Of a stretch of 64,000 nucleotides of DNA, positions 1 through 64,000 are shown piece after piece. A program made the translations under genes and the position numbers. The notes beneath the pieces were generated by a model. It made no database searches, was not told the origin of the DNA, and saw nothing but the letters and a program-made list of their open reading frames with translations. Within the stretch, counting starts at the first letter, position 1; every line of letters starts with the position of its first letter. Origin of the DNA: Alphaproteobacteria bacterium (GTDB lineage: Bacteria > Pseudomonadota > Alphaproteobacteria > Micavibrionales > UBA2020); the NCBI GenBank assembly GCA_016794125.1, contig JAEUKT010000002.1, positions 1 to 64,000 on the forward strand, given 5' to 3'.

Positions 1-1683
1 TGCCCTGCCGTGACCGCCACGCCGTTCAGCGTCAGCGTGCCGGTGGCGGGCAGCGTCGTGATGGTGACTGACAGCAGCGCGTTGGCAGGCGTGTCGTTCG
101 GGTCGGTAAAGCCGAAGTTCGCCGTGGTGAAGGTATATTGCGTATCCTCCAGCGTCGTGACCGTGGTATCCGTGCCCGCCGGCGCATCGTTCACCGCCGT
201 CACGTTGATGGTCATCGTGTTCGGGGACGCATCCAGGTCCACGCCGCCGTTTGCCGTGCCGCCGTCGTCGCGCACCTGGAAGGTGAAGGAGGCATTCGCA
301 AGCCCGTTCGCATTCGCGGCGGGCGTAAAGCGCAGCAGGCCGGAGGTGATGTTCGCCGCCGTGATGCTCTGTCCGGCGGTCACCGCCACGCCGTTCAGCG
401 TCAGGCTGCCGGTCGCCGGCAGCGTCGTGATGGTAACAGACAGCAGCGTGTTGGCAGGCGTATCATTGGGATCGGTGAAGCCGAAGTTCGCCGCCGTGAA
501 GGTATATTGCGTGTCTTCCAGCGTCGTAACCGTCGTATCCGTGCCCGCCGGTGCGTCGTTCACCGCCGTCACGTTGAATGTTATGGTGTTCGGCGTAGGA
601 TCGGTATCGACACCGCTATTCGCCGTGCCGCCGCTGTCCTGTACGCGGAAAGTAAAGCTGGCATAGCCCGTGCCGTTCGCGTTTGCTGCAGGGCTAAAAC
701 GCAGCAAGCCGCTTGCGATGTTTGCCGCAGATACCACCTGCCCAGACGTAACAGCCACGCCGTTCAGCGTGAGCGATCCGACGAGCGGCAAGGTTGAAAT
801 AATGACATTCGAGAGTGTATTCGGCGCAGCGGAATCATTTGGGTCCGTCAATCCGAAGCTGGCCACAGAGAATGTGTACTGTCCGTCTTCCGCTATCGTA
901 TAAGTCGCATCCGTACCGGCGGGCGCATCGTTTACGGAAGTGACGGCGACGGTCATGGTGTTGGCAGACTGGTCGGTATCGACTCCGCCGTTCACTGTGC
1001 CGCCGTCATCGCGCACCTGGAAAGTAAAGGTGGCATATGTCGCACCGTTGCCGTTCGCCGCCGGCGTGAAGCGCAACAGGCCGCTATTGATGTTCGCAAC
1101 GGAAACGATCTGGCCAGCTGTCACCGCCACACCGTTCAGCGTGAGTGCGCCGACGGCGGGCAGGGTCGCAATAACGACACTCGTAAAAGTGTTGGGCGCC
1201 AAAGAATCGTTGGGATCGCTGAAACCGAAATTCGCGACCGTAAAGGTATAGGCCGTATCTTCAAGCGTTGTGACCGTCGTATCGGTGCCCGCCGGTGCAT
1301 CGTTGACCGATGTCACGTTGAAAGTGAAAGTGTTCGGCGACTGGTCGTAATCAACGCCGCCATTCGCTGTGCCGCCGTTGTCCTGCACCTGGAAAGTGAA
1401 ACTGCTGTTGCCGATACCGTTTGCGTTGGCGGCAGGCGTGAAAACAAGCAGATTGTTGCCGATATCGACGGCACTGACGGTCTGCCCGGCCGTGACAGCC
1501 ACGCCGTTCAGGCGCAGCACGCCCGTGGTCGGGAGGGTTGTAATACGGACGCCGGCAAAGGTGTTGGAAGGGCTGTCGTTGGGGTCGCTGAATCCGAAAT
1601 TCGCCGCCGAGAAAGTATACGGCGCGTCTTCGAGGATGGTGACAGTGTTGTCCGTGCCTTGCGGCGCGTCGTTGGCGGGATTG
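1..1683 (-). repeat. Tandem 123-124-residue VNDAP/cadherin-like repeats
   Basis: The motif coding LTLNGVAVTAG recurs at about bases 21, 390, 759, 1131 and 1503, giving periods of 369, 369, 372 and 372 bp. Each unit runs from a VNDAPxGTD start through a TLEDTxYTF segment and an FGFxDPND segment to LxFTPAANxNG and FTFQVxDxGGT. Units nearest the window edge are most alike at the DNA level, with differences mostly at third codon positions, suggesting recent duplication or gene conversion towards the C-terminal side. The array continues beyond base 1. Confidence 0.9.
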
Positions 1684-4600
1684 ACGGTGATCGCAAAGGT
1701 CTGGTTGCTGGTCGTAAAGGTGCCGTCCGTAATACTGAACACGAAGCTGTCGGATGTCGTATTCGTGCCGTTATGCACATAGCGTATCACGCCGCTGTTA
1801 AGCTCGGCCTGCGTAAAGCTTGTGATGGGCGTCGAAGGCGCGCTGTCCCTTGCGAGGAAGCCGTTGGTCAGCCCCGTAGTGACGGTATAAACGAGGGCAG
1901 TCGGCGCACTTTCGTCGGCCGCATAAAGGCTTCCGCTTGCGCCGGTCGAAATAGCCGTCGTCGCGCCCTCGTTGGCGGTCATACCGGTATTCCTGAGGAT
2001 CGGCGCCTCGTTTACGTCGGTGATGTTGACGCGGATACTCTGCTCGCCATACATGGCGGGCGCGCCGTTGTCGGTCGCACGGATGACGAGGTCATAAAAT
2101 GCCGCTGTTTCGTAATCGAGTGCGCCATTGACGGTGATGACACCGGTGGATGAATTGATCGCGAACACGTTGCCCGTATTGCCGGAAACGATCGAATAGG
2201 TGATCGTCTGGCTGGGCTCCGCATCGGTCGAATTCGTGTCGGCGGTGTAGGTGCCGATGGCGGCGTTTTCCGCCAGCGTATAGACGATGCGGTCTGGCAG
2301 CACAAGACTGCTTGCCCATTCGATGACATAGCCGTTGACGGCATAGTTCACAGCGCGGTCTTCCCATGCGCCGGTCCCGTTCATGACCTGATAGTTTTCG
2401 TTGCCGCCGGTATTGCTGGGTTCGTTTGCCGCCCAGTTGATGTAGGAGCCAAGATAGGTAAAGGGGCCGGACGAGAAAATCTGCCCTGCTTCGGCGCCGC
2501 CCGTAAATTTCCAGACGGCTTCCTGCCCGGCATCCGAGCCGCCGAGCCAAGCCGTGTTTGTTCCCGTCACCAGGCCATCGACATACGTGTTTTCCACAGA
2601 TGACGTGATGTTCGCAAGAGAACCGCCACGGCCAAACAGTTGATAAGCGTTCGCGGCTGCCTGCGCCGCCGTGAAAGAGAGCGATGTATTGACGTAGATA
2701 TAAAAGCTGCCGGTGGTGGCGTTATAACTGACCCCCGGATGCGCCGCCAGAACCTCGGCGACCGTCCAGCTATCCGCAAAGGTGACGACGGGCGCATCGT
2801 TCACCTGCGAGACTGTGATATTGAAGGTATAGGCGGCCGATGTCGAAGTAGGATCGGAAATCGTGAAGCTGAAGGCATCCGCAGACGTCTCCGAGCCGTT
2901 GTGCACATACTGCACACGGTTCGCCTGGATATCGGCAAGCGTGAAGCTTGTCACCGCAACGCCCGCGTTTGTAGAAAGCTGCAAATAACCGTTATCGACG
3001 GTGTCCGTCACGCGGAAAATGATCGAGGCAGCGGGATCGGTATCAACGACGCTCAGCATCGCCGAAGTGATTGTGGTGGCGGCGCCTTCGGGTGCGGTCA
3101 CACCGGTATTCGTGATACCGCCCGAACCAGGCACGCCGTTGAAGTTGATCGTGACCGTCTGTGTCGCCGATGTGTTCACCCCGTCATTGGCGGTCATAAT
3201 CAGCGTATAAGACGATGTGGTGGACAGGTTGTTACGGATGGTGGTTGCCGCCGCCGCGTCAAGCACCGTGATCTGGCCCGTCGAGGCATTGACCGAGAAC
3301 AACGCGGAACCCGTACCGCCCGTAATGGCATATGTGAGCGTGGATTTTTCCTGGTCGCCGCCCTGCACCGTTCCCATGACGGAGCCGGAAACGATGTCGG
3401 TCGCGGGGTTGCTGTAGTTGTAGCGGTAGGCAAGGTTATTGATGACGTCAGCGCCTTCCCACTCGATGATATAGCCGTAGGGACCCTGGTTATCGTTCCA
3501 GCCGCCGCCGTCCTGCCATTCCAGCCATTCTTCGCCGGGCGGGTTGGACGTCGTCCATTCCATGAAGCCGTTACCGTTTGCCGTATTGCCAAACAGGTAA
3601 TCGTTCGGCTCCAGGTTGTTCCAGTTGTTATAGGCACCGTTGACGGCTGCACCGCCCTGGCCCGAAAGGCCGACATAGAACACTTGGCCTTTTTCGGGGC
3701 CCGCCATCCATGTCCAGTAACTTTCCGTGTTCGTATCGGACGCCGCCGTCCACAGGCTTTGTGCGGACATCGCGTTGATGAAAGCGTTTTCGGATGCGCT
3801 GGTGATCGTGACAAGGTGGCCGGCGACGCCGTTCAGGTATGCCAGCTCCGAGTTACGCAGCGCAGTACCGATACCGACGGTGCCGGTAACAAGGCGATAA
3901 TAGTTACCGTTCGTGGCATTGTACTGCACCGTGCCGTCCATCCAGGTGATGACCTGGCTGGGGGAAAGCGACGGCGCGCCATTGGTGTTGTCGATGGTGG
4001 CAAAAACAGGCGTGGTCGCGAGCTTGACGGAGAAGTTATCGACCGTGCCCGCAAAGCTGTTGTTCGCGCTGAACCCGATCGAACCGGACGCACCTGCGGT
4101 GATCGTTTCAGTATAGGTGCCGGCCGCGTTGCGCGACGTACCCAGCGTGCCGCCGATATTCACCTGTATGCTGCCGCCGGTGCGCGTGATTGTGTAAGTC
4201 ACGGTGTAGGAGCGACCGGAAACCAGGGTGCTGTCGGTTTGCAAAAGCGTGCTGGCTGTGCCGGAAGTTTTTGTCGCAACGCCACCACCAAGCGCCCAGC
4301 CGGTGCCGGTCGTCCAGTCGGTTGCGGTCGCGAAATCGCCGTTGCGCACTTCGCTGTAAACCGCAGTCGTCGCCGTGCCGTCGGAAACGGTCAGGCCCAG
4401 CATCACTTCGTTGGCACCCGCCACGGTGTTCGTGAAGGTGATCAGGCCCGCGTCGATATTCGCCTGCGTAAACGTGCTGCCGGTGGTCAGCGCCACGCCG
4501 TTGTTGCGCAGGATGCCGGTCGTGGGCGCGGTGGTCAGCGTATAGGTGAGCGTGGGAGAATCCGCATCGATAGCAAGCAGGTTGCCGCGCCCGACCACAA

Positions 4601-5258
4601 CCGTCTGACCGTTTCCAACGCGGATGCCCGTATTTGCGCCCATGATCGGCGCATCGTTGACGGGGGTGATGTTCAGCGTCGTCGACTGGCTGAAATAGCC
4701 ATCCAACGTATAGGTGATCGTGCGGCTGGCGACAGGGTTGTCGGAAATATTGCGGAAGCTGATGCGCTCGATCAGCGCCTCGACCGAGGTGCGGGTCGCG
4801 TTCGCGTTCAGGGTGATGATGAGCGGGTTGCCATCGACGCCGTTGCCGCCCGCGGATGACAGGCTGCCGATCTGTACGCCGCCATAGGCGACGGCGAAGT
4901 TATAGACCGCGATATCGGTCGCGCCCTGCGCGCCCACCGTCTGGCGCGTGCGGCTGATGTAAAGCTGGTCGTTGATGCCGCCGGTCGTGGAGATCGTCAG
5001 ATTGACGCCGTCGAAATTGTTGGTCGATCCGCCGACGGTCACCTGCCCGTCTTCGCCCGTGCCCGACAAAATCGTGGGCGTGACAAAGTCGAAGTCGCGG
5101 TTGGTGGGTTGCAGGACGTTGACTTGCGTTTCGGTGAGTGTGATAGATGCCGCAAGACCGGACAGCGTCGCGTCGAGCATCAGGCGCTTTTCAAGCGCCT
5201 GCAACGTCTTCCGCGGGGATCGTTTTGATCCCTTGCTTTTTTTGTCCTTATCGGTCAT
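1..5258 (-). CDS. Giant secreted multidomain adhesin-like protein, N-terminal 1752 residues (runs off left edge)
   Basis: The reading frame is open from the ATG at 5258 to base 1 and has no stop in the window. Near the N-terminus, after a Lys/Arg-rich stretch, residues 22-30 read LEKRLMLDA, resembling the LEPR-XLL motif found at the start of very large type I-exported proteins; there is no Sec signal peptide. Domains by eye: a CSPG/NG2-like region (about 200-300), a Thr/Gly-rich jelly-roll-like region (about 300-430), a C-type-lectin-like domain (about 450-605, WNNLEPND near 548), a cadherin-like domain (about 605-700), a CSPG-like repeat (about 700-835, YVHNGSE), a second lectin-like domain (about 838-983, NWAANEPSN), a cadherin domain (about 985-1084, GALDYETA), another CSPG-like repeat, then VNDAP-type repeats to the edge. 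Inferred role: calcium-stabilised surface or secreted adhesin, possibly carbohydrate-binding. The C-terminal secretion signal is not in view, so the export route is inferred. Confidence 0.85.
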   Translation of the reverse strand, partial: MTDKDKKSKGSKRSPRKTLQALEKRLMLDATLSGLAASITLTETQVNVLQPTNRDFDFVTPTILSGTGEDGQVTVGGSTNNFDGVNLTISTTGGINDQLYISRTRQTVGAQGATDIAVYNFAVAYGGVQIGSLSSAGGNGVDGNPLIITLNANATRTSVEALIERISFRNISDNPVASRTITYTLDGYFSQSTTLNITPVNDAPIMGANTGIRVGNGQTVVVGRGNLLAIDADSPTLTYTLTTAPTTGILRNNGVALTTGSTFTQANIDAGLITFTNTVAGANEVMLGLTVSDGTATTAVYSEVRNGDFATATDWTTGTGWALGGGVATKTSGTASTLLQTDSTLVSGRSYTVTYTITRTGGSIQVNIGGTLGTSRNAAGTYTETITAGASGSIGFSANNSFAGTVDNFSVKLATTPVFATIDNTNGAPSLSPSQVITWMDGTVQYNATNGNYYRLVTGTVGIGTALRNSELAYLNGVAGHLVTITSASENAFINAMSAQSLWTAASDTNTESYWTWMAGPEKGQVFYVGLSGQGGAAVNGAYNNWNNLEPNDYLFGNTANGNGFMEWTTSNPPGEEWLEWQDGGGWNDNQGPYGYIIEWEGADVINNLAYRYNYSNPATDIVSGSVMGTVQGGDQEKSTLTYAITGGTGSALFSVNASTGQITVLDAAAATTIRNNLSTTSSYTLIMTANDGVNTSATQTVTINFNGVPGSGGITNTGVTAPEGAATTITSAMLSVVDTDPAASIIFRVTDTVDNGYLQLSTNAGVAVTSFTLADIQANRVQYVHNGSETSADAFSFTISDPTSTSAAYTFNITVSQVNDAPVVTFADSWTVAEVLAAHPGVSYNATTGSFYIYVNTSLSFTAAQAAANAYQLFGRGGSLANITSSVENTYVDGLVTGTNTAWLGGSDAGQEAVWKFTGGAEAGQIFSSGPFTYLGSYINWAANEPSNTGGNENYQVMNGTGAWEDRAVNYAVNGYVIEWASSLVLPDRIVYTLAENAAIGTYTADTNSTDAEPSQTITYSIVSGNTGNVFAINSSTGVITVNGALDYETAAFYDLVIRATDNGAPAMYGEQSIRVNITDVNEAPILRNTGMTANEGATTAISTGASGSLYAADESAPTALVYTVTTGLTNGFLARDSAPSTPITSFTQAELNSGVIRYVHNGTNTTSDSFVFSITDGTFTTSNQTFAITVNPANDAPQGTDNTVTILEDAPYTFSAANFGFSDPNDSPSNTFAGVRITTLPTTGVLRLNGVAVTAGQTVSAVDIGNNLLVFTPAANANGIGNSSFTFQVQDNGGTANGGVDYDQSPNTFTFNVTSVNDAPAGTDTTVTTLEDTAYTFTVANFGFSDPNDSLAPNTFTSVVIATLPAVGALTLNGVAVTAGQIVSVANINSGLLRFTPAANGNGATYATFTFQVRDDGGTVNGGVDTDQSANTMTVAVTSVNDAPAGTDATYTIAEDGQYTFSVASFGLTDPNDSAAPNTLSNVIISTLPLVGSLTLNGVAVTSGQVVSAANIASGLLRFSPAANANGTGYASFTFRVQDSGGTANSGVDTDPTPNTITFNVTAVNDAPAGTDTTVTTLEDTQYTFTAANFGFTDPNDTPANTLLSVTITTLPATGSLTLNGVAVTAGQSITAANITSGLLRFTPAANANGLANASFTFQVRDDGGTANGGVDLDASPNTMTINVTAVNDAPAGTDTTVTTLEDTQYTFTTANFGFTDPNDTPANALLSVTITTLPATGTLTLNGVAVTAG

Positions 5259-5296
5259 TGCCCGTTGGTGCCCAGTAGCACAAGTTTCCCTTTTAA

Positions 5297-5302
5297 ATTA
5301 TA
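5297..5302 (-). promoter_or_regulatory. Candidate -10 element for the giant adhesin gene
   Basis: Read on the minus strand this is a perfect TATAAT, 39 bases upstream of the ATG at 5258. No good -35 box lies 16-18 bases further up and no strong Shine-Dalgarno precedes the ATG, so the call rests mainly on the -10 match in an AT-rich stretch. Confidence 0.4.
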
Positions 5303-5625
5303 GCTTTAGTACCGTTCTTAATTTGTTAACTACCTTGGAGGTCATCCAGCCCGTTTTAAGAGGGTAGCAAATTCCATGCCTAATCAGTCTATTAGGGCTA
5401 AAAATTCATGTGTTTTACGGCAAGCGGGGCGCGAGCCAATTCATAACTCTGCAATAAAATTGCCAATTGTGGCTCTTTGGGCCCGTTTATTTTCAGAACA
5501 ACACCACCGAGTCTAAAATGACTCACTTCAACTATTTTTTACAGCGTTTTACCTAAATGATTTTTTTGAATCATCTGCGCGCAAAAAATCGAAACGGCGC
5601 GACACGGCGCACCAAAAACACATGT
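5303..5625. other. AT-rich intergenic region between the divergent adhesin gene and trp operon
   Basis: I see no credible coding sequence here. It contains an inverted repeat, ATGATT at 5557-5562 and AATCAT at 5569-5574, separated by a T-rich spacer. Its AT-richness contrasts with the GC-rich genes on both sides. It probably carries upstream control elements for one or both flanking transcription units, but none can be named. Confidence 0.5.
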
Positions 5626-5661
5626 TTGACTTATGCAAAGCGGTCAGGGTAAACTGCCTTC
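5626..5661 (+). promoter_or_regulatory. trp operon promoter
   Basis: A TTGACT -35 box (5626-5631) is followed after 18 bases by TAAACT (5650-5655, four of six matches to the -10 consensus). The expected transcription start falls at about 5662, the A of the trpL start codon, so the leader mRNA would be leaderless, as described for rhizobial trpL. The placement is by pattern only. Confidence 0.5.
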
Positions 5662-5715
5662 ATGGCTGGAAAATTCACATCGCTGATCGTCGTTGCGAAC
5701 CGCTGGTGGCGGTAA
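5662..5715 (+). CDS. trpL: trp leader peptide TrpL (17 aa)
   Basis: A short frame encodes MAGKFTSLIVVANRWWR followed by TAA, 73 bases upstream of trpE(G). The tandem Trp codons (5704-5709) just before the stop are the hallmark of a trp attenuator: a ribosome starved of Trp-tRNA stalls there and changes folding of the downstream RNA. No convincing Shine-Dalgarno lies at normal spacing (AGGG ends 12 bases upstream), and the predicted transcription start coincides with the ATG, so translation is probably leaderless. The position in front of the first trp gene makes a chance frame unlikely. Confidence 0.8.
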   Translation: MAGKFTSLIVVANRWWR

Positions 5716-5732
5716 CGCCCTCATTTTCATTT
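5699..5732 (+). promoter_or_regulatory. Candidate trp attenuator hairpins
   Basis: Two mutually exclusive small stems share bases. ACCGC (5699-5703) can pair with GCGGT (5709-5713) around the Trp codons. GGCG (5708-5711) can pair with CGCC (5716-5719) around a GTAA tetraloop, followed by a T-rich run to about 5732. The second resembles a weak intrinsic terminator. The stems are short, so the details are tentative. Confidence 0.4.
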
Positions 5733-5788
5733 CCCCCATCTACTCCCCGTCATTTATGATACGTCAGCCCTTATAGAAGGCCTGCCCG

Positions 5789-7918
5789 ATGAAGATTTCA
5801 CATACCGATACGTCCCTGCCCTATGCGGCGGGAATTGATTTCCTGCTCGACCAGCTGGATGCCGAAAAAGGTGTCTATATGGCGTCCGACACCGATTATC
5901 CGGGGCGTTATTCCCGCTGGGATATCGGCTTTGCAGCGCCGCCCGTCGAAATCACAGGCTATGCCGGCCGTACGGAATTCCGCGCGCTGAACGCGCGCGG
6001 CGAAAAGATCCTCGCGATGTTCGCGCAGCTGTTCAAAGATCATGCGGATGAAGCGTTTAAAATCGGTAAATGCGATGCGCAGACGATTATTTGCACCATC
6101 GCCGCCGCTTCACGCAGCTTTTCCGAGGAAGAAAGGTCACACCAGCCCTCGCCTCTCTCGCCGCTGCGCCTGTTGATGAAACTGGCGGCTTCCGGTGAGG
6201 GATTTGCCGGGTTTTATGGTGCTTTCAAATACGACCTGCTGTTCTGTTTCAACCCCGTACCGCTGAAGCATCAACGGGGGGCGGATCACAGCCTGTTCAC
6301 GCTTTACCTGCCCGACAGCATCCACCTGCTCGACCGCCGCAAGGAAACGGTGTTCCGCCGCGAATATGAATTCGCGCTGGGCGACTTGACCACCGCAGGC
6401 ATGCCGCGCGAAAGCGGCGCGAAAAACCCGCCGAAAGCGGCTGCCGGCACGCCCGCCATCACCAGCAACATGTCCGACGAGGAATATGCGGACATGGTGG
6501 CGCGCGCGCAGGAACATATCCGCAAGGGCGATGTGTTCGAAGTGGTGTTGAGCCGCAAATTCAAGTCGCCTTATAACGGCCAGCCGTCGCAGCTGTTCCG
6601 CAATATCCGTCGCATCAACCCCTCGCCTTACGAATTCCTGATCCAGATGGGAAAAGAGCAACTAGTCGGCGCATCGCCCGAAATGTTCGTGCGGGTCGAA
6701 GGCAAGCGCGTCGAATCCTGCCCCATTTCCGGCACCGCCCGCCGCAGCAAATCGCCGGGGCAGGCCGCCGTGATCGAGGATGCTAAAATACTGCAGGAAC
6801 TGCTGAATTCCAAGAAAGACGAAGCCGAGCTGACCATGTGCACCGATGTCGACCGCAACGACAAGGCGCGCATCTGCGAGCCCGGATCCGTGCGGCTGCT
6901 CGCCCGCCGCCAGATCGAATCCTATGTCGGCCTGTATCACACGGTCGATCATGTGGAGGGTATCCTGCGCGACGGTTTCGACGGCGTCGATGCCTTCCTG
7001 TCGCATATGTGGGCGGTTACGCTGACCGGCGCGCCGAAACCGGAAGCGTCGAAAATCATCGAGAATTTCGAGCCTGAAGCACGCGAATTCTATGGTGCTG
7101 CCGTGGGCGCATTGCATTTCGACGGCGGCGTCAATACCGGCATCACCATCCGCACCCTGCACCTGAAAAACGGCGAAGCCACATATCAGGCGGGCGCGAG
7201 CATCGTTTACGACTCCATACCCGCCGAAGAAGCGGTGGAAACGCATACCAAGGCGACCTCGTTCCAGCGGATCCTGTCGGGCAACGTGGCAGCACCTGCC
7301 GACCGCGTCGCCGTGCGCAGCGGCGAAGGCAAAACGGTCGTGCTGATCGATAACGAGGATAGCTTCGTCCACACGCTTGCCGATTACATACGCCAGACAG
7401 GGGCCACGGCCGTCACCTATCGCCACGGCACGCCGCTTGCGACGATCCAGCAGCACAAGCCGCATCTGGTCGTCCATTCCCCCGGCCCCGGCCTGCCCGA
7501 ACAGTTCAATGTGCCGGGCATGGTGCGCGAAGTGGCGGCGGCGGGCATCCCGCAATTCGGCGTCTGTCTTGGACTGCAGGGCACGTTCGAGGCGTTTGGC
7601 GGCACGCTCGGCTATCTGCAAACTCCGCAGCACGGCAAGACATGGAATATCACGCATAATAACCACGCGCTGTTCGAAGGTGTGCCCAGCCCCTGCCTGG
7701 TGGGCGCATATCATTCCATCCACGGGTTGCCCGCATCGCTGCCCGACGAGTTAGAAATAACGGCACGCAACGATAACGGCGTGATCATGGCGCTGCGCCA
7801 CAAAACACTGCCGATCTGGGCGGTGCAGTTCCACCCTGAATCGGTTTTGTCAATGCAGGGTTATGTCGGCCATAAAATGATCGAAAACGTGATGAAACAC
7901 CTCGCAGGTAAAGCATGA
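5789..7918 (+). CDS. trpE(G): Anthranilate synthase, fused TrpE and TrpG
   Basis: This 709-residue protein makes anthranilate from chorismate and glutamine, the first committed step of tryptophan synthesis. Residues about 1-510 form the chorismate-binding component, with the conserved CPISGTARR and GASPEMFVR segments and the DVDRNDKARIC block. Residues about 525-709 form a class I glutamine amidotransferase, with the nucleophile Cys in GVCLGLQG and the His in QFHPES. The fusion in one chain is the arrangement of rhizobia and Azospirillum. AGAAGG (5776-5781) upstream of the ATG serves as ribosome binding site. It is preceded by trpL, so attenuation control is expected. Its TGA overlaps the trpD ATG. 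Confidence 0.95.
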   Translation: MKISHTDTSLPYAAGIDFLLDQLDAEKGVYMASDTDYPGRYSRWDIGFAAPPVEITGYAGRTEFRALNARGEKILAMFAQLFKDHADEAFKIGKCDAQTIICTIAAASRSFSEEERSHQPSPLSPLRLLMKLAASGEGFAGFYGAFKYDLLFCFNPVPLKHQRGADHSLFTLYLPDSIHLLDRRKETVFRREYEFALGDLTTAGMPRESGAKNPPKAAAGTPAITSNMSDEEYADMVARAQEHIRKGDVFEVVLSRKFKSPYNGQPSQLFRNIRRINPSPYEFLIQMGKEQLVGASPEMFVRVEGKRVESCPISGTARRSKSPGQAAVIEDAKILQELLNSKKDEAELTMCTDVDRNDKARICEPGSVRLLARRQIESYVGLYHTVDHVEGILRDGFDGVDAFLSHMWAVTLTGAPKPEASKIIENFEPEAREFYGAAVGALHFDGGVNTGITIRTLHLKNGEATYQAGASIVYDSIPAEEAVETHTKATSFQRILSGNVAAPADRVAVRSGEGKTVVLIDNEDSFVHTLADYIRQTGATAVTYRHGTPLATIQQHKPHLVVHSPGPGLPEQFNVPGMVREVAAAGIPQFGVCLGLQGTFEAFGGTLGYLQTPQHGKTWNITHNNHALFEGVPSPCLVGAYHSIHGLPASLPDELEITARNDNGVIMALRHKTLPIWAVQFHPESVLSMQGYVGHKMIENVMKHLAGKA

Positions 7919-8901
7919 AACCCAAGCAGAACCACGCCGACGAAGTGGATAAAAAATGGGCCGACGTGATGGGCAAGCTTTGCGATGACGACTTTCCGGC
8001 CGACGGCAAGGCACGCATCCTGCAAAACGTGAAGGATGAGGACATTACAGGCGAAATGCTGGCATCCTGCGCCCGCGCGCTGATGCTGCGCGTTGTGCCG
8101 CTTGATTTAAAAGGCATCGATGTCTGCGGTACCGGCGGGGACAAGAGCAAATCGAACGTGAAAACATTCAATATCTCGACCGCTGTGGCCTTTGTGGTGG
8201 CGGCTGCGGGCGTGTCGGTCATCAAGCACGGCAACCGCGCCGTATCCGGCGTCAGCGGATCGAGCGATGTGCTGGCGGCGTTGAAAATTTCCGTCGCCAC
8301 CAACCCCGCGATGGCGAAAATCCAGCACCAGAAGCATAACCTCTGCTTCGTTTCCGCCCCCGCTTTCCATCCCGCACTCGCCAGCCTTGCCCCCGTGCGC
8401 AAAGCATTGGGCCGCCCGACATTCCTCAACCTGCTGGGCCCGCTTTGCAACCCTGCGCGCACCGCGCGGCAGGTGATGGGCGTATATGGCTTCCAGCCGC
8501 AGGTGGCCGATGCCGGGAAACGCCTTGGTCGGCAGGACATGATGATCGTCCACAGCATGGACGGGCTTGATGAAATCTCCCTTTCCGACCTGACGCAGAT
8601 TATCCGCGTCAAGGAAGGCAAGGTGGAGGAAATGCTGGTCTGCCCCGAAGACGCAGGGCTTGAAACCACGCCGCTGGAAAAACTGCAGGGCGGCACGGCG
8701 GAACAAAACGCCAAAATCATCACCGCAGTATTCGAAGGCGAAACCGGCGCGCCGCACGATATCATCTGCCTGAACGCCGCAGCGGCTTTCATGACCGCCG
8801 GCAAAGACCCGGACCTGAAAACGGGCGTAGCGCGCGCGAAAGAAATCATCGCGGGTGGACTGGCCCTTAAAAAACTCCAAGCCATGAAGGGTGCGGCATG
8901 A
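7915..8901 (+). CDS. trpD: Anthranilate phosphoribosyltransferase
   Basis: The 328-residue enzyme transfers the phosphoribosyl group of PRPP to anthranilate. The PRPP/anthranilate site is visible as CGTGGDKSKS followed by FNISTAVAFVVAAAG, then KHGNRAVSGVSGSSDVL, and the family GPLCNPA segment near the middle. Length matches the usual 330-345 residues. The ATG overlaps the trpE(G) stop in an ATGA junction and its own stop overlaps trpC in the same way, implying translational coupling in one operon. Confidence 0.95.
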   Translation: MKPKQNHADEVDKKWADVMGKLCDDDFPADGKARILQNVKDEDITGEMLASCARALMLRVVPLDLKGIDVCGTGGDKSKSNVKTFNISTAVAFVVAAAGVSVIKHGNRAVSGVSGSSDVLAALKISVATNPAMAKIQHQKHNLCFVSAPAFHPALASLAPVRKALGRPTFLNLLGPLCNPARTARQVMGVYGFQPQVADAGKRLGRQDMMIVHSMDGLDEISLSDLTQIIRVKEGKVEEMLVCPEDAGLETTPLEKLQGGTAEQNAKIITAVFEGETGAPHDIICLNAAAAFMTAGKDPDLKTGVARAKEIIAGGLALKKLQAMKGAA

Positions 8902-9689
8902 CCGGATTCCTGCAAAAAATCCATGACATAACCATCGACCGCGTCGCAAATGACCGCTCGGCAATGTCAATCGCTGATCTAGAACGCGCGCCGCTATTTG
9001 CGCGCCAGGCCGGAAACGTACTAAACGCCTTCCGCAAGGACGATTACAACATCATCGCCGAGGTAAAGTTCGCCAGCCCCTCGCAAGGCAACATTGCCAC
9101 CGGCGACCCCGTTGCAGTCGCCGGTGGGTACCTGCGTTCGGGCGCCGCTATGTTGTCGGTTCTGACCGAGCCGCAATATTTCGGCGGCAAGCTCGATTAC
9201 CTGCATGACATCCGCGAGAAATATCCGCATGCCTTGCTGCTGCGGAAGGATTTCATGGTCGATCCCTACCAGCTTTACGAAGCGAAGGCCAATGGGGCGG
9301 ATGCCATCCTGCTGATTGTCGCCATGACACGGCCAGAGCTTACGAAAGACCTGTTCGAGACGGCAAAAGGCCTCGGCCTTACGGCGCTTGTCGAAGTGCA
9401 TGACGCAGCAGAGCTGCAGCAGGCCGTGGAAATGGGCGCCGATTTTATCGGCGTCAACAACCGCAACCTGAAAACATTGAAAACCGACCTCGGCATCGGA
9501 CGCGACCTTGCGCAAATGAAGCCAGAACATGCCGTTTTTATCTGCGAAAGCGGGCTTTCGACCGCCGATGACCTGCGCGACATGCGGGCACGCGGCTATG
9601 ACGGCTTCCTGATGGGAACCAGCTTTATGAAACAGCATGACCCGGGCTACGCGCTGCAGGAATTACGGGAGCAGCTGGGATGCGCGTAA
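8898..9689 (+). CDS. trpC: Indole-3-glycerol phosphate synthase
   Basis: A 263-residue TIM-barrel enzyme converting carboxyphenylamino-deoxyribulose phosphate to indole-3-glycerol phosphate. The signature EVKFASPSQG is present near residues 55-64, LLRKDFMVDPYQ carries the catalytic Lys, and IGVNNRNLKT and ICESGLS mark the later barrel strands. It stands alone (not fused to TrpF). It overlaps trpD by ATGA and trpF by 10 bases. Confidence 0.95.
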   Translation: MTGFLQKIHDITIDRVANDRSAMSIADLERAPLFARQAGNVLNAFRKDDYNIIAEVKFASPSQGNIATGDPVAVAGGYLRSGAAMLSVLTEPQYFGGKLDYLHDIREKYPHALLLRKDFMVDPYQLYEAKANGADAILLIVAMTRPELTKDLFETAKGLGLTALVEVHDAAELQQAVEMGADFIGVNNRNLKTLKTDLGIGRDLAQMKPEHAVFICESGLSTADDLRDMRARGYDGFLMGTSFMKQHDPGYALQELREQLGCA

Positions 9690-10315
9690 AAATCTGCGGC
9701 CTGACCCGCAGCGAGGACGCGGCAGCTGCGCAAAACCTTGGCGCATGGGCGCTCGGCTTTATTTTTTACCCGAAGTCGAAGCGCTTTATCTCTGCAGACG
9801 CCGCAAAAAGCATCATCGCCACGTTACCCGCATCGCGGCCTATCGGCGTTTTCGTTAACCAGACGGGCGAAGCGATTGGCATCGCGAAAGATGCAGGGTT
9901 AAAAGGCATCCAGCTGCATGGCGACGAAACGCCAGACGACCTGCGCCGCGTCCGCGCCGCATTCTCCGGCACGCTCATCAAGGCACTACGCCCGAAAAGC
10001 GAGGCCGACCTGCAAGCAATCGCCGGTTACAAAGGCCTTGCCGACTACATCCTACTGGATGCCGCCGTGGGCAATGAATATGGCGGCACAGGGCATACCG
10101 GCGACTGGTCGTTGGCGCAAAAAGCCACAGCTTTCGGTATCCCCGTCATCGTCGCAGGCGGGCTCGACCCCGATAACATCGCCGCCGCTTATGCACAAAC
10201 CAAGCCCTATGCGCTTGATTTGTCGAGCGGTGTCGAGGCATCGCCCGGCATCAAGGACCACGCTAAATTACAGGCGCTCTTCGCCAATATTAAAGGAAGC
10301 ACCCATGCAGCCTAA
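9680..10315 (+). CDS. trpF: Phosphoribosylanthranilate isomerase
   Basis: This 211-residue TIM-barrel isomerase begins with the diagnostic [12 protein letters not shown], whose Cys is the catalytic base. GVFVNQ, IQLHGDE and a C-terminal [15 protein letters not shown] phosphate-binding segment follow, the latter typical of TrpF (SSGVE). Its start lies inside trpC and its stop lies inside the first codons of trpB, so it is tightly embedded in the operon. Confidence 0.95.
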
Positions 10316-11513
10316 AATGCACAACAGCAACAGCCCCGACGACCGCGGCTACTTCGGCGATTACGGCGGGCGTTTCGTGCCCGATACGCTGATGGCCCCG
10401 CTGCTGCAACTGGAGCAGGCCTATGCCGAATTATCGGCGAGTAGCGAGTTCTGGCGCGAATTTGAATCGATGCTCACACAGTTCGTCGGGCGCGAAACGC
10501 CGCTGCAATATGCCGCGCGGCTGACCGAAAAACTGGGCGGCGCGAAAATTTACCTGAAACGCGAGGACCTTGCGCATACCGGCGCGCATAAAATCAACAA
10601 CGCCATCGGCCAGATCCTGCTGGCGCGGCACATGGGCAAGACGCGCATCATCGCGGAAACCGGCGCGGGCCAGCACGGTGTCGCCACCGCCACCGCCGCC
10701 GCGCAATTCGGCATGAAATGTGTCGTTTATATGGGTGCGGAGGATATGGCGCGGCAGGAAATGAACGTGTTCCGCATGCGGCTGCTGGGCGCGGATGTGG
10801 TCGCGGTCAATGCGGGTTCCCGCACGCTGAAGGATGCCGTCAGCGAAGCGATGCGCGACTGGGTCGGCAATATCGCCGATACCCATTACCTGCTCGGCTC
10901 CGCCCTTGGCCCCCATCCCTATCCCCGCATGGTGCGCGATTTCCAGTCGGTGATCGGGCGCGAGGCGCGCGAACAGATTCTGGCGCAGGAGGGCAAACTG
11001 CCCGACACCGTCATCGCCTGCGTCGGCGGCGGCAGCAATGCCATCGGCATATTCTCGGGCTTCGTGAATGACAAGGATGTCGCGCTGATCGGCGTAGAAG
11101 CCGGCGGCACGGCGATTGCGGCGGGCGAACACGCCGCACGTTTTGCGGGCGGAAAACCCGGCATTTTCCAGGGCATGAAGACTTATATTTTGCAGGATAA
11201 TGACGGACAGGCATCGCCCACGCATAGCGTTTCCGCTGGCCTTGATTATACCGGCGTCGGCCCCGAACATGCATGGCTGCATGACCTGAAACGCGCGACC
11301 TATACCAATGTGAATGACGACGAGGCCGTTACCGCGTTCCACCTGCTGGCGCGCACGGAGGGCATCATTCCCGCGCTCGAAAGCTCGCACGCTATCGCTT
11401 ATACAATAAAGTCCGCGCCCGCAATGAAAGGCAAGACGATCATCGTCAACCTGTCCGGCCGCGGCGACAAGGATATCGGCATCATCCAGAAATATGACGG
11501 AGCCCGCAAATGA
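10305..11513 (+). CDS. trpB: Tryptophan synthase beta chain
   Basis: The 402-residue PLP enzyme joins indole and serine to make tryptophan. The PLP-binding Lys lies in [13 protein letters not shown], and [10 protein letters not shown] forms the phosphate-binding loop; [12 protein letters not shown] is also conserved. AAAGGAAG (10292-10299) places the start at 10305, which overlaps the trpF stop by 11 bases, although the in-frame ATG at 10317 is an alternative. The frame stays open upstream to 9918, but that part lies antiparallel in frame to trpF and is not protein-like. It ends in ATGA with trpA. Confidence 0.95.
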
Positions 11514-12277
11514 GCCTGCGCAACGCATTAAGCACCGGAAAATCCGCCTTCATCCCCTTCGTCATGGCGGGCGACCCGAATATGGCAGAAACCGAAAAGA
11601 TCGTGGCCGCGCTGGAACGCGCGGGCGCAACAGCACTTGAGCTGGGCGTGCCGTTTTCCGATCCCGTCGCCGACGGCGTAACGGTGCAGAAGGCGGCGGA
11701 GCGCGCATTGGCGGGCGGTGCGACACTGAACGGCGTGCTGGAACTGGTGAAAAAACTGCGCGCAAACGGCGTAAAAATGCCGATCTGCCTGTTTTCCTAC
11801 CTCAACCCGATTTACATGATGGGTTACGAGACGTTTATCACCGCCGCGCTGAAGGCCGGCGCGCAGGGCGCGCTGATTGTCGACCTGCCGCCCGAAGAAG
11901 CAGGCGACTACCACACGGCCGCGAAAAAGAACGGCTTTGAAACCGTCTTCCTTTGCTCGCCCACAACGACCAGAGAGCGTTTAAAATTGGTCGATGATTA
12001 TTCCAGCGGTTTTGTCTATTACGTATCGCGCGAAGGCGTGACAGGCGCGCAGAGCGCACTGCCGCAGCAGCTGGAACAGAAAATCGCGGCGCTAAAAACT
12101 GAGCTGAAAAATCCCGTCGCCATCGGATTCGGCATTTCGACGCCAGATCATGTGAAGGCATTGACCGGCAAGGCAGACGGCATTGTGGTGGGATCCGCGC
12201 TTGTGAAGATCATCGAGGAAAATCCGGCGAATGCGGCGGCTGCGGTCGAGGCGCGGGTGCGCGCGCTGCTTGCCTGA
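11510..12277 (+). CDS. trpA: Tryptophan synthase alpha chain
   Basis: A 255-residue TIM barrel that cleaves indole-3-glycerol phosphate and channels indole to Trp[15 protein letters not shown] carries the catalytic Glu, and [11 protein letters not shown] the catalytic Asp. [10 protein letters not shown] and GIVVGSALV form the phosphate site. It is the last trp gene; the next gene starts 27 bases on, and no strong terminator was seen, so read-through into the cupin and ROK genes is possible. Confidence 0.95.
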
Positions 12278-12304
12278 TACGGCGATACCGCATATAATCG
12301 CTGC

Positions 12305-12760
12305 ATGACAAACAAAAACAACTCGGCGCCCGGTGCCGGCTATATCATTGGCGACACCGACATACACCCCTGGGGCAGCTACACCGTCGTCGCCACCGGC
12401 AAGAATGACGGCGAAGAATATTGCGAAAAAGAAATTATCGTCAATCCCGGCCGTATTCTGCCGCTGCAAAGCCACGAACACCGCCGCGAACACTGGATGG
12501 TGAAACAGGGCATCCTGACCGTCGTACTGGACGGCAAAAGGCTGGAGCTGAAAAAAGGCGACGAGGTGCGCATACCGCTTCGCGCCATCCACAGCATGGC
12601 AAATTTGGGCAAGGATGCGTGCATCCTGCGCGAAATACAGGCGGGCAGCTGCCGCGCGGATGACATGACGCTTTACGGCGAGGCGGACGCGCACGGCCGC
12701 GCAGGCAGCAGCCTTGCCATCTATCAACAAATCCTTGCAGAAATACAGAAAAAGGCCTGA
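12305..12760 (+). CDS. Cupin, mannose-6-phosphate isomerase type II-like
   Basis: A 151-residue single-domain protein with the signature of the cupin half of bifunctional mannose-1-phosphate guanylyltransferase/isomerases: HPWGSYTVV near the N-terminus, then LQSHEHRREHWMVKQG and VRIPLRAIHSM, which supply metal-binding His and Glu residues. It is the isomerase-like part alone, without the nucleotidyltransferase. It is followed after 5 bases by a ROK sugar kinase, suggesting a small sugar-phosphate module attached to the trp operon. Activity on mannose-6-phosphate is inferred from family only. Confidence 0.75.
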   Translation: MTNKNNSAPGAGYIIGDTDIHPWGSYTVVATGKNDGEEYCEKEIIVNPGRILPLQSHEHRREHWMVKQGILTVVLDGKRLELKKGDEVRIPLRAIHSMANLGKDACILREIQAGSCRADDMTLYGEADAHGRAGSSLAIYQQILAEIQKKA

Positions 12761-12765
12761 CAGCT

Positions 12766-13758
12766 ATGCGCATCGGCATCGATTTCGGCGGTACGAAGAC
12801 GGAAATCATCTGCCTTGATGCCAAGAACGGCAAGGAAATCTACCGTCAGCGCATCCCGACCGCGCGCGGCGATTACATGAACACCGTCAAATCGCTCTGC
12901 GACCTTGTGCGCGGGGCGGAGGCATCCTTAAAAAAAACCGGCACGGTCGGCGTTGCGATTCCCGGCGCGATCATCCCCGAAACCGGCCTTATCAAGAATT
13001 CAAGCTCGACATGGATGAACGGCCAGCCGTTCCAGAAAGACATGTCCAAGGCGCTGGGCCGCGAAGTGCGCATGGAAAACGATGCGAACTGCTTTGCCGT
13101 ATCGGAAGCAACCGACGGCGCGGCCGAGGGAAAACGCGTCGCCTTCGCCGTCATCATCGGCACCGGCTGCGGCGCGGGCATCGCGATTGACGGGCTGGCG
13201 CATCGCGGCATCAATTCGATCGGTGGTGAATGGGGTCATAACCCGCTGCCTTATCCCCGAATTCCCCTTGCCGATACAGCCGCGCATTTTTCGCGTTTCG
13301 AGAAATACCCGACGGCCGACCGGCTGGAAGATTTTTATTTCTGCGATGACCAGAATGCCGAATACCCGGGGCCGCTCTGCTATTGCGGGCGGCGCGGCTG
13401 CCTGGAGACATGGATATCCGGCACCGGCTTCAAGAACGATTATAAACGCGTAACTGGCGAAGACCTGTCCACCCACGACATCATCGCGCAGAGCAAGGAA
13501 AAAGAACCGAAATCGACGGCCGCGCTGAACCGTTATGTCGACCGCCTTGCGCGCGCATTGGCGCAAGTCATCAATATCCTCGACCCCGATGTGATCGTGC
13601 TGGGCGGCGGGATGAGCAATGTAAACGCCCTTTACAAAGACGTTCCCGCGGCGTGGGGAAAATATGTGTTTTCCGACACCGTCAAAACACCGCTGCTACC
13701 CAACCGCCACGGCGATTCATCGGGCGTGCGCGGCGCGGCATGGCTCTGGGGACGCTGA
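12766..13758 (+). CDS. ROK-family sugar kinase (fructokinase/N-acetylhexosamine kinase-like)
   Basis: A 330-residue ROK kinase. It opens with the phosphate-binding motif IDFGGTKTE, has the ROK catalytic region VAIPGAI and MENDANCFA with the base Asp, and the zinc-binding CYCGRRGCLETW. VIVLGGGMSN is the second nucleotide-binding segment. The zinc motif and size fit Mak-type fructokinases or N-acetylglucosamine kinases; the substrate cannot be decided from sequence. It is coupled to the upstream mannose-isomerase-like cupin, which favours a hexose-phosphate role. Its stop is 3 bases from the convergent alpha-2-macroglobulin gene. Confidence 0.85.
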   Translation: MRIGIDFGGTKTEIICLDAKNGKEIYRQRIPTARGDYMNTVKSLCDLVRGAEASLKKTGTVGVAIPGAIIPETGLIKNSSSTWMNGQPFQKDMSKALGREVRMENDANCFAVSEATDGAAEGKRVAFAVIIGTGCGAGIAIDGLAHRGINSIGGEWGHNPLPYPRIPLADTAAHFSRFEKYPTADRLEDFYFCDDQNAEYPGPLCYCGRRGCLETWISGTGFKNDYKRVTGEDLSTHDIIAQSKEKEPKSTAALNRYVDRLARALAQVINILDPDVIVLGGGMSNVNALYKDVPAAWGKYVFSDTVKTPLLPNRHGDSSGVRGAAWLWGR

Positions 13759-13761
13759 GCC

Positions 13762-16700
13762 TTAATCCGTCACCGTAAAGCGCGCCTCGTCGCTGTTCGC
13801 GCGGATTTCCGGCACATACATCGCATGTGCCTGATCGGGCATGGCATGGAATTCGCCCGGGATTTCCGCGCGCAATTCATAGCGCAACAGGTGTTTGCCC
13901 TGTTTCAGGCTGGAAATAAAGAATGCCGCTTTCTGGTCGCGGAATTCCTGATACACGTAGGTGCGCTCGGACGTCTCTTTGCCCTCATGGTCGAGCTTGA
14001 TCGCCTCGCCGCCGCCGCTGACCAGCGACACCGCCTCCAGCCCCGCCGGTTTGTAATCTTCGGCGATCAGGTATTCATAGTTATTTTTCGCGTCCAGCAG
14101 CACATCGACACGGATGCGGTCGCCGCTTTTTACGGCTTCTCCGTCTTTCAGCTCCACCCAGTCTTCCGTGTAGCCTTTCATCAAAGTTTCTTTGACCGAC
14201 TGCTTGTAATATTTACGGGTCACGAAAATTTCGTTGCCGGCCTTGGTGATCGGTTCTTCCAGCGTGAAGTATTTGGCATGCGCGGCGACATACATCGCGC
14301 CCGTGCCCTTGATCGTCACGCTGACCTTGTTGTCGCCGTCTTTCAAATCCTCCGCCGGAATGTCGATCAGGCGATTGAACGAAAACACGTTGGACGCATC
14401 GGCGCGCCCCTTGCGCACTTCTTTGCCGTTTACCGTCACCGTGTAATCATATTCCGGCGCCAGTTCACGGGTGGCTTTCAGGTAGTCTGCAAGGCCGAGG
14501 ATGGCGATTGCCGTATCGCGCGTGTTTTTCCACGACGCGCCGCGGCGGTTCAGCACCATCCATTTGACCGCTTTCTCCAGATACGGGCTTTGCGGGTCCA
14601 GATTGGCGAGCGCCTTGATGTTGAACGCCGTCGCCTCCACCCCGCCCTCGCTCCAGCGGTAATGGATGCCGCTTTCGCCCCAATGGGCGGTCGCGTTATC
14701 CTTGTCTTCAGAAACGCCGTTCACGATGTTTTGCGCCAGCACACGGCTGCGTTCCGCATTGCCGTATTTATGCTCGGCCAGCGCAAACAGCGCGCGGGTA
14801 TAGGGGTTCAGCTTGCCGCGCATATCCCACAACCGGTTGCGCTGCTTGTCGGTGAAGGCATCCGACGCGGTCGATACGTTCGAGAGCGCATGGATCATCC
14901 AGGCCAGCATATCGGGCTGGTCTTCTTCCTCCACCAGTTGGTTGCGCAGGAATTGGGCAGCGCGGGTAATCACATCGCCCCGCACATCCATGCCCGCATC
15001 GCGCGCAAGGCTGAGCCCCCAGACGACATAGGATGTCATGAAACGGTCGGAATCGCCGTCTTTCCACCAGCCCCAGCCGCCATCGCCATGCTGGAAATCA
15101 TACAGGCGCGTCAGCGCATCCGCCGTCATTTTATCGAGCTTTTTATAGGTCGTGTCGGTGCGGCGCTGCGGATGGCCCTGCGGGTCGTTGCGGGGTTCCA
15201 GCACATCGCTCAAATACGCCTCCACATCTTCGCCCCTGATGCCCAGATCCTTCATCGTCTTGCGCACGATGATCGCGGGCAGGAAGCGGCTCATGGTCTG
15301 TTCCACGCAGCCATAGGGATAGTCTGCAAGGTAGGGCAACGCGTCCAGCAGGTTCGCCGCCAATGACGGCGAAACGGTCAGGCGCAAGGATGTCGCTTCC
15401 TTGATGCGCTCTTTCGGGATATTCACCGTCAGCTCCTTCGTCACCGCGTCGCCGGTCGATTTCAACACCAGCGACTGCGCGATGAATTTTTCGATGCCGT
15501 GCGGAATGACGGGATAGGTTTTTTCCATCGCATCCGACGCTTTTTCGGATTTGGCGATGACGGTGATTTTCGCCATGCCGGCTTTTTGCGCGGAAACCGC
15601 CCAATCGACACGCGTCTGGCCGTTCGCAGGAACGGTGACGGATGTCATTTCGCCCTTCACGAATTTGCCGCCTTTATAAAGCCCCGTGACATTCACGCCT
15701 TCGGTCTTGATGACGGGAATAACGGTGACCGGTTTATCTGTCATGTTATCGATCAGCGCCGATACGTTCACAAGGTCGCGTTCGGTAAAGAATCGCGGCG
15801 CCTGCAAACGGATCATCAGGTTTTTATTCGATTTTACCTCATGCGTGACGCTGCCGATCGAGGTTTCTTTCGTCGCCGCGCGCGCGGTTGCGCGCCATGT
15901 GGTCAGCGAATCCGGGAATGTCACTGTCACGCGCGCATGGCCCCGCGCATCGGTTTTCACCGACGGCAGCCATGTGACGGTCGAGCGGAAATCGTTGCGG
16001 ACGCGGTCGGGTTCCTGCATCGCGCCCTGGCCTTCTTCCATGCCTGCCGGGCTTTTCTTTGCGTCCATTTCATTTTTGTCGGCAACTTTTTCCTTGGCTG
16101 CGCCGCGCGCCGCCATGGCAGGCGCGGGGGCTGCGTTGGACGACACCGATTTCATGACCACGCTTTCGGCTGCTGCAAAATCGCCCTTGCCGCCCGCCAT
16201 ACCCAGCTGGCGCGGCGCCAGTTCATCGCGCTGGCCGTCGTCGGCACGGCCGTCCTTGTTCATGCGGCGGCGTTCGTTTTCCTGATCGGTGATCAAGCCC
16301 CCGTCTTCGCCGCGCATCAGCAGCGTATAGGGACGCTGGTAAAAGCTTGCCTGCGTCTGGATGCTCGGCTGCTTTTTCTCGCCATAGAAAAACTGCTGGA
16401 TATCCTGCGCATATTCGCCCTGAATGTAATAAATCGCGGCATCGGTGATGCCGATCGCGACCTCCGATTCAACGGGATGGCCGTCCTTGTCGGTCACTTC
16501 AAGATCGAACGTACCTTCTTCCTGCGGTTGATACACGGCCTTGTCGGATGTCACCTTGACGTTCAGGAATTTATCGGACGGCGGCACAATCACCTGCAGC
16601 TGCGCGGTTTTCAGCTGGTATTGCTGGCCGCTGACGGCGTTCAGGAAGATATTGGGCGTGTAATTGTCGTTCACGGGCAGTTCGACCAGTTTCACGCTGC

Positions 16701-19596
16701 CCTCCAGATGCAGCATTTTGTAATCGAACAGGCTGTCGCTTTCGACCGACAGCAATACATATGTATCCGGCACATCGGAGACGATCATCGCGCGCATGGT
16801 GTCGCCCGCGTTGTACGTGTCTTTTTCCGTGATGATCTGCAAGCCGCCATAGCGGTAGCCGATATTGGTCGCCTGCGTATCGCAGACATAGATATAGGCA
16901 AGCGCCGTCACGGTGTTGCCGTTATCAAAGCCTGTGAATTCCACGCTATAATAACCGTTTTCCGACGGCTCGAATTCAAACAGGGCTTCGCCCTTGGCGT
17001 TCGTTTTCACGAATTTGGTCATGATTTCCGCGCCGTCATAACGGCCCTGTTCCTTCAGCGTGCCGTCTGACCAGACGGGATCGCGCCATGTGTTGCGGCG
17101 GATGATCACCTTGCCTTCGACCGCGACAGGCTTGTCATCGGCGGTCTGGGTGCGGATCGTCACCTGTGCCTTGTCGCCCGGGCGGTAAATGTTGTTTTTC
17201 GCCTCGGCCGTTGCGTAATAGGCGGTTTTCATGACCTTGATATCGGATGTGCCACGGATTTCACGGCGGCTTTTATCCACCACGCGCACCTCGATGTGGT
17301 ATTGCAGCTGGTCGCCGGCATCCTTGGGCGTGTCGATTTTAAACTTTGCCTTGCCGTCCTTTCCGGTCTGGATTTTTGCCTGCTTCACCAATTGGCCATA
17401 GCCGCCATAGCCGTAATTTTGCGGGTACATGTCGTCGTAATACCAGCTATAGGCGCGCCACGGGCGGTAGTAACGCTGATACTGGTTCTGATACACCAGA
17501 TACTCCACATCGGCATCCGCCACCGGCCCGCCGAAGTAATATTGTGAATCGACGGATACATCGATGACATCGCCCAAACGATAGGCCGTGATGCCGTCTT
17601 TGGCTTCCTTCGGCTCCGGCGTGACGTTCACGGTATATTCGGGAAGCTTATATTCCTCCAGCCGGAACAGCTGCACGGTCGAAAGGTGGTTGTTCGCATC
17701 CGCCGTATAAAGCTGCAGCGAATATTCGCCCAGAACCGCCTTGTCATCCAGCGTCAATGTGCCGTCGAACGATCCGTAATCGTTCAGCGTGTCATCTTTT
17801 TCCAGCACCTGCTTGCCCTGTGCGTCGTAAATGCGCGCCTTCACCTTCATGCCGGCGGGCACAATGAAGCCGCCGTTTTTCGGCTGGCGCAGCATGGCCT
17901 TGAAATTCACCGTTTCATTGGGGCGGTATGCAGGGCGGTCGGTGAAGGCATAGAGCCAGTTTTCACCCTTGTTGTTGCTGTAATAATTATAATAGTTGTT
18001 CTGCACAAATGCCTGCCGCCCATCCGCCGCCATCGCGCCGAACACGGTGTGCTGCTGCGAATAATTCAGTTTGCTGTTGCTGCGCAGCGCTGTTTTCAGC
18101 AAGCCATCGTCATCCGTGCGGCCTTCATCGACGATCCAGCGCGTATTGTTGGTGTCGTCGTAATAGCTGTAGGTATAGCGGATATCGGCATTCGCAACCG
18201 GTTTGCCGGTTTTCGCGTCCATCGCAAAAAACAGCGCCTTGTCATTCGCGATCTTGCTGACCAGCGCGACATCGCTGACCAATACCAGTTCATAGACGGG
18301 CGCTAGGCTGCCGGATTGCGCGACCATCATATAGGCACCCGTGGGCAACTGGCCGTTTTTAGGGTCGGGCTTTTCGTCGCCGTCTTTGCGCCAGTCGGCC
18401 AGGCTTTTCTGCTCGCTGTATTGCAGGTGCTTGCCTTCTTCTTTCAATTCGATCCTGGTTTCCAGCGCGACGGGCAGCGATTTATAACGCCCCGACTGCA
18501 TCAGCTGCTGCAGCATGTCCTGATAGCTGTTGATACCGGAATTATCGGATTTCAGGTTGATTTCGCGTGCAAGGTCGAGCTTGTAAAACGACAGTTGCGC
18601 CGATTTGACGTTGCGCCATGTCAGGTAAAACTGGATTTCCGATCCCGGCAAAAAGGTGTTCGCAACGCCCACCGACAATTGCGGGTTCACGATATATTCC
18701 ATGCGGCGCTGCGCGTCATCGACCCATTGCGACTGGCCGGTTTTATATTTCGCGGTCAGTTGTTTATAGGTCTTCACCGCCTCCACGAAATCGGACTTGT
18801 TCTCGTAAAACATGCCAAGCTGATAAAGCGCGTCATCCGCCCATTCGGTGTCGGCGTAATCTTCGGCCACGGTTTTAAACGCATCAATCGCGCGGTCGCG
18901 CAATTTCTGATCGCCGCTGTAATTCTGCTGCCATGCCATCGCCTGCCCGTAATAGGCGCGCGCCTTGTCGTTATCCGATTTCGCAACCTTCAGGATTTCG
19001 GCGAAAAGCACCTGCAGCGATTCATTCCCCTGCGGCTGCTGCGGCGGGGGCACGGGCGCGATCATGCGCTTGCCGCCCATGCGGATCGGGCGGATATCGG
19101 TATTGTACCAGCCCCAGCGGCTGGTAATGAAATCGGCTAGCTGGAAGCTTATGCCGATGAATTTTTCACGCGCGAGATCAACGTCGGATGATCCTGCCCA
19201 CCAGTCGCGCGCGTCATCAAGGTATTTCTTGATAGATTCCGCCTTGCCGTATTGATCGACGGTTGTGTAATGCGTGGCGAGCGATACTTCGGCCTCGGCG
19301 CGCCAGCGGTCGTCCGTCTTGCCGTCGGCAAGCTCCAGCAGTTTTGTTTCCGCCGGTTTCAGGCGCGTTTCGTCCTTCAGCTGCAATACGCTGTCGCCCC
19401 ATTTAAACGCCACTTCGCGCTGGAGTTTTTCATCGGCTTTCTGGCCGTCGAATTTTTCAAATTCCGCCGCCGCCAGCTGCCATGATTTTTCCGCGTAATA
19501 TTTATTCGCCGTTTCAAGGTCGGATGCCGAATACGCCTGTGCCGGTTGCGGCAGCAGCATCGATACGGCAAGGGCGAAAAGCGCGAAAAATTTCAT
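13762..19596 (-). CDS. Bacterial alpha-2-macroglobulin (YfaS/MG2-type protease inhibitor)
   Basis: The chosen ATG at 19596 gives 1944 residues starting with a clear Sec signal peptide (MKFFALFALAVSMLLPQPAQA); the frame stays open 26 codons further upstream but without a signal. A TPR-like helical region follows (about 30-330), then macroglobulin domains with NETVNFKAMLRQP, a bait-like stretch rich in Ala, Lys and Met near residues 1110-1190, an A2M core (VTFPDSLTTWRATA), and the thioester motif CVEQ in YPYGCVEQTMSRFLP near residue 1430, then the alpha-helical toroid and receptor-like end. The thioester traps attacking proteases covalently. Unlike E. coli YfhM it has no lipobox, so it is probably soluble in the periplasm, and no pbpC lies beside it. 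It lies 154 bases downstream of allA on the same strand. Confidence 0.9.
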   Translation of the reverse strand: MKFFALFALAVSMLLPQPAQAYSASDLETANKYYAEKSWQLAAAEFEKFDGQKADEKLQREVAFKWGDSVLQLKDETRLKPAETKLLELADGKTDDRWRAEAEVSLATHYTTVDQYGKAESIKKYLDDARDWWAGSSDVDLAREKFIGISFQLADFITSRWGWYNTDIRPIRMGGKRMIAPVPPPQQPQGNESLQVLFAEILKVAKSDNDKARAYYGQAMAWQQNYSGDQKLRDRAIDAFKTVAEDYADTEWADDALYQLGMFYENKSDFVEAVKTYKQLTAKYKTGQSQWVDDAQRRMEYIVNPQLSVGVANTFLPGSEIQFYLTWRNVKSAQLSFYKLDLAREINLKSDNSGINSYQDMLQQLMQSGRYKSLPVALETRIELKEEGKHLQYSEQKSLADWRKDGDEKPDPKNGQLPTGAYMMVAQSGSLAPVYELVLVSDVALVSKIANDKALFFAMDAKTGKPVANADIRYTYSYYDDTNNTRWIVDEGRTDDDGLLKTALRSNSKLNYSQQHTVFGAMAADGRQAFVQNNYYNYYSNNKGENWLYAFTDRPAYRPNETVNFKAMLRQPKNGGFIVPAGMKVKARIYDAQGKQVLEKDDTLNDYGSFDGTLTLDDKAVLGEYSLQLYTADANNHLSTVQLFRLEEYKLPEYTVNVTPEPKEAKDGITAYRLGDVIDVSVDSQYYFGGPVADADVEYLVYQNQYQRYYRPWRAYSWYYDDMYPQNYGYGGYGQLVKQAKIQTGKDGKAKFKIDTPKDAGDQLQYHIEVRVVDKSRREIRGTSDIKVMKTAYYATAEAKNNIYRPGDKAQVTIRTQTADDKPVAVEGKVIIRRNTWRDPVWSDGTLKEQGRYDGAEIMTKFVKTNAKGEALFEFEPSENGYYSVEFTGFDNGNTVTALAYIYVCDTQATNIGYRYGGLQIITEKDTYNAGDTMRAMIVSDVPDTYVLLSVESDSLFDYKMLHLEGSVKLVELPVNDNYTPNIFLNAVSGQQYQLKTAQLQVIVPPSDKFLNVKVTSDKAVYQPQEEGTFDLEVTDKDGHPVESEVAIGITDAAIYYIQGEYAQDIQQFFYGEKKQPSIQTQASFYQRPYTLLMRGEDGGLITDQENERRRMNKDGRADDGQRDELAPRQLGMAGGKGDFAAAESVVMKSVSSNAAPAPAMAARGAAKEKVADKNEMDAKKSPAGMEEGQGAMQEPDRVRNDFRSTVTWLPSVKTDARGHARVTVTFPDSLTTWRATARAATKETSIGSVTHEVKSNKNLMIRLQAPRFFTERDLVNVSALIDNMTDKPVTVIPVIKTEGVNVTGLYKGGKFVKGEMTSVTVPANGQTRVDWAVSAQKAGMAKITVIAKSEKASDAMEKTYPVIPHGIEKFIAQSLVLKSTGDAVTKELTVNIPKERIKEATSLRLTVSPSLAANLLDALPYLADYPYGCVEQTMSRFLPAIIVRKTMKDLGIRGEDVEAYLSDVLEPRNDPQGHPQRRTDTTYKKLDKMTADALTRLYDFQHGDGGWGWWKDGDSDRFMTSYVVWGLSLARDAGMDVRGDVITRAAQFLRNQLVEEEDQPDMLAWMIHALSNVSTASDAFTDKQRNRLWDMRGKLNPYTRALFALAEHKYGNAERSRVLAQNIVNGVSEDKDNATAHWGESGIHYRWSEGGVEATAFNIKALANLDPQSPYLEKAVKWMVLNRRGASWKNTRDTAIAILGLADYLKATRELAPEYDYTVTVNGKEVRKGRADASNVFSFNRLIDIPAEDLKDGDNKVSVTIKGTGAMYVAAHAKYFTLEEPITKAGNEIFVTRKYYKQSVKETLMKGYTEDWVELKDGEAVKSGDRIRVDVLLDAKNNYEYLIAEDYKPAGLEAVSLVSGGGEAIKLDHEGKETSERTYVYQEFRDQKAAFFISSLKQGKHLLRYELRAEIPGEFHAMPDQAHAMYVPEIRANSDEARFTVTD

Positions 19597-19750
19597 GGCG
19601 GTGATCCCGTTCAAACGCGTTGCAACAAGGATAAGACGCGGCGTAACGCCCGATCCTTGGAAAATACTTTCCAATGATAGGTCGGGCGGCTTAACAGACT
19701 GTTAATTAAAGGGAAAACCGAATGTGAACGCGCGTTATAACGCCGTTACG

Positions 19751-20254
19751 TCAATAATCGATCGACATAATATCGTCACCCTCGAAATAGACCTCGTCGA
19801 GGTTCTTTTCCGGCCCTCCGCGGTCGATGACCATGAAGTCGCAGATTTTATCAAGCGCGAGGCTGTAATGGTGCCATGTGCCGCGCGCGTAATTCACCCC
19901 CTGCCTGGGCCCCGCGATAAAGGCGCGCATTTTCGATGCGTCGAAATCACCGGCGGGTGCGACGACCACCATATAGGGATGGTTGTCGAGCGGGTAAAAC
20001 GCCTGGCTGGACAGCGGATGCCGCTCCATCACCTTTAGCGCAATGGGGCGCGGCAGCGGTTTCGATCTGAAAATACTCACCAGCGGAGTTCCGCTGCCCT
20101 GCAGCAAATCCAGCGACGCAATGCTGTGATACCGTTCCGTATTGCCGTAGTTGATATGCCGCAATTCCTGCGCGGTCGCCGTTTCCAACACATCGCCGAA
20201 AGGCTTGAAGGCTTCAGCGGTCAGCGGCTCGGGCTTTAAAACGCAGTTTTTCAT
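19751..20254 (-). CDS. allA: Ureidoglycolate lyase
   Basis: A 167-residue cupin-fold enzyme that splits ureidoglycolate into glyoxylate and urea, the last step of allantoate breakdown. LTAEAFKPFGDVLE at the start, ERHPLSSQAFYPL in the middle and GTWHHYSLAL near the end are the family hallmarks. The start at 20254 (MKNCVLKPEPL) fits the family better than the upstream ATG at 20305. It is divergent from the allantoicase-like gene, so the two probably share a control region of about 80 bases. Confidence 0.88.
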   Translation of the reverse strand: MKNCVLKPEPLTAEAFKPFGDVLETATAQELRHINYGNTERYHSIASLDLLQGSGTPLVSIFRSKPLPRPIALKVMERHPLSSQAFYPLDNHPYMVVVAPAGDFDASKMRAFIAGPRQGVNYARGTWHHYSLALDKICDFMVIDRGGPEKNLDEVYFEGDDIMSIDY

Positions 20255-20333
20255 GTAGCTTTCGGGGGTTGCTTTGCCTGCCCAATAGTTGCATAAAATG
20301 ACCATCCATCAAACAAGCAATTGCAGGACTAAC

Positions 20334-21503
20334 ATGGCCAAAAAGCCCGCGAAAAAAGCAGCCCCGAAAACCGCCAAAACCGGCAAGCTGAACACCCATA
20401 ACGGGCGCAAGCCGATCCCCGCCATCCTGATGGCCTATTCGGAATCGGATTTCACGAACCCGCACGAAGCCATGACCGCGCAGGAGCCCAAGGATTGCCG
20501 AGGCGATTTCACGCATATGGGCGCGAAATACTGGGGCTATGAATCGCGCCGCCATATGGCGACCCGCGTGACCGACGGGGCTGAATCGCTGGATTTCAAC
20601 CATGCCGCGCATAACTGGATGATCATCGGCCTGAAAAAACGCGCGTTAATCGACGCCATCACCATCAGCACGAAGTGGTACACCGGCAACCAGGTGCAGG
20701 CGGCATCCGTGTTCCTGATCGACGACCTGGAGGGCGGGCAGGTGCAGGTGCTGGACCGCGCCAAGCTGAAACCCGATTCCGAACATGTCTTCAAGATCAA
20801 GCCTGCGACTGCAACCGAAGTATATGTGGAGCTGTATTACGAAGGCGGCCTTTCCCGCATCAATTTCTTCGGCGAACTGGCCGAGGTGCAATTACCTGAA
20901 CGGCGCAACCTGCTGGACGGCGCGAAGATCACGCATGTGTCGAACATCCATTACGGCGTGCCCGACCGCGCGGTCGGCGGCGACCGCCAGCAGATGTACA
21001 TGTATGGCTGGGAATCGGCGCGCACCGGTTACGGCGAGCAGGCGCTGTTCCATTTGAAAAAGCCCGCCGTGATCGACGAAGTGATCGTCGATACCTACCT
21101 GCACCGCCTGAACGCGCCCATGACCGCGCATGTCTATGGCCTCGACATGAACGCCAAGGGCGTGAAGGGCAAAAAGATCGACGCGCTGATGAAGCTCGCC
21201 CCGAAATGGAGCGTGGTGTTCGACGGCGACAAGCATGTCGTGCCGAAGGATTTCAAGGATTACATGCTGAACCAGAAATACCTGAAGGAAAAAGGCGTTA
21301 TCGACAACCAGCAGTTTAAAATTGTGCTGCACCTGCCCGAAGGCAGCCCGTGGAAGCCGATCATCCCCTTCGCGCCGCTCAGCCCCGATACCTATCACCG
21401 CTACCGCGACGTGTTCGATGCCGGTGCCGTCACGCATGTGCTGTATATGCACTATGATAACGGCGGCATCCACGGCCTGAAGATGTTCGGCACGGAAGAC
21501 TAA
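20334..21503 (+). CDS. alc: Allantoicase-like protein (divergent)
   Basis: A 389-residue protein, starting after a Lys/Ala-rich head. Two related halves are visible: the first with WGYESRRHMA and WMIIGLKKRALIDAITISTK followed by WYTGNQVQAASVF, the second with MYGWESARTG and KKPAVIDEVIVDTY. This duplicated jelly-roll pattern with GWES motifs is that of allantoicase, which hydrolyses allantoate to ureidoglycolate and urea. The sequence is more divergent than typical bacterial Alc, so the name is supported mainly by this pattern plus the divergent neighbour allA and the urate genes further on. The ATG at 20334 is preferred over the upstream 20289. Confidence 0.7.
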   Translation: MAKKPAKKAAPKTAKTGKLNTHNGRKPIPAILMAYSESDFTNPHEAMTAQEPKDCRGDFTHMGAKYWGYESRRHMATRVTDGAESLDFNHAAHNWMIIGLKKRALIDAITISTKWYTGNQVQAASVFLIDDLEGGQVQVLDRAKLKPDSEHVFKIKPATATEVYVELYYEGGLSRINFFGELAEVQLPERRNLLDGAKITHVSNIHYGVPDRAVGGDRQQMYMYGWESARTGYGEQALFHLKKPAVIDEVIVDTYLHRLNAPMTAHVYGLDMNAKGVKGKKIDALMKLAPKWSVVFDGDKHVVPKDFKDYMLNQKYLKEKGVIDNQQFKIVLHLPEGSPWKPIIPFAPLSPDTYHRYRDVFDAGAVTHVLYMHYDNGGIHGLKMFGTED

Positions 21504-22867
21504 TTGCGGCGGCGGTCGCGTTTCAGCAGGCTGAAGGCGAAGATCACTACCAGCGCCAGCGTCGCCAGCAGCACGCCGATGCGGATAATCGACGGTGCCT
21601 GCAGGCTGTCGCCCTGCGTCGTGAAATCGACGGTGTCGACGATGACCGACAATGTGCTGATCAGCGTAAAGGCCAGCATGAACAGGCCCAGCTTCTTGTT
21701 CTGCAAATGGTTCAGGTTTTCGCGGATGCGGTCGTAAATTTTCTCGACCAGTTCCAGCTTGGTGTTCAGGTTGTCGAAGCGGTCGCGCGTATGCCACGCC
21801 TTTTCCAGCGCATGCCATATCTTCAGCCCCTGCGGGTCGAGGCTGTTGTCGAAATCGTCATAGACCGCCTTGAACAGGGTTACTTTCGACTGGTATTCGA
21901 CGATGATTTCCGATTGCCGTTCCAGCAGTTTCATGTCCTGCGAATGTTTCTGGCGGTCGAGTTCGTTCGATAAATAAAACAGGTCGCGGTCGATATCTTC
22001 CGCCGCCACATAAAATATGTTCTGTGCGCGCACCATGCTGAGCAGCGTGCCCAGCTGTTTTGGCTGCACCGCACCCGTGTCATAGACCTCCGCCGAATTG
22101 CCGTTGCCGGGATAGACGGAAAGATGCGGGATGACCGACGCATCCTCGATCAAATGCGCCTGTTCGCTGAAAATCAGCTGCTTGCTACTGTGTTTCTGCA
22201 TTTCGTAGTCATCCGCGCAAGGCACATGGAACACACGATGCACCCAGAACAGGTCGCCGATGCCCTGAAAAATGCTGCTATTCGCCCAATAGGCGTTTTT
22301 GCCGCTGCCGTAAAAACTGGCAAGCGTATATTCGGATGACAGCTTGCCCGCCGCCGCTTCGAATGTCGCCTGAAACAGCGGGCGATAGGCTGCGAGCAGC
22401 GAGCTCGCCTTCTCCGCCGCCACGCGGTATTCGTCCATCGTCAGGTCACGCAGCCCCTCGATCTCCCCCACAAACGTCGCCGAGCCGTAACCCATGTCGT
22501 ACAGCCGTATATCGATGGCATGGATGTGGAAAACGCAGTCATTTTCATGGCGCAGTGTTTGCGGCAGGTTCAACGCCGCCAGCACATCGCTTAAGTCTTT
22601 TTCCTCCAGCATGCGCCCCGCGAAATATCCCGGGATAATCGTGTTCCCGCGCCGGGTATCGGCATCGATCTTCATTTTGTTGCCGCGCGCGCCATGTGCG
22701 GGCGTGTACCAATGGCCCTGCCCGCCCGCCATCGCGCCCACGAATTCCTGCTGGTACGCACCATACCCTTTCGCCAGCAGCGCGCGGCTGTCGATGACCA
22801 GCCCCGACCGCATCGGGCCGTTGAAGGTCATGTCGCGCCGTCCGCCGCTGCCGAGATATGCCGTCAT
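21500..22867 (-). CDS. Unknown protein with C-terminal coiled coil and two membrane helices
   Basis: 455 residues, family not recognised. The first 290 residues look globular, with many aromatic residues and no signal peptide. A helical, charged segment (about 295-390, with DRQKHSQDMKLLERQSEII and TRDRFDNLNTKLELVEKIYD) looks like a coiled coil, followed by two hydrophobic helices near 395-415 and 425-448 and a short RDRRRN tail. The overall shape (globular head, coiled coil, two C-terminal helices) resembles RMD1/DUF155 or CorA-like membrane proteins, but I cannot assign it to either. The ATG overlaps the stop of the M48 protease (ATGA), so the two are co-translated. Its stop overlaps that of allantoicase. 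Confidence 0.75.
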   Translation of the reverse strand: MTAYLGSGGRRDMTFNGPMRSGLVIDSRALLAKGYGAYQQEFVGAMAGGQGHWYTPAHGARGNKMKIDADTRRGNTIIPGYFAGRMLEEKDLSDVLAALNLPQTLRHENDCVFHIHAIDIRLYDMGYGSATFVGEIEGLRDLTMDEYRVAAEKASSLLAAYRPLFQATFEAAAGKLSSEYTLASFYGSGKNAYWANSSIFQGIGDLFWVHRVFHVPCADDYEMQKHSSKQLIFSEQAHLIEDASVIPHLSVYPGNGNSAEVYDTGAVQPKQLGTLLSMVRAQNIFYVAAEDIDRDLFYLSNELDRQKHSQDMKLLERQSEIIVEYQSKVTLFKAVYDDFDNSLDPQGLKIWHALEKAWHTRDRFDNLNTKLELVEKIYDRIRENLNHLQNKKLGLFMLAFTLISTLSVIVDTVDFTTQGDSLQAPSIIRIGVLLATLALVVIFAFSLLKRDRRRN

Positions 22868-25260
22868 GCGGCTTTCGCTTTCTTGGCAGAATAAACGCAG
22901 GCCTGCGGTGTTTTTTTCATCCTGCTTTCCAGCCCCGACACGGCATTCACATCGATGAACAGAAAACCCGGGCCGAGATTGGATTTGCCGATGAATTCGT
23001 TCAATTCCTCCTGCAGTTTTTTCTGCGTCGAAAACAGCGGCTGCTTCATTTTAAACGCGACAAGATATGCAGGATATTCCGGCAGGTATTTCACCTTTTT
23101 CTGAGCGATGTACACGCAGTTCAGCAGTTTATGTTTCGCGCAATGATCGGCAATCGCCTTTACCTTGTCTTCGGCAAGCCCATGGGGCAGGTATGTATCG
23201 GTCGCCAGCACGATCTCCCGCTCCTCCGACCCCGCCTGGCGTTCATATTCCCATGTATTCAGGCGTTCTTCCCACGCTTTCGCCTCGGGCATGCGCTGAT
23301 GCTTGTAGAAATAGCCAATCGCATGGCGGCAGGCGCTGGGCAGCGCCTGCGGGTCTTTTTGCGCAAGGCCTTCCATGACCGCCAGCTGGGTTTCATCGCC
23401 CTCGTAAAGCTTGATGCCGGCGATATTCATGCGCGCCGTGTTGTCATCGGGATTACGGCGCAGCGCTTCTTCGCAGGCGGCGATGATGGCGGCATCGTCC
23501 TTGAACCTGTCGGCCGCCCCGATCACCTCGTCCAGTTCTTCGCGCGTCAGTTCGGGCAGGGTTTTCTGCTTCAACTCGGCATATCGCGCGGTTACATGCA
23601 GGTGTTCCTTATGCGCCGCTTCCCAATGCGGGCGGGCGGATTCCAGCCATTCGGCGTTGAACGCAGCCGCCAGTTTTTGCTCGGCTGCGCCCAGCACTTC
23701 GGTGGCCGCGCTGCGGGTAATAGGTTCGGGCGCGACAAATCCATGCCCCAGCGCCTTCACCCGCTCCATCAGCGTCGGATGCGTGCTGGCATAGCCGGGT
23801 TCTTCCTTCGTCACGATGTCGATAATCTCTTTCTGGTCGCGCGCTTCGCCGAAAAATCCTGCCATCGCGCTATAGGGCGCTTCGCCAGCAGGGTCGGGCG
23901 TGGCTTCGGCCTTTTTCCATTGGTCGCGCCAGTACATCGTGGATGTTTCATGGTCGCGCACGGCGACCGCCGACAGCGCCGCCGCCGCATGATCCGCCCC
24001 CGCCAGCTTCGCGGAAAAAGCATCGGCCTCGTATTCGCAGCGGCGGGACAGCGCAAAGCTGTAGGCGCTGAACACGCCGATAAACCAGCTGTAAAAGCGG
24101 TTCAGCTTCAACGCATACCACATATGCTCGAACTGCAAACGGTCGCCCAGAATCAGCCAGCTGGTGCGGATGCGGTAAATCCATTGCCCCAGCGCGTTAT
24201 CCTTGGCCGCCACATGGCCGTATTCATGCCCGACCACGCTGGCCAGTTGCGGCAACGTGAGCGCTTGCATGAGCGGGAGGCCCAGCGTCAGCACCACAGG
24301 GCCAAAACCGAAGAAACCCAAAAATCCCGTGCTGCGCGATACGGATGCGTTCATTTCATTGCTGATATAGACGCGGGCGAAACGCGGCCCCTGCGCCTTT
24401 TCGATGATGCGCGACAGGAATGCGAACAGCTGCGGCGCGTCCTGTTCCCTGATCTCGATGCCGGGCGGCGGGAAATTGGGCATCAGCATGGATTTCGCCA
24501 TGATGAAGGAAAAACCGATCGGCACCGCCGCCAGCACAAAAGCGAGCTTGGCCGCGCCCGCATTCGCGCCCGACAGCAGCAGCACCGCAGCCCCCATGCC
24601 CAGTCCGATCGGGATCATCAGCAGAATCGAACCGAACACGACCGCGTAACCGACCAGCGCCAGGCGCACCGTGCGTTTTTTCAGCCATGCGGGGTCGGTT
24701 TTCGCCTTCGCCTCGATCAGTTCCACCAGATTCACGAAATCGTCGTCGCGTTTTTTACGCTCCGCCGGCGTGATGATGCGCATATCATCCGCCACCATCC
24801 ACAGCAGGTACAACGGCGGCAACACAATCGCCATAAACAACGCCATCAGGAAATGCCAGTTGAAGCGCAGGCCGCCGATGGAAAAACGCATCGACTGGTC
24901 ATGCGCGATATCCCATTCCGATACGAAGGGATGCGACGCCATACCGGTGTCGAACACGCCGCCTTTTTTCACCTGATGCCGCTGCGATCTGCCGCTATAC
25001 ATCCATTCGATGAAATCGGCCTGCAGCGTGAATTCGCGTTCGCCTGTCTTTCCGGTCAGAAGCATCCGTGGCGGAAAGGCCGACCAGTCCATCTGGCGCG
25101 ACACATATTTCCAGTCATAAGGCCCCTGCCATTTCACGATGCCCTGCGCCTGCGACAGTTTGTCGAGCGTCGGCTCAAACGTCGCATTGGTCGCCGCGAA
25201 TTGCAGCGATGCCGGCCAGATGAACAGGAAGATGATGGTGCAGATGACGCGTTTCAGCAT
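22864..25260 (-). CDS. M48-family zinc metalloprotease, membrane-anchored
   Basis: 798 residues from the ATG at 25260, which has GGAG nine bases upstream and begins a hydrophobic leader (MLKRVICTIIFLFIW). The zinc motif is HEYGH (near residue 343, in ASVVGHEYGHVAAKD) and the third ligand lies in CEYEADAFSAKLAG, both typical of M48 (HtpX/Ste24) proteases. Hydrophobic helices at about 165-190 and 210-265 put the catalytic domain at a membrane. After the protease come helical TPR-like repeats (around FKDDAAIIAACEEALRRNP), giving a domain layout like BepA-type proteases but with extra N-terminal helices. Role inferred: envelope protein quality control or processing, together with the overlapping downstream gene. 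Confidence 0.85.
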   Translation of the reverse strand: MLKRVICTIIFLFIWPASLQFAATNATFEPTLDKLSQAQGIVKWQGPYDWKYVSRQMDWSAFPPRMLLTGKTGEREFTLQADFIEWMYSGRSQRHQVKKGGVFDTGMASHPFVSEWDIAHDQSMRFSIGGLRFNWHFLMALFMAIVLPPLYLLWMVADDMRIITPAERKKRDDDFVNLVELIEAKAKTDPAWLKKRTVRLALVGYAVVFGSILLMIPIGLGMGAAVLLLSGANAGAAKLAFVLAAVPIGFSFIMAKSMLMPNFPPPGIEIREQDAPQLFAFLSRIIEKAQGPRFARVYISNEMNASVSRSTGFLGFFGFGPVVLTLGLPLMQALTLPQLASVVGHEYGHVAAKDNALGQWIYRIRTSWLILGDRLQFEHMWYALKLNRFYSWFIGVFSAYSFALSRRCEYEADAFSAKLAGADHAAAALSAVAVRDHETSTMYWRDQWKKAEATPDPAGEAPYSAMAGFFGEARDQKEIIDIVTKEEPGYASTHPTLMERVKALGHGFVAPEPITRSAATEVLGAAEQKLAAAFNAEWLESARPHWEAAHKEHLHVTARYAELKQKTLPELTREELDEVIGAADRFKDDAAIIAACEEALRRNPDDNTARMNIAGIKLYEGDETQLAVMEGLAQKDPQALPSACRHAIGYFYKHQRMPEAKAWEERLNTWEYERQAGSEEREIVLATDTYLPHGLAEDKVKAIADHCAKHKLLNCVYIAQKKVKYLPEYPAYLVAFKMKQPLFSTQKKLQEELNEFIGKSNLGPGFLFIDVNAVSGLESRMKKTPQACVYSAKKAKAA

Positions 25261-25467
25261 GGGCGGGAACTCCGAAAATATCCGTCCCAATTCTAAAGAC
25301 GCGGGTTTAAGGAAGCTCTAATTTGATTATGGATAATAAAAATAGCGCACGTTTTGTAATATACGCTTTATTTGACGGAATCTGGACGGCACTGGGCATT
25401 ATCTATTGCCATATATGCGGGTTCTGCGTTAGCTTCCACGCTGAACCGAACGGAGTCTCCCAAAGCC

Positions 25468-27360
25468 ATGTCCGAAACCAGCAAACGCGCTTCCGATATC
25501 ATGACCGCGCGACTGGTATTGCTGGGCCTGTTCATCGCGGCCTCGGCGATTTATTTCCCGTGGCGGCTGACGGTGTTCAACCCCGAAGCGCCTATTTTTT
25601 CAGCCCTGTTCTATGCCGTCGAATTGATCGGTTTTATCTGGGGCATTATCTTTCTGCTGAGCGTGCTGAGAATTTCCAAGCCGCAGACGCTGCCGGTGCA
25701 GCCGGGCATCGCGGTCGATGTTTTTATCCCCACCTATAACGAGCCCGTCGATATCGTGCGCCGCACGGTGGTCGCGGCGCTGCGCATTTCATACCCTCAC
25801 GAAACATGGCTGCTGGACGATGGCAACCGCGCCGAAATGCGCGCGATGGCCGAAGAACTGGGCTGCCGCTATATCGCGCGCGACAAAAACACCCATGCCA
25901 AGGCCGGCAACCTGAACAACGCATTGTTGCAGGCGAAGGGCGAATTCATCGCGCTGTTTGACGCGGATTTCATCGCGGAGCCGCGCTTTCTCGACCGCAC
26001 GCTCGGCTATTTCGCCGATCCGAAAGTCTCCTTCGTGCAGACGCCGCAGGAATATTACAATTTCGATTCATACCAGTATTTCGGCCCCGACCGCGCGCGC
26101 GAGGCATGGTCGGAACATTCGCTGTTCTACCGCGTCATCCAGCCGGGCCGCGACATATATAACGGCGCGATGTTCTGCGGCTGCGCAGCCGTGCTGCGCC
26201 GCGCCGCGATTGATTCCGTGGGCGGCGTCGCGACCGGCACCGTGACCGAAGACATGCACACATCGGTGCGCCTGCACAATGCGGGCTGGTCGTCTGTCTT
26301 TCACGCGGAGACATTGTCGGCCGGGCTTGCGCCGCATGACGCGCTGGGTTTCCGCAAGCAGCGCCTGCGCTGGGCGCAGGGCGCGATGCAGGTCTTCCGC
26401 ACCGAAAAACTGATCCGCGGCGCAAAGGGCCTGTCGCCGTTCCAGCGCCTTGGCTATGTCATGCATGTCATTTCGCACATGGAAGGCCTGCGCCATACAT
26501 TTATTTACCTGACTCCGGTCGTGGCGCTGGGCTTTGGGATGTCCCCGTTCCGGTTGGATCTTACTTTCGGCGAATGGGCGATGTTCACAATGCCCGGCAT
26601 CATCCTTGGCATTTTCTGCTTCGAGGAATTCGCGCGCGGCCATGCGCGCATCCTGCGCAACGAACTTTTCAACCTCGCGCGCTGCCCGTCTTCCATGCGC
26701 TCGCTGCTGAAGCTTTTTGACACGCGCCACCTTGCCTTCATCGTAACCCCGAAAATCAAAGCGCAGCATGACAGTTTCCTTTTCCCGTGGATCATCCTGG
26801 GACTGACGCTGGCTGCGATGGCGAAGGTGGCGTGGGAACTGGCACATGGCACCTCACGGCTGGTGGGATGGCCGCTGGTGACCGTGATGACATGGGCGAT
26901 ACTCAGCGCCGCAATGGCCGTCTGTGTCTGCCTGCTGACGCGACGCTGCTCCAAAAACCGCCGCAATTTCTCGCGCTTCCCCGTGACGCTGCAGGCGACG
27001 GTGCAGCCCGAAAACGCGCCCGGCACGAAAATCGACGCCGTGGTGACCGATCTTGCCGATGGCGGCATCACGCTGCGCGCGCAGGACGGAGAGCAGTCGC
27101 TGCCCCAAACACGCTGCAAGGTCAGCCTGCGCATCGGCGGGCAGGAAATTCCGCTGAGCCTCGACCTGCAGCCGCGTAATGGCGGCAGGAGCAGCGGCGG
27201 GAGATTAATATGGAAAAATCAGGCCGAACAGGATAACTATATCCACCTGATGATGGTCGATCGCATCCGCTGGCTGGCGACGTTCGACGATATCCAGCTC
27301 AAAACTTTCATGGGCTGGCTGCTGCCGCGCCGCGAAAGCCGTGTTCAGGTTTCCGGCTGA
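25468..27360 (+). CDS. BcsA-like family 2 glycosyltransferase with PilZ domain
   Basis: A 630-residue membrane glycosyltransferase from the ATG at 25468. Two N-terminal membrane helices precede the GT-A domain: VFIPTYNEP, the first Asp in LLDDGNR (about 117), DADF (about 166), TEDMHTS (about 260) and QRLRWAQG (about 298), the D, DxD, TED and QxxRW set of processive cellulose synthases. Further membrane helices follow, and the last 130 residues form a PilZ domain with RRNFSRFPV and DLADGGI, the c-di-GMP-binding motifs in slightly altered form. It would polymerise a beta-linked glucan and export it under c-di-GMP control. No bcsB, bcsZ or bcsC is next to it; bcsS is. Confidence 0.85.
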   Translation: MSETSKRASDIMTARLVLLGLFIAASAIYFPWRLTVFNPEAPIFSALFYAVELIGFIWGIIFLLSVLRISKPQTLPVQPGIAVDVFIPTYNEPVDIVRRTVVAALRISYPHETWLLDDGNRAEMRAMAEELGCRYIARDKNTHAKAGNLNNALLQAKGEFIALFDADFIAEPRFLDRTLGYFADPKVSFVQTPQEYYNFDSYQYFGPDRAREAWSEHSLFYRVIQPGRDIYNGAMFCGCAAVLRRAAIDSVGGVATGTVTEDMHTSVRLHNAGWSSVFHAETLSAGLAPHDALGFRKQRLRWAQGAMQVFRTEKLIRGAKGLSPFQRLGYVMHVISHMEGLRHTFIYLTPVVALGFGMSPFRLDLTFGEWAMFTMPGIILGIFCFEEFARGHARILRNELFNLARCPSSMRSLLKLFDTRHLAFIVTPKIKAQHDSFLFPWIILGLTLAAMAKVAWELAHGTSRLVGWPLVTVMTWAILSAAMAVCVCLLTRRCSKNRRNFSRFPVTLQATVQPENAPGTKIDAVVTDLADGGITLRAQDGEQSLPQTRCKVSLRIGGQEIPLSLDLQPRNGGRSSGGRLIWKNQAEQDNYIHLMMVDRIRWLATFDDIQLKTFMGWLLPRRESRVQVSG

Positions 27361-27502
27361 CCCCCATTTAGTGACAAAATAACAACATCCGGCAAACTAG
27401 CGCGTTTGGGGCGAAGTAACGCTACACTTCAACCTGCGGCTGTAATAAATTCCAGAACAGATAACGATTTAACACCAGACTTAAGCAAAGGAATTCACGA
27501 CC

Positions 27503-28222
27503 ATGACCAAGGCAAAACTTTTCTCGGCACTCGCTCTCGCAGGCTGCCTGATCGCCGCCCCCATCAACGCGCAAGCTGAAAAAGCGGCCGGCTGGGTCGG
27601 TATCGATTTCGCTCCCGATTCCTACTACGCCTATGTCGGCGCGGTTGCCGCAATTTCGGGCCAGGACCTGGCATCGCAGGACGGCTGGGTGCTGCGCGCC
27701 ACCGCCGGTTTCGGCCAGTATGACTACGACACCACCGCAGTTCCCTCGGGCAACGTCGATGGCGACGGCTACGGCGGCGACCTGATGATCGGTTACGCGT
27801 ACTTCTTCAACGGCGGCAACGCGAAAGCGCTGATCGGCGGCGACGTGAACCACAACAACCTCGACCCCAACGATCCCACTTCCAAAACCGACGGCGGCGA
27901 AGGCGGCGTGAAGGGCATGCTGGAACTGAACGTCAACGCGTCGCAGAACGTCGATCTGGGCGCGATGGGTTCCTACTCCACCTCGTTCGACACCTACTGG
28001 TCGCGCTTCACCGGCACCTATAACTTCGGCCCCGTCAAGTTCGGCCCCGAAGTGCTGTTCATGGGTAACGATTCCTATGACCAGGCCCGCATCGGCGCGG
28101 CGCTGTCCGATATCGACCTGAACGGCCTTGCCACCGCGCGCGTCTATGCCGGCTATGCTTCGACCAACGGTCAGGGCGACGACGGCATGTACGGCGGTCT
28201 CGCACTCGGCAAAAGCTTCTAA
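27503..28222 (+). CDS. bcsS: Cellulose biosynthesis outer-membrane protein BcsS-like
   Basis: 239 residues with a clear signal peptide (cleavage after AQA near residue 25) and a beta-barrel-like body of alternating Gly/aromatic strands. YYAYVGAVAAISGQ, DGWVLRATAGFGQYDYD, GGDLMIGYAYFF, MGSYSTSFDTYWSRF and a final FGPEVLFMGNDSYDQARIG match my memory of BcsS from alphaproteobacterial bcs clusters. AAAGGA lies ten bases upstream of the ATG. Its position 142 bases after the BcsA-like synthase supports a role in handling the exported polymer at the outer membrane; its precise function is unknown. Confidence 0.8.
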   Translation: MTKAKLFSALALAGCLIAAPINAQAEKAAGWVGIDFAPDSYYAYVGAVAAISGQDLASQDGWVLRATAGFGQYDYDTTAVPSGNVDGDGYGGDLMIGYAYFFNGGNAKALIGGDVNHNNLDPNDPTSKTDGGEGGVKGMLELNVNASQNVDLGAMGSYSTSFDTYWSRFTGTYNFGPVKFGPEVLFMGNDSYDQARIGAALSDIDLNGLATARVYAGYASTNGQGDDGMYGGLALGKSF

Positions 28223-28233
28223 TCAGCGCCGAG

Positions 28234-28776
28234 ATGGCTGATATCGCCCTTACACGGCGACAAGTGATCCAAACGCTCCTGGCGCTCTGCGCCGGGGGCG
28301 TTTGTCTTTTGGGGGATGAGGTAAACGCCGCGTTTCGCGGCAGGTGGAACAACGCGAACCACGACCCCACCTTCGAAAACTTCCGCGACCTTTCCGCTAT
28401 CATCACGCTGCAGGATGACCTGGACACGCAGGCCGCACGCGACATTTACAAAGCATTGATGGACGAACCCTGGGGGCCGAGCCATATGACACGGCTGCAC
28501 ACCAAAATCGGCGCGGCGCTGGCGGCGCATGACGGTAAAAGTACGCGCCCGCCGATGCAGGACGCGTCGTGGCAGTTCGACGACGGCGAAAAATGGTTCG
28601 CGCGCCATGTGCTGGAAATCTGGTACACCGGAATCTATGTGAACGCCGAACGCCCGCGCGCCCGCATCCTGTACGACGCTGCGCTGATGTTCGGCTGCGC
28701 GCCCGCCCTGCCCGTGCCGATGGTGCAGCCGCTGGGATTTGGCAACTGGGCGCTGGCGCCGGAAAAACCGGAATGA
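28234..28776 (+). CDS. Small subunit of membrane-bound FAD dehydrogenase (sorbitol/fructose dehydrogenase type)
   Basis: 180 residues beginning MADIALTRRQVIQTLLALCAGG, a twin-arginine-like leader, and ending with ARHVLEIWYTGIY and a DAALMFGCAPALPVP segment, the conserved C-terminal pattern of the small subunit of FAD-dependent sorbitol, fructose and gluconate dehydrogenases. In characterised complexes this subunit escorts the GMC-type large subunit across the membrane. Here its TGA overlaps the ATG of the GMC gene, fitting that pairing. Confidence 0.75.
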   Translation: MADIALTRRQVIQTLLALCAGGVCLLGDEVNAAFRGRWNNANHDPTFENFRDLSAIITLQDDLDTQAARDIYKALMDEPWGPSHMTRLHTKIGAALAAHDGKSTRPPMQDASWQFDDGEKWFARHVLEIWYTGIYVNAERPRARILYDAALMFGCAPALPVPMVQPLGFGNWALAPEKPE

Positions 28777-30371
28777 CCAGCGCCGGACACATCGATGCAG
28801 ATGTCGTCATCATCGGGTCGGGCGTGGCGGGCGCGCTGACGGCATATCGGCTGGCAAAGGACGGCGTTAAAAACATCGTGGTGCTGGAGGCCGGCCCCCG
28901 CATCGACCGCGCCGATATCGTGCGCAATTTTACCAAAAGCCCCTATGACGATTTTTCCTACGGCTATCCGAACGCCGCGCATGCGCCGCGCCCCGACTGG
29001 ACGAACGAAAAAGACAGCGGCATCGGCATGACCGGCCCCGTGACAGCAAGGAACGAATACCTGCGCGTCCTCGGCGGCACCACTTGGCACTGGAGCGGCA
29101 GCACGCCGCGCCTGCACCCCGCCGATTTCCGCCTGCGCCGCACGCATGGCGTGGGCATGGACTGGCCGTTCGGTTACGAGACGCTCGCGCCTTTTTACAA
29201 CGAAGCCGAAGCGGAACTTGGCGTGGCCGGCGATTCCGATTTCAACGACGGATCGCCACGCGACCAAAGTTTTCCCATGCCGCCCATCCCCCTTGGCTTT
29301 GGCGACAGGGAAATTGCAAAGGGGCTGCCCGGCATCAAATTCTTTTCCCGCCCCGTCGCGCGCGCCAGCCGGCCGTATAACGGGCGCGGCGCCTGCGAGG
29401 GATTCGGGTCCTGCATGCCCGTCTGCCCTTCGGGCGCGCAATACACGGCGGCCGAACATGTGGCGCGCGCCGAAAAACTGGGCGTGCGCGTCATGCCCGA
29501 CACCCGCGTCGACCGCATCGCGGCGCAAGGCAGCGTCACGCATATCGAGGCAGCGCGGCCCGACGGATCGCGCATAACGGCACGCGCGAAAATTTTCGTG
29601 GTCGCCGCCAACGGCATGGAAACACCGCGCCTGCTGCTGATGAGCGCAGGCGAAAGCAGCCCCGCCGGCATCGCCAACAGCTCGGGCCAGGTCGGGCGCA
29701 ATTACATGGACCATCCCAGCCTTGTCGTCCGCCTCTTGATGCCCAAGCCCGTCTGGCAGGGACGCGGCCCGGTCACGGTCATGGCCAGCCACGATTTCCG
29801 CGACGGCGATTTTCGCAAAACCCGCCCCGGCTGGATTATCGCGACCGACAACCGCAATCCGGTCGGTGGCATCGCCGCCGCGCTGATCGCACAGGGCGTG
29901 GAACCGCCCGCGCTGGCCGCGCAAATCCGCGATCAGGCCGCGCGCGTGGTCGATATTCTGGGCAGCGCCGAACAGCTGCCCGAGGCGAAAAACGGCATCT
30001 CGCTGGACTGGTCGAAACGCGACAGCGCGGGGCAGCCCCGCATCCGCCATTATTATTCGCTGGGCGGTTACGAGCAAAACGGCATCGACCATATGCGCGC
30101 GGCGTTCAAGGAATATGCGGCGACGCTGGGGGCGCAGGTGCTGAATATCTCCGATACCTTCACCGCGCATCACATGATGGGCATGACGCGCATGGGCACG
30201 CATGCCAAAACATCCGTCACCGATGAATTCGGCCGCTGCCACGACCACAAAAACCTGTTTATCGCGGGCGCATCGCTTTTCCCTGCAGGCGGCTGCGTTA
30301 GCCCGACGCTGACAATTGCGGCGCTGGCGCTGCGCAACGCACGCGAAATCGCCCGCCAGCTAAAGACATAA
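28773..30371 (+). CDS. GMC-family FAD dehydrogenase, large subunit
   Basis: 532 residues from the ATG at 28773. The N-terminal dinucleotide-binding motif is VVIIGSGVAGALTAYRL with VVLEAGP after it. GGTTWHWSGSTPRLHP is a typical GMC segment, and the C-terminal part has HHMMGMTRMGTH and GCVSPTLTIAALALR with the active-site region. It resembles large subunits of membrane-bound gluconate, fructose or sorbitol dehydrogenases. No multi-haem cytochrome c subunit follows: the next gene is an SPFH protein, so the electron acceptor subunit must be elsewhere or absent. The substrate is not predictable. Confidence 0.85.
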   Translation: MTSAGHIDADVVIIGSGVAGALTAYRLAKDGVKNIVVLEAGPRIDRADIVRNFTKSPYDDFSYGYPNAAHAPRPDWTNEKDSGIGMTGPVTARNEYLRVLGGTTWHWSGSTPRLHPADFRLRRTHGVGMDWPFGYETLAPFYNEAEAELGVAGDSDFNDGSPRDQSFPMPPIPLGFGDREIAKGLPGIKFFSRPVARASRPYNGRGACEGFGSCMPVCPSGAQYTAAEHVARAEKLGVRVMPDTRVDRIAAQGSVTHIEAARPDGSRITARAKIFVVAANGMETPRLLLMSAGESSPAGIANSSGQVGRNYMDHPSLVVRLLMPKPVWQGRGPVTVMASHDFRDGDFRKTRPGWIIATDNRNPVGGIAAALIAQGVEPPALAAQIRDQAARVVDILGSAEQLPEAKNGISLDWSKRDSAGQPRIRHYYSLGGYEQNGIDHMRAAFKEYAATLGAQVLNISDTFTAHHMMGMTRMGTHAKTSVTDEFGRCHDHKNLFIAGASLFPAGGCVSPTLTIAALALRNAREIARQLKT

Positions 30372-30474
30372 TCCGTTTCCGTTTTCCCGATTACCGCCGC
30401 AACAATTTATTAATCGCTTTTCGCTAGAGTGCGGATAGCGGGAAATCCGCCGCGGCATCTTTCAGGGGCATTTC

Positions 30475-32517
30475 ATGGAATCCAATATCCAGTTCATTTA
30501 CGCGGTCATTGCGATCATCGCGATCGTCGCCGTCATGTTCAATTTCCTCGTCAACGTCGGGTCGAAGGAAATCGCGATCATGGAGCAGCGTTTCTTCGGC
30601 AAGGAGCTGGACCCCGGCCACGTCTTCGCCATGCAGGGCGAGGTCGGGCTGAAAGCCGCTTATCTTTCCCCCGGCCTGCATGTGGTGCTGTGGCCGATCG
30701 TGCGCGTGGTTTATAAACCCGATTTCCTCACCATCGGCGCGGATGAATTGGGTATCGTCGAAGCGACCGACGGGCAGGCGCTGTCATCCGGCCGCATTTT
30801 CGCCGACGACCCCGCCGGCGAAACGCACAACAATTTCCAGGACCCCCTGTCCTTCCTTGCCAATGGCGGCATCCGCGGCAAGCAGCTGCGCTTCCTGACC
30901 AACGGGACGTTCAAGATCAACCCGTATTTGTTCAAGGTAACCAAGATCAAGAAAACCTTCATCCCCGAAGGATCGATCGGCGTGGTGACCGCATCCGACG
31001 GCGCGCCGCTGAACCGCCTGCTGGGTCACAGCGTGTCCGGCCACGACAACTTCCAGAAGGCCGAAGCCTTCCTGAAAAACGGCGGCCAGAAAGGCCCGCA
31101 GATCGATTTCCTGCGCCCCGGCACGTATAACATCAACACCGAAATCTTCCGCGTCGAAGTGCGCGAAGCGGTGAAAATCGGCGAGAACGAGATCGGCGTG
31201 ATCGACGCGCGCGACGGCCTGCCCATGAACGAACATGAAGTCGTCGTGCAGACGCCCGAAGACCACGACAATTTCCAGGACGGCGAAAAATTCCTGAAAA
31301 ACGGCGGCCAGCGCGGCCCGCAGGAAAACATCCTGACGCCCGGTACCTATTACATCAACCCCTACCTGTTCTCCGTCACCAAGCATAAACAGACGACGAT
31401 CAAGCAGGGCGAGGTCGGTGTGATGATTTCCAACATCGGCAAGGACCCGTCGGAATTCAAGACGCCCGAACAGCAGAACGAAGACGCGTCGGATGATAAA
31501 GGCCGCACGCGCCATGTGGTGTCGAAAGGCTTCCGCGGCATCCAGCGCGAGGTGTTGGGCCCCGGATCGTATAACATCAACCCGCTCGCCTATTACGTCA
31601 TCATCATCCCGACCGTGACAAGATCCGTCGAATGGAGCGCGGAGGCGAACCAGGCCGCCGGTGCCGCCAGCTTCGATCCGTTCGAGGTCGTGTCGCATGA
31701 CGGCTTCCCGATGAAGGTCGAAGTGCGCTGCCAGTACCGCATCCTGCCCGAAAACGCGCCCTATGTGGTGCAGAAGATCGGATCGGTGAGCCAGCTGGAA
31801 TCCAACGTGCTGCACCCGCAGATCGACGGTATCTTCCGCGCGCAGGTCGCGCGCAGCCCCGCCATCGCCTACCAGCAGAACCGCGCCGAAGAACAGAAAA
31901 TGGCCGAAGAAGCGGTACGGCAGGACCTGACCAAATACCGCGTCGACGTGGTGTCGGTCATGGTGACCAACATCCACCTGCCCGAAGCCCTGATGCGCAC
32001 CACGCAGCAGAAAAATTTGGCGGAGCAGGAAAAATCGATGTATGACGCGAAGAAGGAAGCCGAAACGCGCCGCATCCAGTTCGAAAAAACCAAGACCGAA
32101 GCCGACCAGCAGGTCGCGATCATCACGGCGGAAGCCGGCATCATGGTCGCCCAGCACGAAGCGAAGCAGACCGAAGAACGCGCCCGCGGCGACGCCGCCC
32201 GCGTCCGCATGCTGGCCGAAGCAGAAGCCACGAAAACCAAGCAGATCGGCGACGCCGAAGCATCCATCATCCAGGCGAAGGGTGAAGCGCAGGCGAAGGC
32301 CTATCGCGACCAGGCATCGGCGCTGACCGCGTCGGGCGTGACGTCGGTCGAGATCATGAAGGCGATTTCCGTCGCGGGGCTGAAAATCACCCCCGACATC
32401 ATGGTATCGGGCGCGAACAACGACGGCAGCGGCAATAACGGCGGCGGGCTTGTCAACGTGCTGCTGGGCCGCATGCTGCAGGAGCAGAAAGCGGCAAACG
32501 GCGGCAAGGCGTCGTAA
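30475..32517 (+). CDS. SPFH/band-7 protein with tandem N-terminal repeats
   Basis: 680 residues. One N-terminal membrane helix (about 8-28) is followed by a degenerate first unit (31-80) and four repeats with conserved starts at residues 92, 168, 240 and 314 (LGIVEATDG, IGVVTASDG, IGVIDARDG, VGVMISNIG) and ends of the type LxPGTYxINPYLFxV; repeats one to three share DNFQ and FLKNGGQ. An SPFH domain follows (about 385-520), then a long Ala/Glu/Lys-rich coiled coil (about 525-630) and a Gly-rich tail. SPFH proteins form oligomeric membrane scaffolds. The repeat-SPFH-coiled-coil order recalls eukaryotic major vault protein; that is an architectural comparison, not proof of homology. AGGGG precedes the ATG. 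Confidence 0.85.
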   Translation: MESNIQFIYAVIAIIAIVAVMFNFLVNVGSKEIAIMEQRFFGKELDPGHVFAMQGEVGLKAAYLSPGLHVVLWPIVRVVYKPDFLTIGADELGIVEATDGQALSSGRIFADDPAGETHNNFQDPLSFLANGGIRGKQLRFLTNGTFKINPYLFKVTKIKKTFIPEGSIGVVTASDGAPLNRLLGHSVSGHDNFQKAEAFLKNGGQKGPQIDFLRPGTYNINTEIFRVEVREAVKIGENEIGVIDARDGLPMNEHEVVVQTPEDHDNFQDGEKFLKNGGQRGPQENILTPGTYYINPYLFSVTKHKQTTIKQGEVGVMISNIGKDPSEFKTPEQQNEDASDDKGRTRHVVSKGFRGIQREVLGPGSYNINPLAYYVIIIPTVTRSVEWSAEANQAAGAASFDPFEVVSHDGFPMKVEVRCQYRILPENAPYVVQKIGSVSQLESNVLHPQIDGIFRAQVARSPAIAYQQNRAEEQKMAEEAVRQDLTKYRVDVVSVMVTNIHLPEALMRTTQQKNLAEQEKSMYDAKKEAETRRIQFEKTKTEADQQVAIITAEAGIMVAQHEAKQTEERARGDAARVRMLAEAEATKTKQIGDAEASIIQAKGEAQAKAYRDQASALTASGVTSVEIMKAISVAGLKITPDIMVSGANNDGSGNNGGGLVNVLLGRMLQEQKAANGGKAS

Positions 32518-32529
32518 GCTTTATCGCGG

Positions 32530-32838
32530 CTAAATGAACGACAGCGCAAAGCTGAAAACTGCGCCAGCCAGCCCGATAATGCCCAGTATTACGCATGTCT
32601 TGCGGGGCAGTTTCAGCTGCATGGCAAGCGCCGTCAGGACGATCAGGGATAAAAAGACAAAGCCCGCACCATGGCAGACAGCCGCCATCCCCTCGAGCGT
32701 ATAAGGGCCGCTGAAGCGCGTCGAGCCCGTGTAATGGCGCGTGACCATCGCCACAAGCCCGCGGCCCGCCAGCAACAGGGCGAGGAATGACAGGATGGCA
32801 GCAAAAACCCACTCGGCCGCTTTCTTTGGTTTTTCCAT
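32530..32838 (-). CDS. Small membrane protein, unknown
   Basis: 102 residues with three hydrophobic helices (about 9-30, 50-72 and 78-100). The ATG at 32838 has AGGA at good spacing; the ATG two codons upstream does not. It starts a few bases after the stop of the FAD oxidase and so probably forms the third gene of that transcript. No family was recognised. Confidence 0.65.
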   Translation of the reverse strand: MEKPKKAAEWVFAAILSFLALLLAGRGLVAMVTRHYTGSTRFSGPYTLEGMAAVCHGAGFVFLSLIVLTALAMQLKLPRKTCVILGIIGLAGAVFSFALSFI

Positions 32839-32846
32839 TTTCATTC

Positions 32847-34307
32847 CTAACTGAACATCTGTTTGTAATACCGGTACCAGTCGCTTTGGAACACTTCGCC
32901 CGGGTCGTAGGATTGTTTCAACTCCAGCAGGCGGGGCAGTTTGGGATAGGCCTTTTCCACCTGTTCCTTCAGCGCCCAGCGGTGATAGGTGAGGTAATAG
33001 GTGCCACCCAGCGACAGCGCGATATCGTAAAGCGTGCGGAAATCATGTTTCGCTTTCTCGATTCCTTCCGGCGTATGCACCACATACAGGTTGAAAATGA
33101 TGCAGGCGTAATCTTCGCGCGCCCAGGGCATAAAGCTTTCGGTATCGGGCTGGATGAAGCGCACCGTGCCGTAAATGATATCCATGCCGTTTTGCAGCGC
33201 GGCTTTGCGCGCGGTTTCCATGAATTCCGCGAATTTGGCGCGCGGCACATACACCTCGCTGAGCATCAGCGACGATCCCGCCGCTTCGCCGCGCTCTTTG
33301 GCGAATTCCTTGTTGAAATCCTTTAAATAGATTCCCGTCTGGTGCGCATCCGACCAGTAAATCTGGTTGTTCGTCTCCAGATAATGGTCGCGGTAAACCT
33401 CGTAGGCGCGCTTTTTATCCAGATGCGCAAGGCGGTAAAGCCCCTTCCACGCATCCAGCCCAAGGTCGTGCGACGCAGCGGATACCGGCGTATCGTCCGG
33501 CACAGGCAGGTAACAGGTGAAGATGCCGCGACGCATAAAATCATCCGATTTTTCATCCGTCATGTACTGGAAATCGCCGTACAGGTATCCATCCTTCACC
33601 CGGCTCTCCACCGCCGGAATCAAATCGGCCGCCAGTATCACATCAACAACGCGTTTCAGTTTGATGCGTTTGCCCAGCCGTAATTTGATGGTGTTGATAA
33701 TGCCGAACAACCCGTAGCCGCCAATCACCTGCTTGAACAGTTCCGCGTTTTCATCGCGGCTGCAGGTGACCAGTTGTTCATCCGCCATCAGCAGCGTGAA
33801 GGATTCGATGTCGCTGATGATCGGCGGCTTGGTCAGGCTGCGGCCGTGGATGTTGGATGCCAGGGCGCCGCCCAGCGTCAGCTCGTCCGCGCCGGTCTGT
33901 TTTTGTATCACGCATAAATCGGGCGCATTTTTGTTGATATGCGCGATCAGCTGCGGCCATTGGATGCCCGATTCAACCTCGACGATTTTCGCGGGCACAT
34001 CGATCGAAATCACCCTGTTCATCGAACGCATATCCAGAAGCGTGGTGTCAGTGCCGAATTGCTGGCCGCCCATCGCGTGGCGCGCGCCTGAAATGCTGAC
34101 TTTCTGGCCGAGGCGCTTGGCATAGGACAGGCTGCGCAGCAGGTCGGCCGCGCCGTCGGGTTTTAAAATTTCGGCGACCGTCGTTTCGTTCAGCTGCGCA
34201 TGCACATCATTCACCACCTCGCCCGCCGCCAGCAGTTTTGCCGGGCGCAGGAAAGGCAGCGCGGATGCCGCCATGGCGGTGGTTTTCAAAAAATCGCGGC
34301 GTTTCAT
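32847..34307 (-). CDS. Tat-exported FAD-linked oxidase (sugar-lactone oxidase type)
   Basis: 486 residues starting with a twin-arginine signal (MKRRDFLKTTAMAASALPFL). The FAD-binding domain of the vanillyl-alcohol oxidase fold is visible as VSISGARHAMGGQQ, LLDMRSMNRV and GADELTLGGALASNIHGRS. The C-terminal part ends with the lactone-oxidase-like YDPGEVFQSDWYRYY. It probably oxidises a sugar lactone or similar substrate in the periplasm. Its ATG overlaps the stop of the upstream seven-helix membrane protein by ATGA. A second, cytoplasmic-looking relative is encoded at 45657-47132. Confidence 0.8.
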   Translation of the reverse strand: MKRRDFLKTTAMAASALPFLRPAKLLAAGEVVNDVHAQLNETTVAEILKPDGAADLLRSLSYAKRLGQKVSISGARHAMGGQQFGTDTTLLDMRSMNRVISIDVPAKIVEVESGIQWPQLIAHINKNAPDLCVIQKQTGADELTLGGALASNIHGRSLTKPPIISDIESFTLLMADEQLVTCSRDENAELFKQVIGGYGLFGIINTIKLRLGKRIKLKRVVDVILAADLIPAVESRVKDGYLYGDFQYMTDEKSDDFMRRGIFTCYLPVPDDTPVSAASHDLGLDAWKGLYRLAHLDKKRAYEVYRDHYLETNNQIYWSDAHQTGIYLKDFNKEFAKERGEAAGSSLMLSEVYVPRAKFAEFMETARKAALQNGMDIIYGTVRFIQPDTESFMPWAREDYACIIFNLYVVHTPEGIEKAKHDFRTLYDIALSLGGTYYLTYHRWALKEQVEKAYPKLPRLLELKQSYDPGEVFQSDWYRYYKQMFS

Positions 34308-34933
34308 GCTTTGGCTCCGGTCAGATGGCGGGCGCAGATGTAAATCAGAATAATCGCGGTAAACTGGATCAGGTGGAACAGCGCGTTATGGTCGAAATAA
34401 ACCGGATGCAGCGCAACCTTGAAATGCTGCACGCCCGCGCCCGCAAATGTCAGCAACAACCCCGTAATCCCCGCCAGCATGGGCTTGGCATGCGTTTTGC
34501 GCCAGACGCAGATAAAGGCCGTCATCATGAACAGCACCGCGGGCAGGTAATTGGCCAGTGCCACCGCAAAACCCGATTCATATTGCGAGATGTAAAAGCA
34601 ATATCCCAACAGTTGCAGCAGCGCGACGCGCTGCACAATTCCCACCCATTTTCCGTGCAGCAGCAGCACCGCGCCGACACACCACCCCGCCAGCGCCATC
34701 ACGCCCAGCGATGCCAGCGTCAGCAGCCATAAATTGACATTAATTTCGGATGCCGGATCGGCGAAGAAGCCATGCACCAGCGCCCCCGCAAACGCGCCGA
34801 TGCCGATGCCCGCAAACATCATCAGGAACGCCGCGCGCAACGGCGATTTGTGCGCGCGCAAAGTGAGTGCCGCGACCGCCGCACATTCGGCGGCGACAAT
34901 AAAATCGGTGATGGTGACGGCGGGTTCCAGCAT
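34304..34933 (-). CDS. Seven-helix membrane protein, unknown (possible ceramidase/CREST-like)
   Basis: 209 residues, almost entirely hydrophobic, with about seven membrane helices. A Glu sits in the first helix (FIVAAECAAVA), VHGFF in the second and DHNALFHLIQF in the last, loosely like the metal-binding Glu, His and Asp/His pattern of the CREST hydrolase superfamily. This is only a resemblance. The gene is translationally coupled to the Tat-exported FAD oxidase, so a membrane partner or electron route for that enzyme is another possibility. Confidence 0.65.
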   Translation of the reverse strand: MLEPAVTITDFIVAAECAAVAALTLRAHKSPLRAAFLMMFAGIGIGAFAGALVHGFFADPASEINVNLWLLTLASLGVMALAGWCVGAVLLLHGKWVGIVQRVALLQLLGYCFYISQYESGFAVALANYLPAVLFMMTAFICVWRKTHAKPMLAGITGLLLTFAGAGVQHFKVALHPVYFDHNALFHLIQFTAIILIYICARHLTGAKA

Positions 34934-35036
34934 TGCTGCAGTGTAACAAAATATTGAAACAATTCAATATTTTAACGCTTCCGCTTTCCGCCTGTTCTGC
35001 TATAACGCTGATTATAAAAAATCCGAGGAATCTTCC

Positions 35037-36299
35037 ATGACCAAAAGCGCCGCCGGGCCCGGCATTTTCGCGCAAATGACGCAGGACAAAGTCGTAACGC
35101 TGACCATTCTGGTCGCCGCCTTCGGCTATTTCGTCGATGTGTTCGACCTGCTGCTGTTCAATATTTTGCGCGTGCCGTCGCTGAAAGATCTGGGCGTGCC
35201 GGAGGATCAGCTGCTGGATCAGGGCGTGTTTTTGCTGAACACGCAAATGGCGGGGCTGTTGGTGGGCGGGTTTTTCTGGGGCGTGGCGGGCGATAAATTC
35301 GGGCGGCTGTCCGTCCTGTTCGGGTCGATCATCCTTTATTCACTGGGCAATATCGCGAATGCGTTTGTGACCACCGTCGATCAATACGCAATCCTGCGCT
35401 TTATCACCGGCCTTGGTCTTGCGGGGGAACTGGGCGTGGGCGTGACGCTGGCATCCGAATTATTGCCGCGCAAATTGCGCGGGCTTGGCACCACCTTCAT
35501 CGCCTCGATCGGCGTGATGGGCGCGGTTGCGGCGGGCATCATTGCCCATTACGTGTCGTGGCGGCATGCCTATATGATCGGCGGCGGCATGGGTTTCCTG
35601 CTGCTGCTGCTGCGCGTGGGCGTGAAAGAATCCGGCATGTTCAAAAAAGTCGTCGCAGAAGGCCCGAAAGTGGCGCGCGGCAATATCCTGATGTTTTTCC
35701 GCGACCTTGACCTGTTCCGCCGTTATATGGCGGTCTTGATGATCGGCGCGCCGCTGTGGTGCATCGTGGGCATGTTCATCACCTTTACGCCCGAATTCGC
35801 CAAGGATTTCGGCATGCAGGGCACGCTGCCGACCGCCGCGAATGCCGTGCTGTGGTGCTATGTCGGGCTGACGCTCGGCGATATGCTGAGCGGATTGCTC
35901 AGCCAGTACCTGCAAAGCCGCCGCAAATCTATTGCGGCATCGCTTGTGTTCCTGACCGTCACCACTTTGGTTTTCACGCATGTCACGCCGTCATCGGTGG
36001 AAATATATTATGCACTATGCTGCCTGATGGGCATCGGCGCGGGGTACTGGGCGATGTTCGTGCAGATCGGGGCGGAACAATTCGGCACCAATTTGCGCGC
36101 AACCGCCGCCACCAGCGTGCCGAACGTGGCGCGCGGCCTTGCGATCCCCATCACGCTGGGCTTCCGCGCCCTGATCCCCGTCTTTGGCGTGACGGGCGGC
36201 GGACTTGCCGTATTCGCGGTTGTGATGGCGCTTGCCTTTGCCGGATTGCTGCTCGTCAAGGAAACCTTCCATGACGACCTCGACTATGTGGAAAAATAG
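35037..36299 (+). CDS. MFS transporter
   Basis: 420 residues with twelve predicted membrane helices. The loop 2-3 motif GDKFGRLSV is the MFS signature, and FGYFVDVFDLLLFNI in helix 1 with the acidic Asp pair resembles sugar/organic-acid proton symporters. GAGGAA lies upstream of the ATG. It is not adjacent to a single pathway: FecR-like, malate synthase and urate oxidase genes follow on the same strand, so a purine-derived or dicarboxylate substrate is possible but unproven. Confidence 0.8.
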   Translation: MTKSAAGPGIFAQMTQDKVVTLTILVAAFGYFVDVFDLLLFNILRVPSLKDLGVPEDQLLDQGVFLLNTQMAGLLVGGFFWGVAGDKFGRLSVLFGSIILYSLGNIANAFVTTVDQYAILRFITGLGLAGELGVGVTLASELLPRKLRGLGTTFIASIGVMGAVAAGIIAHYVSWRHAYMIGGGMGFLLLLLRVGVKESGMFKKVVAEGPKVARGNILMFFRDLDLFRRYMAVLMIGAPLWCIVGMFITFTPEFAKDFGMQGTLPTAANAVLWCYVGLTLGDMLSGLLSQYLQSRRKSIAASLVFLTVTTLVFTHVTPSSVEIYYALCCLMGIGAGYWAMFVQIGAEQFGTNLRATAATSVPNVARGLAIPITLGFRALIPVFGVTGGGLAVFAVVMALAFAGLLLVKETFHDDLDYVEK

Positions 36300-36335
36300 C
36301 GGAATTGTGATAGGCTTGGCGCAAGGGAGATTATC

Positions 36336-36965
36336 ATGAAATATCTTTTTCTTGCCGCCGTTTTGTTTTTCGCAAGCCCCGCACAGGCCGCCGAATTCGC
36401 AGGTTATGTGCGCGACGTATCGGGCGACGCGACCATCGACCGCGGCGCCGGCGCAAAACCGCTGCACAAGGGCGACGATATCGCCATCAACGACAAAATC
36501 GCAACCGCCAAGGGCGCGCGCGTGAAAATCGAATTCGCCGACGGCGCGGAGCTGGTGCTGGCGCAGAACGGCAAACTGACCATCGACCAGTATGTGTACG
36601 ACCCGAAACGCCCGCATGACGGCAAGGCGGAAATGACCGTGCTGGACAGCGCGTTTTCCTTCACCGGCGGATGGATGGACAAGGGCGCCAAATCCGACGT
36701 GAAGATGAACCTGAATTTCGGCACCATCGGCGTGCGCGGCACGAAAATCCTGCGCGCCATGAACGGTAATGAATGCTGGATTTACCTGCAATCGGGCCAT
36801 ATCGACGTTTACAACAAGGGCGGCAAAGTGTCGCTGAACCCGGGCGAAGGCACGATCATGTCGGCCAAAACCAAGGCGCCCGCCGCGCCGCATGTCTGGC
36901 CGAAAAAAGAAATCGCATGGATTTCCGCGAATGTCGCGGGCGAAGCGAAGGAATGGAAACCGTAA
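36336..36965 (+). CDS. Secreted FecR-domain protein
   Basis: 209 residues with a Sec signal peptide (cleavage after AQA, about residue 18). A FecR-like domain follows: GDATIDRGAGAKPLHKGD, a central KIEFADGAELVLAQNGKLTID and FGTIGVRGTKI. Unlike iron-regulation FecR it has no anti-sigma N-terminal segment or membrane helix and no sigma factor lies nearby, so it is one of the stand-alone periplasmic FecR proteins with unknown role. GGGAG precedes the ATG, and malate synthase starts one base after its stop. Confidence 0.75.
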   Translation: MKYLFLAAVLFFASPAQAAEFAGYVRDVSGDATIDRGAGAKPLHKGDDIAINDKIATAKGARVKIEFADGAELVLAQNGKLTIDQYVYDPKRPHDGKAEMTVLDSAFSFTGGWMDKGAKSDVKMNLNFGTIGVRGTKILRAMNGNECWIYLQSGHIDVYNKGGKVSLNPGEGTIMSAKTKAPAAPHVWPKKEIAWISANVAGEAKEWKP

Positions 36966-36966
36966 T

Positions 36967-38511
36967 ATGTTCGCCGTCACCGCACCCGCCGTCGTGGGAC
37001 AGGATGAAATTTTAACGCCCGAAGCCTTCGCGTTCCTCGAAGGGCTTGAAAAAAAATTCGGCAACCGCCGCCGCCTGCTGATGGCGGAGCGTGTGCGGAT
37101 GCAGGAAAAGCTGGATGGCGGCTGGAACCCTAATTTTACGGCCGAGACGAAGCATATCCGCGATGCGGACTGGAAAGTGCGGCCCGCACCCGCCGATTTG
37201 CTCGACCGCCGCGTGGAAATCACCGGCCCGCCCGACCGCAAAATGGTCATCAACGCGCTGAATTCGGGCGCGTCGTGCTTTATGGCGGATTTCGAGGATT
37301 CCAATACGCCGACATGGGAAAACCAGATCGCGGGACAGATCAACCTGCGCGACGCGAATAACCGCGCGATTGAATTCAGGGATGCGGCGAGCGGCAAGGA
37401 ATACAAATTAAAAGACAAGACCGCCGTGCTGCTGGTGCGCCCGCGCGGGCTGCATATGGAAGAAAAACATATGACGCTGGACGGGCAATTCCTGTCGGCA
37501 TCCTTCTTCGATTTCGGCCTGTACCTGTTCCACAACCGCCGCGCACCGTATTATTACCTGCCCAAGCTGGAAAGCTGGCAGGAGGCGCAATTGTGGAGCG
37601 ATGTGATTTCTTTCGCGGAAGATGAATTGCACCTGCCGCGCGGCACGGTGCGCGCAACCGTGCTGATCGAAACCATCACCGCCGCGTTCCAGATGGATGA
37701 AATCCTGCATGCTTTGCGCGACCATATCGTCGGCCTGAATTGCGGGCGGTGGGATTATATCTTCAGCTACATCAAGAAATTCCGCAACCGCCCGGGTTTC
37801 ATCGTGCCGGACCGCGGATCGGTCACCATGACAGCGCATTTCCTGCGCAGCTATTCGCTGAACCTCATCAAGACCTGCCACCGCCGCGGCGCGCATGCGA
37901 TGGGCGGCATGGCGGCGCAGATCCCGATCAAGAACGACGAAGCCGCGAACAATGCCGCGCTGGAAAAAGTCCGCGCCGACAAGACGCGGGAAGCAACCGA
38001 CGGGCATGACGGCACCTGGGTCGCGCATCCCGCGCTTGTGTCTGTGGCGAAAGAAATTTTCGACAGATTAATGCCGCAGGCGAACCAGCTGGATAAATTG
38101 CGCGCAGATGTGAACATCACCGCCGACGACCTGCTGAAAGTGCCGGAGGGAAAGATCACCGAAGAAGGCCTGCGCCGCAATATCAATATCGGCCTGCTGT
38201 ATTTGAAAGCATGGCTGGCAGGCAATGGCTGTGTGCCGATCCATAATTTGATGGAGGACGCGGCGACCGCCGAAATTTCACGCGCGCAATTGTGGCAATG
38301 GCGGCATCACAAAGCGAAGCTGGAAGACGGCCGCGTGATTGACGACAATTTCATGCACGCAATGCTGATGGACGAATCCGCAAAACTGGATGCCGACACA
38401 TACACCAGCGCCGCCGCCGGCATGTTCGCGGGCATGGTGATGGGCGACCGTCTTGACGATTTTCTGACGACGAAAGCGTATGACTGGGTGCTGGAGGACG
38501 AAAAGGCGTAA
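36967..38511 (+). CDS. aceB: Malate synthase A
   Basis: 514 residues, the usual size of the A-type enzyme, which condenses glyoxylate and acetyl-CoA to malate. The family block FMADFEDSNTPTWENQ and RPRGLHMEEKH are clear, and CGRWDYIFSYIKK and IGVLIET-like LIETITAAFQMDE supply active-site residues. The start at 36967 immediately follows the FecR gene. Its stop codon is followed directly by the puuD ATG, so urate oxidation and glyoxylate use are translationally linked: allantoin breakdown yields glyoxylate, which this enzyme consumes. No isocitrate lyase is in the window. Confidence 0.93.
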   Translation: MFAVTAPAVVGQDEILTPEAFAFLEGLEKKFGNRRRLLMAERVRMQEKLDGGWNPNFTAETKHIRDADWKVRPAPADLLDRRVEITGPPDRKMVINALNSGASCFMADFEDSNTPTWENQIAGQINLRDANNRAIEFRDAASGKEYKLKDKTAVLLVRPRGLHMEEKHMTLDGQFLSASFFDFGLYLFHNRRAPYYYLPKLESWQEAQLWSDVISFAEDELHLPRGTVRATVLIETITAAFQMDEILHALRDHIVGLNCGRWDYIFSYIKKFRNRPGFIVPDRGSVTMTAHFLRSYSLNLIKTCHRRGAHAMGGMAAQIPIKNDEAANNAALEKVRADKTREATDGHDGTWVAHPALVSVAKEIFDRLMPQANQLDKLRADVNITADDLLKVPEGKITEEGLRRNINIGLLYLKAWLAGNGCVPIHNLMEDAATAEISRAQLWQWRHHKAKLEDGRVIDDNFMHAMLMDESAKLDADTYTSAAAGMFAGMVMGDRLDDFLTTKAYDWVLEDEKA

Positions 38512-39717
38512 ATGGACATCGACGTCACCCAATGGCTGAGTTTGGCGCTGCGCTGGTTTCACCTGATGCTGGGCATCATGTGGATCGGCGCGTCATTCTA
38601 TTTCGTCTGGCTTGACCTCAGCTTGCGCCCCGCCAAAGATAAAAAAGACCGAGATGCGGGCGTTTCCGGCGAAGTCTGGGCGGTGCATGGCGGCGGGTTT
38701 TACCACAAGCAGAAATATCTGGTCGCGCCCGAAGGCATGCCGGATGATTTGCACTGGTTCAAATGGGAAGCGTACCTGACCTTTATCAGCGGTTTTTTCC
38801 TGCTGTGCCTGATGTATTACTGGCAGGCGGATTTATACCTGATCGACAATGCGAAATACGCCTTCACGCCTGCGCAGGCGACGTTCACGGGATTAGCGTT
38901 TTTGCTGGGCGGCTGGCTGTTTTACGATGAATTGTGCAAAAGCGCGCTTGGCGAAAACGTCAAAGTGTTTTCGGTGATCTGGGCGCTGGCGCTGACGGCC
39001 GCCGCTTACTTCCTGACGCAAATCTTCACGGGGCGCGGCGCGTTTATCCATGTGGGCGCGATGATCGGCACCGCGATGACGGCGAATGTGTTTGCGGTCA
39101 TCATCCCGAACCAGAAAAAAGTCGTGGCGGCGCTGCTGCGCGGCGACAAGCCCGATGCGAAATACGGCAAGATCGCCAAGCAGCGGTCGATGCACAACAA
39201 TTACATGACGCTGCCCGTGCTGCTGATCATGATCAGCAATCATTATCCGGTTTTGTATGCGGGCACGTATAACTGGGCGATACTGGCCGCGCTCGGGTTA
39301 TCGTCGTGGCCGTTCCGCCATTATTTCAACCTGAAGGACCGCGGCATCACTGATTACCGCTTCATGGCGGCGGGGCTGGCCGGTTTTGCGCTCACCATTT
39401 GCGCGGCGTCGGGTTTATTCGCGGCACCGAAACCCGTTGCCATCGCCGCCGCCACGCCCGCCGAAATCCGCCAGATCGTGCGCACGCATTGCAGCGGCTG
39501 CCACAGCGACACGCCGACCCATGATAGCGTCACCGAAGCGCCCAAAGGCGTCGCGTTCGATACGATGGAGCAGATCCGGCAATATGCGCCGCGCATCATC
39601 GAACAGGCTGTGAAGGCCGACACGATGCCGCTTGGCAATGAAACCGGCATGACGGATGCGGAGCGCGCGAAACTGGGCGCAGGCCTTGCGCCGCAACCGG
39701 CTGAGGGCAAACACTAA
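38512..39717 (+). CDS. puuD: Membrane-bound urate oxidase with C-terminal cytochrome c
   Basis: 401 residues, beginning directly after the malate synthase stop. Residues about 1-310 form a membrane domain of about eight helices (RWFHLMLGIMWIGASFYFVWLD, AMIGTAMTANVFAVIIPNQ), and about 320-400 a cytochrome c domain with the haem site CSGCH. PuuD oxidises urate to 5-hydroxyisourate and passes electrons to the haem instead of releasing peroxide like soluble uricase. Downstream steps are uraH, uraD, puuE, and the distant alc and allA. Confidence 0.92.
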   Translation: MDIDVTQWLSLALRWFHLMLGIMWIGASFYFVWLDLSLRPAKDKKDRDAGVSGEVWAVHGGGFYHKQKYLVAPEGMPDDLHWFKWEAYLTFISGFFLLCLMYYWQADLYLIDNAKYAFTPAQATFTGLAFLLGGWLFYDELCKSALGENVKVFSVIWALALTAAAYFLTQIFTGRGAFIHVGAMIGTAMTANVFAVIIPNQKKVVAALLRGDKPDAKYGKIAKQRSMHNNYMTLPVLLIMISNHYPVLYAGTYNWAILAALGLSSWPFRHYFNLKDRGITDYRFMAAGLAGFALTICAASGLFAAPKPVAIAAATPAEIRQIVRTHCSGCHSDTPTHDSVTEAPKGVAFDTMEQIRQYAPRIIEQAVKADTMPLGNETGMTDAERAKLGAGLAPQPAEGKH

Positions 39718-39740
39718 ATTGCGACTATCGCAATTTTATC

Positions 39741-39769
39741 TTGACAAAAATTCGTAATTCTGATAGTCT
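39741..39769 (+). promoter_or_regulatory. Promoter of the AT-rich ORF at 39793
   Basis: A perfect TTGACA (39741-39746) is followed after 17 bases by TAGTCT (39764-39769), or alternatively TGATAG a little earlier. GGAG lies seven bases upstream of the ATG at 39793. The near-consensus form stands out among the GC-rich surroundings. Confidence 0.5.
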
Positions 39770-39792
39770 GAGTATATTGATTGGAGATTTGA

Positions 39793-40365
39793 ATGAACGA
39801 ATTAAAAGCAAAAAATAAAATCAGAAAAAACCCTTTAAACCTTCTTTTTTGCAGCCTTATCCTTTTTCTTACCAGTTTCATTATAGGTTCGCACACCATC
39901 TTCGCGGCTGAAAAACCCGTCTTGAATGAAACGCGCCTTAAAACACTCGTTGCGGAACTTGTATCAGAATGCCCGGACAGGGGCTGCGACTTACAAGCAC
40001 GCAAGGTTTATTTTTCTAAACAAGGCTGGCGTGAATACACAGCTTACCACGACCAGCTACGCAAACGAATTCACGTTCAGCAAGTGAAAGTTTGGGAAAA
40101 GATGCATGGCACTTGTCCGACCGAGGGGCGGTCTGGCCTCGTTGTACAAGAGAGTTTTTCCAGCAGAAAATTTGATGAAATTCAATATTCTTCGACGAGA
40201 AAAATATCGTATTTCACTGATGAAACTCTTTGCGCACGGGAAAAATTGTCGTTGGACATCATTGCCTTCGCATCTCCGCAAACTGCTTCAGGCACGTTTG
40301 TTGTAAACAAATGGAAGTTTCAGTTTCCCGATGCCGCAGGCGAAAACTGCGCAAATACAGAATAA
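39793..40365 (+). CDS. Unknown secreted or membrane-anchored protein, AT-rich gene
   Basis: 190 residues: a Lys/Asn-rich head, a hydrophobic helix (about 16-38) ending before AAEKP, then a soluble domain with five Cys residues (SECPDRGCD, GTCPTEGRS, DETLCAREK, ENCANTE). YFSKQGWREYTAYHDQLRK and a final VVNKWKFQFPD faintly recall the IcmL/VirB8-like fold, but this is too weak to name. The codon use is far more AT-rich than the neighbouring urate genes, and it has its own promoter, so it looks like a recent insertion between puuD and uraH. Confidence 0.7.
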   Translation: MNELKAKNKIRKNPLNLLFCSLILFLTSFIIGSHTIFAAEKPVLNETRLKTLVAELVSECPDRGCDLQARKVYFSKQGWREYTAYHDQLRKRIHVQQVKVWEKMHGTCPTEGRSGLVVQESFSSRKFDEIQYSSTRKISYFTDETLCAREKLSLDIIAFASPQTASGTFVVNKWKFQFPDAAGENCANTE

Positions 40366-40382
40366 AAATCAGTACGAATTAT

Positions 40383-40739
40383 CTAACTGCCGCGATAGGT
40401 GCTGTAGCCGTAGGGCGACACCAGCAGCGGCACGTGGTAATGGCTGTCGGCATCGGAAATGCCGAAATGGATCTGGATGATGTCGAAAAACGGGAATTTG
40501 GGCAGCTCCACGCCCATGCGGCGGAAATACTTCCCGGCCTCGAATTCGATGCGGTACGTGCCCGCCTTGAAATCCTTGTCGGCCAGCAGCGGAGCATCGA
40601 CGCGCCCGTCATCGTTGGTTTTCGTGGCCACCAGCTGCGTTTCCACGCCGCCCGCGCCGATGCGGAACAGCCGCAGCCGCATGCCCTTGGCCGGTGTGCC
40701 GTTGGCGGTGTCGAGGATGTGGGTGGTCAGCTTGCCCAT
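40383..40739 (-). CDS. uraH: 5-Hydroxyisourate hydrolase (transthyretin-like)
   Basis: 118 residues, the standard size. It begins with LTTHILDTANGTPAKG, contains HYHVPLLVSPYGYSTYRGS at the end, including the C-terminal YRGS tetrapeptide that distinguishes HIU hydrolases from transthyretin, and carries the catalytic His and Arg residues. It opens 5-hydroxyisourate to OHCU, the step between PuuD and UraD. It is divergent from puuE and uraD. GGGAG lies nine bases upstream of the ATG. Confidence 0.95.
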   Translation of the reverse strand: MGKLTTHILDTANGTPAKGMRLRLFRIGAGGVETQLVATKTNDDGRVDAPLLADKDFKAGTYRIEFEAGKYFRRMGVELPKFPFFDIIQIHFGISDADSHYHVPLLVSPYGYSTYRGS

Positions 40740-40887
40740 GATAAAATCTCCCTGTTTCTGTCGAGCCTAAGCCTTGCACAAATTCCGTCAAGAGCCCCGC
40801 TGCGCCGCTTTCCGGAAACTGCCGTTAACCGCTCCCTAACCCGCAACGCCTATCATGAAACATTGACGTGGCGAAGATGGGGAAATT

Positions 40888-41052
40888 ATGGCCTTGTACG
40901 CAAATACGACCGACAAAAAAATCACCTCGACGGGAAATATGTTGCGCGGATCGGTGCCGATGAGCGTCAAGCTGGGCACGCCGCGCGCAAAAACCCCCGC
41001 AGCATGGGCGAAATATGGCGACAAAGAAAAAACCGCGTTCCAAAACTTCTAA
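40888..41052 (+). CDS. Possible 54-residue protein overlapping puuE
   Basis: A short frame from ATG at 40888, with GGGGA six bases upstream, to TAA at 41052, overlapping the first 38 bases of puuE in another frame. The product (MALYANTTDKKITSTGNML...) is basic, without membrane helix or known domain. The good ribosome binding site and the poor one for puuE suggest it might be a translated leader coupling puuE translation; no family was recognised. Confidence 0.35.
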   Translation: MALYANTTDKKITSTGNMLRGSVPMSVKLGTPRAKTPAAWAKYGDKEKTAFQNF

Positions 41053-42013
41053 AAAACCGGCCGCCGCGAAAAACGGCACGAATGGCAATGGCGAACGTCC
41101 AGCCGCGCCCCCGCGCGACACGCGCGATTACGTGGGCTATGGCGAACACCCGCCCCATGCCAACTGGCCGGGCGGCGCGCGCGTGGCGGTGCAATTCGTC
41201 CTGAATTACGAGGAAGGCGGCGAGAACTGCGTGCTGAACGGCGACGCGGCGTCGGAAACCTTCCTGTCCGAAATCATCAATGCCCCGCGCATCGAAGGCC
41301 GGCATATCAGCATGGAGTCGATCTATGAATACGGCACGCGCGCGGGCGTGTGGCGTTTGCTGCGCCTGTTTAAAAAATACAAAATGCCCGTCACCGTTTT
41401 CGCGGTCGCCCTCGCGCTTGAAAAATATCCGGCGATGGCCAAGACGTTTTTGCGCGAAGGCCACGAGATCGCGTCGCACGGATACCGCTGGATCAATTAT
41501 CAGGACATCGACATCAAGACGGAGCGCGACCATATGAAACGCGCCGTAGAAATCATCGAACGCCTGTCGGGCGAACGCCCGCTCGGCTGGTACACAGGCC
41601 GCACCAGCCCGAACACGCGGCGGCTGGTGATGGAGGATGGCAGTTTCCTGTACGATGCCGATGATTACAGCGACGACCTGCCGTTCTGGTACAGGGAAGC
41701 GGATAAAAAACAACTGGTTGTGCCCTATACGCTGGATACCAACGATATGCGCTTTGCGGCCGCGCAGGGCTTCAATTCGGGCGACCAGTATTTTGCTTAC
41801 CTGCGCGATGCGTTTGATGTGCTGTACGAAGAAGGCGAGCATGCGCCGAAGATGCTATCGATCGGCTTGCATTGCCGCATCGTCGGCCGCCCCGCCCGCA
41901 TGGCGGCGCTGGAGCGGTTTATCCGGCATATCAAGAGCCACGACAAAGTCTGGATCGCCCGCCGCATCGATATCGCGCGGCACTGGATGGAAAAACACCC
42001 GTTTAAAGGATAA
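41015..42013 (+). CDS. puuE: Allantoinase PuuE (polysaccharide-deacetylase fold)
   Basis: 332 residues. After a Lys-rich head the PuuE pattern is visible: RDYVGYGEHPPHANWPGGAR, QFVLNYEEGGENCVLNGD, HEIASHGYRWINYQ (NodB-fold His motif) and TGRTSPNTRRL. It converts allantoin to allantoate without the dihydropyrimidinase-type metallochemistry. The family start fits a point close to 41015. uraD follows 5 bases after its stop. Confidence 0.93.
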   Translation: MATKKKPRSKTSKKPAAAKNGTNGNGERPAAPPRDTRDYVGYGEHPPHANWPGGARVAVQFVLNYEEGGENCVLNGDAASETFLSEIINAPRIEGRHISMESIYEYGTRAGVWRLLRLFKKYKMPVTVFAVALALEKYPAMAKTFLREGHEIASHGYRWINYQDIDIKTERDHMKRAVEIIERLSGERPLGWYTGRTSPNTRRLVMEDGSFLYDADDYSDDLPFWYREADKKQLVVPYTLDTNDMRFAAAQGFNSGDQYFAYLRDAFDVLYEEGEHAPKMLSIGLHCRIVGRPARMAALERFIRHIKSHDKVWIARRIDIARHWMEKHPFKG

Positions 42014-42018
42014 CCGCC

Positions 42019-42525
42019 GTGGATGACGACAAGCCGCTGAGCGTGAAGCCCGCCGATGTATCGTTGGATGAGTTCCTGAAAGTATACGGGGGCATCTATG
42101 AACATTCGCCGTGGATTGCGGAGGGCGCGTACAAAACCGGCGCGGCCACCGTGCGCGACATGCATAGCGTCATGAAAAAAACCGTCGCCGCCGGCACGGA
42201 CGAACAGAAACTCGCCCTCATCCGCGCGCATCCCGACCTTGCCCCTGCGATCGGCACCGACCTGACCGCATCGTCGGTGTCGGAACAAAAGGGCGCGGGG
42301 CTGAAGGAATGCACGCCGGAAGAATACGCGGAATTCCAGCAGCTGAACCGCGATTATAAATCGAAATTCGGCTTTCCGTTTATCGTCGCGGTCAAGGGGC
42401 TGCACCGCACCGACATCCTGAAACTGTTCCGCCAGCGCATGCATAATGACGCGGAAACGGAATTCGCCACTGCGCTGGCGCAGATCGACCGCATCGCGTA
42501 TTTCAGGTTGATGGCGCTGCCGTAA
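42019..42525 (+). CDS. uraD: OHCU decarboxylase
   Basis: 168 residues, starting at a GTG with AAGGA nine bases upstream. FLKVYGGIYEHSPWIAEGAY and LIRAHPDLAPAIG contain the conserved catalytic His and Glu of the family, and SSVSEQKGAGL the expected mid-section. It decarboxylates OHCU stereospecifically to S-allantoin. Coupled to puuE, which takes the next step. Confidence 0.93.
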   Translation: MDDDKPLSVKPADVSLDEFLKVYGGIYEHSPWIAEGAYKTGAATVRDMHSVMKKTVAAGTDEQKLALIRAHPDLAPAIGTDLTASSVSEQKGAGLKECTPEEYAEFQQLNRDYKSKFGFPFIVAVKGLHRTDILKLFRQRMHNDAETEFATALAQIDRIAYFRLMALP

Positions 42526-42561
42526 ATCAGCCGTCATTATGGATAAAAACAGCCGAATCAA

Positions 42562-42591
42562 TTGACGCTTCCCCTCCCGTTTTCGGATAGT
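42562..42591 (+). promoter_or_regulatory. Candidate guaA promoter
   Basis: TTGACG (42562-42567) and GATAGT (42586-42591) are separated by 18 bases, about 33 bases upstream of the guaA ATG. Pattern match only. Confidence 0.4.
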
Positions 42592-42624
42592 GGCACTTCA
42601 TAAAACGCGCGAAGGAGCGACCCC

Positions 42625-44220
42625 ATGCAAGCCCAGCCCGTCACCCCCGTTTCCGCCGACCCGAAGAAGACGCATGACACCGTCGTCATCCTCGATTTCG
42701 GCTCACAGGTGACGCAGCTGATCGCACGGCGCATCCGCGAGATTGGCGTTTATTCGGTGCTGCTGCCCTTCAGCGCGCCGATGGAAAAAATCCTGGCCGC
42801 GAAGCCGAAGGCGATCATCCTGTCCGGCGGCCCTGCGAGCGTGACGGAGGCGAATTCCCCCCGCGCCCATGCCGAGATTTTCAAACTGGGCATCCCCGTG
42901 CTGGGCATCTGCTACGGCCAGCAGACGATGTGCGAACAGCTGGGCGGCAAGGTGACATCCAGCCCCAAGCGTGAATTCGGCCGCGCGCATATTTCGGTGG
43001 AGGATAACACCTCGCCGCTTTTCGCCGGCATCTGGCAGCCCGGCACGATGCCGCAAGTCTGGATGAGCCATGGCGACAGCGTCTCCGCCATTCCGGACGG
43101 ATTTAAAGTGATCGGCAAAAGCGACACCTGCCCCTATGCCGCCGTCGCCGATGAAAAACGCAAATTCTACGGCGTGCAATTCCACCCCGAAGTGGTGCAT
43201 ACGCCGGAGGGCAAGCAGATCATTTCCAACTTCGTCCTCAACATCGCGGGCGTGAAGAACGACTGGACGATGGCGGCCTATAAGGACGAGGCGATTGCCG
43301 CGATCCGCGCACAGGTGGGCAAGGACCGCGTCATTTGCGGCGTGTCGGGCGGCGTGGATTCGACCGTTGTCGCGGGGCTGCTGCATGCCGCGATCGGCGA
43401 CCAGCTGACCTGCATTTTCGTCGATACCGGATTGATGCGGTTGAACGAAGGGCAGGAAGTGGTCGACCTGTTCCGCAACCATTTCAACATTCCGCTGGTG
43501 CATGAACAGGCGGGCGCGCTGTTCCTCGAACGCTTGGCGGGCGTTTCCGACCCCGAACAAAAACGCAAGATCATCGGCAAGGCCTTTATCGACGTGTTCG
43601 AGGACGCGAAGAAACGCGCAGGCGAAGCGCCGTTCCTCGCGCAGGGCACGCTGTACCCCGATGTGATTGAATCGGTGTCATTTACCGGCGGGCCGAGCGT
43701 CACGATCAAATCGCATCATAACGTGGGCGGGTTGCCCGAAGACATGAAATTCAAGCTGGTCGAGCCCCTGCGCGCGCTGTTCAAGGACGAGGTGCGGGCA
43801 CTTGGCCTTGAACTCGGCATCCCCGAAAAATTCATCAAGCGCCACCCCTTCCCCGGCCCCGGCCTTGCCATCCGAATCCCCGGCGATATTACCGAAGAAA
43901 AACTCAGCATCCTTCGCAAGGCCGATGCGATTTTCATCGAGGAATTGCACAACAACAAACTCTATGACGAAACCTGGCAGGCCTTCGCCGTGCTGCTGCC
44001 CGTGAAAACGGTCGGCGTGATGGGCGACGGCCGCACCTATGACAGCGTCCTCGCGCTGCGCGCCGTGACAAGCGTCGACGGCATGACCGCCGACTACGCC
44101 CCCCTCCCCCATGAATTCCTCGGCCGCTGCGCCGTGCGCATCGTGAACGAGGTAAAGGGCATCAACCGCGTGGTGTATGACATCACATCCAAGCCGCCGG
44201 GGACGATTGAGTGGGAGTGA
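42625..44220 (+). CDS. guaA: GMP synthase (glutamine-hydrolysing)
   Basis: 531 residues, converting XMP to GMP. The amidotransferase domain (about 1-210) has the nucleophile in GICYGQQTM and the His in [10 protein letters not shown]; the ATP-pyrophosphatase domain has [13 protein letters not shown]; the C-terminal dimerisation domain ends with the family PPGTIEWE. Its partner guaB is 3 kb downstream on the same strand, separated by an AT-rich gene and an opposing oxidase, so they are separately transcribed here. Confidence 0.97.
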
Positions 44221-44268
44221 TTTTTAAACAAAATTAGGTGGTTTTTTTAAAGAGATTGGCTCAATAAA

Positions 44269-45660
44269 ATGCAAAACGAGGACTATTTAAAAGAATTTAA
44301 TTCTATACTAGATGCATGGGAATTTGGATATATCAAAATTGTATGTAAGTATTTCGTCATCAAAAATGGAACGCAGCAGCATTTGTTGTATGGGCTGATT
44401 GGGTTTTCAAGTGAAAATTTAAATCCTGTTGAATATTACGTAGAGACCTCACAATGCATAGCCGGACAAGAAGTTTTCAATTTTTCTAACGCTTATTTAA
44501 AACAGCTAAAACTTAACTTAGAAAATAGCCCTCAAGTTTTTAAAACTTCTCGCGCGAGCTATTCTTTGCCAATTGCCGACCAAGATAAATGTCGTTTCTA
44601 TTTTGACCCTACGTACTTCCCGAATTTGAACCCAACATTTCGAAGCCCACATCTCAGAATATTGACTGATAATCAGTCAATTCGGCTGCCTGATGAGCGT
44701 CGATTGGAGCTAGAACTAAGAAGTCACGAAACTCCTTTTGATAACATACAGGACTTCTTCCAGACTTTAGGCTTTCCCGCTGATCTGTTACGCGGAGGTG
44801 AGTCGGCAAAAAAAATTCACATAATTGCCACCACGCCAATAGTCGATATGACTTACAAAATTCAGGATCATAAAACTCTTAATATTAAATTCTGGTTTAA
44901 TAAAAAACCTCAAATAGATAAATTTAAAACAGGAATACGCATATACAAAAACCTTCAAAACGATCCTCGTTTTACTTTTACAGGAAAAGAATTTTCTTGG
45001 AGTGAAGATAATGGAAAAATTACAGCGGAAATTAGTAAAGATTTACAAGCTATCGATGTTGTAAGAATATTTCCTTCATATGACACTCACAATATTGGTA
45101 GCGTAGTTGTCGTAGATGAAAATTTTCTTTCGAATAACCGCCATGAAGCATACTCAGCACTCTTCCCCAATGCACCAATTCAAAGCTTCTTAAGTTCAGC
45201 CAATCAAGATGATTTTGAATTTGGCATCTCCACGCTTCTGCATCAATTAAAACTATCTCCAATACACTTCACAGGAATCGACAAGCTTAACGATGGCCCA
45301 GATCTTCTAGCCTACTCAAACGCAGGCCACATTTATATTGTTGAATGCACGATTGCTGATCCAAACAACAAAGGTAAGTTGTTTAAACTCCACGCAAGAA
45401 CAGAGATATTGAAAGAGCACTACAAGAAAAAGGGGTACACCATAGAACTAATACGGCCGGTTCTTTTCACTTCTCTACCTAAAGCAAATACCGTAGCACA
45501 TCGCGGTTCTGCGGCGAATTTTGGGATATCTTTAATATGTCGCGAGGATATTGAAGCTTTAGTTGCTAGAATAACCAACCCTCCGACTGAACAAGAATTA
45601 TTCCAAGCCGCTCTGAATGCGATTCCCGAGGTAGAAAAAGTGCAGGATTTTAAAATCTAA
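44269..45660 (+). CDS. Predicted PD-(D/E)XK-fold nuclease, AT-rich orphan gene
   Basis: 463 residues. About the first 300 form an unrecognised region. The C-terminal 130 residues fit a restriction-endonuclease-like core: an early Glu in DDFEFGISTLLHQL (E317), DGPDLLAYSN (D345), HIYIVECTI (E359 with T361 in place of the usual Lys), K370/K373 in the next helix, and a closing strand GISLICREDIEAL like Mrr-type enzymes. The ECT variant could be a catalytic variation or an inactive fold. The gene is strikingly AT-rich (about 35-40 percent GC by eye) between guaA and an oxidase, which suggests transfer. It could be a single-gene defence or repair nuclease; function is inferred only. Confidence 0.7.
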   Translation: MQNEDYLKEFNSILDAWEFGYIKIVCKYFVIKNGTQQHLLYGLIGFSSENLNPVEYYVETSQCIAGQEVFNFSNAYLKQLKLNLENSPQVFKTSRASYSLPIADQDKCRFYFDPTYFPNLNPTFRSPHLRILTDNQSIRLPDERRLELELRSHETPFDNIQDFFQTLGFPADLLRGGESAKKIHIIATTPIVDMTYKIQDHKTLNIKFWFNKKPQIDKFKTGIRIYKNLQNDPRFTFTGKEFSWSEDNGKITAEISKDLQAIDVVRIFPSYDTHNIGSVVVVDENFLSNNRHEAYSALFPNAPIQSFLSSANQDDFEFGISTLLHQLKLSPIHFTGIDKLNDGPDLLAYSNAGHIYIVECTIADPNNKGKLFKLHARTEILKEHYKKKGYTIELIRPVLFTSLPKANTVAHRGSAANFGISLICREDIEALVARITNPPTEQELFQAALNAIPEVEKVQDFKI

Positions 45661-47132
45661 CTAGTTCCCAGCTTTGGGCGCGGCAATTTCTCTGGATTTA
45701 CCTCACGCCTTTTTTTTGCAAACTTCGCAGTCAGCTTACCCAGTTTCGTATGCTCGCGCCGGAATTTCGGGGTTTCGGGATCCACCTTCGGCCCGTTGGG
45801 GTCGTATTTGTCCCATAACCGGTTGCGGAATTTGTTTTGCGGGTCGTATTTCTGTTTCAACGCGAAGAATTCGTCCGAGCGCGGATAGGCCTGTTTGAAC
45901 TGCGCTTCGGTGGCGTGCATCTGGTAGGGCAAATAATAGGTGCCGTTTGATTCAAGCGCGGCATCGACCAGTTCGCGCGTCCATGTGCCGACCTTTTGGC
46001 GGGCTTCTTCGTTGTTCCATTGCTTGTAATACAGCACAAAGGCGAACACGTCGCCCTGTTGCGCCCATGCCATGACCGCGCCGGGGTCTTGTTCGGCGTG
46101 GCGGATGGAGACGTTGAGGGCGTTGACATCATGCTTTTGCAAAATCGCCGCCATTTTCGGTGCGAATTCGTCCAGTTTATCGGCGGGCACGAAATATTCC
46201 TGCAGCACGAAGGTGGTCATGGCGCGGGTCGATGGCTCCAGTTCCTCCACATATCTGCTGGCTTCATAATTGCGCGGCACGACTTCGTCGGTCTTGAAGC
46301 GGATTTTTTCATCGACCATCGGGCGCAGTTTGTTCACGCCCGGCACCTGAGTCATGGCGAAAATCGACAGGTATTCGGCCAGATAGACTTCTTTCTTCGG
46401 GCGCAGACGGTCGGGCACGGTGGCGGGCTTATCCGTTTTTGTATACGTCACCGCCGTGATGGTGTCGTAATCGGGCGGGTAAAAATCGCCGTTGTGGAAC
46501 ACGACATCTTTATTGCCGCGAATGTTCTTTTCAAAAAATTCCGCATATTCGGCGCGCGGCATTTTGGCGATGCTGCGCTCCACATTCACGTTATCGGCCA
46601 GATCCAGCTTGGCCTCGACAATTGCGCCCAGCGCGCCATAGCCGCCGATCGCGCCGTAGAACAATTCGCTGTTCTGCGTCGGGCTCGCGGTTTTCAAATC
46701 GCCATCTGCCGTCACAATCTTGATCTCTTTCACGGAACGGATAATCGGCCCCTGCCCGATATAGCGGCCATGCGCATTCACGCCGAGCGCGCCGCCGACG
46801 GTGAAGTTGCTATAGCTTTGCATGATGCTGACCGACAGATCATCGGGGTCGATACGGGCGATGACATCCTGCCAGCGCGCACCCGCCTGCACGGTGATTT
46901 CTTTTTTCGCTGGATCGTAACCCGTGACGGCGTTCAGCCCCGTCATGTCGATGAACAATGTATTGTCGGTTGCGATCTGCCCGCCCATCGAATAACGCCC
47001 GCCGCCGAAGGATACGTGGCCGGTATGGGATTTGATGATCTGCTGCAGCTCGGCCACGCTCGACGGTTTCGCGATTTCGCGCACATCGATCGGGTTTAAC
47101 TGGGTAACGTCGTTGACGGTGTGTTTTTTCAT
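45657..47132 (-). CDS. FAD-linked oxidase, second copy
   Basis: 491 residues from the ATG at 47132 (MKKHTVNDVTQL), without a signal peptide. The VAO-type FAD domain shows VSFGGGRYSMGGQ, FIDMTGLNAVTG and YSNFTVGGALGVNAHG, and the C-terminal end KYDPQNKFRNRLWDKY. It is similar in plan to the Tat-exported oxidase at 32847-34307 but keeps a cytoplasmic form. An upstream ATG at 47171 is possible. Its stop overlaps that of the predicted nuclease by 4 bases, an arrangement that could have arisen when the nuclease gene was inserted. Confidence 0.8.
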   Translation of the reverse strand: MKKHTVNDVTQLNPIDVREIAKPSSVAELQQIIKSHTGHVSFGGGRYSMGGQIATDNTLFIDMTGLNAVTGYDPAKKEITVQAGARWQDVIARIDPDDLSVSIMQSYSNFTVGGALGVNAHGRYIGQGPIIRSVKEIKIVTADGDLKTASPTQNSELFYGAIGGYGALGAIVEAKLDLADNVNVERSIAKMPRAEYAEFFEKNIRGNKDVVFHNGDFYPPDYDTITAVTYTKTDKPATVPDRLRPKKEVYLAEYLSIFAMTQVPGVNKLRPMVDEKIRFKTDEVVPRNYEASRYVEELEPSTRAMTTFVLQEYFVPADKLDEFAPKMAAILQKHDVNALNVSIRHAEQDPGAVMAWAQQGDVFAFVLYYKQWNNEEARQKVGTWTRELVDAALESNGTYYLPYQMHATEAQFKQAYPRSDEFFALKQKYDPQNKFRNRLWDKYDPNGPKVDPETPKFRREHTKLGKLTAKFAKKRREVNPEKLPRPKLGTS

Positions 47133-47272
47133 GATGGCGGTGACAATATGGGAAACAATCGCGCCTGTCAACCGCCGCGCCCTTAGGTCTTCAAATCGCT
47201 GGAAAATTGGACATCTTGCACCGCATCATATATAAAGAAGTGCAACCGAAACCCCCGTCCCCCGAGGTTGCC

Positions 47273-48766
47273 ATGGCGAAGAAATCCCCCAAAATCAAAG
47301 CTGAAAAAATCCGCGAAAAGGTCGGGCTGACTTTCGACGACGTTTTGCTGCTGCCGGGCGCTTCGGAAATCCAGCCGCTGGATGCCGACACCTCGACCCA
47401 GATCACGCAGAATATAAAACTGAACATTCCGCTGCTCTCCGCCGCGATGGATACGGTGACGGAGGCGGAAGCCGCCATCGCGCTGGCGCAGGCGGGCGGC
47501 ATGGGCATTATCCACCGCAACATGGAACCCGCAATGCAGGCCGAACATGTGCGCCGCGTGAAGCGGTATGAATCGGGCATGGTGTTGAACCCCATCACTA
47601 TCCACCCCGACGCCCCGCTGTCGGAAGCATTGGAACTGATGAAACGATTCCGCATTTCGGGCGTGCCGGTGACCAAGGCGAACGGGAAACTGGTGGGCAT
47701 TTTGACCAACCGCGATGTGCGCTTCGCCGACAACCCGAAACAGCCGATCCGCGAATTGATGACGTCGGAAAACCTGATCAAGGTCGTCAACAGCGTCGAT
47801 AAATCGAAGGCGCGCAAATTGCTGCATGTGAACCGCATCGAAAAGCTGCTGGTGGTGGATGATGACGACCGCTGCATCGGCCTTGTGACCGTAAAAGACA
47901 TCGAAAAAGCGCAGCTGCACCCGACCGCCTGCAAGGACGATAACGGGTCTTTGCGCGTCGGCGCGGCGATTGGCACGGGCGATGCGAATTTCGAACGCGC
48001 GCAGGCCTTGATGGATGCGGATATCGATTTGATCGTGGTCGACACCGCGCATGGCCATTCGAAAAACGTGCTGGATATGGTGAAAAAACTGCGCCGCCAT
48101 AACAACCGCGTGCAGCTGGTGGCGGGAAATATCGCAACCGCCGATGCGGCGAAGGCGCTGATCGATGCGGGCGTTGACAGCCTGAAGGTCGGCATCGGGC
48201 CCGGCTCCATCTGCACGACGCGCATCGTGGCAGGCGTTGGCGTGCCTCAGCTGACCGCGATCATGGATGTGGCATCGGCGGCATCGAAACACCGCATTCC
48301 CGTGATCGCCGATGGCGGCATCAAATCATCGGGCGACCTTGCCAAGGCCGTCGCGGCGGGCGCGGATTGCGTGATGATGGGCGGCATTTTCGCCGGCACC
48401 GATGAATCGCCGGGCGAGATCATCCTGTACCAAGGCCGTTCGTATAAAGAATATCGCGGCATGGGATCGGTCGGCGCGATGGTGCGCGGATCGGCGGATC
48501 GTTATTCCCAAGGGTCGGTGAAAGAATCGCAGAAACTGGTGCCGGAGGGTATCGAGGGTCGCGTGCCCGCGAAAGGCCCGATTGCCAATGTGATTCATCA
48601 AATGGTCGGCGGTTTGCGTGCCGCCATGGGCTATACGGGCTGCAAGACGGTCGCGGAAATGAAGAAAAACGCGACCTTCATCCGCATGACCGGCGCAGGT
48701 TACCGCGAAAGCCATGTGCATGACGTGACAATCACCAAGGAAGCACCGAATTACAGGGCGGATTAA
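47273..48766 (+). CDS. guaB: Inosine-5'-monophosphate dehydrogenase
   Basis: 497 residues from the ATG at 47273, which has GAGG six bases upstream. [11 protein letters not shown] opens the barrel, two CBS domains lie at about 95-215 ([28 protein letters not shown]), the catalytic loop is [11 protein letters not shown] with the nucleophilic Cys, and [21 protein letters not shown] and YKEYRGMGS follow. It oxidises IMP to XMP, the branch to GMP. It is a neighbour of guaA and shares a region with the long pur operon, though on the opposite strand. Confidence 0.97.
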
Positions 48767-48793
48767 GCACTTAGCCAAGTCGGGATTCATTTC

Positions 48794-48823
48794 TTGACTC
48801 AGGCAGACGCCACGTTATATAAA
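48794..48823 (+). promoter_or_regulatory. Promoter of the mntP riboswitch transcript
   Basis: TTGACT (48794-48799) followed after 18 bases by TATAAA (48818-48823). The predicted start, about 48829-48831, is right at the first conserved riboswitch nucleotides, which supports the call. Confidence 0.6.
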
Positions 48824-48828
48824 ATCCT

Positions 48829-48993
48829 CATTGGGGAGTAGCCTCCACATCCTCCAGTTGGGCTGAAGCCAACATACTTGCACCACGGTGCATGGTTTCA
48901 GCAGCGGATCTTCCGCTTGGCAAGACCAGTACATGCGCGAAAGCCGTCCGGCTTGTTTTCGCGGGTGTATGGTCATGCAAAAGCCGGGCGGAG
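48829..48993 (+). ncRNA. yybP-ykoY (Mn2+) riboswitch
   Basis: The leader holds the conserved yybP-ykoY pieces: TTGGGGAGTAGCC at the 5' side, CAACATACTTG and GGCAAGACCAGTAC. A strong hairpin CGCGAAAGCC/GGCTTGTTTTCGCG follows (about 48936-48964), and the region ends in the GGAG Shine-Dalgarno (48990-48993) seven bases before the mntP start. Established knowledge: this class binds Mn2+ and turns on efflux genes. Here control could act on translation through the Shine-Dalgarno or on termination at the hairpin. Confidence 0.8.
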
Positions 48994-49000
48994 AACCAAG

Positions 49001-49564
49001 ATGGGTATTTTTCAAACCACCATTCTCGCTTTCAGCATGTCAACCGATGCCTTTGCCGTTTCTGTTGGCAAGGGCGCGGCGCTGCGCAAGCCCCGCCTGA
49101 CCGAAGCATTGCGCACCGGCGCGATTTTCGGCGCAATCGAAGGCATGACCCCCATCATCGGCTGGGGCATCGGCTTGGCAGCCAGCCAGCATATCGCGGC
49201 GGTCGATCACTGGATCGCGTTTATCATCCTGGGTTCTATCGGCCTGAAAATGATTTACGAAGGGTTGCAGGCGGATGCAGGCGAAGAAAAACCAGTGCGC
49301 CACAGCATCGCGCGCCTGATGCTGACCGCGCTGGGTACTTCCATCGATTCAATGGCGGTCGGCGTTTCGCTGTCGATCCTTGGCACGCATATCGGCTGGA
49401 CGGCGGCAGCGATCGGCTTTGCGACCTTTACGATGGTCACCATCGGCGTGATGACGGGGCAGTATATCGGCAGCAAATACGGCAAGATCGCCGAAATGCT
49501 GGGCGGTGCCGCGCTGATCTTCCTTGGCACCAAGACGCTGTTCGAGCATCTCGGTTACATTTAA
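49001..49564 (+). CDS. mntP: Manganese efflux pump MntP
   Basis: 187 residues with about six membrane helices. TTILAFSMSTDAFAVSVGKG (Asp in helix 1), IIGWGIG and GTSIDSMAVGVSLSILG (Asp in helix 4) are the family hallmarks. The ATG at 49001 follows the riboswitch and its GGAG; the frame is open further upstream but covers riboswitch RNA. The stop overlaps that of purM on the opposite strand by four bases. Confidence 0.93.
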   Translation: MGIFQTTILAFSMSTDAFAVSVGKGAALRKPRLTEALRTGAIFGAIEGMTPIIGWGIGLAASQHIAAVDHWIAFIILGSIGLKMIYEGLQADAGEEKPVRHSIARLMLTALGTSIDSMAVGVSLSILGTHIGWTAAAIGFATFTMVTIGVMTGQYIGSKYGKIAEMLGGAALIFLGTKTLFEHLGYI

Positions 49565-50565
49565 CAGCTGAAATTCAGGCTATCGGTTTTGACGACCGTC
49601 ATGCCGGTGCCGGCAGCCACCTTGCCAATCGTCCAGAACGGCTGGTTGAGTTCTTTCAGCTTCGCCGCCAGTTTATCCGGCTGCGCGGTTGCAAAGACAA
49701 AACCGATGCCCATATTGAACGTGCGGTAAAGGTCTGCGCCATCAAGGCCGGAGCGTTTCACCAGTTCCGTGTAAATCGGCGGAATATCGGCAAGCGCGGG
49801 CAGGTAATCCAGCACGTAATCGAATTTATCATTCATGCGCGGGATATTCTCCAACCCGCCGCCCGTGATATGCGCCATCGCTTTCACCAGCGGCAGCACT
49901 TCCTTGACCACGTTCCAGTAAATGCGCGTGGGTGTCAGCGCCTGCAGCAGCAATTCGCGTTCGCTTTCCTTCACCAGTTTGCGCACCAGCGAATAGCCGT
50001 TGGAATGAACGCCCGATGACGGCAGCGCAATCAGCGTATCGCCAACCGCCACATCGCGCCCGTCTTTCAGGTCTTTCTGCATCACTTCGCCGACCGCGAA
50101 ACCTGCCAAATCATACTCGCCCGCGCCATAAACGCCCGGCATTTCCGCCGTTTCGCCGCCGATCAGCGCGCAATTCGATTGCTTGCAGCCCTCGACCACG
50201 CCGCTGATGATTTCTTCGGCGGCGTTCAGGTCAAGCTTTCCGGTCGCAAGGTAATCAAGGAAAAACAGCGGCGTTGCGCCCGTGCAGATAATGTCGTTCA
50301 CGCACATCGCGACCAGATCGATGCCGATGGTGTCGTGCTTGTTCAGGCTCTGCGCGATTTTTACTTTCGTGCCGCAGCCATCGGTGCCGGTCGCCAGCAA
50401 TTTATCGTCGGTGATTTTGTACAGCGCCGCAAACCCGCCCACGCCAGACACCACACGTTCGCCATAGGTCGATCGCACCTTGGTCTTGATGCGCTCCACA
50501 AACGCGTCGCCGCGCTCGATATCGACACCGGCGTCTTTGTAGGTCGTTTTCTGTGGCTGTGTCAT
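49561..50565 (-). CDS. purM: Phosphoribosylformylglycinamidine cyclo-ligase
   Basis: 334 residues; makes AIR from FGAM. TYKDAGVDIERGD opens the protein as usual, GTDGCGTKVKIAQ and GIDLVAMCVNDIICTGATPLFFLDYLATG are the ATP/substrate region, and ALPSSGVHSNGYSLVRK and AHITGGGLENIPRM follow. AGGGG lies upstream of the ATG, nine bases after the purH stop. It is the last gene of the pur operon. Confidence 0.97.
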   Translation of the reverse strand: MTQPQKTTYKDAGVDIERGDAFVERIKTKVRSTYGERVVSGVGGFAALYKITDDKLLATGTDGCGTKVKIAQSLNKHDTIGIDLVAMCVNDIICTGATPLFFLDYLATGKLDLNAAEEIISGVVEGCKQSNCALIGGETAEMPGVYGAGEYDLAGFAVGEVMQKDLKDGRDVAVGDTLIALPSSGVHSNGYSLVRKLVKESERELLLQALTPTRIYWNVVKEVLPLVKAMAHITGGGLENIPRMNDKFDYVLDYLPALADIPPIYTELVKRSGLDGADLYRTFNMGIGFVFATAQPDKLAAKLKELNQPFWTIGKVAAGTGMTVVKTDSLNFSC

Positions 50566-50574
50566 AGTTTCCCC

Positions 50575-52158
50575 TTAATGACGGAAATGGCGGCGGCCCG
50601 TGAATGTCATGGCGATGTCGGAATCGTTGCAGGCGGCAATAACATCCTTGTCCTTGACGGATCCGCCCGGCTGCACGATGTATTTGATGCCCGCAGCAGC
50701 CGCGATGCCGATATTGTCAGGGAACGGAAAGAACGCATCCGATACCAATACAGCTTCGGACAAATCTTTGTGCCCGTTTTCATGTGCCTTCTCGACAGCC
50801 TGCTTCATGCTGACAAGTCGGTTGGGGTTGCCCATACCGGCACCCGCCATGCTGAAACCTTTATCGTTTGCCATGAAAATGCCGATGGCGTTGCTTTTCA
50901 GGTGCTTGCAGGCCATCACGCCGAAGCGCGCCAGTTCACTACGCGCGCCGTTGAAGGGGCGGTTGGTCATCGGCTTGAAATCGGCATCCGCGCCTTCGTC
51001 CTCCTGCTGCACGACCCAACCGCCGGAAATGGAACGCACCATCATCGATTTTTCCGCACCCGTATAAGTGGGCAGCGCCAGCAGCCGCAGGTTCGGCTTG
51101 GCTGCGAATACTTTCTTCGCTTCGTCGGTATAAGACGGCGCGACAATCACTTCGACGAATTTATTCGACAGCCACGCCGCGATGTCCTCACCGACCGGCT
51201 GGTTGAAGGCAAGGATGCCGCCAAAGCTGCTGATCGGGTCGCCCGCCCATGCCGCCTCCAATGCCTCGATCGGCGTTTTCCCCAGCGCAAGGCCGCAGGG
51301 GCTCAGGTGCTTGATGATCGACACGGCGGCGGGATAACCCGCCACGCCCAGCGCCGAAATATCGCCGCAGGAACGCCAAGCCGCGTCGGCATCCAGCAGG
51401 TTGTTATACGAAAGCTCTTTGCCCTGAATCGGCGTTGCGCCGGCAAGCCCCGCATTGAACGGGTCGGCATGCACCCATGATTTCTGGTGCGGGTTTTCAC
51501 CATAGCGCAGCGCGACGCCGGATTTCACGGGGATGGACAGCGTGCGTTGTTCCTCCCCCCATTCGGATTCCATGCGTGCCGCAATCAGCGCGTCGTATTC
51601 GGCCGTGTGGCGGAAGGCGGCGAGCGCCAGCTTCTGCCGCGTGTCCGCGCGCAATTTGCCGCCGGTTTCGTTCAGGTCGCGGATGACCATGCCATATTGC
51701 GCGGGATCGGTGACCGTGCCGACCGATGCGTAGTTTTTCGCCGCTGCGCGGATCATGGTCGGGCCGCCGACATCGATATTTTCGATGATCTCCGCCCAGT
51801 CCTTGCTTTTCTTCGCGGTCGCTTCGAACGGATACAAATTACAGACGACCAGATCAATTGCCTCGATTTTCAGGTCTTTCGCCTGCGCGATATCATCCGC
51901 ATGGTCGCGGCGGAACAGCAGCGCGCTTGAAATCTGGAAGCTGAGCGTCTTCATGCGGCCGCCGAAGGCTTCGGGATTACCGGTGACTTTTTCGACGGGG
52001 GTATAGGGGATGCCAAGGCCCTGCAAAAACTTGCCCGTGCCGCCCGATGAAATGATTTCCACCTTCAGCGCGTGCAGTTTCGCCGCCAGTTCTTCCAGCC
52101 CCGCCTTGTCGCTGACGCTCACCAGCGCCCGTTTGACGTTAACCAGCCCGTCGTTCAT
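50575..52158 (-). CDS. purH: AICAR transformylase/IMP cyclohydrolase
   Basis: 527 residues catalysing the last two steps to IMP. The N-terminal MGS-like domain has ALVSVSDKAGLEELA and ISSGGTGKFL; the transformylase part has YGENPHQKSWVH and SDAFFPFPDNIG. An AGGGGAAG Shine-Dalgarno fixes the ATG at 52158, which overlaps the end of purQ by 20 bases. Final residues include the conserved MTFTGRRHFRH. Confidence 0.97.
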   Translation of the reverse strand: MNDGLVNVKRALVSVSDKAGLEELAAKLHALKVEIISSGGTGKFLQGLGIPYTPVEKVTGNPEAFGGRMKTLSFQISSALLFRRDHADDIAQAKDLKIEAIDLVVCNLYPFEATAKKSKDWAEIIENIDVGGPTMIRAAAKNYASVGTVTDPAQYGMVIRDLNETGGKLRADTRQKLALAAFRHTAEYDALIAARMESEWGEEQRTLSIPVKSGVALRYGENPHQKSWVHADPFNAGLAGATPIQGKELSYNNLLDADAAWRSCGDISALGVAGYPAAVSIIKHLSPCGLALGKTPIEALEAAWAGDPISSFGGILAFNQPVGEDIAAWLSNKFVEVIVAPSYTDEAKKVFAAKPNLRLLALPTYTGAEKSMMVRSISGGWVVQQEDEGADADFKPMTNRPFNGARSELARFGVMACKHLKSNAIGIFMANDKGFSMAGAGMGNPNRLVSMKQAVEKAHENGHKDLSEAVLVSDAFFPFPDNIGIAAAAGIKYIVQPGGSVKDKDVIAACNDSDIAMTFTGRRHFRH

Positions 52159-52927
52159 TTTTTTCTTCCCCTTTTAATACCCGCAACATGCTGTCGAAAA
52201 TCAGCGCGCCGTCGCCCTTTGCCGTCGCGTGTTCATGCGTGTTGCGATAGGTTTCGGCAAACATGAAGGCTTCCGGATGCGGCATCAGCCCCAGCACCAT
52301 GCCCGACGGATCGGTCAGCGCGGCGATACGCCCGTATGACCCGTTCACTTCTTCGGCATAGGTCAGCGGCACCAGACCTTTGTCGATCAGCGCCTGATAT
52401 TCCTTTTGTTCCTCGCCTTTTTTAAAGGCGATGCGGCCTTCGCCATGACGAATAGGCAGTTCGATCTGCGTTTTTCCAAGGCCCTGCGTCCATTGACACA
52501 CGCTGTTGGCGTTCACATCCAGCGTGACCCAGCGGTTGATGAACCCGCCCTGCTCGTTCGCCGCCAGCGCGAGGATGCGCTCCGACGCATCAGGGTATGG
52601 CAGCAGACCCAGCTTTACCAGCACCTGAAACCCGTTGCAGATGCCGATGACGGGCTTTTTCGCCTCGACCATTTTGAAAAATTTATCGCCCAGCTTGTGC
52701 CGGATTTTCAGTGCAAGGATCTGGCCCGAACCCAGTTCATCGCCGAACGAAAACCCGCCGGGGATGGCAAGACCGTCGGCGGTTTTCAGCATATCCGGCG
52801 CGGCGATCAGGTCGTTCACATGCACCGTTTTCGCCTGCCCGCCCGCATGTTCCAGCGCGAAGGCCGTTTCACGTTCGCAATTGATGCCGTCGCCGCAGAC
52901 CACGATGAAGAGTGGTTTTGTTGCCAT
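52139..52927 (-). CDS. purQ: FGAM synthase glutaminase subunit
   Basis: 262 residues from the ATG at 52927 (MATKPLFIVVCGDG), two bases after the purL stop. IPGGFSFGDELGSG, the nucleophile in GICNGFQVLVKLG and the His in GLMPHPEAF form the class I amidotransferase site. It is longer than the 220-230-residue PurQ of the Gram-positive PurS-Q-L system and resembles the amidotransferase part of large PurL proteins, fitting a pairing with the approximately 1000-residue PurSL next to it. Confidence 0.93.
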   Translation of the reverse strand: MATKPLFIVVCGDGINCERETAFALEHAGGQAKTVHVNDLIAAPDMLKTADGLAIPGGFSFGDELGSGQILALKIRHKLGDKFFKMVEAKKPVIGICNGFQVLVKLGLLPYPDASERILALAANEQGGFINRWVTLDVNANSVCQWTQGLGKTQIELPIRHGEGRIAFKKGEEQKEYQALIDKGLVPLTYAEEVNGSYGRIAALTDPSGMVLGLMPHPEAFMFAETYRNTHEHATAKGDGALIFDSMLRVLKGEEKNERRAG

Positions 52928-52929
52928 CG

Positions 52930-55917
52930 TCAGAACCCTTTCCGCCATGCGGCCACGATATCGGCAAGCGCGATGCTCAGCCCATCGGCCAGCAGTTTAT
53001 CGTCGGCCGTCACCTGCCCGATCAATGTCGCACCCGGCAGGAATTTATCGAATGCCGCGCGCTGACCCGGCGATACGCTGACCACGATGCGGCCCGGGGC
53101 TTCGTTGAACAGCGCATCCGCGCCCTTCACGGTCAGCGCAGCGCCCAGCCTGCCGCCCGTCATGCATTCGGCGACCGATACCAGCAAGCCGCCTTCGGAT
53201 ATGTCATGCGCCGATTGGATGCAGCCGGATTTCAGCGCCGCGTTGAACTGGCGGTAGAGCGCAAGGTTTTTGGCAAGGTCAATGGCAGGGCCGTTATCAT
53301 CCGCCACATCGAACCACGCCGCATATTCGGATGCCGCCAAACCGCTGCCCGCCGCGCCCAGCAGGTAGATATGATCGCCGGCGGCGCGGAAGGAACTGCC
53401 GACGGAAGATCCCATTTGTACTTTCGCCATCGCGGTCACCATCAGCGTCGGCAGGCAGCTGATATTGATATCCTGCCCGCGACCGTCTTTGCCGCGGAAA
53501 TCGTTTTTCATGCTGTCCTTGCCGCTCACCAGCGGCGCGCCATAGGCCTTGCAGATGTCGTACAACCCTTCGCAGGTGCGCACCAGCTGACCTAATTTAT
53601 ATGCGCCGTCCGGATTTTTCGCGGAAACCACAGGATCGGGCCAGCAGAAATTATCGAGCAGGCAGAGCGTATCGGGATCGCCGCCCGCGGTCACCACGTT
53701 GCGCACGGCTTCATCGACTGCGAATTGCGCCATACGGTACGGATCGACCGGCGACATGCGCGGCGACATACCGCAACCGACGGCAACAGCGTTATCGCTT
53801 GCCCCGCCATGCGGCTGCAGCCAGATCACGCCCGCATCGGACGGACCGTCGGATTTGCTGCCCGTGAAAGGCTTCACATGCGTCGCCGCCTGAACTTCAT
53901 GGTCATAGGCGCGCACCCATTTTTCCTTAGACGTGATATTGGGCGACGCCAATAACGTCAGAAGTGCGGTTTTGGTGTCGGGCGCAGGAATGCGCTTTGC
54001 CTTCAACGCCGTCGTCGCCGACCAATCCGCGCGCGGCTTTGGTGCTGCCCATTCTGCTTTCAACTGCATTTGCGGCAGCGAGTTATGAAGAAAATCGAGG
54101 CTCAATGATCCGGTCAGCGTGTCTTTGTAATACACATCCAGACGACCGCTGTCGTTGAACGCGCCGATATTGGTGGCTGCGACGCCGCGACGGGCACCAA
54201 GGTCGATAAACGCTTTGACCTTTGCAGGCGGCACGGCGACTGTCATGCGTTCCTGGCTTTCGCTGACCATCAATTCCCACGGGCTGAGGCCGGGATATTT
54301 GACGGGGCACAGACCAAGATCCAGCGTCGCGCCGCCCGACATCTGTGCCATTTCGCCGACGCTGGAGCTGAGGCCGCCCGCGCCGTTATCGGTGATGGCC
54401 GAAAACAGGCCAAGGTCGCGCGCCTCCAGCAAAAAATCCGCCATACGCTTTTGCGTCAGCGGGTCGCCGATCTGCACCGCCGTTGCGGGCGCGTTTTCGT
54501 CAAGCTCCAGCGAGCTGAAGGTCGCGCCGTGAATGCCGTCCGCACCGATCGCGCCGCCGACCATGACGATACGGTCGCCGCTATCCAGTTTCTTTTCGGA
54601 TGAATCGCGGCCATCGGGCAGCTTCGGGGGTAGCACACCCACCGTACCGACGAAAACCAGCGGCTTGCCCGCATAATCGCGGTCGAAAAAGAACGCGCCG
54701 TTGACGGTCGGGATGCCACTTTTGTTACCGCCGTCCTCGACCCCCTTATGCACGCCTTCCAAAATGCGGCGGGGCGGCTTGGGGCCGACGGGCATGAATT
54801 GTTCTTCGCCCTTTTCCGGCATGTTCGGCGGCGCGAAGCAGAACACATCGGTATTCGCAATAGGCCGCGCGCCAAGGCCGCAGCCAAGTATGTCGCGGTT
54901 TACGCCAAGGATACCGGTCAGCGCGCCGCCGTAGGGATCAAGCGCGGAGGGGCTGTTATGCGTTTCCACCTTGATGCAGAGGTCGATTTTTTTATCGAAG
55001 CGCACGATGCCGGCATTGTCGCTGAACACGGAAACCAGCCAGTCGATGCCGCGTTCCTTTTCAATCTCTTTGGTCGCGCGCTTGATATAGGTCTTGTAAA
55101 GGCTGTCGATGGTTTTTGTTTTACCGTCTGCACCGGTGAAATCGATTTTGGCGGCGAAAATCTTGTGCTTGCAATGCTCGCTCCATGTTTGCGCGAACAC
55201 TTCCAGCTCCACATCGGTCGGCGATTGGGGCAGGCCCTGTTTCTTGCGCAGGCTCTGCACATCGGCGTCGCGGTAATGGTCGCGGATATGGTGCAGTTCC
55301 TGCATCGTCATGGCGAGCGTGCGGTCGCGGCTCAGCTGCTCCAACTCTTTGTCGTGCAGTTCCAGCGATACCTGTTCGACCTTGGGCGCATGGCTCAGCG
55401 CCGTTTTGGGCAGTTTCACATCGGTGAAGCGCGGTAGTTTCATGAATTCGTCATAGGTCCAGACATCGATTTTCTGGATCAGTTCGTTCGCCAGCAATTC
55501 TCGGCCGACTTTTTTCGCACCCGCCGCATCCAGCGTGCCGAACATGAAATAAAGGCTGCCGCTCGCCACCACGGCCTGCAATCCGGTCAGCGCCAATGCT
55601 TCTTCGGCGCTGCGGGCGGGGTTGTCTGTCACGCCGGGACGATAGGTGACTTCGGCGACGAAAGCTGGGTTTTGCGGGAAGGTATAGGTCGCACCGTCCA
55701 GTTGCGCAAGATACAGCACAGGATCGGCGAATACCTTCGCCACATTTCCGGCAAGGTCGTTGGCGGGTGATTGCGGCGCGATTTTATATACTTTTACCTC
55801 CTGAAGCGCCGCCAGCGGCACGCCGAAATATTCGCGCGCCTGCCCCGCCCATTTTTCAAGGCGGCGGTCGGGAATTTGCGAGGTGACTTCGACGCGAACA
55901 GCGCTTGCCATGACCAT
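52930..55917 (-). CDS. purL: FGAM synthase, PurS-PurL fusion type
   Basis: 995 residues from the ATG at 55917 (or 55911). The N-terminal 200 residues are PurS-like (VRVEVTSQIPDRRLEKWAGQ, VTYRPGVTDNPARSAEEAL), followed by the linker and PurL catalytic repeats: TWSEHCKHKIFAA, KVETHNSPSALDPYGGA and HDISEGGLLVSVAECMTGG. There is no C-terminal amidotransferase; that is the separate purQ. This two-protein form differs from the separate PurS, PurQ and short PurL usual in Alphaproteobacteria and from the single 1300-residue enzyme of Gammaproteobacteria; it resembles the PurSL of Deltaproteobacteria. It starts one base after purN. Confidence 0.9.
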   Translation of the reverse strand: MVMASAVRVEVTSQIPDRRLEKWAGQAREYFGVPLAALQEVKVYKIAPQSPANDLAGNVAKVFADPVLYLAQLDGATYTFPQNPAFVAEVTYRPGVTDNPARSAEEALALTGLQAVVASGSLYFMFGTLDAAGAKKVGRELLANELIQKIDVWTYDEFMKLPRFTDVKLPKTALSHAPKVEQVSLELHDKELEQLSRDRTLAMTMQELHHIRDHYRDADVQSLRKKQGLPQSPTDVELEVFAQTWSEHCKHKIFAAKIDFTGADGKTKTIDSLYKTYIKRATKEIEKERGIDWLVSVFSDNAGIVRFDKKIDLCIKVETHNSPSALDPYGGALTGILGVNRDILGCGLGARPIANTDVFCFAPPNMPEKGEEQFMPVGPKPPRRILEGVHKGVEDGGNKSGIPTVNGAFFFDRDYAGKPLVFVGTVGVLPPKLPDGRDSSEKKLDSGDRIVMVGGAIGADGIHGATFSSLELDENAPATAVQIGDPLTQKRMADFLLEARDLGLFSAITDNGAGGLSSSVGEMAQMSGGATLDLGLCPVKYPGLSPWELMVSESQERMTVAVPPAKVKAFIDLGARRGVAATNIGAFNDSGRLDVYYKDTLTGSLSLDFLHNSLPQMQLKAEWAAPKPRADWSATTALKAKRIPAPDTKTALLTLLASPNITSKEKWVRAYDHEVQAATHVKPFTGSKSDGPSDAGVIWLQPHGGASDNAVAVGCGMSPRMSPVDPYRMAQFAVDEAVRNVVTAGGDPDTLCLLDNFCWPDPVVSAKNPDGAYKLGQLVRTCEGLYDICKAYGAPLVSGKDSMKNDFRGKDGRGQDINISCLPTLMVTAMAKVQMGSSVGSSFRAAGDHIYLLGAAGSGLAASEYAAWFDVADDNGPAIDLAKNLALYRQFNAALKSGCIQSAHDISEGGLLVSVAECMTGGRLGAALTVKGADALFNEAPGRIVVSVSPGQRAAFDKFLPGATLIGQVTADDKLLADGLSIALADIVAAWRKGF

Positions 55918-55918
55918 G

Positions 55919-56584
55919 TTACGATGCCTTTTTCTTGCCAAGACAGACAATGCGGCGGTCGGTGCCGCGGATATTTTCGACCGACCATGTGCCCGCGATC
56001 AGGTGGCGCAGGAATTCGGCGTAAATCTCGTATTCCAGCTGCATGCCGCGCGCGCGAAACGCGTCAAACTCCTCGTTCTCATCACGTTCGAACGAACGTT
56101 GCAGGATGATCGGGCCGCCATCGACGGTTTCATCGACAAAATGCAGCGTCACGCCCGCGATTTTCACGCCCGCGTTATAGGCCTGCAGGTAACTATCCAT
56201 GCCGGGAAACGCGGGCAGCAGCGAGGGATGGATATTGACGACACGGTTCACGCCCAGTTTTTCGTCGTAAAATTTATGCAGGAATGCGGGACTGAGGATG
56301 CGCATGTAACCCGCAAGGAAAATCCATTCCACGCCGTTCAGCGCGAGCGTATCGAGGATGGCTTTTTCGTGTTCTTCCTTGGATGCGCCTTTTTGCCTGG
56401 CGACGACTTCGCAGGGCGTGCCGAATTTTTTGGCGCGGTCGATAACGCCGGCATAGGGCTGGTCGGTCAGCACCAGCAACGCGTCGATGCCCGTCATTTC
56501 CTTGCAATGGCGCAGGATGTTTTCGGCGTTGGTGCCGTTGCCCGACGCGAAGACGGCGGCGCGGATGGCGGGCTTATTTGCCAA
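55919..56584 (-). CDS. purN: GAR transformylase PurN, TTG start
   Basis: 221 residues. The usual start is unclear, but GGAGGAAAGATA lies directly before a TTG at 56584 with ideal spacing, giving a normal N-terminus (ANKPAIRAAVFASGNGTN). The upstream in-frame ATG at 56653 would add residues overlapping purD. NIHPSLLPAFPGMDSY and GVTLHFVDETVDGGPII are the formyl-folate site with the catalytic His and Asp. It overlaps purD by 11 bases. Confidence 0.92.
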   Translation of the reverse strand: MANKPAIRAAVFASGNGTNAENILRHCKEMTGIDALLVLTDQPYAGVIDRAKKFGTPCEVVARQKGASKEEHEKAILDTLALNGVEWIFLAGYMRILSPAFLHKFYDEKLGVNRVVNIHPSLLPAFPGMDSYLQAYNAGVKIAGVTLHFVDETVDGGPIILQRSFERDENEEFDAFRARGMQLEYEIYAEFLRHLIAGTWSVENIRGTDRRIVCLGKKKAS

Positions 56585-57875
56585 TATCTTTCCTCCAATG
56601 CGCGCCGTTGAATTTGATGCTGTCGATGGCGCGATATGCGCTGGCGCGGGCATCGTCGATATTCGCGCCCAGTGCGGTCACGCCCAGCACGCGGCCGCCT
56701 TCATTCGTCCAGCCGCCGTCTTTTTTCTTCGCGCCCATGACGAACAGCAGGTTGTCGTTCGATCCGTCGAGCAGTTTTTCCGGCAGGTCGATTTTCTGGC
56801 CGAGCTTCATCGTGCCCGCGAATGTTTCGGGGTAACCTTCGGATGCCATCACCACATGCACGGCAGAGGAGCTGCGCAGGGTGACTTTATCATCGCCGAG
56901 CTTGCCTTGCGCGGCCTTCAGGAATAACGGCGCGATGTCGTTTTCGATCAGCGGCATCAGGATCTGCGTTTCGGGGTCGCCGAAGCGGGTGTTGAATTCG
57001 ATCACATTCACCTGTTCGCCGTCGATCATAAGCCCCGCAAACAAAATACCGCGAAACGGCGTGCCGCGTTTTTTCATGCCGTCGGTCACGCGGCGGAAAA
57101 TACCGTCATTGACGAACTGTCGCGCGGCATCGGACGGCCAGCCCTTGGGCGCATAGCCGCCCATGCCCCCGGTATTCGGCCCCTGATCGTGGTCACGCAC
57201 ACGTTTGTAATCGCACACAAAGCCCAGCGTGGTGAAGGTATTGCCGTCGCAGAGCGCGAAGGCGGAAACTTCCTTGCCCGACAGTTTTTGTTCCAGCAGG
57301 ATACGGCTGCTTTTGACGGTGCAGGCGGGGTTGACCATGAAATCGTAAAGCGTCTGCACAGCTTCGGCGCGGTCATGCGTGACAACGACGCCCTTGCCTG
57401 CTGACAAGCCATCGGCCTTGATGACGATGCCGGCGCCTTCGATATCCCATTCCTGCAATGCAGCGACTGCCGCGCCGTGGTCGTCGCAGACCTTGAACGA
57501 CGCGGTCGGAATGCCGAATTCCGACATGAATTCCTTGGCGAAGATTTTGGAGCTTTCGAGTTTCGCGCCGTCTTTGGTCGGCCCCATGACGGGAATACCT
57601 GCGGCATTCAACGCATCGGCGACACCCGCCTCCAGCGGCTTTTCAGGCCCGATGACGACAAGCCCGATGGCAAGGTTTTTGACAGCCGTCATGACGGTTG
57701 CCACATCCGCCGGATTGCCGGCAAGGCATTTGAGTTTGGCGAGTGTCGCCATGCCGTCATTGCCCGGCATGGCGTAGATCTCGCTTACCTGTGGCGACTG
57801 GGCAAGTTTCCAGGCGAGCGCATGTTCACGCCCGCCGCCGCCCAGCAGCAGAACCTTTTTCAGGCTGTCGGTCAC
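56574..57875 (-). CDS. purD: GAR synthetase
   Basis: 433 residues of the ATP-grasp family, joining phosphoribosylamine and glycine. LLLGGGGREHALAWKL at the start, IEGAGIVIKADGLSAGKGVVV, NTGGMGGYAP and EFNTRFGDPETQ are conserved. ATG overlaps the purC stop (ATGA). Confidence 0.97.
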   Translation of the reverse strand: MTDSLKKVLLLGGGGREHALAWKLAQSPQVSEIYAMPGNDGMATLAKLKCLAGNPADVATVMTAVKNLAIGLVVIGPEKPLEAGVADALNAAGIPVMGPTKDGAKLESSKIFAKEFMSEFGIPTASFKVCDDHGAAVAALQEWDIEGAGIVIKADGLSAGKGVVVTHDRAEAVQTLYDFMVNPACTVKSSRILLEQKLSGKEVSAFALCDGNTFTTLGFVCDYKRVRDHDQGPNTGGMGGYAPKGWPSDAARQFVNDGIFRRVTDGMKKRGTPFRGILFAGLMIDGEQVNVIEFNTRFGDPETQILMPLIENDIAPLFLKAAQGKLGDDKVTLRSSSAVHVVMASEGYPETFAGTMKLGQKIDLPEKLLDGSNDNLLFVMGAKKKDGGWTNEGGRVLGVTALGANIDDARASAYRAIDSIKFNGAHWRKDIGK

Positions 57876-59047
57876 GCCACTTCCTTTTTGGGCAGGATTT
57901 GCTTCACGACTTCGTCAAGGCTCCAGGCATCGGCAAAAACAGGCTTGCCGTGGAATTTCGACGAGAGCGCGGAGGCGAGGCCCTTATAGATCATCTCGAC
58001 CCGCGTTTTCACGACGGGCGACAGCAGAGGCGGCGAAACACCGAGCTCATCGGTGCAGATTTTCTTCCAGTCTTTTTCGCCGCGTTCCTTGGCCAGTTTC
58101 TTGCCCTGTTCCAGCCCCGCATACCATGCAGTGGGACGGTAGAAGCCGCGCAGCGCTTCCTTGGACAAATGCTGGCCGTCCTTGATCAGGCGCAATTCAT
58201 CGGGGCCGATGGAATCGACCAGCATGAAATCGCGCGCGCCTGCCGCGTTTTTGCCGCCGAAGCCGAATTCCAGTTTGCCGTCCCACAGTTCCACGCCGAT
58301 TTCGGCGAAGCAGTCTTTCAGGCGGATGGAAATCAGGCGGGCGAGCGCGCCAAGGCTGCGGAATTCTTCGTCCGACAATCCGGCGATGCGCTGCGCCTCG
58401 TCATACGGCAGGTAACGGTCGGAGGTTTCCAGTTTCGTCGAGTATTCGACGACCGGCACGGCAAAACTGTCGCCCGTTTTTGGCGGTGCGGACAGGCCGA
58501 GCGATTTGCAATAGGCCGCATCGCCCGTGCGCTGCAGCAGCGAACTGCCCTCCGGCACGCCGAAGCGGAAGATCACCTCGAGCGGGACCAGCGCATTTTC
58601 GGGTTTTGTCTCATAAGCCGTGTAATCCCAGACCAGTTTGCCGCCCACAACGCTGCTGCCGGGTTCATGCACCGCGACGGGCGTGACGGACAAGCAGCGC
58701 GTCGGCGAAATGAATTCGCGCTGCAGCGGGATTTGTTTTGCGTCATGATCGACAAGGCCAAGGGAATGGTGCTTCAGGCCTGTTTTGCGCAAGCTAAGGA
58801 GCTGCGGATCGTTCTCCATCCCCTCCGGCGCCTTCCAGTCGAGCCAGGTGGCCGGGCGTCCGAGGTAATCGAAGAAGAACCAGCCCATGAATGCCAGCGA
58901 TGCGCCTTTGTCGGTCAGCAGGTCCGGCATCTGGCCCCAGTCGAAAATCGAATAGCGGTCGGAAAATTCGAATATATAAGGCGCTTTGCCCTTTTCGCCC
59001 CGCACGTTTTTGACGGAGCCTTCATAGATCATTGCAGGTAACGTCAT
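57872..59047 (-). CDS. purC: SAICAR synthetase, long form
   Basis: 391 residues from the ATG at 59047, overlapping purE by ATGA. YEGSVKNVRG, FSDRYSIFDWGQMPD and WDGKLEFGFG are SAICAR synthetase motifs with the ATP and CAIR sites. It is much longer than the usual bacterial form (about 240 residues), with additional sequence around the core and a C-terminal extension beginning near YRPTAWYAGLEQ. The frame is open another 59 codons upstream, but that part overlaps purE and is unlike PurC. Confidence 0.9.
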   Translation of the reverse strand: MTLPAMIYEGSVKNVRGEKGKAPYIFEFSDRYSIFDWGQMPDLLTDKGASLAFMGWFFFDYLGRPATWLDWKAPEGMENDPQLLSLRKTGLKHHSLGLVDHDAKQIPLQREFISPTRCLSVTPVAVHEPGSSVVGGKLVWDYTAYETKPENALVPLEVIFRFGVPEGSSLLQRTGDAAYCKSLGLSAPPKTGDSFAVPVVEYSTKLETSDRYLPYDEAQRIAGLSDEEFRSLGALARLISIRLKDCFAEIGVELWDGKLEFGFGGKNAAGARDFMLVDSIGPDELRLIKDGQHLSKEALRGFYRPTAWYAGLEQGKKLAKERGEKDWKKICTDELGVSPPLLSPVVKTRVEMIYKGLASALSSKFHGKPVFADAWSLDEVVKQILPKKEVA

Positions 59048-59784
59048 GCTGCTCTCCCTTGTGCCTGTTTTGCGGTTGCGGAAAGGCGTAGCGCGGCATG
59101 AACCGCGTTGCGCGTGTTGTTGGCACCGACCCACAAGCCGCCCTTGTTGCTCCAGTTCAGCAACTGGACATAGGCTTCGGGTTTTGCGATATCGGATTTG
59201 GCGACGACCGGCACGTGCAGGCAATAATCGTCAGGCTGGATATCATTATCGCCCATGACAAGCCGCACGTTGAAGGCATCATTGGCAGCGGTTGCGCCGT
59301 GAGATACTTCCGCGCCTTTTTCTTTCGCCGCCATGCGGGCCTTTTCGATATCGGCCAGAATATCGGGCGTTTCGGTGCGCGTGACGAAGTGGATTTTCGC
59401 GGGTGTCGGCGCGGATTTGTATTTTTTCAGGAAGGCGACAATCGCATCGGGTTTCTGCGGGCCCGCCGTCATCACCGGCACGCCGGGCGGCATTTGAGCG
59501 ATAGAGGCAAAGCTGTCGAGACCGCCGAATTGCGAGGGGACGGCCACGCCGAACACCGGAATTTTCACCATGGCGGCGACCACGCCCGGGAGCGCCGCGG
59601 CAAGGCCAGCACCGGCGATGACGGCATCACCTTGCCACGTGTTCATTTTATGCTGCAGTTTTTCAAGGTCGCGATGGGCGGAGATGACTTCGTATTCTGT
59701 ATCGAAATGCGGCTTCAGCGCATCGACCAGCGGCAGGGATATGTTTTCATCGGATTTACTGCCAAAGACTACAAAAACTTTCAT
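59044..59784 (-). CDS. purE: AIR carboxylase/N5-CAIR mutase family PurE, extended
   Basis: 246 residues, longer than the standard 160-170. The core shows VVFGSKSDENIS, VISAHRDLEKL, AVIAGAGLAAALPGVVAA and GVAVPSQFGGLDSFASIAQMP. About 80 extra residues follow the core. No purK is present in the window, so this may be a class II AIR carboxylase that needs no PurK; that is an inference from context. AGAGGGG precedes the ATG. Confidence 0.88.
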   Translation of the reverse strand: MKVFVVFGSKSDENISLPLVDALKPHFDTEYEVISAHRDLEKLQHKMNTWQGDAVIAGAGLAAALPGVVAAMVKIPVFGVAVPSQFGGLDSFASIAQMPPGVPVMTAGPQKPDAIVAFLKKYKSAPTPAKIHFVTRTETPDILADIEKARMAAKEKGAEVSHGATAANDAFNVRLVMGDNDIQPDDYCLHVPVVAKSDIAKPEAYVQLLNWSNKGGLWVGANNTRNAVHAALRLSATAKQAQGRAA

Positions 59785-59809
59785 GTTTTTCCCCTCTGTT
59801 AAATAAAAA

Positions 59810-61303
59810 CTATCCCGCCGCGCGTGCCTTCTTGCGCTCGCGCGCGTAATTTTCCGCTTCCGTCACCACGGTCGGGTATTTCTTGTTCACGCATGCCATG
59901 CACAGTTTCGTGGTGCCAATGGCCTGCCGCAAATCTTCTTCGTCCAGATAAATGATCTTTTTCACGCCGATCATTTCGGCCATTTCCTCGACCGTTTTGT
60001 TATGCGCCATCAGGTCTTTTGAATCGGGGAAATCGACGCCGTAGAAGCAGGGATAGCGGATCGGCGGACAGGTGATGCCCAGCGTGATTTCTTTCGCACC
60101 GTGTTTCTTCAGCAGCGAGATCAAGCGGATGGAGGTCGTGCCGCGCACGATGCTGTCATCGATCAGGAAAATATTCTTGCCCGCAATCTCGCTGACGATC
60201 GGGCTGAGTTTCAGTTCAACCGCATGTTCGCGCTTGTCCTGGTTGCTGAGGATAAAGCTGCGGGCAACGTAGCGGTTTTTAATCAGGCCTTCCCTGTAGG
60301 GGAGTTTCAGTGCATCGGCCACGGAAATGGCGGCGGTGCGGCTGGTATCCGGCACGGGCATCACCACATCGGGGGCGATTTCGCCCGCCCGCATGGCGGC
60401 AGTCGCCTTGTGCCCCAGCTGCACGCCCAGTTTCAGGCGCGCGCCATAAACCGTCTGGTGGTCGATGGCGCTTTCCGCGCCGGAGAAATAGACCCATTCG
60501 AACATGCAATGCGCGCGCTCGGGTTCTTTTTTCACAATCGCGCTCTGAAAGTTGCTGTCCATGTCGATGAAGAACACTTCGCCCGGTTCGATATCGCGTA
60601 TATAGGTGTAACCCAGATACGTCATGGCGATAGTTTCGGATGAAATGCACCAATGTTTTTCGCCGTCGATTTCCTTGGCTCCCAGCACCATCGGGCGGAT
60701 CCCCTTGGGATCGCGGAAGCCGACCATGCCCTGCCCCGCGATCAGACCCAGAACGGCGTAACCGCCATTGACCGTTTCAAACATTTTGGCGGCGGCCTGT
60801 TTGATATTGTCAAAGGTGAAGGTGTTTTCGGTCGGCAGCGCGTCGCCATTCATCAGGAAATGGCCGAAATAATGGATCAGCGCCTCGAGATCGTTGCCGG
60901 TCAGCAGCTGGTGACGAAACTTCTCCGACAGTTCGGCCTTCAATTGATAGTAATTGAGCGCGTTGCCGTTATGGACCATACCAAGGCCGAAGGGGATACC
61001 CTCCACCATGGGCTGGATGTCGCGCTTGCCGTCGCCGCCCGCCGTCGCGTAGCGCGTATGGCCTATCGCCATGAAGCCGTTCAGGTTTTCGATTTTTTTC
61101 TGGTCAAACACCTGCGCCACGAGGCCGAGGTCTTTTTCCATAGCGAACATTTTAGTGAAGGTGTCATAAGTGAGGATGCCGGCGGCGTCCTGCCCACGAT
61201 GCTGGAGCGCGAGCAGGCCGCGATAGGCTTCGTACGCCGCAGCAGAGGACACTCCTCGACTCTCAGTTTTATGAGGGCCGATGATGCCGATAATTCCACA
61301 CAT
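59810..61303 (-). CDS. purF: Amidophosphoribosyltransferase
   Basis: 497 residues, the first step of purine synthesis. The processed-form start MCGIIGIIG has the Cys nucleophile at residue 2, so no propeptide must be removed. HRGQDAAGI, GHTRYATAG and the PRPP-binding FLIDDSIVRGTTS are clear, and Cys residues near the C-terminus (LCMACV) may hold an iron-sulphur cluster. AGGTGA lies nine bases upstream of the ATG. First gene of the pur operon. Confidence 0.97.
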   Translation of the reverse strand: MCGIIGIIGPHKTESRGVSSAAAYEAYRGLLALQHRGQDAAGILTYDTFTKMFAMEKDLGLVAQVFDQKKIENLNGFMAIGHTRYATAGGDGKRDIQPMVEGIPFGLGMVHNGNALNYYQLKAELSEKFRHQLLTGNDLEALIHYFGHFLMNGDALPTENTFTFDNIKQAAAKMFETVNGGYAVLGLIAGQGMVGFRDPKGIRPMVLGAKEIDGEKHWCISSETIAMTYLGYTYIRDIEPGEVFFIDMDSNFQSAIVKKEPERAHCMFEWVYFSGAESAIDHQTVYGARLKLGVQLGHKATAAMRAGEIAPDVVMPVPDTSRTAAISVADALKLPYREGLIKNRYVARSFILSNQDKREHAVELKLSPIVSEIAGKNIFLIDDSIVRGTTSIRLISLLKKHGAKEITLGITCPPIRYPCFYGVDFPDSKDLMAHNKTVEEMAEMIGVKKIIYLDEEDLRQAIGTTKLCMACVNKKYPTVVTEAENYARERKKARAAG

Positions 61304-61388
61304 TTACTGATTCACCTGTTGTTCAGGGAAGAGGATTTGTGCCGACACTATACGCATTTCGGCCAAATCAATGCGAGTCATTTTTACA

Positions 61389-61411
61389 AGAAAAAAGGCC
61401 GTATTTACGGC
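61389..61411 (-). terminator. Candidate terminator upstream of purF
   Basis: On the minus strand GCCGTA and TACGGC form a six-base-pair stem with an AA loop, followed by CTTTTTTCTT. It lies about 95 bases upstream of the purF start. A TATAGT box lies between it and purF (minus strand, about 61347), so it would stop transcription entering the operon from upstream rather than act as an attenuator, unless the promoter is elsewhere. Confidence 0.45.
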
Positions 61412-61498
61412 AAAAACCGCGCTTTCACACTATGTCGCGGCGCGCTGTGTTGATATGGTGGGGGAACGCTTTTTTTCAGCCCGCGCAAAGGAATTTTC

Positions 61499-62056
61499 AT
61501 GTCGCTCGCCAATGACGCCCGCGTCAACACCATCATCAACCGCGTCAAGAACCTGATCACCAAGCCCGAAGCGGAATGGGATGTGATTGCGGGCGAGAGC
61601 GCGACCATTCAGGGACTCTATAAAAACTACGCGATGATCTTGGCGGCCATCCCTGCGGCCGTCGGTTTCCTTGTGATCGTCATGCGCGCGCCGTCGGCGA
61701 TCGGCCATGCGCTGTTGACGCTGATTGCCGGATATATTCTGGCGTTGCTTGGCATCGCGGTGCTGGCTTTCATCGTCGATTTCCTCGCGCCCAAATTCAA
61801 GGGCACGTCAAACCAGATCAGCGCCTTCAAGCTGGCGATTTATGCAGCGACACCCGCATGGGCCGCGGGGCTGTTCCTGATCATTCCCGTCATCGGCGCG
61901 GTGCTGATGCTGGTGGGCGTTGTTTATTCGCTGTATCTGTTCTTTCTGGGCGTACCAAAGCTGATGAAATGCCCCAAGGACCAAGCCGTTATCTTCACCG
62001 TTGTCGCGCTTGTTGTGAACGTGGTGGTGCAGGTTTGCCTGCGCGCTCTCGTATAG
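61499..62056 (+). CDS. Yip1-domain membrane protein
   Basis: 185 residues. A soluble head (ARVNTIINRVKNLITKPEAEWDVI) precedes five hydrophobic helices, the standard layout of bacterial Yip1-domain proteins; FLVIVMRAPSAIGHA and LGVPKLMKCPKDQA are typical. Function in bacteria is unknown. AAAGGA lies upstream of the ATG. It is divergent from purF. Confidence 0.8.
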   Translation: MSLANDARVNTIINRVKNLITKPEAEWDVIAGESATIQGLYKNYAMILAAIPAAVGFLVIVMRAPSAIGHALLTLIAGYILALLGIAVLAFIVDFLAPKFKGTSNQISAFKLAIYAATPAWAAGLFLIIPVIGAVLMLVGVVYSLYLFFLGVPKLMKCPKDQAVIFTVVALVVNVVVQVCLRALV

Positions 62057-62077
62057 GCTTTTGGAATTCAAAATAGC

Positions 62078-62110
62078 CCCTCCGCCCGTAAGGCCGGAGG
62101 GTTTATTTTT
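62078..62110. terminator. Intrinsic terminator after the Yip1 gene
   Basis: CCCTCCG and CGGAGGG form a strong stem enclosing CC-GTAA-GG, followed on the plus strand by TTTATTTTTT. On the minus strand the same stem is followed by a short T-rich run after the nadE stop, so it may end both convergent transcripts. It overlaps the last codons and stop of nadE. Confidence 0.75.
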
Positions 62111-64000
62111 TGCGGGATGCGGCGGCATCGGCAAGGCGTTGCGCCATGTCATTATCGCGCACAAGTCCGGCGAAGCCGTGGTCGCGTATATATGCATACA
62201 GCGTCGAGATTTTCAGTTTGCGACCGTCATTCGCGGCAGGTGTCCACATTTTCGCCGTCAGCGCATCGGCGAAATCACGGTCAAGATAGGCGCGCTGCAT
62301 CAGTGCGGGCAGGCTGTGGCCTGTCAGCATGTCGAACGACTTGCCATCACGTGCTGCCATCGCAGCCAGCACATACAATGCCAGCTGCGCCAGTTCAGGC
62401 TTGTGAAAGGCCGCGATATTGGGCGTGCGCAGGGATGATTGCTTGTCGATATTCGAGCCATAGGTGGCGGCGATCGGGCTGCCATGAATTTTGAACTGCG
62501 CATGCGCCCATTTGTCGTAGGACAGACGGATGCGGTCGTGCAGGGTTTCGGGATCGTCGTTTTTGAATTCGGGCAGCGATTTGGTTTTTTCAAACACTTC
62601 GATGGGGCTGTTCTTGCGCTCCGCCTGATTGAGCGGTCGGTCGTTCAGCATGTAATGCGAAATCAGGTTCATCTGCGTGAAACTGCGGCCCAGCTGGTCT
62701 TCGTCGAACTGCGTTACCTTGCCGTCCTTGCTTTTGGGCTGCAGTTCGGCGGAGGGGCGGTTTTTGAGGACCCAATAGAAGGCACGCGCGGGCGCGACAC
62801 CACCCTGCAGCCCGTGTTCGAACAGCAGTTTCATATGGTCCAGCTCGCGCTGCTTGTCCTTGTGCGCGTTGCCGCTGATCATGCCGCCATGCAGGTCGCC
62901 GCCCCAGGTGGCATAGGAATTGCGGCCCTCGTCGAGGTTGGGGTTGGATATCGCAATCTTGTTCTCGATATTCGCGAACAGCATGATCAGTACTTGTCGC
63001 AAACGTGCCTGAATATTTTCGTAGGCCAGAGAATGGCTGTCGATTGCGGTCGACAGCACCTGCCCGCCGATTTCCTTGAAGCGAGCTTTCAGCTGCGCAA
63101 CCGCCTGTTCCAGTATCGCGGGCGAGGTGTCTTCCTTGCGCGTGCGCAGGATGCCGGCGATTTCGCGGCGGAGTTCAGCCTCGCGCGCGTCATCCATGCC
63201 GCGAGGGTTCACGCCGCTGAAAATTTCGGCATAGACCTCGACCAATCGTTGTACATTTCGGTATTCGAATTTTCCGCCGATGCCTTTATACGTTTCGCCT
63301 TCGGGTGATGTGCCGCCCTCGACCAGCGTTTGCGCGGCGCGCAGCGTTTCGTCGGAGCTGTTATCGGTGCCCATGTAAACGCAAGTGAGCATATGCGACA
63401 TGATGTTATCGACCGCATCACCCTGCGCCGCCATCACATCCCTGCGGAACGGCAAGTGCGGCATGGCGTTGAAGAACCCCTCTACGCCCAGCTCGTTCAC
63501 TGCCAACTCGACCATAAACCGTATTTTTGCGGCGTTGTAGGCGGAATCCGCGCCGCCCGACAAAGCCTGCGCCACGCCGGAAATTTTGTTTTTGCGCAGG
63601 TAGTCGAACAGCCAGAGCAGTTCGTTGCGCAGTTCCTCTTCCATCTCGCGGAAAATGCCGGTTTCCCATGCTGCAGGGCCGTCCTGCGTGGCAGGTTTAT
63701 GCTGTTGGATGAAATTATGCGGAATGACGGCATGAGGCGCATGGCCTTTATCACGCGCGGACGCAACCGTCACGATCTGGCTGGTATAGGCGACGTCAGA
63801 AAAACTGATGCGCTTGCCTTCGGAAATGATCTTGCCGCCCTGCGCCATGATGCGGCTGCCGAACTGCGCGAAGGTGGAGCCGGAGGAGCCGAGGCCGTCG
63901 GTATGCACCAGCACGCCGCAATAGCCGCTGGCCAGTTTGCACAGCTCGCGGTGCTTGTCGATCTTGTTGGCGACGGGCGGCGAAGCGTTGGGGTTCAGGC
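62103..64000 (-). CDS. nadE: NAD synthetase, glutamine-dependent (N-terminus beyond right edge)
   Basis: The frame from the stop at 62103 stays open to the right edge, giving 631 residues plus. The beginning in view is the end of a nitrilase-type domain (SPPVANKIDKHRELCKLAS, then VLVHTDGLGSSGSTFAQFGS), the ammonia-producing half. The synthetase half has VAQALSGGADSAYNAA, the SGGxDS ATP-pyrophosphatase loop, and NPNLDEGRNSYATWGGD. It makes NAD from nicotinic acid adenine dinucleotide with glutamine as nitrogen donor. The ATG-like GTG at 63914 is internal. The catalytic Cys of the nitrilase domain is outside the window. Confidence 0.88.
   Translation of the reverse strand, partial: LNPNASPPVANKIDKHRELCKLASGYCGVLVHTDGLGSSGSTFAQFGSRIMAQGGKIISEGKRISFSDVAYTSQIVTVASARDKGHAPHAVIPHNFIQQHKPATQDGPAAWETGIFREMEEELRNELLWLFDYLRKNKISGVAQALSGGADSAYNAAKIRFMVELAVNELGVEGFFNAMPHLPFRRDVMAAQGDAVDNIMSHMLTCVYMGTDNSSDETLRAAQTLVEGGTSPEGETYKGIGGKFEYRNVQRLVEVYAEIFSGVNPRGMDDAREAELRREIAGILRTRKEDTSPAILEQAVAQLKARFKEIGGQVLSTAIDSHSLAYENIQARLRQVLIMLFANIENKIAISNPNLDEGRNSYATWGGDLHGGMISGNAHKDKQRELDHMKLLFEHGLQGGVAPARAFYWVLKNRPSAELQPKSKDGKVTQFDEDQLGRSFTQMNLISHYMLNDRPLNQAERKNSPIEVFEKTKSLPEFKNDDPETLHDRIRLSYDKWAHAQFKIHGSPIAATYGSNIDKQSSLRTPNIAAFHKPELAQLALYVLAAMAARDGKSFDMLTGHSLPALMQRAYLDRDFADALTAKMWTPAANDGRKLKISTLYAYIRDHGFAGLVRDNDMAQRLADAAASRKK

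Follow-up and report, generated by a model that had tools for sequence, protein, structure and literature searches.

A probable carbohydrate-recognising giant adhesin with a candidate M50-HlyD export route in a Micavibrio-order alphaproteobacterium

What is the very large protein encoded at the start of this stretch of DNA, and how would it leave the cell? The window, by which we mean the whole stretch of 64,000 nucleotides that was analysed, belongs to a 3.16-Mb genome in four contigs (G000), and its start is the end of contig C2. A single open frame of 1752 codons with an ATG start occupies positions 3-5258 of the minus strand and runs off the window edge. An earlier note, made from the letters alone, had read this frame as a giant secreted adhesin with two C-type-lectin-like domains in a cadherin/CSPG framework. 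A secreted adhesin is still the most likely role. We consider it probable that the protein recognises carbohydrates and uses as its export route an M50-HlyD complex, named for an M50 intramembrane protease fused to an HlyD-like adaptor, in an alphaproteobacterium of the Micavibrio order.

The earlier note suggested extending the frame leftward to its stop. No extension is possible at the window edge, where contig C2 stops; the 3' end was found on another contig, C4. The two parts are as follows.

3..5258, minus strand: 5' part of the putative giant adhesin gene, 1752 codons, truncated where contig C2 stops
G000:C4:1-2226, plus strand: 3' part of the putative giant adhesin gene, 741 codons, a 5'-open frame from base 1

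The C4 piece matches the C2 piece in repeat family and direction and reaches a stop codon after a nonrepetitive tail, giving a protein of at least 2493 aa (1752 + 741 aa). The ortholog in G004, a sister genome, is split alike, with the 5' part on contig C212 and the 3' part on C302; the latter matches the C4 piece at 93% across all 741 aa and has 642 aa extra in front, and the whole G004 protein comes to about 3100 aa provided its pieces do not overlap. In both genomes the gene sits between trpE and an ABC transporter gene. In G002 these two genes are neighbours with matching orientation, some 600 bp from each other, and the giant is absent between them. Because of the shared repeat and reading direction, the split in G004 with the same flanks, and the adjacency of trpE and the ABC gene in G002, the C2 and C4 contig ends are best read as one gene, a middle stretch of which is probably missing from the assembly. 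That the pieces are instead two genes, the N-terminal part being a shorter, complete or decaying one, could draw on the join lying in an unsequenced gap and on a broken frame close to the 3' end in G003, but the same three observations stand against it and make it very improbable.

Neighbouring tolC, hlyB and hlyD genes, which the earlier note had proposed as a check, are absent: the giant gene has trp genes as neighbours at one end and a generic ABC transporter at the opposite end. We considered this ABC transporter, beside the giant's 3' end, as a dedicated exporter and rejected it, as it occurs without the giant in G001, G002 and G005. The trp genes form a compact operon that diverges from the giant gene and includes a TrpE/TrpG fusion (TrpE-clade3); a mannose-6-phosphate-isomerase-like cupin and then a ROK kinase come after it (window 5789-12277, plus strand). 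Beyond it lies a bacterial alpha-2-macroglobulin of 1970 aa with MG2, A2M, TED and bMG10 domains (window 13762-19674, minus strand). In G001 (contig C116) and G005 (contig C1), trpE and the ABC gene are separated by 27-30 kb at the site that the giant occupies in G000 and G004; an RND pump, response regulators and an RTX-like protein are encoded there.

The proposed cadherin/CSPG framework held up: the 1752-aa frame matches the Pfam profiles Cadherin_3 (E 1e-79) and Cadherin (2e-20), along with Lectin_C (1e-9). Its features, from the N terminus onward and all on the minus strand of the window, are listed here.

5169..5195, minus: LEPR-XLL-type motif LEKRLMLDA, residues 22-30, proposed export tag
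4662..5168, minus: N-terminal domain, residues 31-199, without a Pfam match
4362..4649, minus: Cadherin_3 unit 1 (55 bits)
3987..4361, minus: insert of about 125 residues with a by-eye resemblance to a jelly-roll carbohydrate-binding module
3435..3983, minus: C-type-lectin-like domain 1, residues 426-608, with EPN and WND and with model and structure matches
3603..3611, minus: EPN motif, E550-P551-N552
3492..3500, minus: WND motif, W587-N588-D589
3141..3353, minus: degenerate cadherin unit (23.5 bits, under the cut-off of 28.8)
2811..3113, minus: Cadherin_3 unit 2 (88 bits)
2298..2777, minus: C-type-lectin-like domain 2, residues 828-987 (Lectin_C 23.6 bits, cut-off 22.6)
2415..2423, minus: EPS, E946-P947-S948, aligned to the EPN of surfactant protein D
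2358..2366, minus: WED, W965-E966-D967, aligned to the WND of surfactant protein D
2019..2282, minus: cadherin domain (72 bits)
1683..1997, minus: Cadherin_3 unit 3 (87 bits)
3..1673, minus: tandem units of about 123 aa starting NDAP, of the Cadherin_4/Big_9/tandem-95 type, continuing on contig C4

The C4 part adds further units of about 123 aa, one cadherin domain and a tail with the end ARYYQSKHDQLVRALTDETPKT; a similar L..AL end pattern is seen in most relatives with a known end. Residues 31-199 resemble, by eye, the giants of the relatives G018, G023, G031 and G054. The reading of residues 300-424 as a carbohydrate-binding module was dropped, as it found no Pfam or PDB match. Neither part of the giant contains a cysteine. 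A second protein with Cadherin_3-like repeats is encoded elsewhere in the genome (G000:C2:1176282-1178306, minus strand).

We then asked whether the two lectin-like segments have the proposed fold. Lectin_C (PF00059) scores 39.5 bits on the whole protein against a cut-off of 22.6; scored singly, domain 2 passes and domain 1 falls slightly below (22.3). Both domains match C-type lectin carbohydrate-recognition domains (CRDs) by sequence search, domain 2 matching lung surfactant protein D at 1.6e-4, and a profile of 18 lectin-segment copies finds solved C-type lectin CRDs in the PDB at 1e-12 to 1e-15. For domain 1, a model built from an alignment that included 27 viral-contig homologues reached a pLDDT of 77 and matched the ASGR1 CRD in Foldseek (E 3.9e-7, TM 0.80 on target); the VIA comparison with the PDB gave Z 17.4 and an rmsd of 2.2 over 122 residues, and scavenger-receptor and mannose-binding CRDs were matched as well. 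The loop between EPN and WND is long and poorly predicted (model residues 129-150). The own model of domain 2, made from four sequences, has a pLDDT of 50 and is too poor for use. Thus, of the two folds proposed earlier, the first is backed by model and structure comparison and the second by sequence match.

The sugar motifs, which had been placed near residues 548 and 945, were found a few residues away, at 550-552 and 946-948, and are not two equal sites. Domain 1 has the Ca2+- and sugar-coordinating residues of the EPN/QPD plus WND type, whereas domain 2 has EPS and WED in their place, so that a Ca2+-dependent sugar site appears likely in domain 1, judging from model and sequence, and doubtful in domain 2. 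The conserved disulphides of animal C-type-lectin-like domains are missing; with zero cysteines, the protein has a cysteine-free C-type-lectin fold and falls outside the canonical animal type. The ligands of many C-type-lectin-like domains are proteins or ice, not sugars. It could be, then, that the lectin folds here are structural or protein binding and that the giant is mainly a biofilm or cell-surface scaffold, as the presence of type II antifreeze proteins among the domains' structure and sequence matches and the substitutions in domain 2 would allow. We regard this as rather unlikely, considering that EPN and WND are kept together in domain 1 and are also paired in the lectin domain of a Micavibrio-like genome and in phage-contig homologues. 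In IMG/VR, 119 viral contigs encode a relative of the giant's C-type-lectin domain. EPN and WND are present in those that were read, whose frames span about 350-870 aa and whose identity to lectin domain 1 is 34-49%. The one viral relative tested in PHROGs belongs to no family there.

If the protein binds sugar through domain 1, it must first reach the outside, and its N terminus offers a lead. The LEPR-like motif claimed by the earlier note was confirmed: LEKRLMLDA scores 18.7 bits in a six-frame search, over the LEPR-8K cut-off of 17, and 12.9 bits when the same model is run by hmmscan on the entire 1752 aa. By direct inspection, the residues before the motif are rich in lysine and arginine, without a Sec-type hydrophobic core. 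LEPR-type motifs are conserved in 12 of 55 relatives (E<0.001), and the giant carries the only one found in G000. By this score, the protein is a member of the LEPR-XLL class (NF012209), and it represents a new variety of giant bacterial adhesin. With the other LEPR-XLL giants, the longest of which exceeds 15,000 residues in the genomes scanned, it shares an N-terminal LE-x-R motif over the cut-off, great length and a repeat-built body; it differs in having LEKR for LEPR and two C-type-lectin-fold domains. An RTX C terminus as in a Vibrio LEPR-XLL giant (PMC10868602) is absent.

A type I secretion signal of the classical kind, which the earlier note had proposed looking for, is likewise not supported. 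There is one GGxGxD-like hexamer in the 1752 aa and none in the C-terminal 741 aa, so that neither part has an RTX array. The giant thus has neither the C-terminal array nor the linked ABC/HlyD/TolC genes by which RTX proteins and classical type I secretion system (T1SS) substrates were judged. The candidate exporter is an operon unlinked to the giant, the single one of its kind in the genome (G000, C4:268229-274372), about 270 kb from the C4 start that bears the giant's 3' end. Its four genes encode a TolC-like protein, two HlyD-like proteins and a fusion of HlyD with an M50 intramembrane protease. In G021 and G023 the gene order is OEP-HlyD-HlyD-M50/HlyD-giant, and G018 and G054 have a comparable set. 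The M50 part has an intact HExGH and, further on, an NLNPLMRFDG motif; its closest NCBIfam models are daptide metalloproteases (E 2e-44, under the family cut-off), and among solved structures it has a weak match to the archaeal M50 protease MJ0392. The HlyD part matches T1SS and efflux adaptors. An energising ATPase was not found in the operon. A PqqD-like (RiPP-recognition) fold at the start of the fusion (its first 116 residues), an idea formed by eye, gained no Pfam or PDB support and was set aside.

To see how far LEPR giants and M50-HlyD go together, we drew 160 Pseudomonadota genomes evenly from 99 genera, counting a LEPR-motif frame as a giant from 900 aa upwards. M50-HlyD is present in 45/46 genomes with a LEPR giant compared with 11/114 others; 103 of the 160 have neither and 11 have M50-HlyD only. 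The odds ratio is 421 for M50-HlyD and 4 for the LssB T1SS ATPase used as a control. The 900-aa limit was set after the hits had been seen, and without it the overlap is 48/57 (Fisher 3e-23). M50-HlyD lies nearby on the same contig for 39 of 70 giants, LssB for none of the 70. Among the 55 relatives, M50-HlyD occurs in all 12 genomes with a LEPR motif and in 14 overall, the two without a motif being 77-79% complete. The sampled genomes are akin, so the p-values overstate independence; the contig linkage and the breadth of 99 genera nonetheless make descent alone an unlikely cause. The link between LEPR giants and M50-HlyD export is a correlative one.

LssB-like T1SSs are a common route for giant adhesins of this repeat style, and G000 has a complete system of the LssB type on C2 at about 1,364,800-1,369,900. 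The giant might therefore be an ordinary T1SS adhesin that exits through LssB-type ABC/HlyD/TolC, with M50-HlyD serving something else. Set against this are the absence of an RTX array from either part, the presence of LssB in 52/55 relatives, which means that it does not track LEPR giants, and the 14 genomes of the 160 with a LEPR giant and M50-HlyD but no LssB, the reverse case being seen in none. The LssB operon also adjoins a giant candidate substrate of its own. With so weak an association and no linkage, we rejected the classical T1SS as the matching exporter and hold this route to be unlikely. A different objection accepts the association and reverses its meaning: by analogy with LapG acting on LapA, the M50-HlyD complex may process, anchor or release the giant after another export route. 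The M50 is an intact intramembrane protease whose nearest NCBIfam model is a daptide leader-processing enzyme, and the lack of an ATPase in the operon would fit. The operon, however, also encodes a TolC-like channel and two more HlyD-like adaptors, which suit a conduit across the envelope better than they suit a processing enzyme by itself, and we give this alternative a minor share of the probability, somewhat above that of T1SS export. On C2, the region 1358500-1378000 holds the LssB-type genes (TolC, ABC, HlyD), a giant repeat protein of >2000 aa upstream of them and, nearby, a 1491-aa frame with 17 RTX motifs.

In the export reading that we favour, the cadherin, Cadherin_3 and tandem-95 units would form a long stalk displaying the protein outside the cell, and the binding site would reside in the lectin-fold domains of the N-terminal part, where domain 1 has residues typical of a Ca2+-dependent sugar site. 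The N terminus, basic and of the LEPR-XLL type, may serve as the address for a dedicated export complex; its members would be the M50-HlyD fusion, two HlyD-like adaptors and a TolC-like channel in the outer membrane, and the M50 would trim the N terminus. The ligand may be a surface glycan of another cell, and the purpose contact with prey or partner cells. Only tentatively do we extend this to a generalisation, namely that LEPR-XLL giants leave by a distinct envelope-crossing system, the M50-HlyD fusion with its adaptors and channel, which is widespread and has no dedicated ABC transporter, that this system recognises their LEPR tag and the M50 cuts it, and that the window protein is a lectin-bearing substrate in a predatory lineage. 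No account of how LEPR-XLL proteins leave the cell, and no description of M50/HlyD giant-protein operons, was found in the open-access literature searched, and the pairing of LEPR with M50-HlyD is the new part of the result. The co-occurrence of LEPR giants with one machine in 45 of 46 genomes makes LEPR-XLL export testable by removal of a single gene.

How does the protein compare with known systems? Giant T1SS adhesins of the LapA/BapA type have a giant repeat stalk, an N-terminal module and export of the HlyD/TolC type. The window protein shares the stalk and the N-terminal module, and HlyD/TolC-type export is expected for it too; unlike them, it lacks an RTX array and a linked T1SS ABC ATPase and tracks the M50-HlyD operon. 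The daptide and epipeptide M50 metalloproteases (NF041824, NF058609) are the nearest curated models of the exporter's M50 half, which differs in falling below the family cut-off, in being fused to HlyD and in being paired with giants rather than short peptides. Sugar binding in the Rap-family CHDL lectins of Rhizobium is not known to be by a C-type-lectin fold. These lectins are likewise alphaproteobacterial and extracellular, with cadherin-like domains and a lectin role (PMC5061743, PMC9298526); they differ in being substrates of the PrsDE T1SS.

A further comparison comes from the host's own order. The window genome belongs to the same order as G052 and to a different family; the order name Micavibrionales is the reading of GTDB, whereas NCBI taxonomy files Micavibrio under Bdellovibrionota. 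G052 resembles the genome of Micavibrio aeruginosavorus, an epibiotic predator: its LssB-type ATPase (at about 111 kb) and a lectin/RTX gene near a contig end fit GMV0110 and GMV2456 of strain ARL-13 (PMC3189940). The lectin/RTX protein GMV2456 has a proposed role in prey recognition (PMC3189940), and carbohydrate receptors were proposed long ago for Micavibrio cell recognition (ref. 37 of PMC3189940). Its counterpart in G052, an RTX protein of 1246 aa through which we make the comparison, carries a C-type-lectin domain related to that of the giant. GMV2456 itself is 1238 aa long with 18 RTX repeats and a T1SS signal (PMC3189940), whereas the window protein has at least double that length, a LEPR N terminus and no RTX array. 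Related lectin domains occur in other secreted-looking proteins of the order. The lectin domains are a concrete candidate for the recognition of other cells by Micavibrio-like bacteria.

The combination of a LEPR N terminus with a sugar-binding-like module takes other forms as well. A LEPR protein scanned from G029 carries Laminin_G_3 together with Cadherin_3, so that sugar-binding-like modules of another fold occur on the same N terminus. On contig C6 of that genome (L065:873-6682), a tandem pair of LEPR-motif genes, one of them coding for the protein scanned, lies near the M50-HlyD gene.
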